Positions 1 to 64,000 of a stretch of 64,000 nt of DNA are shown in pieces; the first letter of the stretch is position 1; each line of letters starts with the position of its first letter. Origin of the DNA: Micropterix aruncella (lineage: Eukaryota > Arthropoda > Insecta > Lepidoptera > Micropterigidae). The translations under genes and the position numbers were made by a program. Where the stretch lies: positions 5,321,924 through 5,385,923 of the forward strand of contig OX155954.1 in the NCBI GenBank assembly GCA_944548615.1, given 5' to 3'. The notes under the pieces were generated by a model, which was not told the origin of the DNA, did not search any database, and saw nothing but the letters and a program-made list of their open reading frames with translations.

Positions 1-65
1 TTTGTGGGTTATGTATTTTATCAATATAGATAAATGTATATTTCCAGAATGTACTCAATCAGACG
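1..65 (-). mobile_element. Remnant of the ACACGACTGCC-TIR MITE family, cut by the window edge
   Basis: The stretch up to AATGTACTCAATCAGAC matches the internal part of the minus-orientation copy at 33031-33423 (AATGTACTCAATCAGGC). Only a fragment is present. Confidence 0.4.
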
Positions 66-386
66 TTTCTGTGCTGTTAACCGTTGAGGAGTCCCCTCGT
101 CGGGAGGTAACCCTGGGTGCAGCAGCCATGTCATGGTGAAATTTAGAACGGGCTATCATAATTGAATGCGTATACAAAATTGTGTGTCTGTGCTGTTGAC
201 CAAGCAAGAGTATCCTCGTCGAGAGCCGATCCTGGGTGTAGAATCAGGTCATGCTAACCATAAAAATGCATTGTTATCGGAACTGAACCAACATGTAAAA
301 TTTCAACTTCATAGAATAAGAGGAAATGGTTCTAATTTAGCTTGCAAGATTTGACCATAACAAACATACATACATACTAACATACA
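66..386. repeat. Two diverged copies of one repeat with a (CATA)n tail
   Basis: A segment around GTGCTGTTAACC...CCTCGTCGGGAGG...CCTGGGTGCAG (about 70-140) recurs diverged at about 185-250 (GTGCTGTTGACC...CCTCGTCGAGAGC...CCTGGGTGTAG). The second copy runs into GCTTGCAAGATTTGACC and then ACATACATACATAC (363-376), like a retroposon tail. The small ORF inside has no recognisable product. Confidence 0.45.
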
Positions 387-1878
387 TGGCAAGGTAAATA
401 CAAGCTTGTAAAAATAGGGTTTTATTGCGTAAAAAAAATATACAAATACAGTAACTGCAAAATTCGGTTCCTGTTAAGTCTTTTAATGTAATGTACATAT
501 TATAGTTATTTTTAAGTCCCTTTTAACTACTAATCTAATTTCTAAACTAAACCAGATATTACAATGTAGATATGTTTCCATGATTTTTTTTAAATTGTAA
601 CATGTGCCCTTTTCCAATCCATAGATTAAATTGCTGTTGCTTTTTCCAAATACGATAAAGGAACACTGGTTAGGTTCTCTTTCAAAAATCGTATTCTTCG
701 TAATATATATTGAGTGTAAAATAAAAAACTGCCAGAAACCCGATTGCTACATATAAAGGTATTATTTTTTTACAGCGCATCAAATCCTTTCGGTATTGCT
801 TCCTGGTATTCAGTAACATCTCTGAAGGGTGATTCAATAAATTTAGTAGACATATTTTTAATAACAGTAAATTTTTAATAAATGTACATTTTAAGCGCTA
901 CAGCTAATGGAGACTTCCAGCTGACATTAGCTAAGAGTAACAATAACCTTTACATAAGGAAGTTTACTTCTATATTTACAAGTTCATCTATACAAACATT
1001 CGGACTGTCACTAACCCCTAATCATTTGCAAATAAACTAAAACAATACAATCAATGGTTTATATCGAGGCAATTATTTTAACAACTTGATTTTGATGTTT
1101 AATTGCAGAAAACTTCCAACCCATAAAACATCCAAACTGAGATAACAGCAGTTAGTTATTTTATTTTTTTATTTCAAAGTTAAGCAAAACGTTTATTGGA
1201 ACTTTTAATTACCAATATAAGCATCATTTCAATGTAGATTGTTGATGTATATATATTTTTTTAATAATTTGTATTTAATTGATTTTGTGTTACGGTTTCT
1301 GCTGAATAGAAAAATATGTAAATGTTTCCTATGAGCAAAAGTTTTGATGCTTTCTTTAAAATTAAAAATAAGGAAAAGCTGTTTTAATAATGTAAATATT
1401 AACTGCTGCGGTGCCAGAAAGGTCGACTGGCCTTTTGCGGCCTTTACGGTGGTTGGCAGATCCGCTTTTACCCATTTCGGTTGGATAATATAAATATATA
1501 ATATGCATGACTAACAAGATTAATTATTAGGCAACAAGAAAGAATTCATTAAAAATGATATTGTTAATGTTTATTTACAAAACCAATCAAAAAAGGTGCC
1601 GAGCCATTTTTGAATGCGAAGGCATCCAAAAGATTAATTGGCTTGGATACTTTCTACTAGATTAATAACAGGTAATAACTATGCTCACAGTACAATCTAA
1701 TGTTTTCAGTTGAACTACAGACAGCTCTAAGTTATTCATGTTGTGGTTAGCAAATAAAATTATTTAATATATCCCGTAATGCATTGAATATTTTCTCCTG
1801 GCGATGAAAGGGATATTTTTTAACAAATAAAATGGAAAAAACTCAATTTTTAATTTTTGTGGGTTGGATGATTTCTGC
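387..1878. other. AT-rich non-coding stretch
   Basis: No open frame of note and no recognised repeat. A GC-richer patch at about 1403-1475 resembles nothing I can name. Confidence 0.4.
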
Positions 1879-2358
1879 TTAATACAGTCCATCAAAGTTT
1901 ACATAAGATGCCACTTCTCTGAAACACTTTACCACGGAAAAAGAAAACTTAAAATTATAATTATTATTGACTGAATATTCAAAAATTGCTTGGCTGATTA
2001 CCAATTTGACACAACTTACAAAGAAGAAAATGAACTCTTCTAAAAATACAATCGACAGTATCAACTTAGGTCTTCTAAATTCTAAAACACAAACTAATAA
2101 CTTTTGAGGCGACCACACCGAATCTACATGCCTAATCACATTATTTACATCTAAACCATTCATTGAAGTTGAACTAGGAATTTGAATTTTTAAATCAAAC
2201 TCAAGTTTTACCCGCTTATAAAGAGACACAAATAAATGTTGGTATAATATGAGAAGCCGCAGAACAAAACTAGTAAAGTCCAACAAAGTAATAAAAATAA
2301 TTTTAAAAACTCTTTTTTGTACAAAAATTACAACTTTGCACAGTGGAGGACTTATCAC
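1879..2358 (-). other. Unrecognised hydrophobic ORF, 159 codons
   Basis: Among the longer non-repetitive open frames. It contains several hydrophobic runs (for example near residues 20-45 and 95-125), is rich in F, L, I and V, and ends SYVNFDGLY. The layout is loosely reminiscent of a chemoreceptor C-terminus, but the characteristic receptor motifs are absent. In DNA this AT-rich, F/I/L-rich frames also arise by chance. Confidence 0.15.
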
Positions 2359-2544
2359 GCTAAAGCAATCTCTTACAATCTACCATAGTGTTGTTGTGAG
2401 AGTTGCCGACAGTAATTCAAAGACAAACTTTACAAAAAAAATAATAATAATACAATACAAAAATAATAATAAAATTACTTGTACAAGCTCTGTTGCTAAA
2501 TAAAAATTAAACGAAAGAAAATCAACAAAGAAAAACGGATGGAA

Positions 2545-2965
2545 AGGGGGAGGGTTTACATCTGCTGAGAGAAGTAATGCTTTTTCAAAAGAAGCTTGAA
2601 AATAGGAGGGATTGTACCCTCTAATATTTGAAGGTAGCTAGTTCCACATTCGAGCTGCATATACAGGCAACCATTGCATGCTATTCCGCAAATATATCTA
2701 TAGATTGAATACAAATCTCACACAGATATTCTGTAAGCGCTCTAACTTGTCGAAGATTCCTTCATTTGCATCGAGGTATGCAACATCTGCTTAATTGAGG
2801 ATAGGCAGTAAAAGTGTTTGCACTAAGTTTTGCTTTTTTACATTAGCTGGTAGATTTTTTCCAACCGTTGAAGACTGTGAAAGCCTGAATAAATGTGATT
2901 ACTGATAACAGTGGTTTGTGCCTGCCATGAAAGTGTATGGTCGACGATAAATCCAAGTTTTTACA
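2545..2965 (-). pseudogene. Non-LTR retrotransposon reverse transcriptase remnant (CR1/Jockey-like)
   Basis: Read on the minus strand with several stops and frameshifts, it gives LGFIVDHTLSW, HSLQRLEK, QTLLLPIL, DVAYLDANEG and LERLQNICVRFVFNL. These are the post-catalytic blocks of a LINE reverse transcriptase in the right order. The catalytic YADD part is missing. The DVAYLDxNE block matches the remnant at 23365-23945, so both probably come from one family. Confidence 0.75.
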
Positions 2966-4369
2966 ACTCTTGAATACTCGATAACGCTGCTAGCGCCCTC
3001 TTAAATAAATTTTAATGAAGTAAATTTTGCAGTAGCAAAAGACTGGAAAAACGTTACAGTTTGAACTTAATGGATATAAATGTACAAATCTATTCCTTTT
3101 ATAAGCTTAGACATATTATATAACCTTCATTAGTACTAGAACAAAAATGACGTTTTTAATCCAAAATGCGCTTACAGACCCATAACAGTTTTAGTCTGTT
3201 GTTTTACTGAGATTGTTTTACCGGTGTCGCCAGCTTTGAGTTTAATTTTAAAAATATTGATTTGGTCCAATTCCTAGTTATAAAATGTTAACAAATCATT
3301 AGGATTTATCTATTTATTATCTTTCATAAAAAATGTGTTTATTTGTCAAAAATTTTAAGCATTTCAGTACAGTATTCGTAATAAATTGCTGTTTTATTTT
3401 GTCCGCAATATGAAAATTTGAGCAAATTGCAAAAAAAAGTATTTTGGTTAGACGGTATATGTAACCAGTTTTGTTCCACGGTTTCTCATATATTGAGACA
3501 AAAAATTATGCAAAAGTAAAATTAATAATACAAAACCTGCGTAAATATTGATGGAAGTCCTACATGGAATCCATACATATAACAACTTCAAAAAAATACT
3601 AATGTAACAGTAAGCAACAAAAGACAAATGATTCAGCAAAGGATAAACAAGTGAAGACTTAGAGATTTTTTGCTGAACAGAGAAAGTTTACAAATAAAAT
3701 AAAAGAAACCATACATTTTCTTCTCGGAGCGGGCAAAAAACACCACCATTTTACAAAAGAACTAAATATAAATGCATTTTATAATAATTGAGATCACCAT
3801 ACTCAGCAAGTACGATGGAAATGAAACATTGAGTGCATGAATAACCTCTCTCAGTTTGGGACATGCCGACCACGAATCTGTGAGAAAATATCTGCTCTCA
3901 TCGCATGCTGATGCCATTACAATCACCTTAGATAATTAAAAATATTGAAACATAATTAGGGTGGAATTTAAAATCTGATACAAAAACTGACGACAAAATA
4001 CTGTGATGTTTTCTTGGATTGGGATCTCTACTGGGATTTCTTTTCTTTCTAAACTCATGCTTATAGGGATGTATGCGCAAAACTTTTGTAGGTGGTGGCA
4101 GCGGCGCACCACCCAAGAGAGCATCCGCACAACTTTCCGTGTGTGAGGAGCGAGAGAGAACACAGATAAATTATGATAAATACCCGAGAGACAAGAAAGA
4201 AAACATGGCGGTTTGATAGACAGAAAGATGACTGGCACTTTTCCAGCCATAAATACTGTTTAAAAACTGGTAAAATGGCAATTTCCTACATATATTGTCT
4301 TAGAATAATTAATATTAGATATTAAGGTGTTGTTAAGTTTTCGGGTTTAAACAGCATTATGACTGGAAA
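2966..4369. other. AT-rich stretch with one GC-richer patch, nothing identified
   Basis: The patch at about 4080-4170 has overlapping open frames on both strands (minus 3936-4250 is 104 codons), but none resembles a known protein and no splice framework supports one. Confidence 0.35.
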
Positions 4370-4810
4370 TTGTGCAAGCAATTCGAAAACGCAGTTCATT
4401 CGTCAAATGTCATGTTTACTTCCTTACATATTGTTGGTGTCATGCCAAAACCACCAATGTACAAAAACGGATGCTTTAAGTTAAGTAAACAGTTCGTTAC
4501 CAGAATGAAATGGATAATTTTGTGCCAAAATCGGCAATGTAATTACTGTAGTGGAAGTGGGGAAACAAGCCACTTGTTTTTTGTCCAATGGGTTTTTTAT
4601 TCATTTCTGGGCATGCGGCATATGCTGTTACATTGGACATTCCAGAGGCAGGCGCGTACGATTGCGTCTGTTTTCGTCATCATATTGTTGTTATTCTCTG
4701 CTAAGTTTAGCTTTATACTCGGGTATGACGTTAAAATGATGTCACTTTGCAGGTGTGCTGCCGTATCGCGTATGTCCCACTGCCTTGGGAATAAGCCACA
4801 CCGAAAATAA
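4370..4810 (+). other. Unrecognised ORF, 146 codons, probably fortuitous
   Basis: An open frame with a hydrophobic central run (SVFVIILLLFSAKFSFIL) and scattered cysteines. I recognise no family. It overlaps a zone of repeated CCAATGT-type motifs, which suggests repeat-derived DNA. Confidence 0.12.
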
Positions 4811-4845
4811 ATAGAAAATTTTAAGTATTACAATATTGGCACTCC

Positions 4846-5010
4846 AAAATCACCAATGTGTCACAATGGTTATTTTCGCATATAAAAATAATCGCATAAT
4901 ATTAACTTTAAAATGACCAATGTGCCACATTGGTCAGATTGGCATCATGCAAAATATTAAAGTAATTTAAAGTGTCATTTTGGCAGTCTGCCAAAAGAAC
5001 AAATGTGTTT
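4846..5010. repeat. Cluster of CCAATGTG motifs with short palindromes
   Basis: ACCAATGTGTCACAATGGT at about 4852 and CCAATGTGCCACATTGG at about 4918 are small inverted repeats. Related strings (GCCAAAACCACCAATGT, GCCAAAATCGGCAATGT, GCCAAAAGAACAAATGT) lie at about 4444, 4533 and 4990. Confidence 0.4.
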
Positions 5011-5730
5011 TTTTTAATGCAACAAGTAGTAAGAAATATTAATTGATATTACTGTCGACGGGTTTTTAAAGTAGGTACCTTAATAATATTCATTAGTATT
5101 AAATTATTTATTTCGCCGTTGCAATCTCAACGAAATTTTCAAATGCGATTACCTGAGAAGTGTGTATTTGCACAGTGATTATTTTGGCATAACACAAGCA
5201 AAATATAATTTGTCTATATTCTTCCACACTACTCACACCTTTCAGAACCAGTCGCCCTCTAGAGGGAGAAATGGCTGTAAACACCCACATTAAAGTTATT
5301 ATAATTTATAATTACTGGGTACCTATCTACTAAATTGTTTTCGTACATACATTCACATTTTCAGCTAAATACACTCGAAAACGATCACGGTTCTGTAATT
5401 AATGATTTTAATTTCAGGTTATTTTGCTCAAACAATCGTAATCCGAAAGAAAGTTTCCGAGTACTACATTGCTTTTTCGTAATTATAAATATTAATTTTC
5501 AGAATTTTGACATTAAATTAGCAACATTAAAAGATACTAGATTATTTACATTAATGTTGGGATAGGCAACCTTGTGAAAATGATGCTATTTCATAGCTAT
5601 TATAAATAGTAAAAAAATACGTTTTATATTTGATTGTGTAAAAATTTGAAACCTTCACTAAAAGTAAAAAATATAATATAAGAAAATATGACCTATAGGA
5701 TTTATCGAAGATTCTATTGATATCTACTAT

Positions 5731-5736
5731 TTTATT
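5731..5736 (-). promoter_or_regulatory. Candidate poly(A) signal of TMEM11/PMI
   Basis: AATAAA on the minus strand about 227 bp after the stop codon. It is the first canonical signal downstream and would give a short 3' UTR. The surrounding AT-rich DNA makes chance hexamers common. Confidence 0.45.
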
Positions 5737-5962
5737 GATAGTGTGAATTGAGATTTTAGCTCTACTTTTGTTTTTTTTTCTATTATAAACCCTCTGCTGA
5801 TATAGATGTGAAGTATTGAAATAGTCTGAAATATCCAAAGTGATTTGATGCACGGCTGAGCAAAATGACGGATGAGCGAGCGACGCAAAACAGCATTTTT
5901 TCCTCCGTATAAATGAGAGACTAGCGGAGATGCACACCCGAAGAAGCCATGGAGCAGATGCC

Positions 5963-6093
5963 CTATTTGTAGATTGAGTATACTCTGAAGATGGTGAGAG
6001 CAAACGCGAGGGACGCGGCCACACCGTGCAGAATGCATCTTCTGCGAGCTGCGCTTTCCTCTCGATACAATACTACCGCTCCACTTGCAGCAT
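5963..6093 (-). CDS. TMEM11 (PMI): TMEM11/PMI coding exon 4 and stop
   Basis: 131 bp after an ATTCCAG acceptor. It starts in phase 1, completes a GAT codon, then gives the GAVVLYREE motif, an arginine-rich stretch and a C-terminal hydrophobic segment ending ...VYSIYK and TAG. This matches the VVLVRK...KKIYELYAV end of the vertebrate protein in layout. The true frame is shorter than the two open shadow frames on the same strand. Confidence 0.88.
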
Positions 6094-9000
6094 CTGGAAT
6101 TGAGATAAAAATTTAAGTAATGCAAAATGGTGATTTATAGTTTAAGTGGATGTTGCTCCTTTGCGCATCCTACATAATAAGCAGGTTTTCTTTCAGCATG
6201 CAAAATTCAATTATCCTTTAACATATCCTAAAAAACAAAATAAAATTAATTGTGAACTGTCACATTGTCACATTGTCACAATGTGGCTATCGTCTAAAAC
6301 TCATAAGTATTTTTTCAAAATGAAAAATTTATTAACAAAAAAAAAGTTTTCTCTTTCTAAAATGACACGCTTGGGGGGTATTTGAAAGAGATAAATATAT
6401 TATTTTACAAGGTGTATCTGGATTTATAAACATTGCCAGTTGACATGCCGTTGCTGCTGATCAAAATTTAATGGCTGGCAATGTTCGGCAATATTCTGAA
6501 AATAAAAATAAACTCCACGTTCTCTTTCTAGCACCTAGATACCTCTCTGAAGTATGTAGATGTATGAAAGAGACAAATCTAAAACGAGAATATACTGCCC
6601 CACCGCTTTGTTGCAGGTTTTGATAATGTTGCCGACCTTTATATTAAGCGATTAAATCGTATGAAGCATTTGATAGCGACAAATCAAAAATAGTGACTGG
6701 CAACATTTCGCAGGGCCCACGCATAACGTATTAAAGCTATGTTTGTCTGTAACTAGAACATAGCTATGAGTTGGAAACGATACACTATTTCCTAAGAAGC
6801 GGATGTGGTTGATCATGATCAAGATGGTGTTTGCGATAAATTCGAACCGAATTACCACTTACATTAAGTAGAGGCCGCGCAAGCGGACTCTTCGGACCCT
6901 TAACCAGATGGTAGGACAGAGAAATCTGACCAAATCCAGTAGTAAGGACGTGAGGTCGGCCTGCGTGCATTTGTCAGTGTCACGGGGTAAGGCGATGGTC
7001 TCTTACAGGCATGTTGGCCTAGCTAGACGGTGGACTGTCTTCGTCCCAAGTCTCTACGTTCATCCCAGGTTGAAAGAACAATCAATATCGTTATACCTTA
7101 CTGGGGTGACGGGTTCGCCCTTTGTAGGTGACAACACCCCACTCTGCTAAGGATGTGGACCTGCTAGAGAGAGGACAGCAGCGCTTTACTAAACTGCCTT
7201 ATCAGTTTAAAAGATTGAGCTATGAGGAAAAACTTTAAGTCCTCAACCTGTTAACCCTGAAGGAACAACGAGAAAGGGGAGACTTATTTTTAAGATTCTT
7301 TCTGGGTATTACGATTGCAAAGACATTGTGTTCTTTTACCGCATAATGACAATAGAAACCTGCGAAGAAATGTTTTGAAGCTAGCAGTCACAAGATCTGA
7401 ACTGAATTCGAGGACGCACTTTCTATCCAACGGTGTTGTGAACAACTGGAATAGACTCTCTGACAAAGTAGTCGTCGCAAAAAATATCAACAGTTTTATA
7501 AATTAACTGGATAACTTTTCAAGTAAACAATAATAATAATAATTGTGATATAGGCTCACCAGCAGTAATGCTGCCAGCCTATTAGTTAAATAAAATACTA
7601 ACGGAGCTGCCATGGAATTCACCGACCGGAATTGGGCCTATTATCATTAATACTATTATTACACTTCTGGGGGGTGAGTTTTAATAATAGTATTTAATAT
7701 AAATATACAATAAAATACAAACGGAGCTGCCATGGAATTCACCGACCGAAGTAGGGCCCATCATATAGTATTATTACACTTCTGGAGGGTGAGCAGTGGA
7801 TTCCGGACTAACGACCGGCTGTGGTAGGTTTAGGACAATATTAATAATAATAACAAATTATCGTACTGCAATACTTAATATTGTTTATCGTATTGGTATC
7901 ACTTATCATAGTATCTGTGACAAGTTGCAGCTACAGTATCTTTGCTCTCGCGCCGCGATTGTTTTTGAGGAAATCTCGCTGTTTTCAGGTAATTTCTAAG
8001 CAAAAATTAAAAACTGTCATCGTTTAAGGTTTCTAGAGAAAAACTGAAAAAACCAGTATGATAGCCTTCGTCCAAGGAGTTTTGGCATTGTGTAATCCCT
8101 ATTTACCGCTTGTGTCGCAAAATACAATGTTTGGAAAAAATTCTTTGCTTTGTGCCCAATAATAAATACAAACGGAGCTGCCATGGAATTCACCGACCGG
8201 AGTCGGGCCCATCATAATACTAATTTTTTTACACTTCTGGGGGGTGAGCAGTAGATTCCGGAATTACGAACCGGCTGTGGTAGGTTTAGGACAGCTGTCT
8301 TGCCACATGTGAGCGTTCACCTTACCACCCATTCACTCCCCCTTCGAAGCCATAGAATTTGAGATGCGCAAATCGCAGTTTTAGATAATTTTTCTAAGAA
8401 AGAGTTCATTATTTTTCTGGAAAGGCCAAGATCTTTAAAGAGGTGAAATAGAGATTTAGCTGGCAGGCCACGAGCGCCAACTTCCACCGCGTGAAGGTGA
8501 ACAGTGTAGTCTGTGATTTGAGAAGCCAGAGGAAAGCAAGAGAACGGTTATTATTACATTTTTATAGCAACAGCGTTCATAATGCAGTTTAAAAATGATT
8601 CTGACAACTAATTAAAACAAATAAAAAATCTTTTCACTCGCTGAAAGTGATTCGATCGTGAGAAAAAAAACGATCATAAAAAAAACAGGGCTCTGCAAAT
8701 CCTCCACTGGCCAGCAATCCATCGGTGGGAAGTTTTACATAAATTTAAATGCATTTGTCCAGAATACTGCCCTTATGTGTGAAAAATAGAATAATGTACC
8801 TCCTCCTTCCCATAGAGCTGCTAGACGCGCCAGTTTCCTTTTGTCAGTTTCATGTCGGTAGACGAAACACGGATCAAGCTGCCAACTGACCGCTAGACAA
8901 CTAGCTGACAAAACTGACACACAGCAGAGCGGTACACACACCACCAGCGCGTTGTTTGCATTTCTCACGCAGACACCTGTAATCCAAAGTGCACTATTTA

Positions 9001-12000
9001 CAATTGATCTGATGGGTATCTATATTTCTGCATGCAATAATGTTTCCCGAATTTACTCTATGTACATACAATTTATGTTCAGTCACTAGATAGATATAAT
9101 ATTGGGTCCTTACCTATGAAGTTGCTGTTATATAAAGGAAATTTAACCCTTGGAGTAAATGGGTATTTTCATGGATGCATCTGTCTCTTTTGCAGGATTT
9201 TCGGCGACATCGACTTAAAGTACTATAACTACGAAACTACTACACCAATCATAAAAAGAACAACTGCACAATGATTGCATTGAAATTTCGAATATAGAAT
9301 ATTGAAATATCATTTTGTAAAACAATTAGATAATTATGAATAAATATGAGAACGTCAAAGAAGTGAAAAAAACGCGCGACCAGATTTGGTCGACTCGTAC
9401 TCAACGGATAATTGTTTCGCGACCAGATTTGGTTGACTCATACTCAACGGGTTAAGGCCAAAAACTTTGTATCAAAAATATATTTAATTAATAGAAATAT
9501 TGACCCCTATTATCTATGCAGATTTTAATGGAAGTAACTTAACCCTTCGGGCCCCGATTGGCCGATATCGGCCACAAAACGATTCAGCGTGACGGCCCCG
9601 TTTTAATTTTATTTTAATTTAATTTGTTTTATTTTATTATGTTTTATTATATTAATATGTTTCATTTTAATTATGGGTACAGTCGTTTGGCAGTAATTAA
9701 TGTTTTGGTGAGACAGTGTCATAATTCAATTTCTTTAGTAATTTTTACTAATTTTTTTTTGGGACATCAACTTGTTAATCGGCTGAGGGGCCGAGGCCTG
9801 AAGGGTTAATTCCTCTGCTGTAAACTCTCGTAGACAGGAACCAATGAATGCTTAGAAGGCATTTTTCACCAGCTTTTCAAAGTTGATTTTTTTCCCTTGT
9901 AAAAAGTAATCTTAATTCTGAAAAAAAAATGAAACTCTATTGGAGCAAAGTCTGGCACGTGCGGTGGGTGACCAAGAGTTTCCAGCTGCAACTCCTGCAA
10001 CTTTGCAACAGTTTGCAGTGAAAGCTGTGGTTATACAATGTCATGCAGAAGCAGTGGAGATGAGCGATTAATCAGGCTCGGTTATTTCTCACATCATTGT
10101 TTGCAGTTCTTAACAGTACACATTTATGTTAACTGTATAGCCAGATTGCATGAAGCTGTAATAGAAAGCACCGGCACAAGATCTCATATTTGAAAATAAT
10201 GCAAATTTTCAACTTTACCATGGTTGCACAAACAAAAATATTTCAGCAAAAATAGGCGACGGAATAGGCGACAAGAATAACAAAAAAAAGAATAACATGG
10301 CCTTGATTTCAAATTTATTTGAATTTGAAATACCAACTCAAACCCAAGTTATCCAAGTTCAAAGTGGCCAGTGTGAAAAAACAGCAATTACATAGGTAAG
10401 GACCCAATAATAAAAATAGGCCATCATTAATCCTAATACCATATATACTTTTTATATATGGTCTTAATTCTAGCGTTAATTTAATAATAATAATCAAGGG
10501 TTTTCTCCTCCCCTTTCTCTCGTACCAGTGAGAATGATGTAAGCTGAATTAAAGCGGATGCACCGGTCACCCTCGCGCGGACGGCTTTAGATAGAGAAAG
10601 GTGGTATTGTTGAGTTCATTTTGTAACATGACTAGGACATGTAGATTTTGAATCTTTAGCCATTGTGCACATCAACATCAAATAAATAAAATACAAACGG
10701 AGTTGCCACGGAATTCACCGACCAAAGTTGGGCCTCATAAAACTATCTATTTTTTTTTACACTTCTGGGGGGTGAGCGGTGGATTCCGGACTAACGACAG
10801 GCTATGGTAGATTTAGGACAACTGTCTTGCAACATGTGAGCGTCCACCTTACCACCCTACCTTCGAAGCTGACCATTAGCCGACCATTTATGAGATATTG
10901 ATAAGGGTGCGTTGCCGACATCTACGAAAAAGGTTGTATGTCGCCTCTGTTCTTTGATCGAAAGAGTCATTAAAAGTCATTACAAAATAATATCCAAAGT
11001 CCAGTTAATTTATTACCAACTATTCAAAATTAAAACAAAAATTGAGAACCAGACGAAGGTTGCTTATTATATTCGGTTTATATTATTATTATTTTGGTCT
11101 ACGTAAGTTAATGTCAATTAATTAATTAAAAATGCAATTAAACTGTTGATTAGGAACAAAATTTTCACCTGTAGTATCTGGGGACTATCGCCCCTGGCTT
11201 TATGTCATTTCTATCAATTCTGCCTCCCCCCCCCCACCCCGCAACTTCTCTTTTCGATGCCCTGCACACACTAGTAAGACTGATGGACACCCAAATCTCA
11301 TTAATTAAAATATTGATTAAAAGCAAGAGATATCAAATATCTGGAAAACAATTTTAAACTGTAATGTTCTACTATGTTATCATATAAAAACATTTTTTAA
11401 CCCGTTGAGTATGAGTCAACCAAATCTGGTCGCGAAACAATTATCCGTTGAGTACGAGTCGACCAAATCTGGTCGCGCGTTTTTTTCACTTCTTTGATGT
11501 TCTCATATTTATTCATAATTATCTAATTGTTTTACAAAATAATATTTCAATATTCTATATTCGAAATTTCAATGCAATCATTGTGCAGTTGTTCTTTTTA
11601 TGATTGGTGTAGTAGTTTCGTAGTTATAGTACTTTAAGTCGATGTCGCCGAAAATCCTGCAAAAGAGACAGATGCATCCATGAAAATACCCATTTACTCC
11701 AAGGGTTAACCCACTCCACTCTAATTCTTTCCCATTTGAGGTCATTTCAGAAGAGTTTGTAACGACTGGTCTGGGTGACTAAATTACTTAAACAATAATG
11801 TGGTTCATGTTAATTATAGGACTATATTGAATGTTTAATAAGAAAAAAATTATCTTTAATATTTATTTATTAAAAATAATAGTATGGACATTAGAAAATT
11901 TTGCTGTTTAAAAGTTTAGAAATATTGTAGGAGTCCATTTAGTGTTTGTAGTGTATCGGTAGTTAGGTTAGCTGTCATGGCATTCTAGGGTAGTCATAAA

Positions 12001-14513
12001 TTAGTCAGTCAATACTAAACACACTCGAAAGCATATGATAACTCGAAAATTGGCATTTTTGAGATAAGTATGCCAGAAGATGTAAAAATATCAACTCTAT
12101 AGTCCCTTAAAACCAGATAACTGAAATTTCCCCGCCCTTAGGAGTTAACGGGAGTTGATAAGTTGAAAATCAGCTCCAGGTATAATACTAAAAATCGATA
12201 TGTAGACTTATCTAGCTGAAAGTTGGCAGCACTGTCTGCTATCGCAGTGCAAAAACTCGATATCTTCACTTATCTAGGTTAACATTAGTATTAGGTCGAC
12301 TTATTAGTTTCCAGAAATCAAAAATGGTGGACGAGTTGAAACTTTAAAAAAACATTAAAACGCGTTTATCTCAGAACTACTAAATTCGAGTTATCAAGTT
12401 ATAATAGTGAGGCGACAATATGATAGCTAATATAACTAACATTACACTACAGTACTGAAATTGCACGGTGGTCCTAATGAGATGGCCAACCACTGTAGAA
12501 CGGTTTGAGAGGATACTCACCGACGAGCAGAGTGGCTGCGCCCGTGGCGAGTGCGAGTACGTGTAGGGCTTTTCCGACGCGTATCCATCGCACTGTGTCC
12601 TCACCCAGGCGCTCGGGCTCCACCACGATGACCGCGCAGCCCGCCTCCAGCGCGCGCTCCAGCTCCGCCTCGAACTTGGCGTACGCCTTCTCGCTGTCGT
12701 ACACCTCGCGGATCACCGCCACGTTCGACGGCTTCAGCTCCCTTAGGACCGAAAGATGGAAAACTCGCATTAAAGTTAATCCGCACTTGAGCATCGGTAG
12801 CGCTGCATTTATTTCGCTCATCTGCACTAGGCCTAAGCTATATGGACCATTGATATATTAGCTAGATATGCCCTCACATACAAATAAGTCGGTTCCACTA
12901 ACCCTTTGCTCATAAATCATGTGACAGAGAGAGCAATAAATTAAACAGTATGCGAGAGAATAGCGCGGCGATATTCTTCGCGGCAGCTCTCACACCCGAA
13001 ACGGTCGGCTGCTGCCAGCGGCCTGTGACAAACTACTACTGGCCGGCTTTCAGTAGTGGTTTTGAAAGGGTCATTTTCGAGCGCGAAAGGCCCATTTAGG
13101 GCATAATATGGACAGAAGTATACAGTCAACAACCATCTTTTTTACTTAGTTTTAAAGATTATTAAAAAAAACTAATCTTTATCTACCGCCATATAGGTGT
13201 TTTTGTACATATATTTTTTTAAATAACTTTAACTACCGAAATGTAAGCATGGGATTGACTCTTCTTTGAATGCCATCATCTCGCTTATTTATTGAGGCTG
13301 AATAAAAATTATTGAAGATTAGGAATCAGCATGGGGAATAAAGTCGGGTGACATAAAAAATCACCAATGTATAACCTAGACAGTCTACCCTAGACAACGG
13401 CGGCTGCAACGTCACCGAAACGTCACCGAAACGTCGGGTCCTACAAATTTCACGCGCTAATTTCGTTTTCTATCCTATTTATAATGTATAACAGGTTCCT
13501 ATAATGCATTAAGGAATTATTGCAGTATAGGAACATTTCTCAAAAATCGAAAAATTAAAGAAATACTACTAGATTCGATCACGCTAATGCTAAATGTGAA
13601 AGAAAAAAGCCTCGGACGCGTAAAATTTTAAAACCAAATTTATATACTAAAAAAAAAGTTTTTCAAACTAATTTTTTAAGGTTGTTTTTAAAAAAACTAA
13701 TCTAACCTAATAGGTGTTTATGTATTATTTAACAAATAATAATAACTTAACCTACCTAAATATATGGGTTTGGCGCTTCTTTGAATGCCTATATCTCGCT
13801 TATTTATTGAGACCGAATAAAGATTATTGCAGGTTCCGAATCAGCGTGGTAAATATAATTAAGTGACATTAAAAAATCAACAATCTAGAAGAGGTTCCTA
13901 TACTGCAATAATACCTGCAATATACTGCAATAATACCGATTAACTTTTTGGTACTTGTTTTTTTTTATTTTTTTACTTGATTTCTCCGTTGATATATCAG
14001 AAAAGTACACCGCTTTTGAAGTGCCTTGGGACCTTCCTGATTGTTTACTTTTAGTTTTAGCTGCGGTTAAATCCCAAACCCCAGCCTGGACCCCTTCCAA
14101 AGCAAAATCCTGACTACGTATCTGCCTAGCCTTAAAATAATTAAATAATGTATCAAACTTAATGAAAACTGTCAAACACATCCTATAAAAACTGAAGGCG
14201 AATAAAACGAAAACTGAAATTGAAAACTAGCAAAACGGCAAGAACAAGACAACACGTTACCTTGGCTAAAGGCTAGTGGGTGACGGAATACTGCAATTTC
14301 ACCAAAATAAATACCGGAACGGTACAAAATAAAACCCGAATCGCCGGCAAGACAACGGCCGCTACGATTACGTAACACAGTCCCGTAACAAATATTTGAG
14401 AATTAATAATACAAAGACAAAATACGCACGCGTCAAATGTATCAAATTAAAAAATAATAACAAAAAGCGAGCTATATTATTAAAACAAACCTGTCCAAAT
14501 CGTCGCTCGCCAT
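5963..14513 (-). CDS. TMEM11 (PMI): TMEM11/PMI homologue, mitochondrial membrane protein, complete 4-exon gene
   Basis: The coding exons are 14491-14513, 12521-12741, 8800-8976 and 5963-6093. They join in phase (2, 1, 1) through GT-AG introns of 1749, 3544 and 2706 bp and encode 183 residues; the human protein is 192. Family hallmarks are visible: a REVYDSEKA...FEAELERALEAG segment (residues about 19-42), EPERLGEDTVRWIRVG (49-64), SWQLDPC (112-118) and VVLYRE followed by a basic stretch before the C-terminus. Hydrophobic segments lie at about 66-83, 91-113 and 161-182. In animals this family shapes mitochondria and cristae and is linked to MICOS; inner- and outer-membrane locations have both been reported. 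The start at 14513 has a good context (AGAATGG). An in-frame upstream ATG at 14528 would add five residues but has a weaker context. The exons are much richer in GC than the introns. No frameshift or stop is seen, so the gene looks intact. Confidence 0.9.
6857..7146 (+). repeat. SINE-like repeat, diverged copy of the one at 56690-56945
   Basis: In intron 3 of TMEM11. Shared blocks include AAATCTG...C, AGTAAGG.CGTGAG, GGTAAGGCG, CTTACAG/CTGTTACGG and GGTGGACTGT..TCGTCC. It runs directly into a LINE 3' fragment at 7149, so it may be the 3' part of a composite retroposon. Confidence 0.5.
7149..7530 (+). pseudogene. Non-LTR retrotransposon (CR1/L2-like) C-terminal remnant
   Basis: The first frame gives KDVDLLERGQQRFTKLP, FKRLSYEEKL, a stop, then LTLKEQRERGDLFLRFF, the classic block after the RT thumb. 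After a frameshift, 7315-7506 gives RNVLKLAVTRSELNSRTHFLS then NGVVNNWNRLSDKVV, the usual LINE terminus. One in-frame stop and at least one frameshift make it dead. An AAT-rich tail follows. It lies antisense to TMEM11 in intron 3. Confidence 0.8.
7600..7839 (-). mobile_element. Two truncated 3' ends of a LINE family (same as 8160-8547)
   Basis: The block ACGGAGCTGCCATGGAATTC...CACTTCTGGGGGGTGAG occurs at 7600-7677 and again, longer, at 7718-7839. In the full copy at 8160-8547 it is the 3' UTR downstream of a minus-strand coding end, so these are 5'-truncated insertions of that family. Confidence 0.65.
8160..8547 (-). mobile_element. 5'-truncated LINE insertion with coding end and 3' UTR
   Basis: The longest of four copies in the intron region (others 7600-7677, 7718-7839, 10687-10876). 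On the minus strand it has coding sequence (8317-8547), then about 155 bp of conserved 3' UTR ending in CCGTTTGTATTTATT. It has the same orientation as TMEM11, within intron 3. Confidence 0.75.
8317..8547 (-). pseudogene. LINE C-terminal coding fragment (VEVGARG motif)
   Basis: An open stretch of 76 codons to a TGA: FPLASQITDYTVHLHAVEVG, then ARGLPAKSLFHLFKDLGLS, ending LWLRRG. The EVGARG plus SLxxLLxxLGLS pattern is common at the C-terminus of retrotransposon polyproteins in invertebrates and fish. A TAA precedes 8547, so the upstream part is lost. Confidence 0.7.
8800..8976 (-). CDS. TMEM11 (PMI): TMEM11/PMI coding exon 3
   Basis: 177 bp between a TTACAG acceptor and a GTACAT donor, phase 1 on both sides. 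It encodes the second membrane segment and the SWQLDPC...Y signature followed by KLARL, which lines up with SWQFDPC and LSRL in the vertebrate protein. The reading frame runs on past the donor, which makes the ORF look longer than the real exon. Confidence 0.9.
9147..9451. mobile_element. piggyBac-like MITE, 305 bp, copy 1
   Basis: Flanked by TTAA on both sides (9143-9146, 9452-9455), with ends CCCTTGGAGTA and TACTCAACGGG as short imperfect TIRs. It contains two tandem GACCAGATTTGGT(C/T)GACTC blocks. A near-identical inverted copy sits at 11401-11705. Confidence 0.85.
9543..9805. mobile_element. piggyBac-like MITE, 263 bp, second family
   Basis: TTAA flanks (9539-9542, 9806-9809) and TIRs CCCTTCGGGCC / GGCCTGAAGGG. 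GC-rich ends (GGCCGATATCGGCC) surround a T-rich core. Confidence 0.8.
10687..10876 (-). mobile_element. Truncated LINE 3' end (family of 8160-8547)
   Basis: Carries the same CGGAGTTGCCACGGAATTC to CTTACCACCC...CTTCGAAG block. It breaks off a few codons inside the coding end. It is preceded on the plus strand by AATAAATAAAATACAA, the tail of the family. Confidence 0.65.
11401..11705. mobile_element. piggyBac-like MITE, 305 bp, copy 2 (inverted)
   Basis: Flanked by TTAA (11397-11400, 11706-11709). It is the reverse complement of 9147-9451 with almost no differences, so it is a recent transposition within the same intron. Confidence 0.85.
12521..12741 (-). CDS. TMEM11 (PMI): TMEM11/PMI coding exon 2
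   Basis: 221 bp. The acceptor follows a pyrimidine tract (TTTTCCATCTTTCGGTCC, then TAAG) and the donor is a strong GTGAGT. It encodes residues 8-81: the conserved acidic N-terminal domain and most of the first membrane segment. The exon is strikingly GC-rich with many C/G third positions, unlike the AT-rich introns. This is the best-conserved part of the protein. Confidence 0.9.
13130..13507. mobile_element. TATAGGAACC-TIR element, partial, with nested insertion
   Basis: Shares ACTTAGTTTTAAAGATT, CCGCCATATAGGTGTTT, TCTCGCTTATTTATTGAG and GGTTCCTATAATGCATT with the copies at 13517-13911 and 32828-33637. The 5' end is lost. A 107-bp piece of the CGAAACGTCGGGTGC family (13376-13482) is inserted near the 3' end. 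Confidence 0.7.
13376..13482. mobile_element. Single arm of the CGAAACGTCGGGTGC repeat, nested
   Basis: Flanked by AATGTATAAC on both sides (13366-13375, 13483-13492). Paralogous elements lack the insert at this point, so the boundaries are well supported. It contains a doubled GTCACCGAAAC. Confidence 0.65.
13517..13911. mobile_element. TATAGGAACC-TIR MITE, complete
   Basis: Perfect 18-bp terminal inverted repeats (TTATTGCAGTATAGGAAC and its complement). The 395-bp body holds TCTCGCTTATTTATTGAG and no coding capacity. Confidence 0.8.
14491..14513 (-). CDS. TMEM11 (PMI): TMEM11/PMI coding exon 1
   Basis: Short first coding exon: ATG plus six codons and two bases (MASDDLD, then AG), ending at a GTTTGT donor. 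Phase 2 fits exon 2 exactly, making an AGG arginine codon across the junction. A three-residue upstream ORF (ATG AAT GAG TGA) overlaps the leader just upstream, and an in-frame ATG lies at 14528. No homology anchors such a short exon, so the call rests on phase, Kozak context and donor. Confidence 0.72.
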
Positions 14514-14700
14514 TCTCACTTCACTCATTCATCTGCTGACTGACGGCTACTGTCAAATTATGCCTGCGTTCAGTAAGCAACCGCTCCTTTAATAGTGCTA
14601 CCTAGCGAACTACCTGATTGGTCGAAGCGGATCTTTTTACAAATTATTGCAACTGCCCGTCGACCCAGGTAGCTACACAATTGGGATGAACAAAGTCCAC
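14514..14700 (-). promoter_or_regulatory. Presumed leader/promoter region of TMEM11/PMI
   Basis: DNA directly upstream of the start codon, somewhat richer in GC than its surroundings, with two upstream ATGs (one opening a three-residue uORF, one in frame). No TATA box stands out, and the transcription start cannot be fixed from sequence alone. Confidence 0.35.
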
Positions 14701-14825
14701 TGAATGTGGAACACGGGAAATATAGTTGCCAGAGTTAAAATGTCGAAGCAGCGCTTGAAATTATTAAGTTCTGTATACACAAGCAACCGTTCATGTGATT
14801 CTCTGTTGTATTTTAGGGGGGCGCC

Positions 14826-15733
14826 AGTTTTGCATGCGGCAGTCTTTCACAAATGTCACTTTTGACAGTTCCAAATCTGTTGAGGGCAGATTTGCAGGAG
14901 GCAACCTTGCAGGCGGCAACCTTGCAGGCGGCAACCTTGCAGGCGGCATTTTTGCAGACGGCATTCTTGCAGAAAGCAAACTTGCATACAAACCCGAAGT
15001 TAGCAACGTTTGAGAATGGCGCATTAGGACATGATTACATGAATAAAATAATTTTATATTATTTTACAAACCAAAAATAAAGCAGTAAAGCGGTCATATG
15101 TTATTAATTTTAAATTTAGAAAAAGAAGTAGCAAATTATCATGTCAGGGTAAATTAAAGTGGTGAATATTTTTACCTCTCCACATTTAATTAATTACCGG
15201 CATCCTTGTAGTGGATGATTCAGTACATCAAACTAAACATTAAAAAAAATGTTATAAGTTTTTCTGTTAGGTTAGGTTAGGTTAGGTTTTTCTTTCCCTA
15301 AAATCGAAGTGACATTAATTACCGGCATCCTTGTAGTGGATGATTCAGTACATCAAACTAAACATTCTAAAAAATGTTTTAAGTTTTTCTGTTAGGTTAG
15401 GTTAGGTTAGGTTATCCTTTCCCTAAAATCGAAAGTTGATTGCTGAGATCCGCGATGGAGAGGACACTCAAAGAAGTGGACTGGTTTCCGTACCCTGACA
15501 TATGAAAACGCGGCTTTTGTCGATTTCTACTCTGGTAACACTAAATTTTAAATACGATGTTTTGCTTCTAACTTCATTTTCTGCAAAAATGCCGTCTGCA
15601 AAAATGCCGACCCTCGAAACGTCAGTTTGACATTTGCAAAACTGCCTTCTGCAAGATTGCCTTCTGCAAAACTGCCGCCTGCAAGAATGCCGTCTGCAAG
15701 ATTGCCGTCTGCAAATCTGCCTTCTGCAAGTTT
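14826..15733. mobile_element. Foldback element with 15-bp minisatellite arms and TTAGG core
   Basis: The left arm (14826-14990) is tandem copies of a 15-bp unit like GGCAACCTTGCAGGC. The right arm (15581-15733) is the same unit in reverse complement (GCCGTCTGCAAGATT). Between them lie a 125-bp tandem duplication and AT-rich DNA. Inverted minisatellite arms are typical of foldback elements. The pentapeptide-like ORFs across the left arm only translate the repeat. Confidence 0.65.
15188..15437 (+). repeat. 125-bp tandem duplication, each unit with (GTTAG)4
   Basis: Two copies of a unit that starts TTAATTACCGGCATCC, contains TGTAGTGGATGATTCAG and ends with four TTAGG-type telomere repeats (15266-15287, 15391-15413), then CTTTCCCTAAAATCGAA. 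The copies differ at a handful of bases. Confidence 0.85.
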
Positions 15734-16145
15734 GATGGGACCCGTATTTTACGACCGCTGTCTAGGCACGTAGCCTTATATGCGACAATAAATATATTTC
15801 TATTTCTATTTCTATGAGAATCCTATGTTGTTGCTATGGGATATATGGGTGGATCCTATGTTGTAAGAAACTACCCTCTGTGCCTACATACCTTACCAGG
15901 TTTAATTAAATTACCAATAACACTTAACATTAATTATATGTTTACTCAATAGGGTCTAAATTAACTTTAAATCTATTAAAAATTAACTAAAATATAATTT
16001 AAACACATTGAAAGCTAAAATCTGCTAGGAAATATTGTACGAATGCGATTATTAGTCTTACGTACGTGCAATTCCTATATCTTCTCTACCTGCCGACTGC
16101 ACACAAAATAACTACCTACCTATTTTGTTAAGGTGGGTATCCATT
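15734..16145. other. AT-rich spacer
   Basis: Begins with a retroposon-like tail (AATAAATAT, then TTTCTA repeats at about 15794-15814). Nothing else recognised. Confidence 0.4.
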
Positions 16146-16779
16146 AGGTTCGCGCATCCACTCTGTTCCGCACATCTGCAACTGCTCCAATGGAGACGGC
16201 GCGCGCATCAACTCGAGAACAACGAGTGCTCCGCAGTTTTCATTCGAACGTTGAGCGAACATGTCATCGACAAAATGTATTTTTAAATTTCTCATCCTTC
16301 GGATCCCACAGCACTGTCAGTGTACGTTAATCGCGATTGACGACTAACGATTGATTCGTTTAATCGTCAATCGGCGACTAACGATTGATTAGTTTCAAGC
16401 GCGATTGACGATTAGACGTCTGGGATTGATTTTCTCGATTGCGGTCAACTCAGTTTATGCGTTTTTTCGTCGGTCGGTGCGGTCGGTCGCGACCGCAGAC
16501 GCGACCGCAGACGCGACCGCGAACCGCGCGATTTCTCCTCGGCCCACTCCACACCGATGGATTCGTGTTTACTGAACGCCGAACGTGATGCGCGAGACGT
16601 AGGTATCCACCAACGTCTCATTTTGCACGCGTCCACGAACTTTGTGTTCGCGCATTTACTGCCACCGCTCGGAGCGCTCGCCGCGGAACGTGCAACGTTG
16701 CACGCTCCAGAAGCGCGGACGTATCCACTACCTACTGGAGCAGTTGCAGGTGCGCGGAGCAGAGTTGATGAGCGAACCT
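16146..16779. mobile_element. GC-rich TIR element, about 634 bp
   Basis: Imperfect inverted ends of about 45 bp (AGGTTCGCGCATCCACTC...CTGCAACTGCTCC against AGGTTCGCTCATCAACTC...CTGCAACTGCTCC). The core has repeated CGATTGACGACTAACGATTG and (GACCGCAGACGC) motifs. It abuts the Jockey-like RNase H remnant. No transposase. Confidence 0.6.
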
Positions 16780-17420
16780 TCTGCTGGATCCCTAGTCATT
16801 CGGGGATTAGGGGAAACGAGACGGTGTACGAGCTGGCGAATTCGGCTCGCACTTTCGGCTCCGAAGTCGATTGTCGTCTGCCTGTCTCCGACTTCTTCCC
16901 CTCGATAGACAATAAACTTTTAAAAAATTGGACTCAGCGATGGTGCACTTCCTCTAACACAAAGGGCAAGAGGTTCTCACTTATCCAGGGCGAAATCCCT
17001 TCGAATCAGTAGTACCACCAGCAGCCATTTAGTCGGCAAGAGATATCGATAATCTGCCTCATGAGGATCGGGCACTGCTCCACCCCTTCGCACCTCCATC
17101 GTATTAATGTCCTCGTGTCTCCGCCGTGCGATTGTGGACGCTGGACCACCTATTTTTTAACTGCCCCATCCTCAATAATTATCCGAGTTTTGTCCCAGAC
17201 CTTATAAACTATAACATCCAACTCCCTGTATGTATTCTCCACTTGTTATCCCTCAACTCTCCCAAAATATAAAGCAATATGTAAATTTATTTCCCTTAAT
17301 AATATTTGTGTATAATCTTAGTATATTTCATATCCTCTCCCCGTTTGTATCATCCCTGATTACCATATTTTATGTTATATGTCAACATGGTACCTACATT
17401 TGTATAAATAAATCTTTTTC
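16767..17420 (+). pseudogene. Jockey/R1-like non-LTR element: RNase H and C-terminal zinc knuckle
   Basis: RTFCWIPSHSGIRGNE followed by VYELANSA is the last catalytic block of a retrotransposon RNase H domain. Downstream, in shifted frames, come RQEISIICLMRIGHCSTPSHLHR, PPCDCG and TLDHLFFNCPILNNYP, the CCHC-like tail of these elements, then a stop. A 3' UTR runs to AATAAATC at about 17408-17415. At least one stop and two frameshifts show it is dead, and everything 5' of RNase H is missing. Confidence 0.8.
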
Positions 17421-17589
17421 TTGTTTCATTGTTTCAGTATTGTGCCGTCTTATACAAACTAACTTGAATGCCCTTCGACAACGAACTGACAGAAAGGCTT
17501 CGTCTATCGCTGATTGTCATAAAATAACAAAAAGAAGAACTGAAATTGAAATATTTCATTGGGCCCCAGAGGAAGTGGGGGGGGGGGGG

Positions 17590-17900
17590 GGGATTGTATA
17601 GTGGTGCAGATGTGGCTCTATTCCTCGGATGATTAAATACTAAAACAGCCACTCGTCCACTACCAGAGACACAAAAAAGTGGAAAAAATTGTTTTGCGAA
17701 TAGTCGTACCATGGTTCATTCTATTGCTCAAGAAGTGGTGATTTCAATAAGTAGAGCGCATAGTATTTTAAATGATCAGTTAGGGATGAAAAAGGTATCA
17801 GCACACTGGGTAACAAGAATGCTTACGGTCGTGCAACAAAACTAGACTAATAATTTCGCAACGCTGTTTGCATTTATTACAAAAGGATCCTGACCATTTT
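17590..17900 (+). pseudogene. Mariner-like transposase remnant, copy 1
   Basis: Parallel in sequence to 19060-19400: ATGGTT...CATTCTATTGCTCAAGAAGTGG, AGTATTTTAAATGATCAGTTAGGGATG and AAAAAGGTATCAGCACACTGGGT. The translation is broken by several stops but retains GDFNK, RDEKG and similar pieces of the helix-turn-helix region. Confidence 0.6.
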
Positions 17901-17974
17901 TTGGTTCTAAAAGTACTCTAAACATTAATGATCACCTTACTGGAACAGTCGTAGATAAAAAAAATACTTAAGTG

Positions 17975-18124
17975 TAGTGTTGATTCCGAGAAACGAGGAA
18001 AATATGGTAAACGTCGTAAAGTTTCCGATGAAAATTTCATTGGTGTCAAATCCTATATTAACAGCATCCCAAGAATAGAATCTAACTATTTGTGGAAGCA
18101 AACAACACGAGAATACGAGGAGCG
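17975..18124 (+). pseudogene. Short coding remnant with IPRIESNY motif
   Basis: One open frame reads DSEKRGKYGKRRKVSDEN, then VKSYINSIPRIESNYLWKQT. Basic stretches followed by INSIPRIESHY are frequent in transposon-like proteins of arthropods, but I cannot name the family. It is cut at 18125 by a TTAA-flanked MITE, and the similarity may resume after 18465. Confidence 0.4.
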
Positions 18125-18128
18125 TTAA

Positions 18129-18461
18129 CCCCTCGCGGCCCGCGGTTTGAATTTTAATGTGTGCCTTACGGCCCGTAAGAAATTCGCGAGTCTCAAAAAA
18201 AAGATGGCGTTTCAGAAAAAAACGATTACTCCGAAACTGTCACACCGATCGTCTAAAAAAGACCTGTTTTATGTTCCTATTGAAATTTGCTATTAGATAT
18301 TTGTAACGTCGTTATGTAAAGCAATAAAGATTATTCATAATTATTAGTCAAAGTTGTACTAACATAATTAGCGGTCGGCCTCGCCTGGCCATTTCGGGCC
18401 GTCTGGGGTTCGACGGTAAATATCAATTCTGGACGTTTCGGGCCGTCTGGTACGCGAGGGG
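18129..18461. mobile_element. piggyBac-like MITE, 333 bp, third family
   Basis: TTAA flanks (18125-18128, 18462-18465) and TIRs CCCCTCGCG / CGCGAGGGG, extending into GGCCCG / CGGGCC subterminal repeats. Confidence 0.8.
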
Positions 18462-18465
18462 TTAA

Positions 18466-19005
18466 AAAAAGGATGAGTTACAAACTCTTTGGAACCATAT
18501 AAAAATAAATACTGTCAGACACAGCTAATACATCTGTTATTATATTCTAAAAGACATAATTTTCTATCATTTTTTTTTAAATAAGAGTCGTTGGTTTACA
18601 TCTAGTTAGAGCATGTTGGCAAAAATAAAAAAAAGAAATTTCGCGAGGTAATTTGTTAGGCTAACTCATTTGTTAGATTAAATCCTTTGTTAGATTTAAA
18701 ATTCTCTAAAAATTGGAATCAAATGCGCCAATTCGCGCGTCAACAAACAAATGTTAACTAGCCAGCCAGATAGCCAGATACAGACCTTCTAGATTCTAGG
18801 TCTAGTTGGTTGTGCGATTTCGTCTCATTTCGGATATGCTAGCATATCTATATGCATAGAGCTATGTTTTTTCTCTATACTAATGTTTATTTTTAACGAT
18901 TCTGTATATATACTAGTATGTATGTCCATGCCTTTTTTTGTACATTACTTTATAAAATGAATAAAAATAAATAAATAAATAAATACTTTTTTTATACGGG
19001 GTGAG
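18466..19005. other. AT-rich spacer ending in a (TAAA)n tail
   Basis: No coding similarity. The ATAAATAAATAAATAAATAC run at about 18966-18986 looks like the 3' tail of a plus-strand retroposon. Confidence 0.4.
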
Positions 19006-19059
19006 TATTTTAAGACTTACGAGATTCATTAGGGGTTGATTCGCCCTATATTCTACGGT

Positions 19060-19710
19060 TGCACGTTGGTGTGTTGATCTTAGGCGTGGAAGAGTTTTAA
19101 CTAACGATGACCCTCCCTCGGGTCGCCCTTTGACCGCAGTCAGTGAAAAAATGGTTAAAAAAGTGTAAAAAAAATGTTTTGGCCGATTGTCATGTCATAG
19201 TTCGTTTTCTTGCTGAAGAAGTGAAGATATCGATAGATAGTTTGCTTAGTATTTTACATGATCTCTTAGGGATGAAAAAGGTATCCGTGCGCTGGGTACT
19301 TAGAATGCTTACGGACGAGCAGAAAAAGACTATACAGAAGATTTCCCAAAGCTCTTTTGCATTTGATACAACGAAATCCTGACCATTGCGACCCTGAAAC
19401 TAATCAACAGTCCATTCAACCTGAAAACAATCATCATCTCAATTCCTAGGACATTCAAGGCCATTTCTTTCGCCGGTTAGATCATGGGTTCTCTTTTTTA
19501 TTTCACCAAAATTACGCCCCACCACACCAGTCCAGTGTTACGATGGTTGCCATTAAATACCAGTGATTTTTTATCTATTTTCGATATTAAAGGAATATCT
19601 GAGAGGTCGAAAATTTGAAGATGATGAAGCGGTAGTAGCAAAGTTCAGGAATTTTTCGGTGATCGGGATGAAGAGTTTTTTAGGATGGGTCTTTTATGTT
19701 GAGAAAAAAA
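19060..19710 (+). pseudogene. Mariner-like (Tc1/mariner) transposase remnant, copy 2
   Basis: The N-terminal part gives DDPPSGRPLTAVSEK, FLAEEVKISIDSLLSILHDLL and GMKKVSVRWVLRMLTDEQKK, the helix-turn-helix region of mariner-type transposases. The C-terminal part (about 19590-19700) gives LKEYLRGRKFEDDEAVVAKF and the near-terminal DRDEEFF-like block in shifted frames. The catalytic middle is largely deleted. Confidence 0.8.
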
Positions 19711-19889
19711 TATAATAATATATCAAGCGTATAAACTTAAAAGTTGACTGTCGAAAAATAAAAGAACATACAATAAAAATATCATAGTAATAAGTAAAAC
19801 GTAATCATAGTAATAATTATAAGTAAAACGAAACATCCCAGCCATTACTTCTATAAGAAGAACGCTATACAACCCCAAATTAGAGTCGA

Positions 19890-20520
19890 AGGAGTAAAAC
19901 TGCAGACGGTTGAGGAAATAACATAATTGAAGCATTAAGTAGGAAACGAACCATCAACAAACGTTGCAAACAAGCGAGAAGGTTGTCCGAAGGAGCCGTT
20001 CTTTGGCGAGTTAAAAGAACATGGATTGGAGAACCAGCAGGATGATAACCACAGGTTGATAACCACAATGACAATAGCTCCAGTCATGCTATATGCCTTG
20101 AAAGCAACAGCCCTGACAAAAGCCAAGGCTATCGAAACTTAGAAATTAGGAAAGGCAATCTGGAAAATGCTCGAACAAGCTAGAAACCTGCCGCTCGGAA
20201 AAAAAATCTGCAAACTTCTCGAAGGAAAGACGATCAGAAAAAATATTAAGACCTACAGGATGAATTATTACAGCCACACCCTTCGCAGAAAGTCACCGTG
20301 TTTATTTTAGTCGCGTGGAGATACTCAGCGGGCGAAAAGAAAGTAGGAAGGCGGATATACACATGGAAAGATTTCCTTATCCATGGGGTACTTTGGTTTG
20401 ACAAAAGAGGAATAGTAATAATTGGCACAAGACAGAGACAAAATGTAAACAGCCGTGCAGAAAGTACCTATACAAAATGGAGGAACGGATATGGGAACTA
20501 GCGAAGAGAAATAAACAAGC
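19890..20520 (+). pseudogene. RTE-like retrotransposon C-terminal remnant
   Basis: MTIAPVMLYALKATALTKAK matches the 'VLPVMTYGAETWTLT' block of RTE-type elements. It is followed by LGKAIWKML, TIRKNIKTYRMNYYSHTLRRK (compare the WAGHIARR block) and WRYSAGEKKVGRRIYTWKDF (compare WRPRTGRRSVGRPPTRW). Stops and frameshifts are present. Everything upstream of the thumb region is unrecognisable. Confidence 0.65.
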
Positions 20521-21677
20521 GGATCACTGTTACAAGGAAACACCGAAGAAAACTCAAGATAAAAAGTCCAGAATGAACCATATTATATAGATGAAATAAG
20601 CCAGAAAGATAGAGACAAATATAACAATCACTATTTTACTGCTTTAACAACCATAGATTCTCACTTTCCTACATTCCTATATCGAAAAAAGTCGAAATAT
20701 ATCGAAAAAGATAAAGAAAGGTACAGAAGATTCGTATTAAGAAGCCTAGATATTATATTATGGACTCTGACAGTATTAACTTTTCTAATGTTTCATTATT
20801 TTTATTACAATATTTTTTTTGACTATTGTTAACATTACTAAATAAAATAATTTTGATAATCAAAGATGGATTATTATCATATCAAAATTTTAATTTGACA
20901 ATTTATAACCGATTATTCGTTTTTATATTTTGACTATCTGTATTTTTAATGTATACTTACTTGAGTATTTAACGTAAATTATTTAAAAAATAAATTGTAT
21001 TCTTTATTATAAATGTAATTATTAAATATTTTTACAATATAAAAAACGTAAATTTGTGAAAAATAATTTATGTCACATAAGGTATACCACATAATCATGT
21101 AAAAATAGTTTGACGATGTCAAGAGTAGGGATTCCTACCAACTGGCTTACTTTTAAAAATCGGCTGAAGCTGTCATCAACAGTATACTGGTTGATTGTTT
21201 TATCTTTCCCTGCCTTCCTTAACGGTAGGTGCTCCTCAAGCTGAAAAATGTGTCCCCTGGTGTATTTGGTTTACCATCTCAGAAGCGCTCCTGGCTGGTG
21301 TATAGGTACAATCCCTTCGTTCGTCTGTAAAATCTGCCTTCGTAAATTAAAAAAAAAATGTTCGCTGTAGAACGGCAATTTCTTAGATAAAGGCCTAATA
21401 ATATATGCACTTCGCTTCGCAATTGCTTTTATGTTATTAAGTAACTCTTACCTTTAGGACAAGGGCCCAATCACAGCCAGTTGGAATACAAATTTACCCT
21501 AAATAAGGTCAGTTTGTAAACTAAAGGCATATACGTGACTTTAACGGGGACAAATTATAGATAATATCAAATCGAATACTGTTGCATTCGAATACGTGCT
21601 TCGACATCTGTGCGTTTCCCATTCATTTCATATCAGACTGACCTATAGCGAAGCGTGGCTGGGTTTAGCTAGTTAAA
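20521..21677. other. AT-rich stretch
   Basis: Non-coding, with long A/T runs. Nothing recognised. Confidence 0.4.
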
Positions 21678-21842
21678 AATAAAACAAAGTTGCATTTTAC
21701 CGCGTGAAGTTTGAAGCACCCGACGTTTCGGTGATGTTACAACCGTCGAAGTCCAGGGCAGACTGACAACGATGGTTCTAATATCGCTGTAACGTCCGGT
21801 GCTTCAAACTACCCGCGGTAAAATCCGATTTTGTTTTATTTA
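21678..21842. mobile_element. Palindromic CGAAACGTCGGGTGC-family element
   Basis: Inverted arms ATAAAACAAAG...TTTTACCGCG...GAAGCACC and their complement around a diverged centre (GGGCAGACTGACAACGATGG). One of five two-armed copies in the window. Confidence 0.7.
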
Positions 21843-22104
21843 TAAATCATAGGTAATATTGAAAGAAAGTACAAAATCCGCCAAAGCTACCAAGGTACGT
21901 ATACTGGGATAGGATATGGAGTCTTTTTTATACGATAAAAATATTAGGATACCACTGCGCTCAACCAACTCATTGCTGATTTTTTTAAAAAGGAATAACT
22001 TCCAAAAGAAATATTATGTTGACAGTACAGCACTGGGAAACGATCACGACATGTTGGCACTACCTCCATATTATTGCATATTAAATCCTATTGATGTTGA
22101 TTAT

Positions 22105-22200
22105 ATATGGTATTAGATTGCTAAACTCCATAGTATGATTTGGCAACCCTTCTGCGCAGGCGAAATGCAGGTGGCGCTGATAGCATTGACGGCCAAACTA
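22105..22200 (+). repeat. Repeat paralogous to 26333-26420
   Basis: TATGGTATTAGATT followed by CTCCATAGT.GATTTGGCA and GGCGCTGATAGCATTGACGG is shared with the second locus. It serves as the unoccupied counterpart of the MITE site at 25921-26332. Confidence 0.65.
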
Positions 22201-23364
22201 AAAGCAATTTATTTTCAATTTAAATTTAAATATATTTTTTTTTATTTTTACAGATTATTGAAATTTACTCTATATTATAAAAAATATGCCAAAGTTAACA
22301 AAGTACACTGATACCTAATAAACAATCAAGGGAAGAAACAATAATAATAATAAAATTATTGTATTTGGTTTTACAAATTATCAGTTTCCTACTTCACGCC
22401 AGGCTGCATGGAACAAAAATATTTTTTCCTATACAAATTAAAATAAGGGTTTAATATCATTGATCTAAAAATTAGCAGTAAAAAGTAATCAATTAATAAT
22501 CAATTTGTAATATAATAATCATAAATAATATTTTAAAAAACAATTTCACTAAAAGGTACTAGAATTGTATTAGATCACTGATGTAATAAAATAGCTAATA
22601 AAAATAAACGGTATTCAATTGTCAGAAATTATAAATAATCAAAAATAATATAACCAAATCAAAACGTCCCGAAATCTTAATAACAACTACGCCAGGTTAA
22701 ATTTCGTCGACTATACATACCTTCATTATAGTATTATCTACATACACCGTACCCACGTCAAGGTACGGTGGAACTTCGGCGAATTCTTATATTTTAATGT
22801 TTTGCTATATTTCACGAACAAGGATGTTATAAAAACATTTCACTGATTGTAATTAGCAATAGGGTCTTAGACCTAAAGATCAACGAGCTGTCTGTATTTT
22901 TTGGAAATACCTGAGACAAAAAGTGGCATCACTGAGACTAACACGAGCTTCACGTTTTTCTTATGCAATCGTCGTTTTTATATGTGCCAATACAAGGAAA
23001 AACTTCATTTGCGTTTTGTGCCAGTCAGGTGGTTTACTTTTTGCTCTTACTAAATTACTTATTTTGCTGAAACTAAGATCTAAGCCGGATCTTCGCTCAT
23101 CAATTACGGTCATTTAAGTACAGTGCACAGGCCCAATAATTGTCAAGGCTAAGATGGGGAAGATTAATACATTCATACTTAGCGTTTTTAAACTAAATGA
23201 TATTATACTCTAGAATTAAAGCTGTTTTTAATGTTGTTGAGGAACTTTATTACAATAAAGTATATAAATAGTCTATAGTCTAAAGTCTAGAGTCATTGAT
23301 GGCAAGCCATTCGAATTACAGTGATTTAAATATTTTTAGTAATAAAATGAATCGTCAAGTATTT
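22201..23364. other. AT-rich stretch
   Basis: No coding similarity; the small frame at 22923-23117 is unremarkable. CACCGTACCCACGTCAAGGTACGGTG (22746-22771) is a small imperfect palindrome. Confidence 0.4.
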
Positions 23365-23945
23365 TGAATGATTATCTAGAAGTTCCTCGTTCCCATCCAA
23401 ATACGCTACATCAGCGTAATTTATGACGGAAAGAAGAAAGAACTATGCCATTTGACGTTTAACATAAAAAGATACGAAATTTTTCATGCTCTTAAAGAAT
23501 GCAAGACTTGCCAAAATTTAGTCACCATATTCCTTTACCTGAAGATACCAGCATAGGTTCTCGTCGATAATTATTCCCAGGTTTTTTACAAAATTATTGT
23601 AGGAAACAAATACAATTTCGACAGTTATGGATTGGAGGTTTGGAAATGAGAAATCTGCTTTCAATGATGACTCTTACCTGGTTTGAGAAGTAACCCATGG
23701 TTGTGAGACCAGGCCGATATTAAGTAATTTAGATAGTAGTTTAGTGGAAATGTTGCACTCGAAGCTTTTACTGGGATTAAAACCAACAAATAGCTGAAGA
23801 TCGTCGGCGTATATGTGGTACGTCGGCGTATATATATATTTTAGACCAATTGTCCGAAATCGCGCTTATGAATAATCTAAACAGCAGAGGTGATTCCTCA
23901 CTGGGGAACACCGGAGACAACCTTCGCCTAACTCTACTCATTAGG
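23365..23945 (-). pseudogene. Non-LTR reverse transcriptase remnant with YADD box
   Basis: On the minus strand: LLFRLFI, HIYADDLQLFVGFNP with the catalytic YADD motif, then NLGIIIDENLCW, INYADVAYLDGNEELLD. The order is that of a CR1/Jockey-like RT. A short duplication (TACGCCGACG twice) precedes the YADD codons, and stops and frameshifts abound. Probably the same family as 2545-2965. Confidence 0.8.
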
Positions 23946-25634
23946 AACTTTACCGAAACCGAGTTGTCGCGGAAAATTAGAGACGTTATTTACAGACTGT
24001 CCTAACTGAAATGCATGTAAGACTTTTCAGAGTTTTTTACACAACTAATTGAAAGGATTCCTCGATTGCCTGAAATATTCCAGTTTACGTTAGATGTTCT
24101 ACGTTTACAGCCGTTTAAAGTCATTCATTCTATTGAGTATTTCATCCAGTTTGAATATACCAAATTCCATCAGTTTGATTTTCTTACAACTCTTATTATA
24201 TGTAGATAAAATAATGAGACTCGAGATGTCGTATCAATTCGCCCCGTGCCTGTGTTGATTGATACTCACCAGGATGTACATTGGTACCGGGCTTCACAGA
24301 CAAGGAATGTAGTCAATTTTATTTCCCTAAATTTATAAATAATTTTACCCAATATAGAAAAAATCAATTAATTAAGGAAAGACAATTAGAGAATCCATCG
24401 GGTCGTAATGTACATACATAGTATCGCCACAGTTTACCAGAGAGTAGCTTCTCTTAGAACAAAATTGAAATCAAATAGAATACGTCACGAGTCGTAAGGG
24501 CTCGGATATGGCTGCCAGATGTCCCAATACTCGGCCCACGCAAATATACAACGTTCAAAAATGTCGCCAGCCTTTACCTGTGCGTCATGCTAACCAAAGG
24601 CGTTCGTCGGGACGTACCCCTCTGCCCACATTACTCTCACCCTCTTCCCGCAATGCCCTGTAGTTCGAGAGTAAAGCTACTGGTTGGTATACTGTGGTAA
24701 TGCGTAAGAATGTACCCCGAGCTACTTCAACCTCCGACACGGTCTCAGTTCAAAAAAAATCTTTTAATAAATAGATTACATAAATATACCACGTGCGTAC
24801 AAAACAATATACACATTTTAATCGTAGTTAATTTAACTCTCAAGACTAATTAAACCTTTCACAAAAAAAAATATTTTCCCTTGGAGAAAAATTATCGTGC
24901 GGGCGACTTTAAACGGATTTCGTAATTTGTCAAAGAAATTATGAAAGTTAGAGAAGATAGGCACCTTTGATTTATTTGAATCGGTATTTAATATATTTTG
25001 CTGAATATTTGAAATTGTGAATGTAAATATTCTCCGTGGTATTGCCATTACTCACAAATCCCCCCCCCCCCCCCCGTTCCCTAATCTATCACCCCCTTAT
25101 CTCCTACTCTTCCTAGGTTCCTATGAGAAAAACCATCCGCACCGTTTCCAATGGAGATAACTGAGCTAAGTTGTAAAACTTCCCGGGATATATCAATTTG
25201 CTTCCTTGTTTATCGCATCAGAATACAAATATTGCAGCATAACTTTCCGCTTTCTACCAAACTTTCTTGGGCAAGCTATGAATTTCCATAATAAATAACC
25301 AATATAAAAGTAATTATTACGTCTAGATATAATGTTAGGTAAGTTACTAAATCCTTATTACAAGTCTTTATTACCTAATCATTACAAATATTTTTAAAAA
25401 ACAATTGCTTCTATTAAATCAAGCAAAATATTTTTTTTTCAATATTTATTATGTACAGATTGAACGAATGTAAAATACAGATTGTTATTCTTATTAATGT
25501 CTTCCAAGTGATTCTTAAAAAGTTGCAAACCGAATGGTGATCTTTCAAAACTTTTTGTAGGTAACGCTAGCGGCGATTGACCCCCGAAGGAGCTGGACAG
25601 TAAGCGATGGACCGCGCGAGCGAACATCGAGCAT
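23946..25634. other. Non-coding stretch
   Basis: Contains a poly-C run of about 17 at 25060-25076 and a GC-richer patch at 24480-24750 without recognisable product. Confidence 0.4.
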
Positions 25635-25672
25635 CCGCACGAAGCAGGAGCAATTGCTCCTGCTTCGTGCGG
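25635..25672. repeat. Perfect 38-bp GC-rich palindrome
   Basis: CCGCACGAAGCAGGAGCAA followed directly by its exact complement, with no spacer. It is embedded in a GC-rich patch (25560-25690). Confidence 0.9.
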
Positions 25673-25920
25673 GTAATTACCCGCCGCAGTGCTGAATGAT
25701 TATTGACATGGTATTCAGTCAGAATACTGTGAAAACCAAAAAAAAACATAGAAATCCCAGTAAAACCACCAAATTCTTACATTTTTCAAAACATACGATG
25801 CACAGGAGTTTCGCCAAACTATGAAAACGTCCAATTCGGCGTGTAAAATAGCGAATCTGGTAACACTGACGATTGATTTTATTATTTAATCCTGCAACCG
25901 ATCTTCGTATGAATCATTGA

Positions 25921-26332
25921 ATATATCTGTGGCAATTAGGCAAAACTACATAAGTCAGAAATACCATTTTCTCAGGGGAGCATTTTGAAATTTATGACTA
26001 AAATTGGCACATGGAATAAAAGATGTGTGCTCTCTTAAACTATATGTGTAATTTTAGAATAATATGTATTAATAAAAAGATAATTAACTTATGCTACTAT
26101 GACCACCTATCAATAGTTAAGAAAAAGTACGTAAGTTACACATATATAGTTTTGCTTATCTGAACAATATATAACTAGTGAGAAAGTAGGTGCTATAACT
26201 TCTTTTATATTGTGCTTCGAGTTATGTAGTTTTTCCCAATGAAAGAATAAAAAAACGCTGTTAAATGTTCATTATAACTCATTTTGGTCAAAAAACGACT
26301 TATGTAGTTTTGCCTAATTGCCACAGATATAT
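25921..26332. mobile_element. MITE with perfect 36-bp terminal inverted repeats
   Basis: The ends ATATATCTGTGGCAATTAGG...TAAGTC (25921-25956) and the exact complement (26297-26332) enclose 340 bp of AT-rich DNA. Insertion into a TA/TAT site is inferred from the paralogous locus at 22105. Confidence 0.85.
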
Positions 26333-26420
26333 GGTATTAGATTCCTCAACTCCATAGTGCGATTTGGCAGCGTTTCTGAAACGGCGAAATACAGGGAGCG
26401 CTGATAGCATTAACGGCCAA
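26333..26420 (+). repeat. Repeat paralogous to 22105-22200
   Basis: GGTATTAGATTCCTCAACTC, GATTTGGCAGCG and GCGCTGATAGCATTAACGG match the first locus. Confidence 0.6.
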
Positions 26421-27963
26421 ACAAATAGTAATTTATTTAAATATCTATAATAACATAGATAATTAATGCTTTTTAAATAAAGAAAAGGATTATAAAAACC
26501 TAATGATAACAATAATAATATCAATTATTAGTAACATCTGTCGCATTTTTATATAGGCTGAAATAAAATGAACATCACAGAAATAAAATGGTAATATAGT
26601 CTCGCAATATTTTAAACTATGCCACAATGAAAAAAAAACAATCTACGGTCATAGAGTTGAATTTCCAAATTTTTATTTTTTTTAATATACCTTTGTAAGT
26701 AACCAGTTTTGGAAAATGTTAGTGTGGTAAATGGCGTCACGAATGCCATCGAATAACATATTTAAACCGTCAAAAGTCAGATTTTCTCTCTTTAAATGAT
26801 TGAAAATTTTCGAAAAGTCTTAAAATAAGGAATGTCAGTCTCAAACTGGAAAAGAAAAAGGCAAGTCAGCTGTAATTTTGGATCTGAGGTTAGATTTGCG
26901 ATACTCGAGGTCTGCACTCATTTAATTTTGTATTGTATGTGTTCCAAAAATAATAAAAATCATATCTACATACTTACGTCTTAATAGGTATTGCAAATCA
27001 AAATGTAATTTGTTACATACGTTCCTGTTTATTTATTTATATGATTCGAGAGGAACCACCATTTTTATTGATATAAGATTTGCTAGTTATCTTCTAAGTA
27101 ATATTAGTGATGATAATAATATTGGCATTACCACGTAAAAAGCGAGAATACTAATTCAGGTACCTAGTACGTACATTTATTTATGTACATTTGAGAAAAT
27201 TATTTCTATACATACCATGAAAGATAAGATAAAGAAGACTTGTGTTTGCTTTATAGTATGTCTTAGTTTCTAAATAAATAGAGGTAGGTACCTATATTTT
27301 CTCTATTATAAAATATGCTTTTATATTAGTTTTATTTATAGAGATAAAGAAAATAATAGTTGCATTTTATACTATGATCTTTATGCTTTAGAATGCATAT
27401 TATAACTAGTTACAATTACTTAAACTAAACGGAGAAAAACACGACCATTCAACGAGAGGAATTAGGGATCTTGAATTATTGCGTCCTCAGTCAGCTTTTT
27501 AAGCGATTTCCAAAATATGTGTGATTTAAATTTTTTAGCGGCTTGCCAAGCAAACTAAATCCTTGGCAAGAGAGGTTAACCACAACTACATTAATCGGAA
27601 TTTAAAACAATTTTAATTAAACACAAATATTAGGTATCTACAATCTCGACTTTATTAAATGAAAATATGGTTATCTTTCTTTTTATTGATCTTTAACAAA
27701 AATAACTAATTAAATATTACCAAAAAGACGGATGAAGAGTGACTTCATGATCGTCAGCAGTCGTTATGACAAATAAAGTATTATATTGGCATAATTTTTT
27801 TTTTTTGCCTAAGTATTTCTTAGTATAAAAATAAATAATAAATTATAATTATAAAAAAAAATATAATAAAAATAAATTAAATTTAAAGTATTACTAATTT
27901 AATATAGGTTTGTCGTTTTAAACGAGAATATGTGAAATAATTGCATCCACCTCTTCCTTGCCG
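26421..27963. other. AT-rich stretch
   Basis: Nothing coding or repetitive recognised. Confidence 0.4.
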
Positions 27964-30484
27964 GCAGTGCCGGATTAGCCACGTAGCAAGAGTAGCAAAT
28001 GCAACGGGCTCCGCGCATTGGGGGGGCCCGCGCACCCACGCCTGCCTGAGCGTAAAATTTTTGCTGCAGCCTGCAACAGGCCAATGGGAAACGTTAAATA
28101 TAATCAACGGCGGGGCGCGGGGCCGAGTTTGGGAATTAGTATCTCCATTTTAAGAAAGAACGACTTTACGCACTTTTTATATGTTATGTATAATATCATC
28201 AGCTATGTAAAGTAAAATTTTGAACTTCCTAAAGTGGGATTCTCGATGCCTGCCAGACCGAAGTTTGAGCGGCCTCCACGACCATTACATAAAGTCATCG
28301 GCGCGAAGCGGGACCGAGTTTGGGAATTAATATCTCCAATTTATGAAAAACTATCCACGCACTTTTTATATGTGATAATATCATCAGCTATGTATAGTAA
28401 AATTTTGTACCTTCTAAAGTGGGATTCTCGATGCTTGCCAGACCTATGTATAGAGGCTATGTATAGTAAAATTTTGAACTTCCTAAAGTGGGATTCTCGA
28501 TGCCTGCCAGAACGAAGTTTGAGCGGCCGCTCGCCCATTAAATATAACCATCAACGGGGCGCGGGCCCGAGTTTGGGAATTAATATCTCCAATTTAAGAA
28601 GAAACGACTTTATGCACCTTTTATATGTGATGTATAATATCATCAGCTATGTAAAGTAAAATTTTGAACTTCCTAAAGTGGGATTCTCGATGCCTGCCAG
28701 ACCGAAGTTTGAGCGGCCTCCACGACCATTACATAAAGTCATCGGCGCGAAGCGGGACCGAGTTTGGGAATTAATATCTCCAATTTATGAAAAACTATCC
28801 ACGCACTTTTTATATGTGATAATATCATCAGCTATGTATAGTAAAATTTTGTACCTTCTAAAGTGGGATTCTCGATGCTTGCCAGACCGAAGTTTGAGCG
28901 GCCGCCTCGCCCATTAAATATTATCATCGGCGGGGCGCGGGCCCGAGTTTGGGAATTAATATCTCCAATGTAAGAGAAACCGACCTTTAGCACTTTTGAA
29001 ATGTAATGTACAATATCATTAGCTATGTATAGTAACATTTTGAACTTCCTAAAGTAGGATTCTCGATGCCTGCCAGACCGAAGTTTGAGCGGCTGCCACG
29101 ACCATTATATGCAGTCATCTTAAATTGGAGATATTAATTCCCATACAGTCATACCACTTCAGGATGTTCAAAATTTTGCTTTACATAGCTGATGACATTA
29201 TACATCTGATATAAAAAGAACATGAGGTGATTTTTTCTTAAATTGGAGATATTAATTCCCAAACTCGGGCCCGCGCCGCGCCGATGACTTTATGTAATGT
29301 TCGTAGCGGCCGCTCAAACTTCGGTCTGGCAGGCATCGAGAATCCCACTTGAGGAAATTCAAAATTTTATTATACATAGCTAATGATATTATACATCACA
29401 TATAAAAAGTGCGTTAGGTCTTTTTTTCTTAAATTAGAGATATTAATTCCCAAACTCGGGACCGCGCCACGCCGATGACTGTATGTAATGGTCGTGGCAG
29501 CCACTCAAACTTCGGTCTGGCAGGCATCGAGAATCCCACTTTAGGAAGTTTAAAATTTTATTATATATAGCTGATAATATTATACATCACATATAAACAG
29601 TACATGAGGTCGTTTTTTCTTAAATTGGAGATATTAATTGTTAAACTCGACCCCGCGCCATGCCGATGATTATATTTAATGGGCGAGGCGGCTGCTCAAA
29701 CTTCGGTCTGGCAGGCATCGACAATCCCACTTTAGGAAGTTCAAAATTTTACTATACATAGCTGATGATATAAAAATCACATATAAAAAGTGCGTGAGGT
29801 CGGTTTTTCTTAAATTGTAGATATTAATTCCCATACTCGGGCCCGCGACGCAATATTATGAAGCGAATTGTAAGCATTGCTCAATAAGGCGAAAAATATT
29901 GGGCACTGTTTATTTACTTTTGTTAAGCGGTGCATTTCCTTTTTTGTAATTATTATGAGTAAAGTAGGAGTTTTTTATTGTTTTTTATTTAGTATTCGTT
30001 AATAAAGGTGCGCCGTACAATAATGGCTGAACTGTCGGTATGAATTATATAAAAAACGGTCTGATTTTACTTAGATTGTAGTTTGTGTCCACATTGCAAA
30101 ATTTCACACAGTTTGTTGAAAAAGTAAATTGTACATATGTTTATATTTTTAAAACAACAGTGCCAGTGTTGTAAATATATTTTATTTTTGTATTTATATT
30201 GTCGAATATGATTGAAACTGTGATAGTTGAATATTTCCTCAATTTAATTTTCCTGCAGTTTTGGTCGTAGCTGTGGCGCCGATTTTTTTTATTTCTCTTT
30301 GAAAACATTTTTGGATTACATGGTAACTCCAAAAATTATATTTTATTACCTTGTTTTAGGAATAAAAGGGATCTATCAAAAAATTATATTTTATTTTACA
30401 CCCTAAACTTAAGAACCTAAAGCAAACCAAGGGCCTTTTGAGAGAATTTGCTACGGACCCCGCGCTGGCTTAATCCGGCACTGC
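27964..30484. mobile_element. Non-autonomous hAT-like transposon, about 2.5 kb
   Basis: The ends GCAGTGCCGGATTAGCC and GGCTTAATCCGGCACTGC are inverted repeats of the hAT 'CAGTGCCGGATTA' type. Flanks CCTTGCCG and AGTTGCCG agree at six of eight bases, as an aged 8-bp duplication would. Subterminal GGGCTCCGCGC and GACCCCGCGC also mirror each other. Inside is no transposase but an inverted satellite-like array (28085-29850) and an AT-rich tail. The small ORFs here only translate the repeat units. Confidence 0.8.
28085..29850. repeat. Inverted array of about 190-bp units inside the hAT-like element
   Basis: The unit contains CGAGTTTGGGAATTAATATC, TTATATGTGATAATATCATC, CTAAAGTGGGATTCTCGATG and CCGAAGTTTGAGCGGCC. 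Units run head to tail on the plus strand to about 29100 and in reverse complement from about 29119 to 29850. Confidence 0.85.
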
Positions 30485-31689
30485 AGTTGCCGGTTTCAAT
30501 CAGCCACAAAGCAATTTTCCTCTTTTGATTTGTAAACTTCTGCATGGTTTTAACTTATCCTGCAAGTTATTATAATGTTTAGGTGCTACTAAGCTAATGT
30601 GCCCTGTGCGCAAATTCAGTTCTGGTTTTTTTAATGACATGTTTTTCTGACGCGTAATCTCTCGTTAGAATTTTGTGGTTGCGCATCGTTGAGATAGTAA
30701 AGTCGGGTCAATTTTCGCATAAATTTCGCATAAATTTGCCTAATGTCCTAAAGTATTGAAGTTAGGACCAAATTATGTACAAAAATAGTTCATCCTAATG
30801 CCGATATTTAAAAAGCCCTGAGAAATACCTGCCATTTTATTTCCCAAAGGCGGCCTTTCAAAAATTAATAAGATCATGAATCTATGTATAATGTATAAAA
30901 ATAAATAAATGTGATCTGCAATTCAGAAAAGAATGAAAAACAAATTTGTTTTAGAATTCTGAGGAAAACGCCTCTAACTTTGTTGTAAGTTATTTCCTAT
31001 GTGGTTTACGAGTTTAATAGATAAAATTTTAAAGTGATTGGTAGAATATGAATAATTTGACAAGGGAACTTAAAAATCACCATTATTACAGCAGTTAAAA
31101 ATACTTAAATAAAAAAGAAGAAAACAAAAGGGTTTAAAAATTGAATCCGAATATATTATCGGGCCTATTTTAGCCAATATCTAGAGCAGAGACGCAAAAA
31201 ATATGTCTCTTCATCAAGACGAAATTCGGGAGAGTATTTATGATATCGTGTATCAAGCAGATTTTATGAAAATTTGGAATTAATGAATTAATGAATCAAC
31301 GAAGTTTTTAGTAAAAATGACAGAAATCGGCCCCTAAATTAGGTATGGAACCCTCGGCACGCGACTAGACCCTCGCTTTGTCTTATTTATTTTATGATGA
31401 GGACCAATGAGCAGCATTGTAATTTTATTTATTTAGCTATTTCTTTATTATGGCAATGTACATAGTTTGCAACAAGCACATAACGTAGGAAATATCTACA
31501 CTTTAACAAGGAATCAATTTTAAATTAAAAAGTTGTGTCACGCTTATATGTGATGATCGGTCCCAACTAAGTAATAACCTGTTCCAGGGCATAAATTGTA
31601 AACATAATATAAAGATGGCCAAATGTCATACATATTTCAAAGAAGAAAAGCTAGCTTACAAAAAGAGAGAACGTTTAGAAGCTATAGTG
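30485..31689. other. AT-rich stretch
   Basis: Non-coding. 31555-31595 (CCCAACTAAGTAATAACCTG TTCCAGGGC) resembles 39687-39715, a dispersed repeat end. Confidence 0.4.
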
Positions 31690-31760
31690 GAATAAAGAAA
31701 CAGAAAACATACATAGACGAACCCTGAACACATTAAATTACTTTTTGGGTGTAAAAGGAA
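31690..31760 (-). mobile_element. Partial ACACGACTGCC-family MITE
   Basis: ACATACATAGACGAACCCTG plus AACACATTAAA matches the 5' block of the family in reverse orientation. The TIR is lost. Confidence 0.5.
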
Positions 31761-32159
31761 GACCAAAGGTCATACATACTTAAAAGAATAAAAGCTAGTT
31801 TACATATAGAGATAATTAAAAAAGAAAAAATAGCTCAAGTAGACTAAAAAAATATTTAAACTTTTAATTGACAATTATAACTAAAACGAAAAAAAAAATA
31901 TTATTTAACAGGAAACACAAAAAATATAAATATTGCAATCAATATATAATAAAATACACTTAACCATATGCATAATAATAATAATTAACATAAGTATAAC
32001 CTCACATTTGTAAATCTTTAAAATAGTCACAGAAAAAAAAATACACAAAGAGGTAGTCAAAAGAGCTAGATAGTGGATAGTTCCTTGGGATATTTTAGTC
32101 TTGGAATATTGGACAGGAATATTGGAAGGTCGGACGTTCATTGGCATATTAGGTTATTT

Positions 32160-32457
32160 CAACAGTCCACTGTTGCTTTGAAGGCGCGGCGCGGCTACCA
32201 AGCCGCGCCGCGCGCCGCGCCGCAGCGGTGCGGCTGGTCAGGCCTTGATAAGGTGCGTGAGCGATGTCGCTGGAGAATCTGCGCAGTCGCCGGCCGCGCG
32301 TCGATCCGATCTAACTGAACCACCACCCGACCTGCACCTGCGGCTGCGTCCGCGCCGTTTCGTAGTGTTCGCGTGCGACAATCGCGACCAGTATCACAGT
32401 TTACCTACTCTTCTTCCGACTACCGCATATTAGGAAATCGCATATTATATATTCAAG
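32160..32457 (+). promoter_or_regulatory. Putative CpG-rich first exon A (5' UTR)
   Basis: A GC/CpG-rich island in AT-rich DNA that ends in TATATTCAAG|GTAAGC, a near-consensus donor. Only a 16-codon ORF (MSLENLRSRRPRVDPI) and short frames lie inside, so it would be untranslated leader. It holds a perfect 13-bp-arm GC hairpin (32184-32213). No downstream exon can be linked by homology. A transposon-borne GC patch is the alternative. Confidence 0.4.
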
Positions 32458-32827
32458 GTAAGCAAATATTACTTTTTTATGTAAACGAATTTACTGTTAT
32501 ATTATCGAAACACAAAAAGACCATTCTTTGCTTGATGCAAATAAAAGACATTTTAAATAATCGCAAACAAGAATGTCTGGATTTCGAAACTCGATTAGAT
32601 ATGTATCTCTGTTACTGAATAAACATAAATGACATATTTTCGTATTATAAGATATAATAATGGTCGAAAAAGTGATGTTTCTGTATCAGCGTAATTTTAT
32701 AACTTCATTATAATTATTAATTAAAAAGCATAACACCTGGAAATTTTGAGGAAACAACACAGAGTAATATCATTAGTAATATCTTTGAAATTTCGTTTTT
32801 TTTTATATATAAATGTTTTGGTGCATT

Positions 32828-33637
32828 ATGCATTATAGGAACCTTTCTCAAAAATAAAAAATAAACTGCTATTGTAGATTCGATCTTTGTTATGCTAAGT
32901 GTGATAGAAAAAGCTACGGACACGCAATATTTCAAGACAAAAGGCATTCAAATTTTCATACAAAAAATATGTTTTTACTTAGTTTTAAAGATTTTTTTTT
33001 AACAAGTAAATATATTAAAAGGAATAAAAAACACGACTGCCGTTACAAAAAGTATGAACTACTGTATTTAAAATTATTTTTATTACGTTTTTTTAAGTTT
33101 TTTATGGTTTATGCATTTAGACATATAGATACATACATGTTTTCGTAATGTACTCAATCAGGCCTCTCATTTGACACTAAACACGATATATTTATGGTAA
33201 TTTATTGATATTTGGAGATTTGGATTTGGAGATGCAACTGTTTACTTGATATTTGGATAGTTAAGATATTCTATGACACTTGGGATGACATGAAGATTGT
33301 AACAATACTAACTACTTTTAAATCAGTTGAAGCGTTTTAAAGTTATGGCGGATTACAGAAACGAAAAATATACATAGCTGAAACCTGAACACATAACACT
33401 CCTTTTTCGTTGGGCGGTCGTGTAAAACTAACAACCTACCGCCATATATGTATAGGTGTTTATGTATTATTAAAAAAAACTAACTTAACCTACCGAAATG
33501 TATGGGTTTGACGCTTCTCTAAATGCATATATCTCGCTTATTTATTGAGGCCGAATAAATGTTATTGCAGATTCTCAGTGAATATAATCGGGTGACGCTA
33601 AAAAATCAAGAATGTAGAACAGGTTCCTATAATGCAT
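32828..33637. mobile_element. TATAGGAACC-TIR element with a nested MITE
   Basis: Perfect 16-bp TIRs (ATGCATTATAGGAACC and complement). The body matches 13517-13911 but is split by an ACACGACTGCC-family MITE (33031-33423 plus short flanks). Confidence 0.85.
33031..33423 (-). mobile_element. ACACGACTGCC-TIR MITE, copy nested in the 32828-33637 element
   Basis: Reverse orientation. Ends ACACGACTGCC(G) and GGGCGGTCGTGT. It contains AATGTACTCAATCAGGCCTC and the conserved AAACGAAAAATATACATAGC block. Family homology continues a little beyond the TIR on one side (AATATATTTACTTGTT). Confidence 0.8.
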
Positions 33638-34677
33638 GCCAATGTTTTTACATACTTAGACGTTTTATGAATAAAAATCCCTTAATTTTTTTGTTTGTTT
33701 TTTGCGCTCAAAGCACTTACGATTCAAATTATATAATCCGATTTAGTTTTGAAGAACCGATAGATTCCTACTGCTAATTAAGATTTAATGTTTTGGTCAT
33801 AAAACTCACTGAATACACAGCTTGCTTGCCTGTTCTGCATACATAAAATTGACAATCCTGACAGCACCCACTTAAGTTCAAATTAATGTGAACCACTTCA
33901 AAGAAACGATTTTGAAAGAAAAGGATTCAAGATTGGCGCATATCTGCCTTCACTCAAGATTTAGCGTAGCCAGTTAACAAAAAAACCTATAACGTACCCA
34001 CGTTTTATTATAAATTTACGAATTATTATAAGTTTAAATTATTATTCTAATTTTTACTATTTTAAATTGTTTTGTTTTTTTCTGTTTTGAATTTATTTGC
34101 TGTCATTTTAATTTTCCCCTTCTAACTTTAATTTAATTATTTAATTTGAGTATTTAGACATTTTTAATATTGTTTAGCAATTCCATTATTTTGTGCATAC
34201 ATGGAATATATGCCATTTTTATAAACACGGTATTTGTGCAAGCACATTCAAAAATAAATGTTTACCTTAGAACAGGTCCCGGCCTAGTTAGGTGACGTTG
34301 CCACTAGACTATGCAATGTATTCTTTTTTCTGCTTTTGATACAATTTTGAAATTATTTCTATGCATAATTCCTACGCTGAAATTGTTTACTGTTATTTTT
34401 AATATTTGCATTACTTATATAAATAAATAAATAAACACATTTTAGAGTTAGATCGGTCTATTATTAAGCCTGCGATATATGACTCGCTAACAGCAGAAAG
34501 GGAACTATTGTCTTTTTGTCAATGTTACAGTAGATACAAAAAACAGTGTACTGAAATATGTTCTTAGGTAACACTATCAGTAAATATTACTACATCGCTA
34601 GTAGATACTGTTACATTGTTGTTGTACATACCCTAGTGTAATTGAATCATGAAAGAAATAAAGAAAGAAATCTTTTT
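33638..34677. other. AT-rich stretch
   Basis: The block TTAGAACAGGTCCCGGCCTA at 34268-34287 has a diverged partner at 57300-57330 (TTAGAACATGCTATAGCCTA), both followed by GTTAGGTGAC: a dispersed repeat end. Nothing else seen. Confidence 0.4.
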
Positions 34678-35035
34678 ACACGACTGCCCAACAAAAAGGA
34701 GTGTAATGTGTTCAAGATTCATGTATGTATATTTTCCGTTTCTTTATTCCACCATAATTTCTAAACGCTTGAATCGATTTAGAAGTGTGTGCTAGCGTTA
34801 GAATCGTTTTGTTATTCTGAGTGTCATAAAAATAATTGTCTAAATGTCCAAATGTCAATAAATTAGGATAAATATATCGGGTTTAGTATCAAATTTAGAT
34901 TATATATGGATAAATACATAAACCACAATATATCGTGTTTAGTATCAAAATTATATATACTAAATATATCGTGTTTAGTATCAAAATTAGGTATATATAT
35001 AAATAAATACATAAACAACAATTATTCATAAAAAA
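34678..35035 (+). mobile_element. ACACGACTGCC-TIR MITE, 3'-truncated
   Basis: An intact 5' end (ACACGACTGCCCAACAAAAA, GGAGTGTAATGTGTTCA). The internal ATATCGTGTTTAGTATCAAA segment is repeated three times. The 3' TIR is absent. Confidence 0.8.
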
Positions 35036-35049
35036 AACCCTTTCATTAT

Positions 35050-35120
35050 TTGTGCACCGAAGTCAACCGACTGAGCGCGGCGGCCGCGGCGCGCGATCGT
35101 TTCGAGATACATGCAGCTGG
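35050..35120 (+). CDS. Putative alternative first exon B (MQL...)
   Basis: A short CpG-rich patch (GAGCGCGGCGGCCGCGGCGC) ending at a consensus donor, GCTGG|GTAAGT. An ATG at 35111 gives M-Q-L plus one base (G), i.e. phase 1, the same as exons C and D. The open frame that starts at 35052 runs through the donor and is treated as a shadow. No homology; the call is splice-site and composition based. Confidence 0.3.
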
Positions 35121-35448
35121 GTAAGTAGCAATGCGACGCCAAACTCAGAAAGCCGGGCCGATAAACCTGGCTCACGTGAATCCCCGCTAAAGGTCAATTA
35201 CCCAGCAGAAGATGCTGCGGGCCTTAGACAAAGCCCGTCGACTGACTCAAATAATGCGAAATCGTCTATAAGTACTGGATATTTATAGATATTACACGCG
35301 TCAACGGGGCCGTAACGAAACTTGAATTTTGTTTCAACGAATATTGTTATAAGAACTTTATTCTCTAAGAAACGTGCTTTTCAGCGCGAACAAATTATTT
35401 CTGATAATTCTAAATGCTCATCACTTTTTGTAACGTTTGTCGTTTTAT

Positions 35449-35480
35449 GAAATCGAAGACTATCGCGGTTGTTTGACATT
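35449..35480 (+). repeat. Conserved 32-bp flank of the palindromic family
   Basis: CGAAGACTATCGCGGTTGTT then TGACATTATAA. The same block lies at 46749-46782, 52627-52658 and 53846-53877, so it belongs to a larger element than the palindrome alone. Confidence 0.7.
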
Positions 35481-35625
35481 ATAAATAGGATAGAAAACGA
35501 ATTTACCGCGTGAAATTTGTAGGACCCGACGTTTCGGTGACGTTGCAGCCGCCGTTGTCAAGGGTAAACCGAAACGTCGGGTCCTACAAATTTCACGCGG
35601 TAAATTCGTTTTCTATCCTATTTAT
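35481..35625. mobile_element. Palindromic CGAAACGTCGGGTGC-family element
   Basis: Near-perfect inverted arms ATAAATAGGATAGAAAACGA...CCGCGTGAAATTTGTAGGAC...CGACGTTTCGG and complement, with the centre TTGCAGCCGCCGTTGTC. Confidence 0.85.
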
Positions 35626-36333
35626 AAGTTTGTCGTTTTTTTTAAGTTTTAATTATTAAAATAAATATTGCTCTTAGAGCTCTGTAGGAAATAAAAGAAT
35701 AATATTATTTTATATTTTTGATTAATACATCAAGGTATCCGCTTTATAGTTTTATGATACGGCCGCCGATTGAAATGGCAGAAGATACTTTCATGATTAC
35801 TCTACAAAAACGTCACGATTTTATGAAATTTTCTGCAATAAAGTGTTCCACTGCGACTGAAAAAGTCGCAGATACTGGTATAAAAACGATCTCTATTCGA
35901 AGTCATCTTGTGTAATGTGGAAAGAAGATCAATTAAAAAAAACATTTCTACAAAAATAACAAATATTACCTGTCTGCATTTGTTAGCCTTTCATATCTAA
36001 ATTGCTTCTTTGACATATCTGAAAATGGTTTTTTTGACAACTGAAAAAAACAAATCTAATTATGGTACACGTGATGTTAATTTATTCTTTAAAAAAAACG
36101 AATCGACAACAAACGAAAACAGAAGGATGTCTGATAACCAAACATACCGTAATTAATTTATTCAACGCCATTTAATGTAGTATTTAAATTAATTCAATTC
36201 CTTTAATCTCGTGGCATCAGGTTTAAATCAAATAAAACAATAAACACTGATTAAGAATTAATGTATCTAATAATCAACGATTTGACAATATATAAATATT
36301 AGGTGTATACTTACTCCGTATGCGCATATTTTT
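35626..36333. other. AT-rich stretch
   Basis: A 65-codon frame at 35718-35915 has no recognisable product. Confidence 0.4.
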
Positions 36334-36711
36334 ACATGACTGCCCGACAAAAAAGGAGTGTAATGTGCTCAGGGTTCTTCTATGTATGTTTTCCGCTTGA
36401 ACCGATTTAGAAGTGTGTGGTATTGTTAAAATATATATGTTATCCCGAGGGTCATAGGGTACGTTTAACTGACCAAATATCAAGTAAGTAGTTGTCTAAA
36501 TATCCAAATGTCAATAAATATTAACATAAATATATCGTGCTTAGTTTCAAATGAAAGGTCTGATTGAGTATATTTCGAATATATAGGTACATATATGGAT
36601 ACATATATAGGTATCTATATGGTACTACAAAAAACCACAAATATTTCATAATAAAACCGGTAAAACTATAATATAAATACAGTAGTTTACTTTTTGTAAC
36701 GGCAGTCGTGT
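36334..36711 (+). mobile_element. ACACGACTGCC-TIR MITE, complete
   Basis: Ends ACATGACTGCC and GGCAGTCGTGT. It is directly followed by TTTTCTTTTAATATAT, which in other copies is a short unique flank and here has grown into a 206-bp TA tract. Confidence 0.85.
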
Positions 36712-36715
36712 TTTC

Positions 36716-36928
<213 letters not shown>

Positions 36929-37059
36929 TTATTTACGAGTATAAACTACATCTTGAAATACTCATGATATTGCAATAGTTACTATCCTAATTTGATATGA
37001 CAATGAAGTTCGCTCGCGCGTTTAACAAATATACTCATCGAATTAGACATTTTAATACG

Positions 37060-37257
37060 TAGCCAGTGTGGTGTGAACACAGTGACAGTTATTTGTTTGT
37101 GTGGTTCATTTCAGCAGTAGCGGTGGAAGTCGACGCTCTGGCGGTCTTGTCGTATCGTCTCCTGAAAGCGACTCTTTTCAGATGAACTCGCTGTAATCGT
37201 GAAAATTGAAGCGACAGGACATCATGCATTCCAACGTATGCCAACGGTTTTTACTCG
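37060..37257 (+). CDS. Putative alternative first exon C (MHSNVCQRFLL...)
   Basis: A moderately GC-rich segment containing GCGGTGGAAGTCGACGCTCT, with an ATG at 37224 that gives MHSNVCQRFLL plus G (phase 1) before CTCG|GTAAAT. Upstream stops separate the short coding part from about 160 bp of possible leader. A first exon with 5' UTR fits. No homology and no downstream partner are visible. Confidence 0.35.
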
Positions 37258-40873
<3,616 letters not shown>

Positions 40874-40896
40874 AATGTTTTAAAAGTTTTCATTTA

Positions 40897-41033
<137 letters not shown>

Positions 41034-41073
41034 TTTGATAGTTTTGTGTATATATTCTTTTTAGAATTGATCA

Positions 41074-42454
<1,381 letters not shown>

Positions 42455-42570
42455 AAATAAAACTGATTTTAGCGCCTGAAGTTCGAAGCAGCTGATGTTT
42501 TGGCGATGTTACAATTGTCTTTGTTCAAAGTAAATTGATCGGTAAAATCCGACTTTGTTTTATTTATATT
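42455..42570. mobile_element. Degenerate palindromic-family element
   Basis: AATAAAACTGATTTTAGCGC..GAAGTTCGAAGCA..TGATGTTTTGGCGATGTTAC, with right end GGTAAAATCCGACTTTGTTT. Arms strongly diverged compared with 21678-21842. Confidence 0.55.
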
Positions 42571-42865
42571 GTCTAAAAACCGCAATAGTTAATAATCGCA
42601 ATATATTATTACCTAACGTTAAAAAATAAAAATAAAATCAACGAAATAACACATTCTTAGATACCAAATTTTCAACATACAGAAACTCCTCGTTTTTAAA
42701 AGCTGTTTTTAAAACAAAAAGTAAAAGACAATGTCAAGAAAGAAAAAAATATATAAAACTCAACACAGTAACACTGTCTAATATATGATAAAAAAACACA
42801 TAAGTTTAAAGAGAGCTTCCTCCTTCAAATAAAACAGTTAAACGTGAAATTAACCTAGGACCCAT

Positions 42866-43555
42866 AAAAAATCGGTTGTGTCACAACAAGACTTTCCCGG
42901 TAAGTAGCCAGGGATTTATTTTATCCTAATATTCATTTCATTAATAAATTCGAAGAGCACCTGGCGATAATTCTTCTTAATATGCGACGCAACCCAATGA
43001 AAATTTGAATCTCCAACTCGCGTCATCCTATTAAATTTAAAAATCAAATTGCAAACGCGGGTCCGTGAGTCTTCAAAATCGAATTCCGAACGATCCACGC
43101 ATCGCAAGCGTCGCCGCTTTTAAAGTCCTTGCTATTTCATTGATATATGACGGATTTTAAATAGTATTTATGTCGCTTGTATGCGAGATATTCCCACCAA
43201 AATTTCACAATTCGATTTCGGCCAACAAGGCACCGAAGTTTAAGTCTCTAAGTCCAATATTTCGAGACTAAAGTATGACTAGCACGCCTTCTGGTGGACC
43301 AATTTCAACCACAATGATTTCAACTCTTGCCATGACTAAATGATGGCTGCATACCAAATTTCAGCACAATCGGATGAAGCGTTTGGGCGCGTGGAGGAAT
43401 ACGAACAAAAACACACAGCCAGACAGACACACACAAACACACAGACAGACTTCAGTCTGTAAATGTTCTTAATCGTCTCGGGGGGGGGGGGCATAATGTA
43501 TATAACCGTTTCGAAAAAAATACTTTACCTCCTCGTCGATTGGTGGGCCGGTAAT
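42866..43555 (+). repeat. Dispersed repeat with CAGACTTCAGTCTG, copy 1
   Basis: Shares with 54848-55555 the blocks AAAATCGGTTGTGTCA, AAGACTTTCCCGG, TCTAAGTCCAATATTTCGAG, CTGGTGGACC, AAGCGTTTGGGC, CAGACAGACTTCAGTCTG and TACTTTACCTCCTC in the same order. Contains a CA-rich tract and a poly-G run of about 10. Confidence 0.8.
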
Positions 43556-43714
43556 ATTAAACAGTAAAATTCAACACCAAATACTTTTAAAGAGAGGTTA
43601 TTCTTTTTTTGTAGATTTTTAAATAGGGGCTGTGGTAAATAAAACATAGTAAAAATCTACACATACGTTCTTTCATACGCTTTTATCAAGTAAAGAGTCT
43701 CTGCGTTTTTATGA

Positions 43715-44250
43715 ACTGTTAAACCTAAAGCAAATTTAAAAATAGCGAGACAAGTCAAGGAATACTCCGGTCCCTATTTTTTTAATATGTTACCTCCATA
43801 TAGAAAGTCCTTAAAAAAGTTTCTTTTAGAAAATATTTTTACGCCTTTGAAGAATACGTACAATTCACCAAGAACGGCTAACGAAAGTATTGTGTAAAAT
43901 CGAAAATTAAATATGTATAAATAACTATTTATAAGTTTGGAAGACGATAAACTAAACTTGAAACTTGAAACATACAATGTAACGATTTTAAATGAAATGA
44001 TTATAAATTGTAATTCCTTTTCTAAATTTTATATTTTTTAAATTTTATTTGTTTTAAGTGAATGAGACTAAATATTATTATTATTGTGATTTGATATTTT
44101 TAAATGATATTTAAATTTAAATTTTAATCGTTTAAATTGCACTAATATTTTTACGAATTACTTTCAATTATTATTACCTGTTATTTTAGTATGTTTCTAC
44201 AATCTGTAAAGATTTTTGAAAATAAACAACTTGAACTTGAACTTGAACAT
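43715..44250 (+). pseudogene. LINE (CR1/Jockey-like) 3' end with (TTGAAC)n tail
   Basis: A single frame at about 43740-43880 reads ARQVKEYSGPYFFNMLPPYR then KSLKKFLLENIFTP, a pattern typical of the last 60 residues of LINE RT proteins. After AT-rich 3' UTR come AATAAACAAC and three TTGAAC units (44228-44248). Confidence 0.6.
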
Positions 44251-44957
44251 TAGTTTTGTATTGGTTTTTGACGTAATTTGTTTTACTACTTTGTATAACC
44301 ATAATGTACGCTATAAAAATTCTTTTATCCTATTGCAACTTTCCAAATTTGCATTTATTTACAAGAATTTATATCGCAGGGCTGGAGAGGTAAAAGTAAT
44401 CGGCGACATGTAGTCGCAAGGCTTTTGTGTCGCAGTAGCATCAGAAGTAGCCTGAGATGTTTTTTCTAACCTGGCAACAGTGCCTATTACTATAATAGAG
44501 TGTCATTAGCCATCAATTATTTGTATATTAGGTATATCATCACTGAACTAGATTTTTAATTTTCCTGGTAAATATTTGATATTAATGGTAATGTAATAGG
44601 CAAAATTATTGATGCTAAATAGCAATATAACAGCATAACAATGTGGAAATATAATGCATCTTCAATTCGAATATCCGGAAGTATTTCTTTTGAAAAGTAT
44701 ATACTTAGGTATTCATTGAAACAGTAGATACGTCATTCCAGCATTAAAGCTACAAAAACGTTGTAATATTGCTGCAAGTCCTTGAGGGACACTTAACCGA
44801 GTAACCGACCAACCATTTGCAGTCACGCAACGAGACAATAGATCGATGCGTCGGTGCACTGATCAACCACAGCAATCTCTACTTCATGTAGTCATGGCAC
44901 GAATTCTTCAAAGCAACTTTTAAACTTTCTAACCTAGAATATAAATGGTACATCCAA
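44251..44957. other. AT-rich stretch
   Basis: Nothing recognised. Confidence 0.4.
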
Positions 44958-45478
44958 TCCTACTACTATTATAAACGCGAAAGTTTGTAAGAATGTATGT
45001 TTGGATGTTTGTTACTCTTTCACGCAAAAACTACTGAATAGATTTTGATGAAACTTTACAATAATATAGCTTACACATCAGAATAACACATAGGCTATAA
45101 TTTATAAAGATATAGTATGAATTATCCAAAATATAAGGATAAGTGTCAAGTAAGTAGGAAAAAAATCTGCCATCTGCGAGCTTTTCTGGCGTGCGCGGCA
45201 AAAACCGTTGGAGTTACAAGTATATAATGTATAATGGAAATGTTTATCTTAAATAGTCCTACAAAAAAGCCCGCGACAGCATATATCTATATTTTATGTG
45301 TAAGCCATTATCGCCAAAATAGTGAACTATAATTTTCATGATTTGTTGGATTTGTCTCCGCCCCGAATAGCAGAATAATATAAAAACATTGAAAAATTGA
45401 CGAAAATATAAAATACTTTCTATCATCATTATCACAATTTTCCATCATCACGCGGGTGAAACCGCGGGGCGCAGCTAG
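44958..45478 (+). mobile_element. Non-autonomous Helitron, Lep1-like, 521 bp
   Basis: Starts TCCTACTACTATTATAAACG after an A and ends CGCGGGTGAAACCGCG-GGGCGCAG-CTAG before a T: 5' TC, 3' CTRR, a hairpin (CGCGG/CCGCG) about 8 bases from the end, and A/T insertion without duplication, as expected for Helitrons. The internal TTACTCTTTCACGCAAAAAC block is typical of lepidopteran Helitrons. Confidence 0.88.
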
Positions 45479-46180
45479 TATAATAATATAATAAAAAATA
45501 TATTAATTTGGAATCTCAAAAAAATTAAACCGCTACACAAACTACTTACAAATTTATATAATGACGTTAATCCGACACTTCATGAAAAAGAACAGCTTAT
45601 AACTAGTTGACATGGCATGTATTAGAGCCATTAAAATGGCAACCATCTTAAAACGGAATTATTCCCCGTACTGCCATTTAGAAATAAAATCATTGTAAAA
45701 TATTAGGGTACAGCGGTTGGTTTTAACGAACATCTTCGCTAAACGGATAGCTATATAAGTACTAACAACAAGTTTATTGTTAAGTAATAATAACAAGTTC
45801 AAACTACCTTTGAATGTTGTATGTGATATACTAATATACTCAACCCAGCTTATTATATCCTAACGATGATTCTCCAATATGCTAAATTAATTGAACGTAG
45901 GTACCCAATTATTTGATTAAATAATTATTGGCCGCTATTGAAACGTACCTATTTCAAATTATCTCCTTTGTGATGTAGACATATTACGAGGATAATGAAT
46001 TACCATTCGTTTATTCAAGTAATTAGCGATACAAAGCAAAAAAAAAGACCAATTAAAGTTCGAGCAAGAAACGTAGGTAGGCGAATATTTTAAATCAGAA
46101 CAATACCTATTCAATATATTTACATAAAATAAGTTTTAATTGTTTTTTTTAAGTATATGCAAGTTTAAAAATATAAAAAT
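45479..46180. other. AT-rich stretch
   Basis: Nothing recognised. Confidence 0.4.
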
Positions 46181-46348
46181 GGATTTTTAAAACGAATCTA
46201 CCTCGTGAATTTTGTAGCACCCGACGTTTCGGCGATGTTGCAACCGCCATTGTCCAGGGTAGGCTACCCTGGGGGGTAGACTACCCTAGGCAACATCGCC
46301 GAAACGTTGGGTGCTACAAAATTCACGCGGAAAATTCGTTTTTAATCC
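46181..46348. mobile_element. Palindromic CGAAACGTCGGGTGC-family element
   Basis: Inverted arms GGATTTTTAAAACGAATCTA...GTAGCACCCGACGTTTCGGC and complement. The centre carries nested CTACCCTGGGGGGTAG. Confidence 0.8.
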
Positions 46349-46425
46349 TTTTTTTTATATCGCGTTTTTATATCGCGTTTAAACACGTTTTATATCGCGT
46401 TTAAACACGTTTTTATTATATCGAC
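46346..46425 (+). repeat. Short tandem repeat of about 21 bp
   Basis: TTATATCGCGTTT(AAACACGT) repeats about three to four times directly after the palindromic element. Confidence 0.8.
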
Positions 46426-46748
46426 CTGTATGTAACTATGTAATGGAATCTAAGGTAACTAATTTAACCATCTTCCAAAGATCGTAGCGTCATGAAAATT
46501 GGCATCTGTATGTAGTTCTGATGACAATACAATAATATGGTACTGTCGAACAGATTTGATGATGGAGTCGGAAGATATGAACTGGATTTTCATGATGGAA
46601 CATCGTATCATAGCTGTGTTTGGACTTGTTAGAAAAGTCTTGGAATGAACTTTGACCACGATTAGGTTTCAAGGTCTGATGATGTGGTATTTACGTGCAT
46701 TTATAAAAGCGTGTTTTTAGTGTTTTTTTTTAAACTATTAATTTATTA

Positions 46749-46782
46749 TAATGCCAAACTACCGTGGTAGTCTTCGATTTCA
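46749..46782 (-). repeat. Conserved flank block of the palindromic family
   Basis: ATAATGCCAAACTACCGTGG then TAGTCTTCGATTT, diverged from the block at 53846-53877. Confidence 0.55.
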
Positions 46783-46859
46783 TATGTTGTACCATGATTA
46801 TATTTACAAAACCACACGGAGACCGGTGTCTTGTCTTTAGATAATTTACATTCATATGT

Positions 46860-49080
46860 TAATAATAGAAGAGATAGTAGACAAATTAAATATTTACGAT
46901 GAAACACTATCATTGTGCGGCGATTTGAATTATGATTTTATTATACATTCTTCTAATTCTGAAGCTATAACTGACTTAACGTCTACTGTTAATATGAACA
47001 AAACTGTTAATTTTCCCAACTAAAAACTGTAAAACAACACAGACGTACCTGTATCGACACTATATTTACTAATATCAACAAATTCACAGTTAATTAAATA
47101 AATGACTTGCGGTATTTCGGATCATAGTGGTAAGTTAACCTATTATGAAAAAATAAAGCTACCACTGCTCTTACCATTTGTAAAAGAAAAGTGACCAGGC
47201 AAAATGTTGAATATCTCCATGAAGCCTTCATAAATTCAATTAGATTGTAGTATTACTGACACAAATATATCGTTTGATATATTCTTGAATAATTATATAA
47301 CATCATTGAATAGCATTATGCCAATTAAACAATTAAGTACTAAATACTAACTTAGTTAGTACCTAAATTAACTACTAACCAACAACAGCAACTAAAATAT
47401 CAAAACAAAGAATGTTGTTAATGCATCAAATATTACTAAATAGCCACAATGTCTAATTTCTTATATTTTTTTGAAATATTCCTGCAATTTTTTTTTTTGT
47501 TTTTTTTTTTGGTAGGTTTTGCTATTTGGTTCCTGTTTTTTTGTAAGCACATCAATGTTTTATAGTAATTAATTCTTAAATAAATAAAATAAATAAAAAC
47601 TCCCAAATCTCCCTTTATGAAACTGATAACTAGGTAGGAGATCACAAAGTACCGCAATTCTACACAAAGTCATCGATTGATAAGTGGCATGTATACATTT
47701 ACTTGTCAAAGGCATCAACGCGAACACTCGCATGCTACCTTTGCATTTTTTTAATAGATTGCATGAAAGACGGCTCTTTTTTAGCCGGCGTAATAGCACA
47801 TGTATTTAAAAAAAGTCGAAAAAAAGATTCGATACTTTTAAAACGGGCCTAGGTAAATTTTGAGACCTTTCGAAACCATTCGACTGCGTAAACCACATTT
47901 TTTTCTAAGCAAAATCGAATATTATGGAAATGCGATGACGGATTAAACTTACTAGAATCCTATCTATAAAACAGATACCAAACTACTGAAGTAAGCAAAA
48001 GAAGGAGTCACTCAATACTTGTTACAAAAGGTATTTTTCAAAAATCAAATGTAACGCCGTTTCTCTTCCTGGTGTATACTTCCATGTGTCATCACGAGAT
48101 ATAACTCTTGACAATATTTCACGATCTATTGTCTCGTTACCTACTGATATTATGATGACAGTGTAAATGTAATATAGATAACAATATTACTCTTTTTGCG
48201 GATGACATATTCTTAACATTCAGCGACAGAGACAAAGATGTGCTATTGAAAAGAGCAATGGAAAGATTTGCTATTGAAAGAGCGAACAAACAATTGATCG
48301 CTTACTGTCATGGTTTAACGCAAATGAACTACGACTAATTTAGACTGGTTTGTTGTTGTATTGTTATTGTTTGTGTTTAGACTTGTTATTATTAACTGAC
48401 ATTGTATTTCACTTGGGACTAATAAATACAGTCTTTTTTAAAAAAAATAAATGCCCATTTTGATCTAGAAATTGTTAAGAGTATATATTTTTTTAGGTGT
48501 AGTAATTAACAGCAAGTTACAGTGGGCAATTCAACTTGACCAGTTACCTAATCAGTTATGTAGATCTATTTATTCCATTAAAAAATAAACAATTTTGTGA
48601 TATCGCAGCAGCGAAATGTGTGTGTACTTACTTCGCCTATTTTAATTCCATGATGACATATGGACTTTAATTTCGGGGGAATGCTGTAACTAGCAGACGA
48701 TTTATTATTCTACAAAAGAGTGCACTCCGAAGCCTATAGAAATTGCTAACTAGAACTCTTGCAAAAAATAATTTATCGGATACTTTATAAAGAACACTTT
48801 ATCAAAGCAGGAATAATTACCATGTATTCGCATACATATTTCAGTGCCTTATGTATGCCCGAAATCATTTAGAAGAGACCTCAGTAAATGCTGATTCCCA
48901 TTCTCACAACACGTGGAGTAAATTCCAACTATGCATGCCTCGTGTTAGATTAGGTAAGGTCCAAAAGAGTTACTTATGTTTGAATATTAAATACTACAGT
49001 CTCCTCCCTAACGGCATTACTGATATTAAATGTCTTTCAATTTAACAAAAGATATTCATAAGTAACCCGTTTAACCACTT
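46860..49080 (+). pseudogene. Degenerate non-LTR retrotransposon: endonuclease and reverse transcriptase
   Basis: The endonuclease (about 46868-47130) shows LSLCGDLNYDF, VNFPN, then after a frameshift RTCIDTIFTNINKFTVN and GISDHSG, the C-terminal AP-endonuclease blocks of CR1/Jockey-like LINEs. The RT has ITLFADDIFLTFSDRDKDVL (FADD catalytic box, about 48185-48245), FLGVVINSKLQW (about 48495), and an end block HSHNTWSKFQLCMPRVRLGK, YYSLLPNGI (48890-49020). The part between endonuclease and FADD is eroded. A short retroposon-like tail (about 48345-48450) interrupts the RT after the catalytic box. Many stops; dead. Confidence 0.85.
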
Positions 49081-49141
49081 TGATGAATTTGAGATGTACG
49101 TCTTTCACTAGTAACTAGTAACTCGACTCGTAACTACTAAC

Positions 49142-49185
49142 AATATAACTCGACAACAACACTGCTGCTGTCGAGTTATACTGTT
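49142..49185. repeat. Short inverted repeat TATAACTCGACA/TGTCGAGTTATA
   Basis: 12-bp arms around ACAACACTGCTGC in AT-rich DNA. Confidence 0.7.
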
Positions 49186-49599
49186 ATATACCTAAGTAGG
49201 TACTTACTGATTTTGACTATGTAATTGTGACTATTTTTCAGAGTGATATGTATGTTAAGCATGATTACAATTTATTATTAGCTTGACAACTATGATTTTG
49301 ATTATGTGAAATCTTCAAAAACTTGGGTATTAATTCCGCATTCGTTTATACTACCATTATAATTAAAAAGCATTATTATTTTTTATTATCCTTTGACTAT
49401 TTCAAATCTTCTAAAAGAGTATAGGTATGAAGCACCAACCGACATTATCTGTAATGTCGGTTACATTATGCCTATCGACATTATCCTAGGCATGTCGGTA
49501 GGCATAATGCAATTTCACTCTCTTAATAGTGCGAGTATATACATTTTTGATAACAATCTAGTACTACTCAAAACTGGTATTTGAATAGGTTAAATATGG

Positions 49600-49655
49600 G
49601 TCAATAAAGGAAAGTAAACTTTATAAATATGTATAGTTTACTTTCCTTTATTGAC
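49600..49655. repeat. Perfect hairpin, 21-bp arms, 14-base loop
   Basis: GTCAATAAAGGAAAGTAAAC plus T, loop TTATAAATATGTAT, then the exact complement. Hairpin size is compatible with a small MITE remnant or, less likely, a miRNA-type precursor. Confidence 0.85.
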
Positions 49656-50001
49656 ACATCCAAGAGCGGATTATCCGTCAATTGGACAGGCATGTTTGTA
49701 AATATAAATGTAATATAAAAATGTAAATGTATATTTAATACTAGCTACCCTATTAAAAATGAAAATGTATATTAAAACAGCTAGTTTGGGATGAGGTTAC
49801 AATGTCGAATAAAATTGTGGTTGAATTCCTGGCCAAAACTTAGCTTACTTTAATTAATTAATACGATTGTTTTTAACTACAAGGCTGGACTTTGCGTGAA
49901 GTAAATTGATCGGTTGGCTTAATGAGGTGGTATGTGAGGTGGATTTTTATGTATATTGTATCGGCTGTGTTAGCTCCTGATGCTAAAACATAACTATTAT
50001 G

Positions 50002-50214
50002 TCATAATGTGACACGATAAGGGCCACGTAAAATTGTCCATGGAAGAAGCAATAACAATACGACGTCCTCGCAGCTTAATAAAGGCACGTAGGCGGCAGT
50101 CCTTATTGCATCGCTGGGTAGGCTTTTAACGCCGATAACTCCTCTAACACTGATGATAACTAAATGATGACATTTTCTATCTACATTATATGCCTGAGCT
50201 AACAAAGAAAGCAT
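50002..50214 (-). pseudogene. Possible LINE C-terminal fragment
   Basis: An open frame of 70 codons (MLSLLAQAYNVDRKCHHLVI, then ISVRGVIGVKSLPSDAI). The hydrophobic 'VIISVxGVI' block after a short basic stretch is reminiscent of the C-terminus of some retrotransposon proteins. Similarity is weak. Confidence 0.3.
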
Positions 50215-51207
50215 TTCTCGATACTTGCTATAAAAATATTTTTTAAATTTAAAAGTTGCTTTGAAGAAGTCGTGATTTGGCTCATATCTTGAAATAACAA
50301 ACGCCCCACTTTGAAATATGCACCAGTGGATTCACCGATATCGATTTCCAGAGTTATGAACTTTTAAAAGTCGCATGCGTGGTCGATTTATAACTTAATT
50401 AGATTCTGCTTAGTCCCCTTTTTACAGATATCGAGGACTATCTATCTTTTTACAGATATAGGCATTCTTTTCAGTTCAACTGTGCCAGAACAATGACCTA
50501 ACCAATAGAATTACAGTAAATTAGGATCTGTCAGCGGTTCTTGTGTTTATCGCGATCTAAGAGACGGAAAGAATTGTTTTAAATCACACGCTCGACTGTC
50601 TTTCATTTACTCGAAACTTAAGTTGTCACTCTTCATCCCCCTTTTTAGATGTAAGACGCTCTAAAATAGTTAAAATCTTATCGAAATCCGTTAGTGGTTT
50701 TTGAGTTTAGCACGATCAAACAGTAATACCGACAGACATACATACGCTTTCTAGGGGGCTTTGTTTCATAATTCCTTATATTAGACATTAATTATTTATG
50801 GTTACGTTGTTTTGTTATATTAAGTTACACTTAGCAGGTGCATTTAAGTAGTTTTCCTGCCTATACTTATTTACTTACTACTTATTCTAGTTGCTTCAAA
50901 AACTTTTTTTTTTGTTTTATGTTTTTTTCGACTTCTATGTCTTTCATTTCGGTTTATGCTTATAGTTAATCGGATGTTTGTACCTATTCATTGTCCTCGA
51001 AATGACTTTTGTATGTTAAATTCCTTTTTTGGTAAAATTTCAACATATTTAAATGATAAGGTTTCATTGTCCTTGGCCTGAATGTCGATCGTAAAAACTA
51101 AATGTTTGTTCATCTCAACAACATTCAGGGTAAAGCATGAAGAGTATGTTTGTTTTTGATCGAGGCAGTCGTAGGTATGTGCAGTTAAATTAATTTGCCC
51201 TCTTTTC
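50215..51207. other. AT-rich stretch, probably transposon debris
   Basis: The segment 50620-50790 (CATCCCCCTTTTTAGATG, ATCCGTTAGTGGTTTTTGAG, CTTTCTAGGGGGCTTTGTTT) has the look of a dispersed element end, but only one copy is present here. Confidence 0.35.
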
Positions 51208-51583
51208 ACACGACAGCCTAAAAATATTAGTGTAATGTGTTCAGGGTTCATCTATGTATGTTTTCCGTTTCTTTATATACCATAACTTCTAAACGCTTGA
51301 ACCGATTTAGAAGTGTGTAGTATTGTTAGAATCGTTTCGTCATCCCGAGTGTCATAGGCTAACTGTCCAAATATCAAGTAAGTAATTGTCTGAATGACAA
51401 AATGTCAATAAATTAATATAAATATATCTAGTTTAGTATCAAATGAAAGGTCTGATTGAGTATTTTCCGAAAATATATGTGTAACTGTATGGATAAATAG
51501 ATAAACTTCAAATGTTTCATTAAAAAACCGTAAGAAAAATAATCATAAAAACAATAATGCAGTTGCTGTAAGGGCAGTCGTGT
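51208..51583 (+). mobile_element. ACACGACTGCC-TIR MITE, first of a tandem pair
   Basis: Ends ACACGACAGCC and GGGCAGTCGTGT. Body as in 36334-36711. Confidence 0.82.
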
Positions 51584-51598
51584 TTTTTTATTCTGTTT

Positions 51599-51821
51599 AC
51601 ACGACTGCCCATCAAAAAAGCAGTATAATGTTTTCAGGGTTCATTTATATATGTTTTCCGTTTCTTTATTCCACCATAACTTCTAAACACTTCGACCAAT
51701 TTATACGTGTGTGGTATTATTAGAATCGTTATGTCGTCCCACTTGACATAGGTTACCTTTACTGTTATAATATCAAGTAAGTAGTTGCCTACATGTACAA
51801 ATGCCCAAATGTCAATAACTA

Positions 51822-51920
<99 letters not shown>

Positions 51921-52083
51921 TGTTTAGTGTCAAATGAAAGGTCTGATTGAATACATTCCGGATATATACCTGTATCTACATATATAGATAAATAAATACA
52001 CAAACCTCAAATATTTCATTAAAAAAACTGTTTTAAAAATAATTATAAATACAATACTGCTCTTTCTGTAGCGGCAGTCGTGT
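51599..52083 (+). mobile_element. ACACGACTGCC-TIR MITE, second of a tandem pair, with internal (TA)n
   Basis: Ends ACACGACTGCC and GGCAGTCGTGT, 15 bp after copy 51208-51583. The internal AAATATATCGTGTTTAGT site has expanded to a 94-bp TA tract. Confidence 0.85.
51825..51918. repeat. (TA)n microsatellite inside a MITE
   Basis: Pure TA repeat at the position where sister copies have only ATATAT. Confidence 0.97.
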
Positions 52084-52317
52084 TTTTTAATCTTTTTAAT
52101 ATATTTACTCTTCAAATAATTAGAGATTTTGTATTTTATGAATTGTTTCCTTGGTGTAACAGTGTTTATAGATAAATGTACAAACTGTGCTTATGCATAC
52201 ATCATCTTATAAAGTTATAAAAATTTACTATTCAAGTACGAGTATCAAGAATCGATTTTCTTTGGGTCATTGTAACATAAATTGCCCGGAAAATGTTTTG
52301 CTTTGATTTAATTACAG

Positions 52318-52656
52318 GTGTGTGTGGTTAGGCATGTCGATCCGGATGAGCGGTTCAATGGAAAAGTATGTGTCGATTATAATCGGAGTTCTGTAAAGCG
52401 TATAATAAACGTTCCGACGTCCATTCGGATGGTGGACAGAGACACGCCACAAATTGTAGCATTCGCCACAATAGACATGGCCTTCTGCGCTGGATCTCTG
52501 TCGGTTGTCCTTCCGCGACCTTACTGCCGATGGACGATACCGGCAATCGAGATCAAGCACCTAATTGCCGGTCAGATAACGGTACAATTTGCTTTCATCA
52601 CGCCAATACATATAATTTATGAAAACGAAGACTATCGCGCTTGTTTGACATTATAA
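52318..52656. other. Unidentified ORF region open on both strands
   Basis: Plus frame of 112 codons (MCVVRHVDPDERFNGKVCVD...) behind a good acceptor-like TTTAATTACAG. Minus frames of 82 and 63 codons; one minus frame reads GRGRTTDRDPAQKAMSIVAN, which vaguely recalls a transposase helix-turn-helix. The 3' edge carries the palindromic-family flank block (52627-52658), so transposon origin is most likely. Confidence 0.25.
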
Positions 52657-52658
52657 AA

Positions 52659-53015
52659 AAAAATAAAAACGGTCCATAGCCACTCGACTGATAGAACACA
52701 TAAAAGCTGTCAAAAACGTACAGCGAGAAAAATCGGCGATCTGCGAACACTGGATGCAGTTTCAACATCCCATTGTGCTATCCAAAGATCGATGTTATTG
52801 TCCCCGCATAATCCGAGAAGCCTTTAAAATAAGAAGAATCGCGAACTTTAATAGGATCGACGGTTTTAAACTCTCTACTTCGTGAAACCCTCTTCTTAAA
52901 ATGTCCTTAATGCCCATCGCCGAACGCAGGGACGTAACACAGGATACTGTGAGTGTTGTGTGCACGATTGATGTTCAAAATTCGCGCGCTTCGAAACCGC
53001 CGCCTCACCACCGCC
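52659..53015. other. Non-coding stretch
   Basis: Nothing recognised. Confidence 0.35.
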
Positions 53016-53148
53016 CAGAGGCGTAACTATAACCCGGCAGGACTGACACGACGAGGTCCGCCGGTTTTTTAAAATTAAATTACAACGTGACGATTTTTAC
53101 TTGGAGAGCCCCATTTGCCACGGGCCTCAGATGGTAGTTACGCCACTG
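53016..53148. mobile_element. Short hAT-like MITE, 133 bp
   Basis: Ends CAGAGGCGTAACTA and TAGTTACGCCACTG, one mismatch, of the hAT 'CAGTGGCGTAACTA' type. No clear 8-bp duplication remains. Confidence 0.7.
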
Positions 53149-53220
53149 CTACTAACATTATAATCTGCGTAGTGGCAGCGCTTTGCCGCCTATCCGCGGA
53201 ACAGCGGATTGATGGCGCTT

Positions 53221-53308
53221 CAGTCTACCCTGAACAACGGCGGCTGTAACATCGCCGAAACGTCGGTTGCTACAAAATTCAAGCGGTAGTTTTTAAACCT
53301 TTTTATAA
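53221..53308. mobile_element. Single arm of the CGAAACGTCGGGTGC repeat
   Basis: CAGTCTACCCTGAACAACGG, then CATCGCCGAAACGTCGG..GCTACAAAATTCA..GCGGTAG and TTTAAACC at the end. Confidence 0.7.
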
Positions 53309-53689
53309 CATTTAATATAGACAAAAATATGAAACTATGAAATAGGCAGGTGTTATGGAATACAGCAATTTCTCAGCTTGTTTTAGTGTCACATATCAGT
53401 GCAATCTTAAGTTTACTAAGATTGACATGGACGCGACAGTATGCCCTAAACATAGTAAGCGACAGGTAAACTTTTGTTTTAAGAATGATACAAGTTGGCA
53501 AGTGTAATTATAGTTTGTAATTATTATTTATCAATCAATCAAATAATTTATTGTTCTAAAAACTAATACATAGTTGTATTACATTTACACTTGGCCGTGA
53601 TATGATTTTTCATTAATGATCAAATACTTATATTAATAATCAAAACATAAAAGGTTACTCGGAAGACTAAAAAAGATAGTATATAAACT

Positions 53690-53844
53690 AAATAGGATAG
53701 AAAACGAATTTACCGCGTGAAATTTGTAGCACCCGACGTTTACCCTAGTCTACCCAGTCTACCCTAGACAACGGCGGCTGCAACGTCACCGAAACGTCGG
53801 GTGCTACAAATTTCACGCGGTAAATTAGTTTTCTATCCTATTTA
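53690..53844. mobile_element. Palindromic CGAAACGTCGGGTGC-family element
   Basis: Arms AAATAGGATAGAAAACGAAT...GTAGCACCCGACGTTT and complement. The flank block CAAACAACCGCGATAGTCTT CG follows at 53852-53873. Confidence 0.85.
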
Positions 53845-53877
53845 TAATGTCAAACAACCGCGATAGTCTTCGATTTT

Positions 53878-54847
53878 AAAGATAGTATAGTTTTTGTGTA
53901 TACATGCTCTTTATTTTGGATCACATATATTTGTGTCAAAATATCCGCTGTTTCCATCCCGGTGTCACAATAATTGATTCCGTCGAATTATAGTTGTTTT
54001 AATTGTGTAATAACATTTTTGAAATGTAACACTCAGGTGACACAAATATAGATAAATTCGTCAATTAATTTAAAGATATATAAAAATCCACGCTTAGGCA
54101 AAGAGATACTCCAATATAGGATGCCTTACGTTTGACAGGTGAGCATTTTATTCACAGCTGATTTTAGCGCTGAAACTTAATTGCGTCAAAAAAAGTAAAG
54201 CAAAATCAAACGATATTCCATATTTGCGCCTTCTACTCTAATTAATCGCAAAGCTGAATTGATTGAAACGATTATAATTCTGCACCGAACAAGACTTGTT
54301 GACCTTCGCTAAGCATATGCCTAAATAAGAATAAGCCATTACAACAAGCTACACTCAACTTTACACATTTTCTCTCTCATTAATAACTAATATTTTCAGA
54401 GAAATCTCTTGGCACGAAACTCATATTTTAGTCAAACTACTTGTTGGAAAACGCAATAGAGATCGTTTCTCAGGTCGTTTTGAAATGCTCTCTGAACCTT
54501 TGAATTTAGGCAATAAAAACGCAAACAAGCGGATCGAACGTCGATGAAATATACGAGATCTGATTTGTAAACGGAAAAACCACGGAAGTTGCGAAATGTA
54601 TTAACTAAATGTAATCTGATCAACGACTATGAGTGGCTAAACAGAGGGCAATGATAAGAAATTGTGTGAAGGCTTTATTGTGAATACCTTTACGGTTAAC
54701 AATAAGCATGTTATCCTGATGCACTTCCTTCAACCAAACATAGAATCAGCAGTTTCAAAATATTTAATCAATACGCGTATCACCCACCTCGTTGTTGGCA
54801 CAATAATAAGTTCAGGGATAGCCGGGTATTACTTATTACAAGAATTT
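53878..54847. other. AT-rich stretch
   Basis: A 98-codon frame at 54662-54958 overlaps the start of the next repeat and has no recognisable product. Confidence 0.4.
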
Positions 54848-55288
54848 AAAAAATCGGTTGTGTCAATCCAAGACTTTCCCGGCAAGTATACAACCCTCTC
54901 CTCCTCCCCCCTCCTCCCCCCGCGTCAACCCAACCTTCACCCGCGCGCCAATTCATAGTATATTTGTAGTATTTTCCGTGGTATTAAAATGGGATTTTCA
55001 ATAAATGATGTAGTATTTTCTTTAATATGGCGGATTTAAATTTGTGTCGCTTGTATACGAGATATTCTAACTAAAATGATTTCGGTCACAACGTGTGTTC
55101 GGTCCAAGAAGGCAGCTGTGAACGGAATTTCAGGTCTCTAAGTCCAATATTTCGAGATTGAAGTATGACTAGCGAGGCCCTCTGGTGGACCGATTTCAAA
55201 CACAATCTTTTTAACACATGACTACATAATGAATGCATGCTGAATTTCAGCTCAATCGGATAAAGCGTTTGGGCTCTACCGTGGAGGA

Positions 55289-55324
<36 letters not shown>

Positions 55325-55337
55325 CACACACACACAC

Positions 55338-55374
<37 letters not shown>

Positions 55375-55555
55375 CAACACACAGACAGACTTCAGTCTGA
55401 AAATGGTATTAATTAACTCGGGGGGGAGGGGGGTCACAATGTAAATATCCTTTTATATATCCTGTAAAATGTATAAATGTGTATATCATATCTTCATCTC
55501 GAAAAAACATTTTAACGCGTTCACAATACTTTACCTCCTCATCGGCTGGTACACT
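54848..55555 (+). repeat. Dispersed repeat with CAGACTTCAGTCTG, copy 2
   Basis: Same block order as 42866-43555. It has a longer (CA)n/(AGAG)n tract at 55290-55370 and a C-rich insert (CCTCCCCCCTCCTCCCCCCG-like) near 54900-54920. Confidence 0.8.
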
Positions 55556-56205
55556 GGTGAAGTAAAACAACGACGAAGTTGAAGGTCAAAATATAATTTA
55601 CAGTTCCTCGCAACAGTCAATTTATTTCTCGTTAGCGCTCACTAAACCGTGAAATTCGCTGAAAATTATACAAAAAAAAACATAAAAATAAATCAGTTCT
55701 CTTAGTCGAAAATTCTACCAGTCGCTCTCTTTGCGATATTGTCTGAATTTCTGACATAATATACATATAATATCAGCATGATATCCTCGATAAGATATAA
55801 AAATGACACTGGAAAGACAGGCCAAGGGAGGCGAGTCGACTAATGAGCCGTTCCGCGACGATTTGAATTCCTAATATCTTCGATTATCACCGTCGTATGA
55901 TTCGAGAATGGCGACTACCTATATCGGTCATTTCAAGCGGGTCCGTTAATTAACTTAATAGCTTAATTCGATCATAGGTAGATAATTAATCTGCGACACC
56001 GATAGATTTTTACAAACAGCTTACTATCACATGGACCGGTCTATTTCGTTAAGGAAATGTGTAATTATAGGAAATCTCAATGAGTGACGAGACGCTAAAG
56101 TTCAAAACGTCATTATATTCGATTGCAGATGCGTAAGAAGACTGCCAAATACACGACGTTACATACATTTATCTAATCTTAATATTTTACGAATTCTTAC
56201 ACGAC
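55556..56205. other. Non-coding stretch
   Basis: Nothing recognised. Confidence 0.4.
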
Positions 56206-56250
56206 CAGTATATGGATGGGTGACCATCTGCGTTCGACTGGCGTAAGGTT
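56206..56250 (+). repeat. 5S rRNA-like fragment
   Basis: AGTATATGGATGGGTGACCA is close to the internal control region of 5S rRNA (AGTACTTGGATGGGTGACCG). The following CTGCG...GGCGTAAGG loosely parallels the 5S 3' part. The 5' half is not recognisable, so it is at most a retroposed or SINE-borne piece. Confidence 0.4.
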
Positions 56251-56344
56251 ACAAATTGTGACCGCTTGGACCCCGTTTGCCGAAAGTGACAACTCGCAAA
56301 GTTACAATTTTACTAGTACACGTGACTGTAGTTAAAAATAAACT

Positions 56345-56960
56345 AAGGGGCCCTTGCTGAGTTGGCCACGAAGACCCATTCTGTTCAGGGTTGGTCACAC
56401 TCACGGGTCAACACCCATCCGACGGCCTCCACGCATGAAGTGCGAGACTGGGTAGGACTCTGGCCTTATGGTTAGTGTCCCTTAGGAATCAATCTTCTGG
56501 CGCTCCTGGACGGTCTGCGCTCCGTGCGGCATTGCCAATCGATTGCACACTCTGACTAACAGTCGGGGGAGTCTGGAAGCAGTACTGTTTCCTATAGAGC
56601 GGGGGTGGTTGCGGACCTTACGGCGACTGCTCTTGAAACGACCATCGGCTACCCGATCCTGGGTGAACAGCCGGGCAAAGGAGGCCGTGGTCCGCGATAG
56701 ATTCGGTATACACCATTTCACCGCTTCGTAAGGGAGAGGACCTCACAAGCGACCTCGAACTCGTAACCAATCGAGAGACTGGAGTAATCTGGTCGCAATT
56801 GGAAGTAAGGGCGTGAGTGTAAGCCCGCTGGGTAGCACTCCTGGCTATCTCGCGGTTAAGGCGTTGGCCTGTTACGGGGTTGTGGCGGAGCTTGATGGTG
56901 GACTGTTTTTGTCCAAGTCTTCTGAGCTCACTTCAGGGAGACAGAACGACTAACGACGAC
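56345..56960 (+). repeat. GC-rich SINE-like repeat
   Basis: The 3' half (56690-56945) matches 6857-7146. Within it, CTATCTCGCGGTTAAGGCGT TGGCCTGTTACGG resembles the D-arm to anticodon-arm part of a tRNA. Overlapping frames on both strands are not recognisable. Confidence 0.5.
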
Positions 56961-57370
56961 GAAAAGTGAGCTGCCATTGGAAAATTATTACGGTCTATAT
57001 AATTATTAGATCTATATCTATATCTATATATATTTTATGGTTTTTGATAGATTTTTGAAAATGAATTATTGTAAAATTAGTAAAATCGACCGTATATTGA
57101 AAGACTTAAAAATTAACAAGGACTCACAAATGGTACACCTCAGGGCTCGTTCTTAGATCCGATACTTTATTTACTATAAGACACAATATTGACAATTATT
57201 ATTATATTTGTTTATTAATATTAAAATGTATTATGTTCTTTTCTTTACCTAGTTTCCATATAGGTTCATACACGTATTTATAACAATTTAAATGTTCTCC
57301 TTAGAACATGCTATAGCCTAGTTAGGTGACAATAAAATAGGATCACTGGCATATCATGTTACCAGTTTTT

Positions 57371-57725
57371 ACCCGACTGTCCAACAAAAAAGGAGTGTAT
57401 CGTGTTCAGGATTCATCTGTGTATGTTTTCCTTTTCTTTATTCCACCATAACTTCTAAACGCCTGAACCGATTTATAATTGTGTATTGCTAGGATCGTTA
57501 TGTCATCCTGAGCGTCATAGAGTACCAACTGTCCAAATATCAAGTAAGTAGTTGTCCAAATGTTAATAAATTAACATAAATATATCGTGTTTAGTGTCAA
57601 ATGAAAGGTCTTATTGTCATTTCGATATTATGCATCTATCTATATGGATCCATATATAAACCACAAATATTTCATTAAAAAAAAATTATAATACAATAGT
57701 TCACTTTCTGCAACGGCAGTCGTGT
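57371..57725 (+). mobile_element. ACACGACTGCC-TIR MITE, complete
   Basis: Ends ACCCGACTGTCC and GGCAGTCGTGT. Body as in the other copies (GGAGTGTATCGTGTTCAGG, CTTCTAAACGCCTGAACCG). Confidence 0.82.
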
Positions 57726-57964
57726 TTTTAATTCTTTTTAATATATTTACTTGTTTGTTTGTACTGTTTTGACCGACACATGAATTGTCTTATAATGTGG
57801 TGGTTTTCCACGGATTTTGTCTGGATTTTGTCTAACATGTTAATTTTACATGTTATCCATTTTACTGTAGATTATTGTAAATAACAAATTAAATTTAAAC
57901 TAAATAACATCGCATATTTTTGACAGAGGCGGATAAGCCAATAAATTATGACTTTATTTAAGTA

Positions 57965-58544
57965 CTAGCTGACCCGGCGAACTTCGTACCGCCTAACAGT
58001 CAATGAATGTCGTGTTACAGATTAGCTGAACTTAATTTATGGTTTTATGAAAGTAATACAATGAATACAAAATAAATATTAAGATCACTACTTTATTAAG
58101 ATGATAACACATAGAAATATAAAAGTACAAAAATTAAATATATGAATCGCGTGTCAGCAAGACATGATTGAATTAAACTATTTACATATTGTGCAGCATG
58201 GGATGCACTCGGTTTAATTCTCTTCATTGAAGCACCTTGTTATATAGGACATTTTTTGTTTTTTTATCAGGCGCAACAACAAATAAAGCAGATGATTTGC
58301 CGACACGTGAACATGCCACGTACAACTGACCATGAGAAAAACACGGATTCACATTTTGTACGGGAAAATGTTTTTTCTTTTATTTTAATTTTTCGTGAAT
58401 TTTCCAATTTTTGTTTTTAATAGTTATTCTGCTATTCGGGACGGAGACTAATACAACAAATCAAAAACCATGAAAATCGGTCCATCCGTTCTCGAGTTAT
58501 AAGTGTTCGAACAAACCCGACTTTGTTTTATATATTTATGTAGA
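57965..58544 (-). mobile_element. Helitron, 580 bp, with partial helicase coding
   Basis: On the minus strand it starts TCTACATAAATATATAAAAC after an A and ends GGCGGTACGAAGTTCGCC-GGGTCAG-CTAG before a T: a subterminal hairpin and CTAG end as in Helitrons. A block near its 5' end (TTTTGATTTGTTGTATTAGT, then CCCGAATAGCAGAATAA) is shared with the Helitron at 44958-45478. Confidence 0.85.
58224..58370 (-). pseudogene. Helitron Pif1-type helicase C-terminus
   Basis: About 48 codons to a TGA: NPCFSHGQLYVACSRVGKSS then ALFVVAPDKKTKNVLYNKVL. This is the final helicase motif (GQLYVA.SRV) and the FV.APD..TKNVVY tail of Helitron RepHel proteins. The frame just upstream is lost, so the element captured or kept only the end of the ORF. 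Confidence 0.85.
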
Positions 58545-60029
58545 TATAGATATGGATTGTATCTAGATCGCGGCTTGATAATATACATTTTGAAAACGAA
58601 ATTGGCGTATGTCACCTCGTCATATATACGAAGAGGGCACGTTAATACAGCACATTCTAGCTAGACCAAACAATCTGCGCATGCCCCGTACTTGAGATTG
58701 CGAATAACCTCAAGTAAGTAGGGTTAACACTAGAAATATTAAACCACAATTGAGCAGTAGGCGAACAAAACGATCTAAATCGGTTTTGAACTCAAACATG
58801 TTTTGTTTTTAAATCGGTACGCCTTGGGCCGTCCTATCTATTGGTAAAACTATGTACTACCAAAACGACCTAAAAACCTTAAAAAAATGAGGCAGAAATC
58901 ACCAATTTCGATCAAAACTATCTATCGCTAGTTCAAAATGGTTGAATCTTTAAAATTAAAATAAATGTCTCTCAAAATGATCTAAATCTCATACTAAATC
59001 ATAGCCCGTAAAAATGTTTGTTTCAAAACGCTCTAAATAAATTTTTGACACCTTTTTTTGTTTATGTTGTGGTATCCCTAATTTACACATGGCAACATTC
59101 GTAATGCATGTGTAAATTACATGGCAACATTCACATTTGAGCATAACTTCGGCAAAGTGAGTTACTGTCAATTAAGTCATCTGGTACGGTTGCGACACTC
59201 AACGCCGGTTCTAAGGAGACATATTCGTTATTTAAGGAAATTTTGACATTTTAACACATCAAGATTAACGTTGTAGAAATATAAAAAATAAAAGTTTAAA
59301 ACACCTAAATGTTTAAAACGCCTAAATGTTTTAAACACCAGTAGCAATCAAAGCGGTATAATTTATGAATACAGTTGCGATCACAACGATCTATATATAT
59401 TTCGATTTCAATCAAAATCAACTAAAAGAAAATTTGTTTTTTTTTTAATATTATGTCCTATTCTTGCAATGAAAAGTTACTCGCGAATGCCTAGATCTTA
59501 TACAAATCAGCCAAGTTATCAACAAAAAAAATAAAATATACAAATAAACAAATGGAAGTATGCTATTTAGTTTTTTGCCTCTCCTGTTAAATTGAGTTCA
59601 ACGCTTTTAGATCGTTTTTTCACCGACTCCTCAATTTAGCTTAAAAAATTCAAAAGGTCACAAGAGTGAATCTGTCAAAATTTAACTGGTGAATTGGTGA
59701 AGTTTTACTGGTTATACAAGACTTGCGACTTTATTATTGAGAAACAACTGTAACTTCAAGTTTTAATGTAACGGTAAAAAATTACTGGTGAATTATAAAT
59801 GGTGACTTTGGTATTAAGCTTAGTGATAGTATTTTAAGATTACGACAATAGCATGCCATTTTTACTATTTAAGAAAGTTTTTCTTTCAAAAACAGCTTGA
59901 TAGTGCGGCAGTTAAAATGATTTCGAATCTCTTCGATAGGATATTAGATAAGAGGTCTACGTATTGATCACGCAGAATTGGAATGATTATTTTATCATCC
60001 ATATCACAATATTATCTAATGCTATCCAA
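58545..60029. other. AT-rich stretch with repeated 'AAACGATCTAAAT' words
   Basis: Words such as AAAACGATCTAAATCGG, AAAATGATCTAAATC and AAACGCTCTAAAT recur at 58768-59035. No gene seen. Confidence 0.4.
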
Positions 60030-60120
60030 ATGAGATACGTAACTATTGAAGAAAAGGCAAGAAAAAACATGCCAAAAGAGAAAACGGAATCTCCGGAAAA
60101 GAACCATACCCATGGCGTGG
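60030..60120 (+). CDS. Putative coding exon D (alternative first or internal)
   Basis: An open frame from ATG 60030 reads MRYVTIEEKARKN, then from a second ATG (60069) MPKEKTESPEKNHTHGV plus G, and meets a consensus donor GCGTGG|GTAAGT in phase 1. It is hydrophilic and lysine/glutamate-rich, unlike the random AT-rich frames around it. No family recognised; an internal exon with an acceptor upstream is equally possible. Confidence 0.35.
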
Positions 60121-60800
60121 GTAAGTTAACGGCAGCGGATGTCGATATCAATGTCTGGATTGATGACGTAACTAAACTTGTCTGTAATTGACAACAATTA
60201 GATAAAATTAATAATTATTCCAACGTCATGAAGGCAGAATGTTATATTTCAACCTTTTCTATCACTGTATTCTATCAGGTTTAGTTTTACATGGTTTTTA
60301 CTTCTTTACAGCCTGCAAAGGTGGTGTTAATATACTGTAGTTAGCGGATTTAATCCACGTGTCTAAGGCCACGTCCTAAAGTGTCATATATTTGTTGATC
60401 ATATTATTCACGGTTTTCACTTTTTCTGCATGATATTCTAAGCAGAATCCTGGGAGCCATTTGGGGCCAGACTTATGAAATACAAGGTGGGTACGCGCCC
60501 ACCTGTGCCCACCTGTTGGCGGGTCTGGGAGTATGATGATATAAAATAACCAATAGTTGGTCACACAGGGGAGAAAAGAGACAGAGAGGCTTATTGTTTG
60601 TTTGTTTTTACTCTTTATTGTGAAAATGTCACAATGGGCGGGTTTATTGTCATATGACAATCTCTTACAACCAACCCTACTATGACGTGTTATATGTATG
60701 TGTGCGTTTAACATGTGTGTAAGTGTGTGTCTTGTTATTGCATTCGATCGACAGAATCGAAAAATGCAATTCCGTTAATTTGATCCCAACGGAAAATGGT
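60121..60800. other. Non-coding stretch
   Basis: GGGTACGCGCCCACCTGTGC CCACCTGTTGGCGGG around 60488-60530 is GC-rich but unidentified. Confidence 0.35.
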
Positions 60801-60872
60801 GACCCAGCCGGGAATCGAACCCGGGACCTTACAATGTAAGATCAGACAACCTAACCACTATGCCACCGGGCC
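60801..60872 (-). pseudogene. tRNA-derived pseudogene or SINE head with encoded CCA
   Basis: 72 bp. The acceptor stem GGCCCGG/CTGGGTC pairs at all seven positions (two G-U type). Box A (TGGCATAGTGG) and box B (GGTTCGATTCC) match the Pol III consensus, and the T stem is perfect. The anticodon arm instead forms GATCTTAC/GTAAGGTC with a three-base loop, so there is no proper seven-base anticodon loop. ACCA follows the acceptor stem in the DNA, then TTTT. The encoded CCA points to retroposition of a mature tRNA. Confidence 0.7.
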
Positions 60873-63508
60873 GTGTATCCTTTTTATTCCAACCTAACTT
60901 ACAAACTTAATGTACTTATTGATTATTGCAAAGCGTACTGATTATTATTATTATCATTCATACCTATTAGGATATTTTTTAAATTTTTATTTCATATTGA
61001 CATTATATTTGGTTTGAATGTTGATTGATTATATTTTATTTCCATAATATTTCTATATAACTCGATAGTTTTAAAATAATTTCTTATCTGTCTACTTATT
61101 TGTTTTTTTTTATTGTAATAAGAATCGGTTATTTCAAACATAAAGTCGGTATTAGTCACATTTTGCACAAAATATTTTTTTTGGATTATCACTTTTTTGG
61201 ATTTGGGGTTTTGAATGGGGATTTTGGATTTGAACTAACTACCATTCCGCATACGTTTTCAATAAAAACAGCATAAAAGTCGGATGATTAATGGTACAAA
61301 TGCCACCTCACTTTCTAGTCATTTTGATAACATCACAACTCCTATTGATTATGATTATGATTATAAGTTTTAGAAATGTAATTTCTTTTTATTGTTCTCC
61401 CAAAAACTAACCTAACCGAATGTACGCTATAATCAAAATATGAAAGGTAATAAAAATAGGATTAGAAAATTTACGTTTTATTTGCTACATAGGAATATGT
61501 GCATTTCTGATAGTCGATTGTATGAATTCATTTCGAAAACTACATTAAATAAGGACCTGTTTAGGCATTCTTTCAAAAACAACATAACCGACATTTTCTA
61601 TAAAAAAAAAACTATGAAATTATTACATTTTCGACTTTTTTCATGGCGTAAATTTTCCTAAATGTAACAATTTATTTAATTTTAAAAAAATTGTAAAACC
61701 AAAGTTGTAATATTTAAAAAAAACAGTTTTTCGACTCTCCTGTAAAATTAACTTTTTGGTACTAAGGCTGTTTTCAAAATGACCGTTTCATTATATTATC
61801 GTTGCCTAGATAATCTTTAATTGGTTTCATATAATTTTTAAATTATTAGTTTTATTTTATCATTTGGCAGTATTTAAATAAACCTATTTGAGCCTACCTT
61901 AGTGCGGATATCTCGTAGGATTCAGTTAGGTTAGGTTTTGTTACTTAATATCTGTAATTATGATTTTTGAAACAATAAAGGATTTGATTTTATTTGATGG
62001 CAAGCCGCAATAAGGAGCCGTGTTGGATGTCTCCCATGATAGTTTTTATTTAAAAAGAATAGACAATAAGTGCATATGTTTCAAAAATCAGCAAACTTCA
62101 TAAGAATCAAGGCCGTATCCGTGGTAAGAGAAAGGAACACAAGCTGGTGGCACAAGCTCAAGGGAGGGAGAGGGGCAAAAACGACTGCAAACCAACTTAT
62201 TTCACACATTTGTAAAATACTTCAGTATTATTTTAGTCACGTGTGGCACAAGAAAGATTGACTAACCAATATAACCTCTATATACGAGTATATATTGCGG
62301 CAAATATAATGTCAATACAGATGCAACGATTTACCTCATTTAATTCTGAAAAATTAAGAACTTTTTTACTGGGAGTATGAAATGAAATTAAAATCTTTAC
62401 CTGCTGTGCTATGAGTAAAATCTCACCGCTTCGACTTCGTACGTGACGACCCATACACGTTCGATATTTTCTATCTCCTAATAAACTATTTTTCCATTTC
62501 CGGGAAACATCGAACGAAACTATAAATAGAGACTTAAGTTTTTATTTATTTTCATAATAAAGAAACGAAAATATCGAATCCACTCGAGCCTCAGAGTAAA
62601 AGCACAGACTCAAACGTAAAAGCACATTTGCGCCTCGTTGGGACCGATCGGACTAAAGTTAGTATTCTAAAGTTCTAATATGCAATAATGCTAAAGTTTT
62701 ATAATTATAACCTAAAATTTGCATAATTATACATAATCTTTCAAAGACATGCGCTCGCGAAATCTCGCGGCTCGATGGACTAACTGACTCTGTATGTAAC
62801 TCGGCATGAATTTGATAAATTACAAACAGATTTTTTACTACCGTAATATCAAGCAGTCACTGAATGGTAATGACTGTAGTCGCCTTAAGAAACCACTAGA
62901 ATTTAGATGATTCCTCTTTTCATCCCCTCCCCCCATCCAAGGATTTTTGGATCCGCTACTACATCATGTAAGTAATCATATCAATTTTTTATCATTTGAT
63001 GTGTAAAGTATTCGTTTCTATCTGTGCAACTACTTATCATTTAAAACATGATTGGTAGTTGGTACAAACAAGTGCAGCTAATTGAATACCCATTGTTTGA
63101 TGTCATTGTTCAATCTTGATATGTTATAATCAAGTTGAAAGTCATCTGTAATCATGTATCTCTATGATATCAATATAATGTGTATTAATTATATAAAAGA
63201 AAAATAATTGAGTAAGACTAGATTCTGTTATAAATTAATTATTTTATGATATAAGATAGTAATTTTAACCTAATTTAATTTAGATAGAAAACGCAAGAAA
63301 AATATGGTTAATAATAAAAGCAATAATGGACCAAGCGGAGCGAGGTCAATGTTTCAAATCGACTAGAGACAACGTTTTTCTATTTCGTCTGTTTGTTTGT
63401 GACGCAATACGACCAAACGCATTGTTCAATTTTCTTTGAATTTGGATTGAATGTTACTTGAAGTCATCAAAAACGATGTGTAGGATATGTAGGTGTAGGA
63501 AACGGAAA
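60873..63508. other. AT-rich stretch
   Basis: No recognisable gene. A single TTAGGTTAGG at about 61928 and AATAAAGGATTTGATTTTAT at about 61972-61992 look like a retroposon 3' end. A patch at 62090-62230 has an unremarkable 63-codon frame. Confidence 0.4.
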
Positions 63509-63558
63509 CCATCTAGCGGTAAGTAAAATATCGTGATGTTTTATCTACCGCTAGATGG
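63509..63558. repeat. Inverted repeat CCATCTAGCGGTA/TACCGCTAGATGG
   Basis: Perfect 13-bp arms, 24-base spacer. Followed by GCGCAGTGCGC, itself palindromic. Confidence 0.8.
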
Positions 63559-64000
63559 CGCAGTGCGCTAAACGCTTTTTTGTTTTTCTTTGAAAAAATA
63601 TTTTTTTTCCAAACAACAAAAACAACACTTGTTTTGTTTTTTTTTTAATAAAAAAATAAGTAAAGTTGATTATTTGCTGTTATTGATTGACCCACTACAA
63701 GGTTGTCGCTAATAAAAAAACTCACTATTTATATTATTAAGACAAAATAACCAGAGTCGACTTAGTACGTTTAATACATGCATTTAATATATCGCCGACA
63801 TTCACAAAGAAATAATTAGGTAAATCCATTTTTAGAATATTCCTAAAAAATATAGTAATATTTTTAATAACTGAAATATAATAAATGTTAATAAACTAAA
63901 CAACAGAATAGTGTATAGTTGTTATGTTTTGAATGTTTTGAATGAATATTTACAATCAAAAAAATACTGTTATCTCAGATCGCGCAGATGTTATCCCAAT

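Follow-up and report, generated by a model that had tools for sequence, protein, structure and literature searches.

The 64-kb stretch of DNA analysed here (hereafter the window) very probably carries a functional insect ortholog of TMEM11, the Pmi of Drosophila, which lies on the minus strand in four exons, encodes a mitochondrial membrane protein and derives from a lepidopteran, a trichopteran or a near relative. The protein belongs to the well-known TMEM11/Pmi family and represents no new kind of biology. The analysis provides a dependable gene model for insect DNA that is rich in repeats and in which single-ORF searches give fragments only. As an unusually diverged Pmi, the protein could also mark those parts of the family sequence that are tolerant of change.

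Gene structure and translation start

Rebuilt from the DNA of the minus strand, the joined coding sequence comprises 552 nt, runs from ATG to TAG and encodes 183 amino acids with no internal stop. Exon 1 (14491..14513, 23 nt) opens with the ATG, encodes residues 1-8 and ends within a split Arg codon (phase 2). Exon 2 (12521..12741, 221 nt, residues 8-82) contains EPERLG, RWIRVG and the beginning of the first hydrophobic segment, exon 3 (8800..8976, 177 nt, residues 82-141) the second hydrophobic segment and SWQLDPC, and exon 4 (5963..6093, 131 nt, residues 141-183) the C-terminal hydrophobic segment and the TAG stop. The introns, at 12742..14490 (1749 nt), 8977..12520 (3544 nt, with inverted TTAA-bounded elements) and 6094..8799 (2706 nt), are all bounded by GT-AG and have phases 2, 1 and 1. 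Four minus-strand exons that join at GT-AG sites in these phases without a stop had been proposed in a preliminary description of this DNA, and the rebuilt 183 codons bear this out. The three motifs named there were likewise read from the translation by eye in the expected order, EPERLG at residues 49-54, RWIRVG at 59-64 and SWQLDPC at 112-118. Its wording of a "complete" and "hidden" gene makes too much of an ordinary split gene of unremarkable exon layout with an in-frame alternative start.

A rough home-made score applied across the gene region gives, for introns 1, 2 and 3, donor ranks of 38, 5 and 31 among 499 sites and acceptor ranks of 33, 152 and 28 among 472; the acceptor of intron 2 is thus weak by this measure. 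Gene models of relatives bear on two of the intron sites. Proteins P0007 and P0008 depart from the family sequence right after the Gly that matches the end of exon 2, and P0002 (Cryptotermes) and P0007 have unlike N-termini up to the Arg at which exon 2 starts here. Judged from the protein letters, these models look like read-through of introns at matching places, which would support both sites. GC3 of the coding sequence is 0.64, compared with a GC content of 0.35-0.39 in the introns; exons 1-2 reach about 0.85, exons 3-4 only 0.46-0.50. The first AATAAA 3' of the stop, at 5731..5736 on the minus strand, is a candidate polyadenylation signal as a motif match, not as evidence of use.

A second in-frame ATG at 14528, 15 nt upstream of the ATG at 14513, would add MSEVR as a 5-residue N-terminal extension (14514..14528, minus strand), and a short out-of-frame upstream ORF begins at 14532. 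The ATG at 14513 is the likelier start, as it has the better start context and its alignment to the starts of all five Lepidoptera compared is free of gaps (for example MASDDLDRELKPSNV here and MAGDESDRDLKPSSV in Scirpophaga); the annotated Plutella model has a longer N-terminus and starts further upstream. It is conceivable, if unlikely, that exons 2-4 are correct and that the true first exon or start lies elsewhere, for example at 14528 or in the open stretch just 5' of exon 2, where the frame stays open for 39 codons that include ATGs. Exon 1 is a mere 23 nt long, which is in keeping with such an error. However, its eight residues share three to five identities with each of seven Lepidoptera, the ungapped fit of the 14513 start in five of five Lepidoptera speaks for the position chosen, and the N-termini of Cryptotermes P0002 and of P0007 that resemble intron read-through end, in their protein letters, at the same Arg codon.

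Family membership and relationships

The spliced protein matches the Pfam family PF14972 (Mito_morph_reg) with an E-value of 4.8e-45 and 153.5 bits, the curated cut-off being 27, over positions 2-159 of the 159 in the profile. A match so far above the cut-off and across nearly the full profile argues that the gene model did not arise by chance. NTPase_1, the only other Pfam family listed for the protein (0.024), is below its own cut-off. All eight matches of a first protein search with the spliced translation, the check suggested in the preliminary description, carry PF14972, with Periplaneta americana (46% identity) and Cryptotermes secundus (44%) at the top. Two profile searches returned 651 and 386 proteins at an E-value of 0.001 or better, and among the best 120 of each the entries with a source name are, by eye, nearly all from arthropods. 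Identity to 40 TMEM11/Pmi proteins is 37-51%, including 40% to the vertebrate row used (Lethenteron, P0006). A comparison of the family profile with solved structures gave no match at 0.001.

The set fetched for comparison comprised 49 distinct proteins (P0003 was fetched twice), 40 of which were used in a tree of 41 rows and in the column counts at 95% conservation; nine without a source name were left out (P0004, P0005, P0007, P0008, P0013, P0014, P0035, P0060 and P0106). In this tree the window protein groups with seven Lepidoptera and one caddisfly, Arctopsyche, with support of 100/97. Six further proteins were fetched, of which P0125, P0130 and P0136 (two Diptera and one lepidopteran-like row, P0125) were added to an enlarged tree and P0124, P0126 and P0141 were left out; here the grouping has support of 100/99.9. 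P0125 owes its lepidopteran label to its own sequence and was excluded from the counts at 90% conservation. Together with the PF14972 match, this grouping with insect orthologs upholds the original identification as an insect TMEM11/PMI.

Placement is loose. A clade of the window protein and the Lepidoptera has support of 58/0, and a tree constrained to unite the window protein with Arctopsyche exceeds the result of the free search by 0.92 log units (AU p 0.553), so that these sequences favour neither lepidopteran nor trichopteran kinship. Uniting the window protein with the two Diptera costs 17 log units but is not rejected (AU p 0.153). The end branch of the window protein measures 1.02 against a median of 0.23 and is the longest of the 41 rows.

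Compared with the Pmi of Plutella xylostella (P0029) and Scirpophaga incertulas (P0015), the window protein has the start position, RWI-VG, SWQ-DPC and a near-full-length profile match in common, but has additional residues close to where exons 2/3 and 3/4 join and within the ESAARR stretch. The trichopteran Pmi of Arctopsyche grandis (P0003) has the highest exon 2 identity among the rows listed (49/74), whereas identity drops to 18/50 in exon 3 and 10/40 in exon 4.

In the gene model of P0124 (Parnassius apollo), the TMEM11 domain ends at position 129 of the 159 in the profile and is followed by an acidic stretch. This acidic part, which is reminiscent of the N-terminus of piggyBac transposases, matched no Pfam family at 0.01.

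Divergence and constraint

The window protein is 45-51% identical to the seven Lepidoptera, which share 76-90% with each other. As an exon-by-exon control we compared it with two of the seven (Spodoptera and Plutella) and with the caddisfly. In exon 2 its identity to these three is 61-66%, close to the 66-70% between the caddisfly and the same two Lepidoptera. Over exons 3 and 4 its identity to the three drops to 25-48%, against 55-63% between the caddisfly and the two Lepidoptera; with the two Lepidoptera only, the window protein reaches 38-48% in exon 3 and 30-38% in exon 4, against 59-63% and 55-60% for the caddisfly. By this sequence comparison, the excess divergence is mainly in exons 3 and 4.

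Divergence of this extent is accompanied by retention of most positions that the family holds constant. Among 39 columns conserved at 95% or more in 40 other rows, the family letter is kept at 33, the six departures being E56D, N65K, K69V, Y109L, Q122R and P146A; each of the 40 other rows shows 0 to 5 departures on 31 to 35 comparable columns. At columns conserved at 90% or more in 42 other rows, 38 of 46 are kept, whereas 19 of the 68 variable columns show the consensus letter (p 6e-9, one-sided Fisher test). The difference also appears in exons 2, 3 and 4 alone (p 0.0002, 0.010 and 0.038), with 25/28, 10/13 and 3/5 conserved columns kept, the last being few. That most conserved columns are kept points to a working gene, and this retention, taken together with the coding GC3 above intron GC and the intact frame, splice dinucleotides and stop, favours one. 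The long branch and the six changes at 39 near-invariant columns count against a working gene, and the drop in GC3, the low identity in exons 3-4, the loose placement and the weak acceptor of intron 2 count against a functional ortholog. The fast divergence is most simply explained by a long or fast-evolving lineage.

The unusually long branch, the changed conserved columns and the excess divergence of exons 3 and 4 would also be expected of a diverged, intron-bearing paralog under relaxed or changed selection, with a second, conventional TMEM11 elsewhere in the genome. We consider this improbable. The conserved columns are mostly retained across exons 2 to 4, and a tblastn search of the 64-kb window with 41 proteins detected no second copy, giving strong matches at the exons and weak ones otherwise, the best of which (E 0.004, one spider row) lies in intron 1 at 13114-12923. 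A recently dead or dying pseudogene copy that has not yet acquired a stop would account for the long branch, the altered near-invariant residues and the lower GC3 of exons 3 and 4, but it is very improbable given that splice dinucleotides, frame and stop are all intact and the conserved columns are retained.

Predicted product and function

From the gene model we infer transcription from the minus strand and splicing of the four coding exons. The spliced mRNA would yield the 183-residue protein, in which Kyte-Doolittle hydropathy peaks at about residues 63-87, 88-113 and 160-179 predict three membrane segments. By analogy with its family, the protein would sit in a mitochondrial membrane, where it would help to set mitochondrial shape and cristae, and possibly mitophagy sites. 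TMEM11/Pmi is described in PMC11325201 as a mitochondrial membrane protein that is required for normal mitochondrial shape and interacts with MICOS proteins, with abnormal mitochondria in fly mutants and after human knock-down. According to the same source, the human protein was first assigned to the inner membrane and later, together with BNIP3 and BNIP3L, to the outer membrane, where the zebrafish Tmem11 proteins are likewise placed; the abstract of PMC12007815, in contrast, terms TMEM11 an inner-membrane protein. The three hydropathy peaks fit the three membrane crossings that PMC11325201 gives as predictions for zebrafish and human TMEM11. Three predicted crossings and the family role in mitochondrial shape are what the window protein has in common with zebrafish Tmem11 as described in PMC11325201. 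A literature search on TMEM11 together with Lepidoptera returned nothing beyond a METTL review.

Repeats within the introns

In intron 2, one 313-nt element occurs twice in inverted orientation, at 9143..9455 and 11397..11709, with two mismatches between the copies. Each copy extends from TTAA to TTAA with ends beginning TTAACCC. Compared with each other, the two ends of a copy agree at 13 of their first 15 positions and at 15 of 24. Since 373 of 19971 random pairs of TTAA ends in the window reach 15 of 24, the similarity of the ends by itself is modest evidence. TTAA termini and terminal inverted repeats that start with CCC define piggyBac-like MITEs, and both arms have these features; from their sequence they look like two piggyBac-like MITE insertions. 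A single composite transposon with 313-nt terminal repeats is less likely than two inverted MITE copies, because the inner end of each arm is also TTAA. Between the arms lie 1941 nt, in which the longest open stretch, counted by eye, measures 77 aa. No third copy emerged when the gene region was compared with the entire window at pieces of at least 60 nt.

In the pre-mRNA, the inverted MITE pair could form a predicted 313-bp hairpin. One may speculate that exons 3-4 of this Pmi, which encode its C-terminal half with membrane segments 2-3 and the intervening loop, have been released from constraint or re-tuned, with substitutions at residues that are otherwise near-invariant, perhaps in the wake of changed partners of the MICOS or BNIP3 type, and that the hairpin from the near-perfect inverted pair in intron 2 could feed endo-siRNA production or RNA editing at this gene; we regard this combined proposal as unlikely.

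An interspersed repeat family (AAATACAAACGGAGCTGCCATGGAATTCACCGACCG...) occurs in introns 2 and 3 at 7593-7838, 8164-8330 and 10689-10857, with pieces 82-88% alike. Two repeat patterns, one of them from this family, had no matches when scanned in viral_contigs.

Surroundings of the gene

The preliminary description had called this the only gene in the window that is both recognisable and intact. A Pfam scan agrees with this for 118 of the 220 stop-to-stop ORFs of at least 58 aa left after a low-complexity filter (the 140 longest minus 22 omitted), a set that genes in shorter exons could escape: Mito_morph_reg, with two members and a best E-value of 1.6e-24, is the sole confident family. The best E-values of 23 other families range from 0.0005 to 0.098 per protein, which is compatible with chance as 118 proteins were scanned, and 10 longer ORFs matched no Pfam family at 0.1. 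One open frame of 198 aa at 16416-17009 on the plus strand, without a Pfam family at 0.1, contains a stretch reminiscent of the RNase H end of non-LTR retrotransposons.

AT/TA dinucleotides form very long arrays at 40902-41763, 39779-40008 and 36721-36932, the longest with about 431 copies. Two arrays of a 191-nt tandem repeat lie close together at 28456-29107 and 29154-29847; by eye, their consensus units start with sequences that look reverse-complementary, as would be expected of an inverted satellite pair. At 60800-60872 on the minus strand, a weak tRNA match (31.3 bits in Rfam, cut-off 29), to which ARAGORN assigns a four-base anticodon and no amino acid, is perhaps a tRNA-derived repeat.
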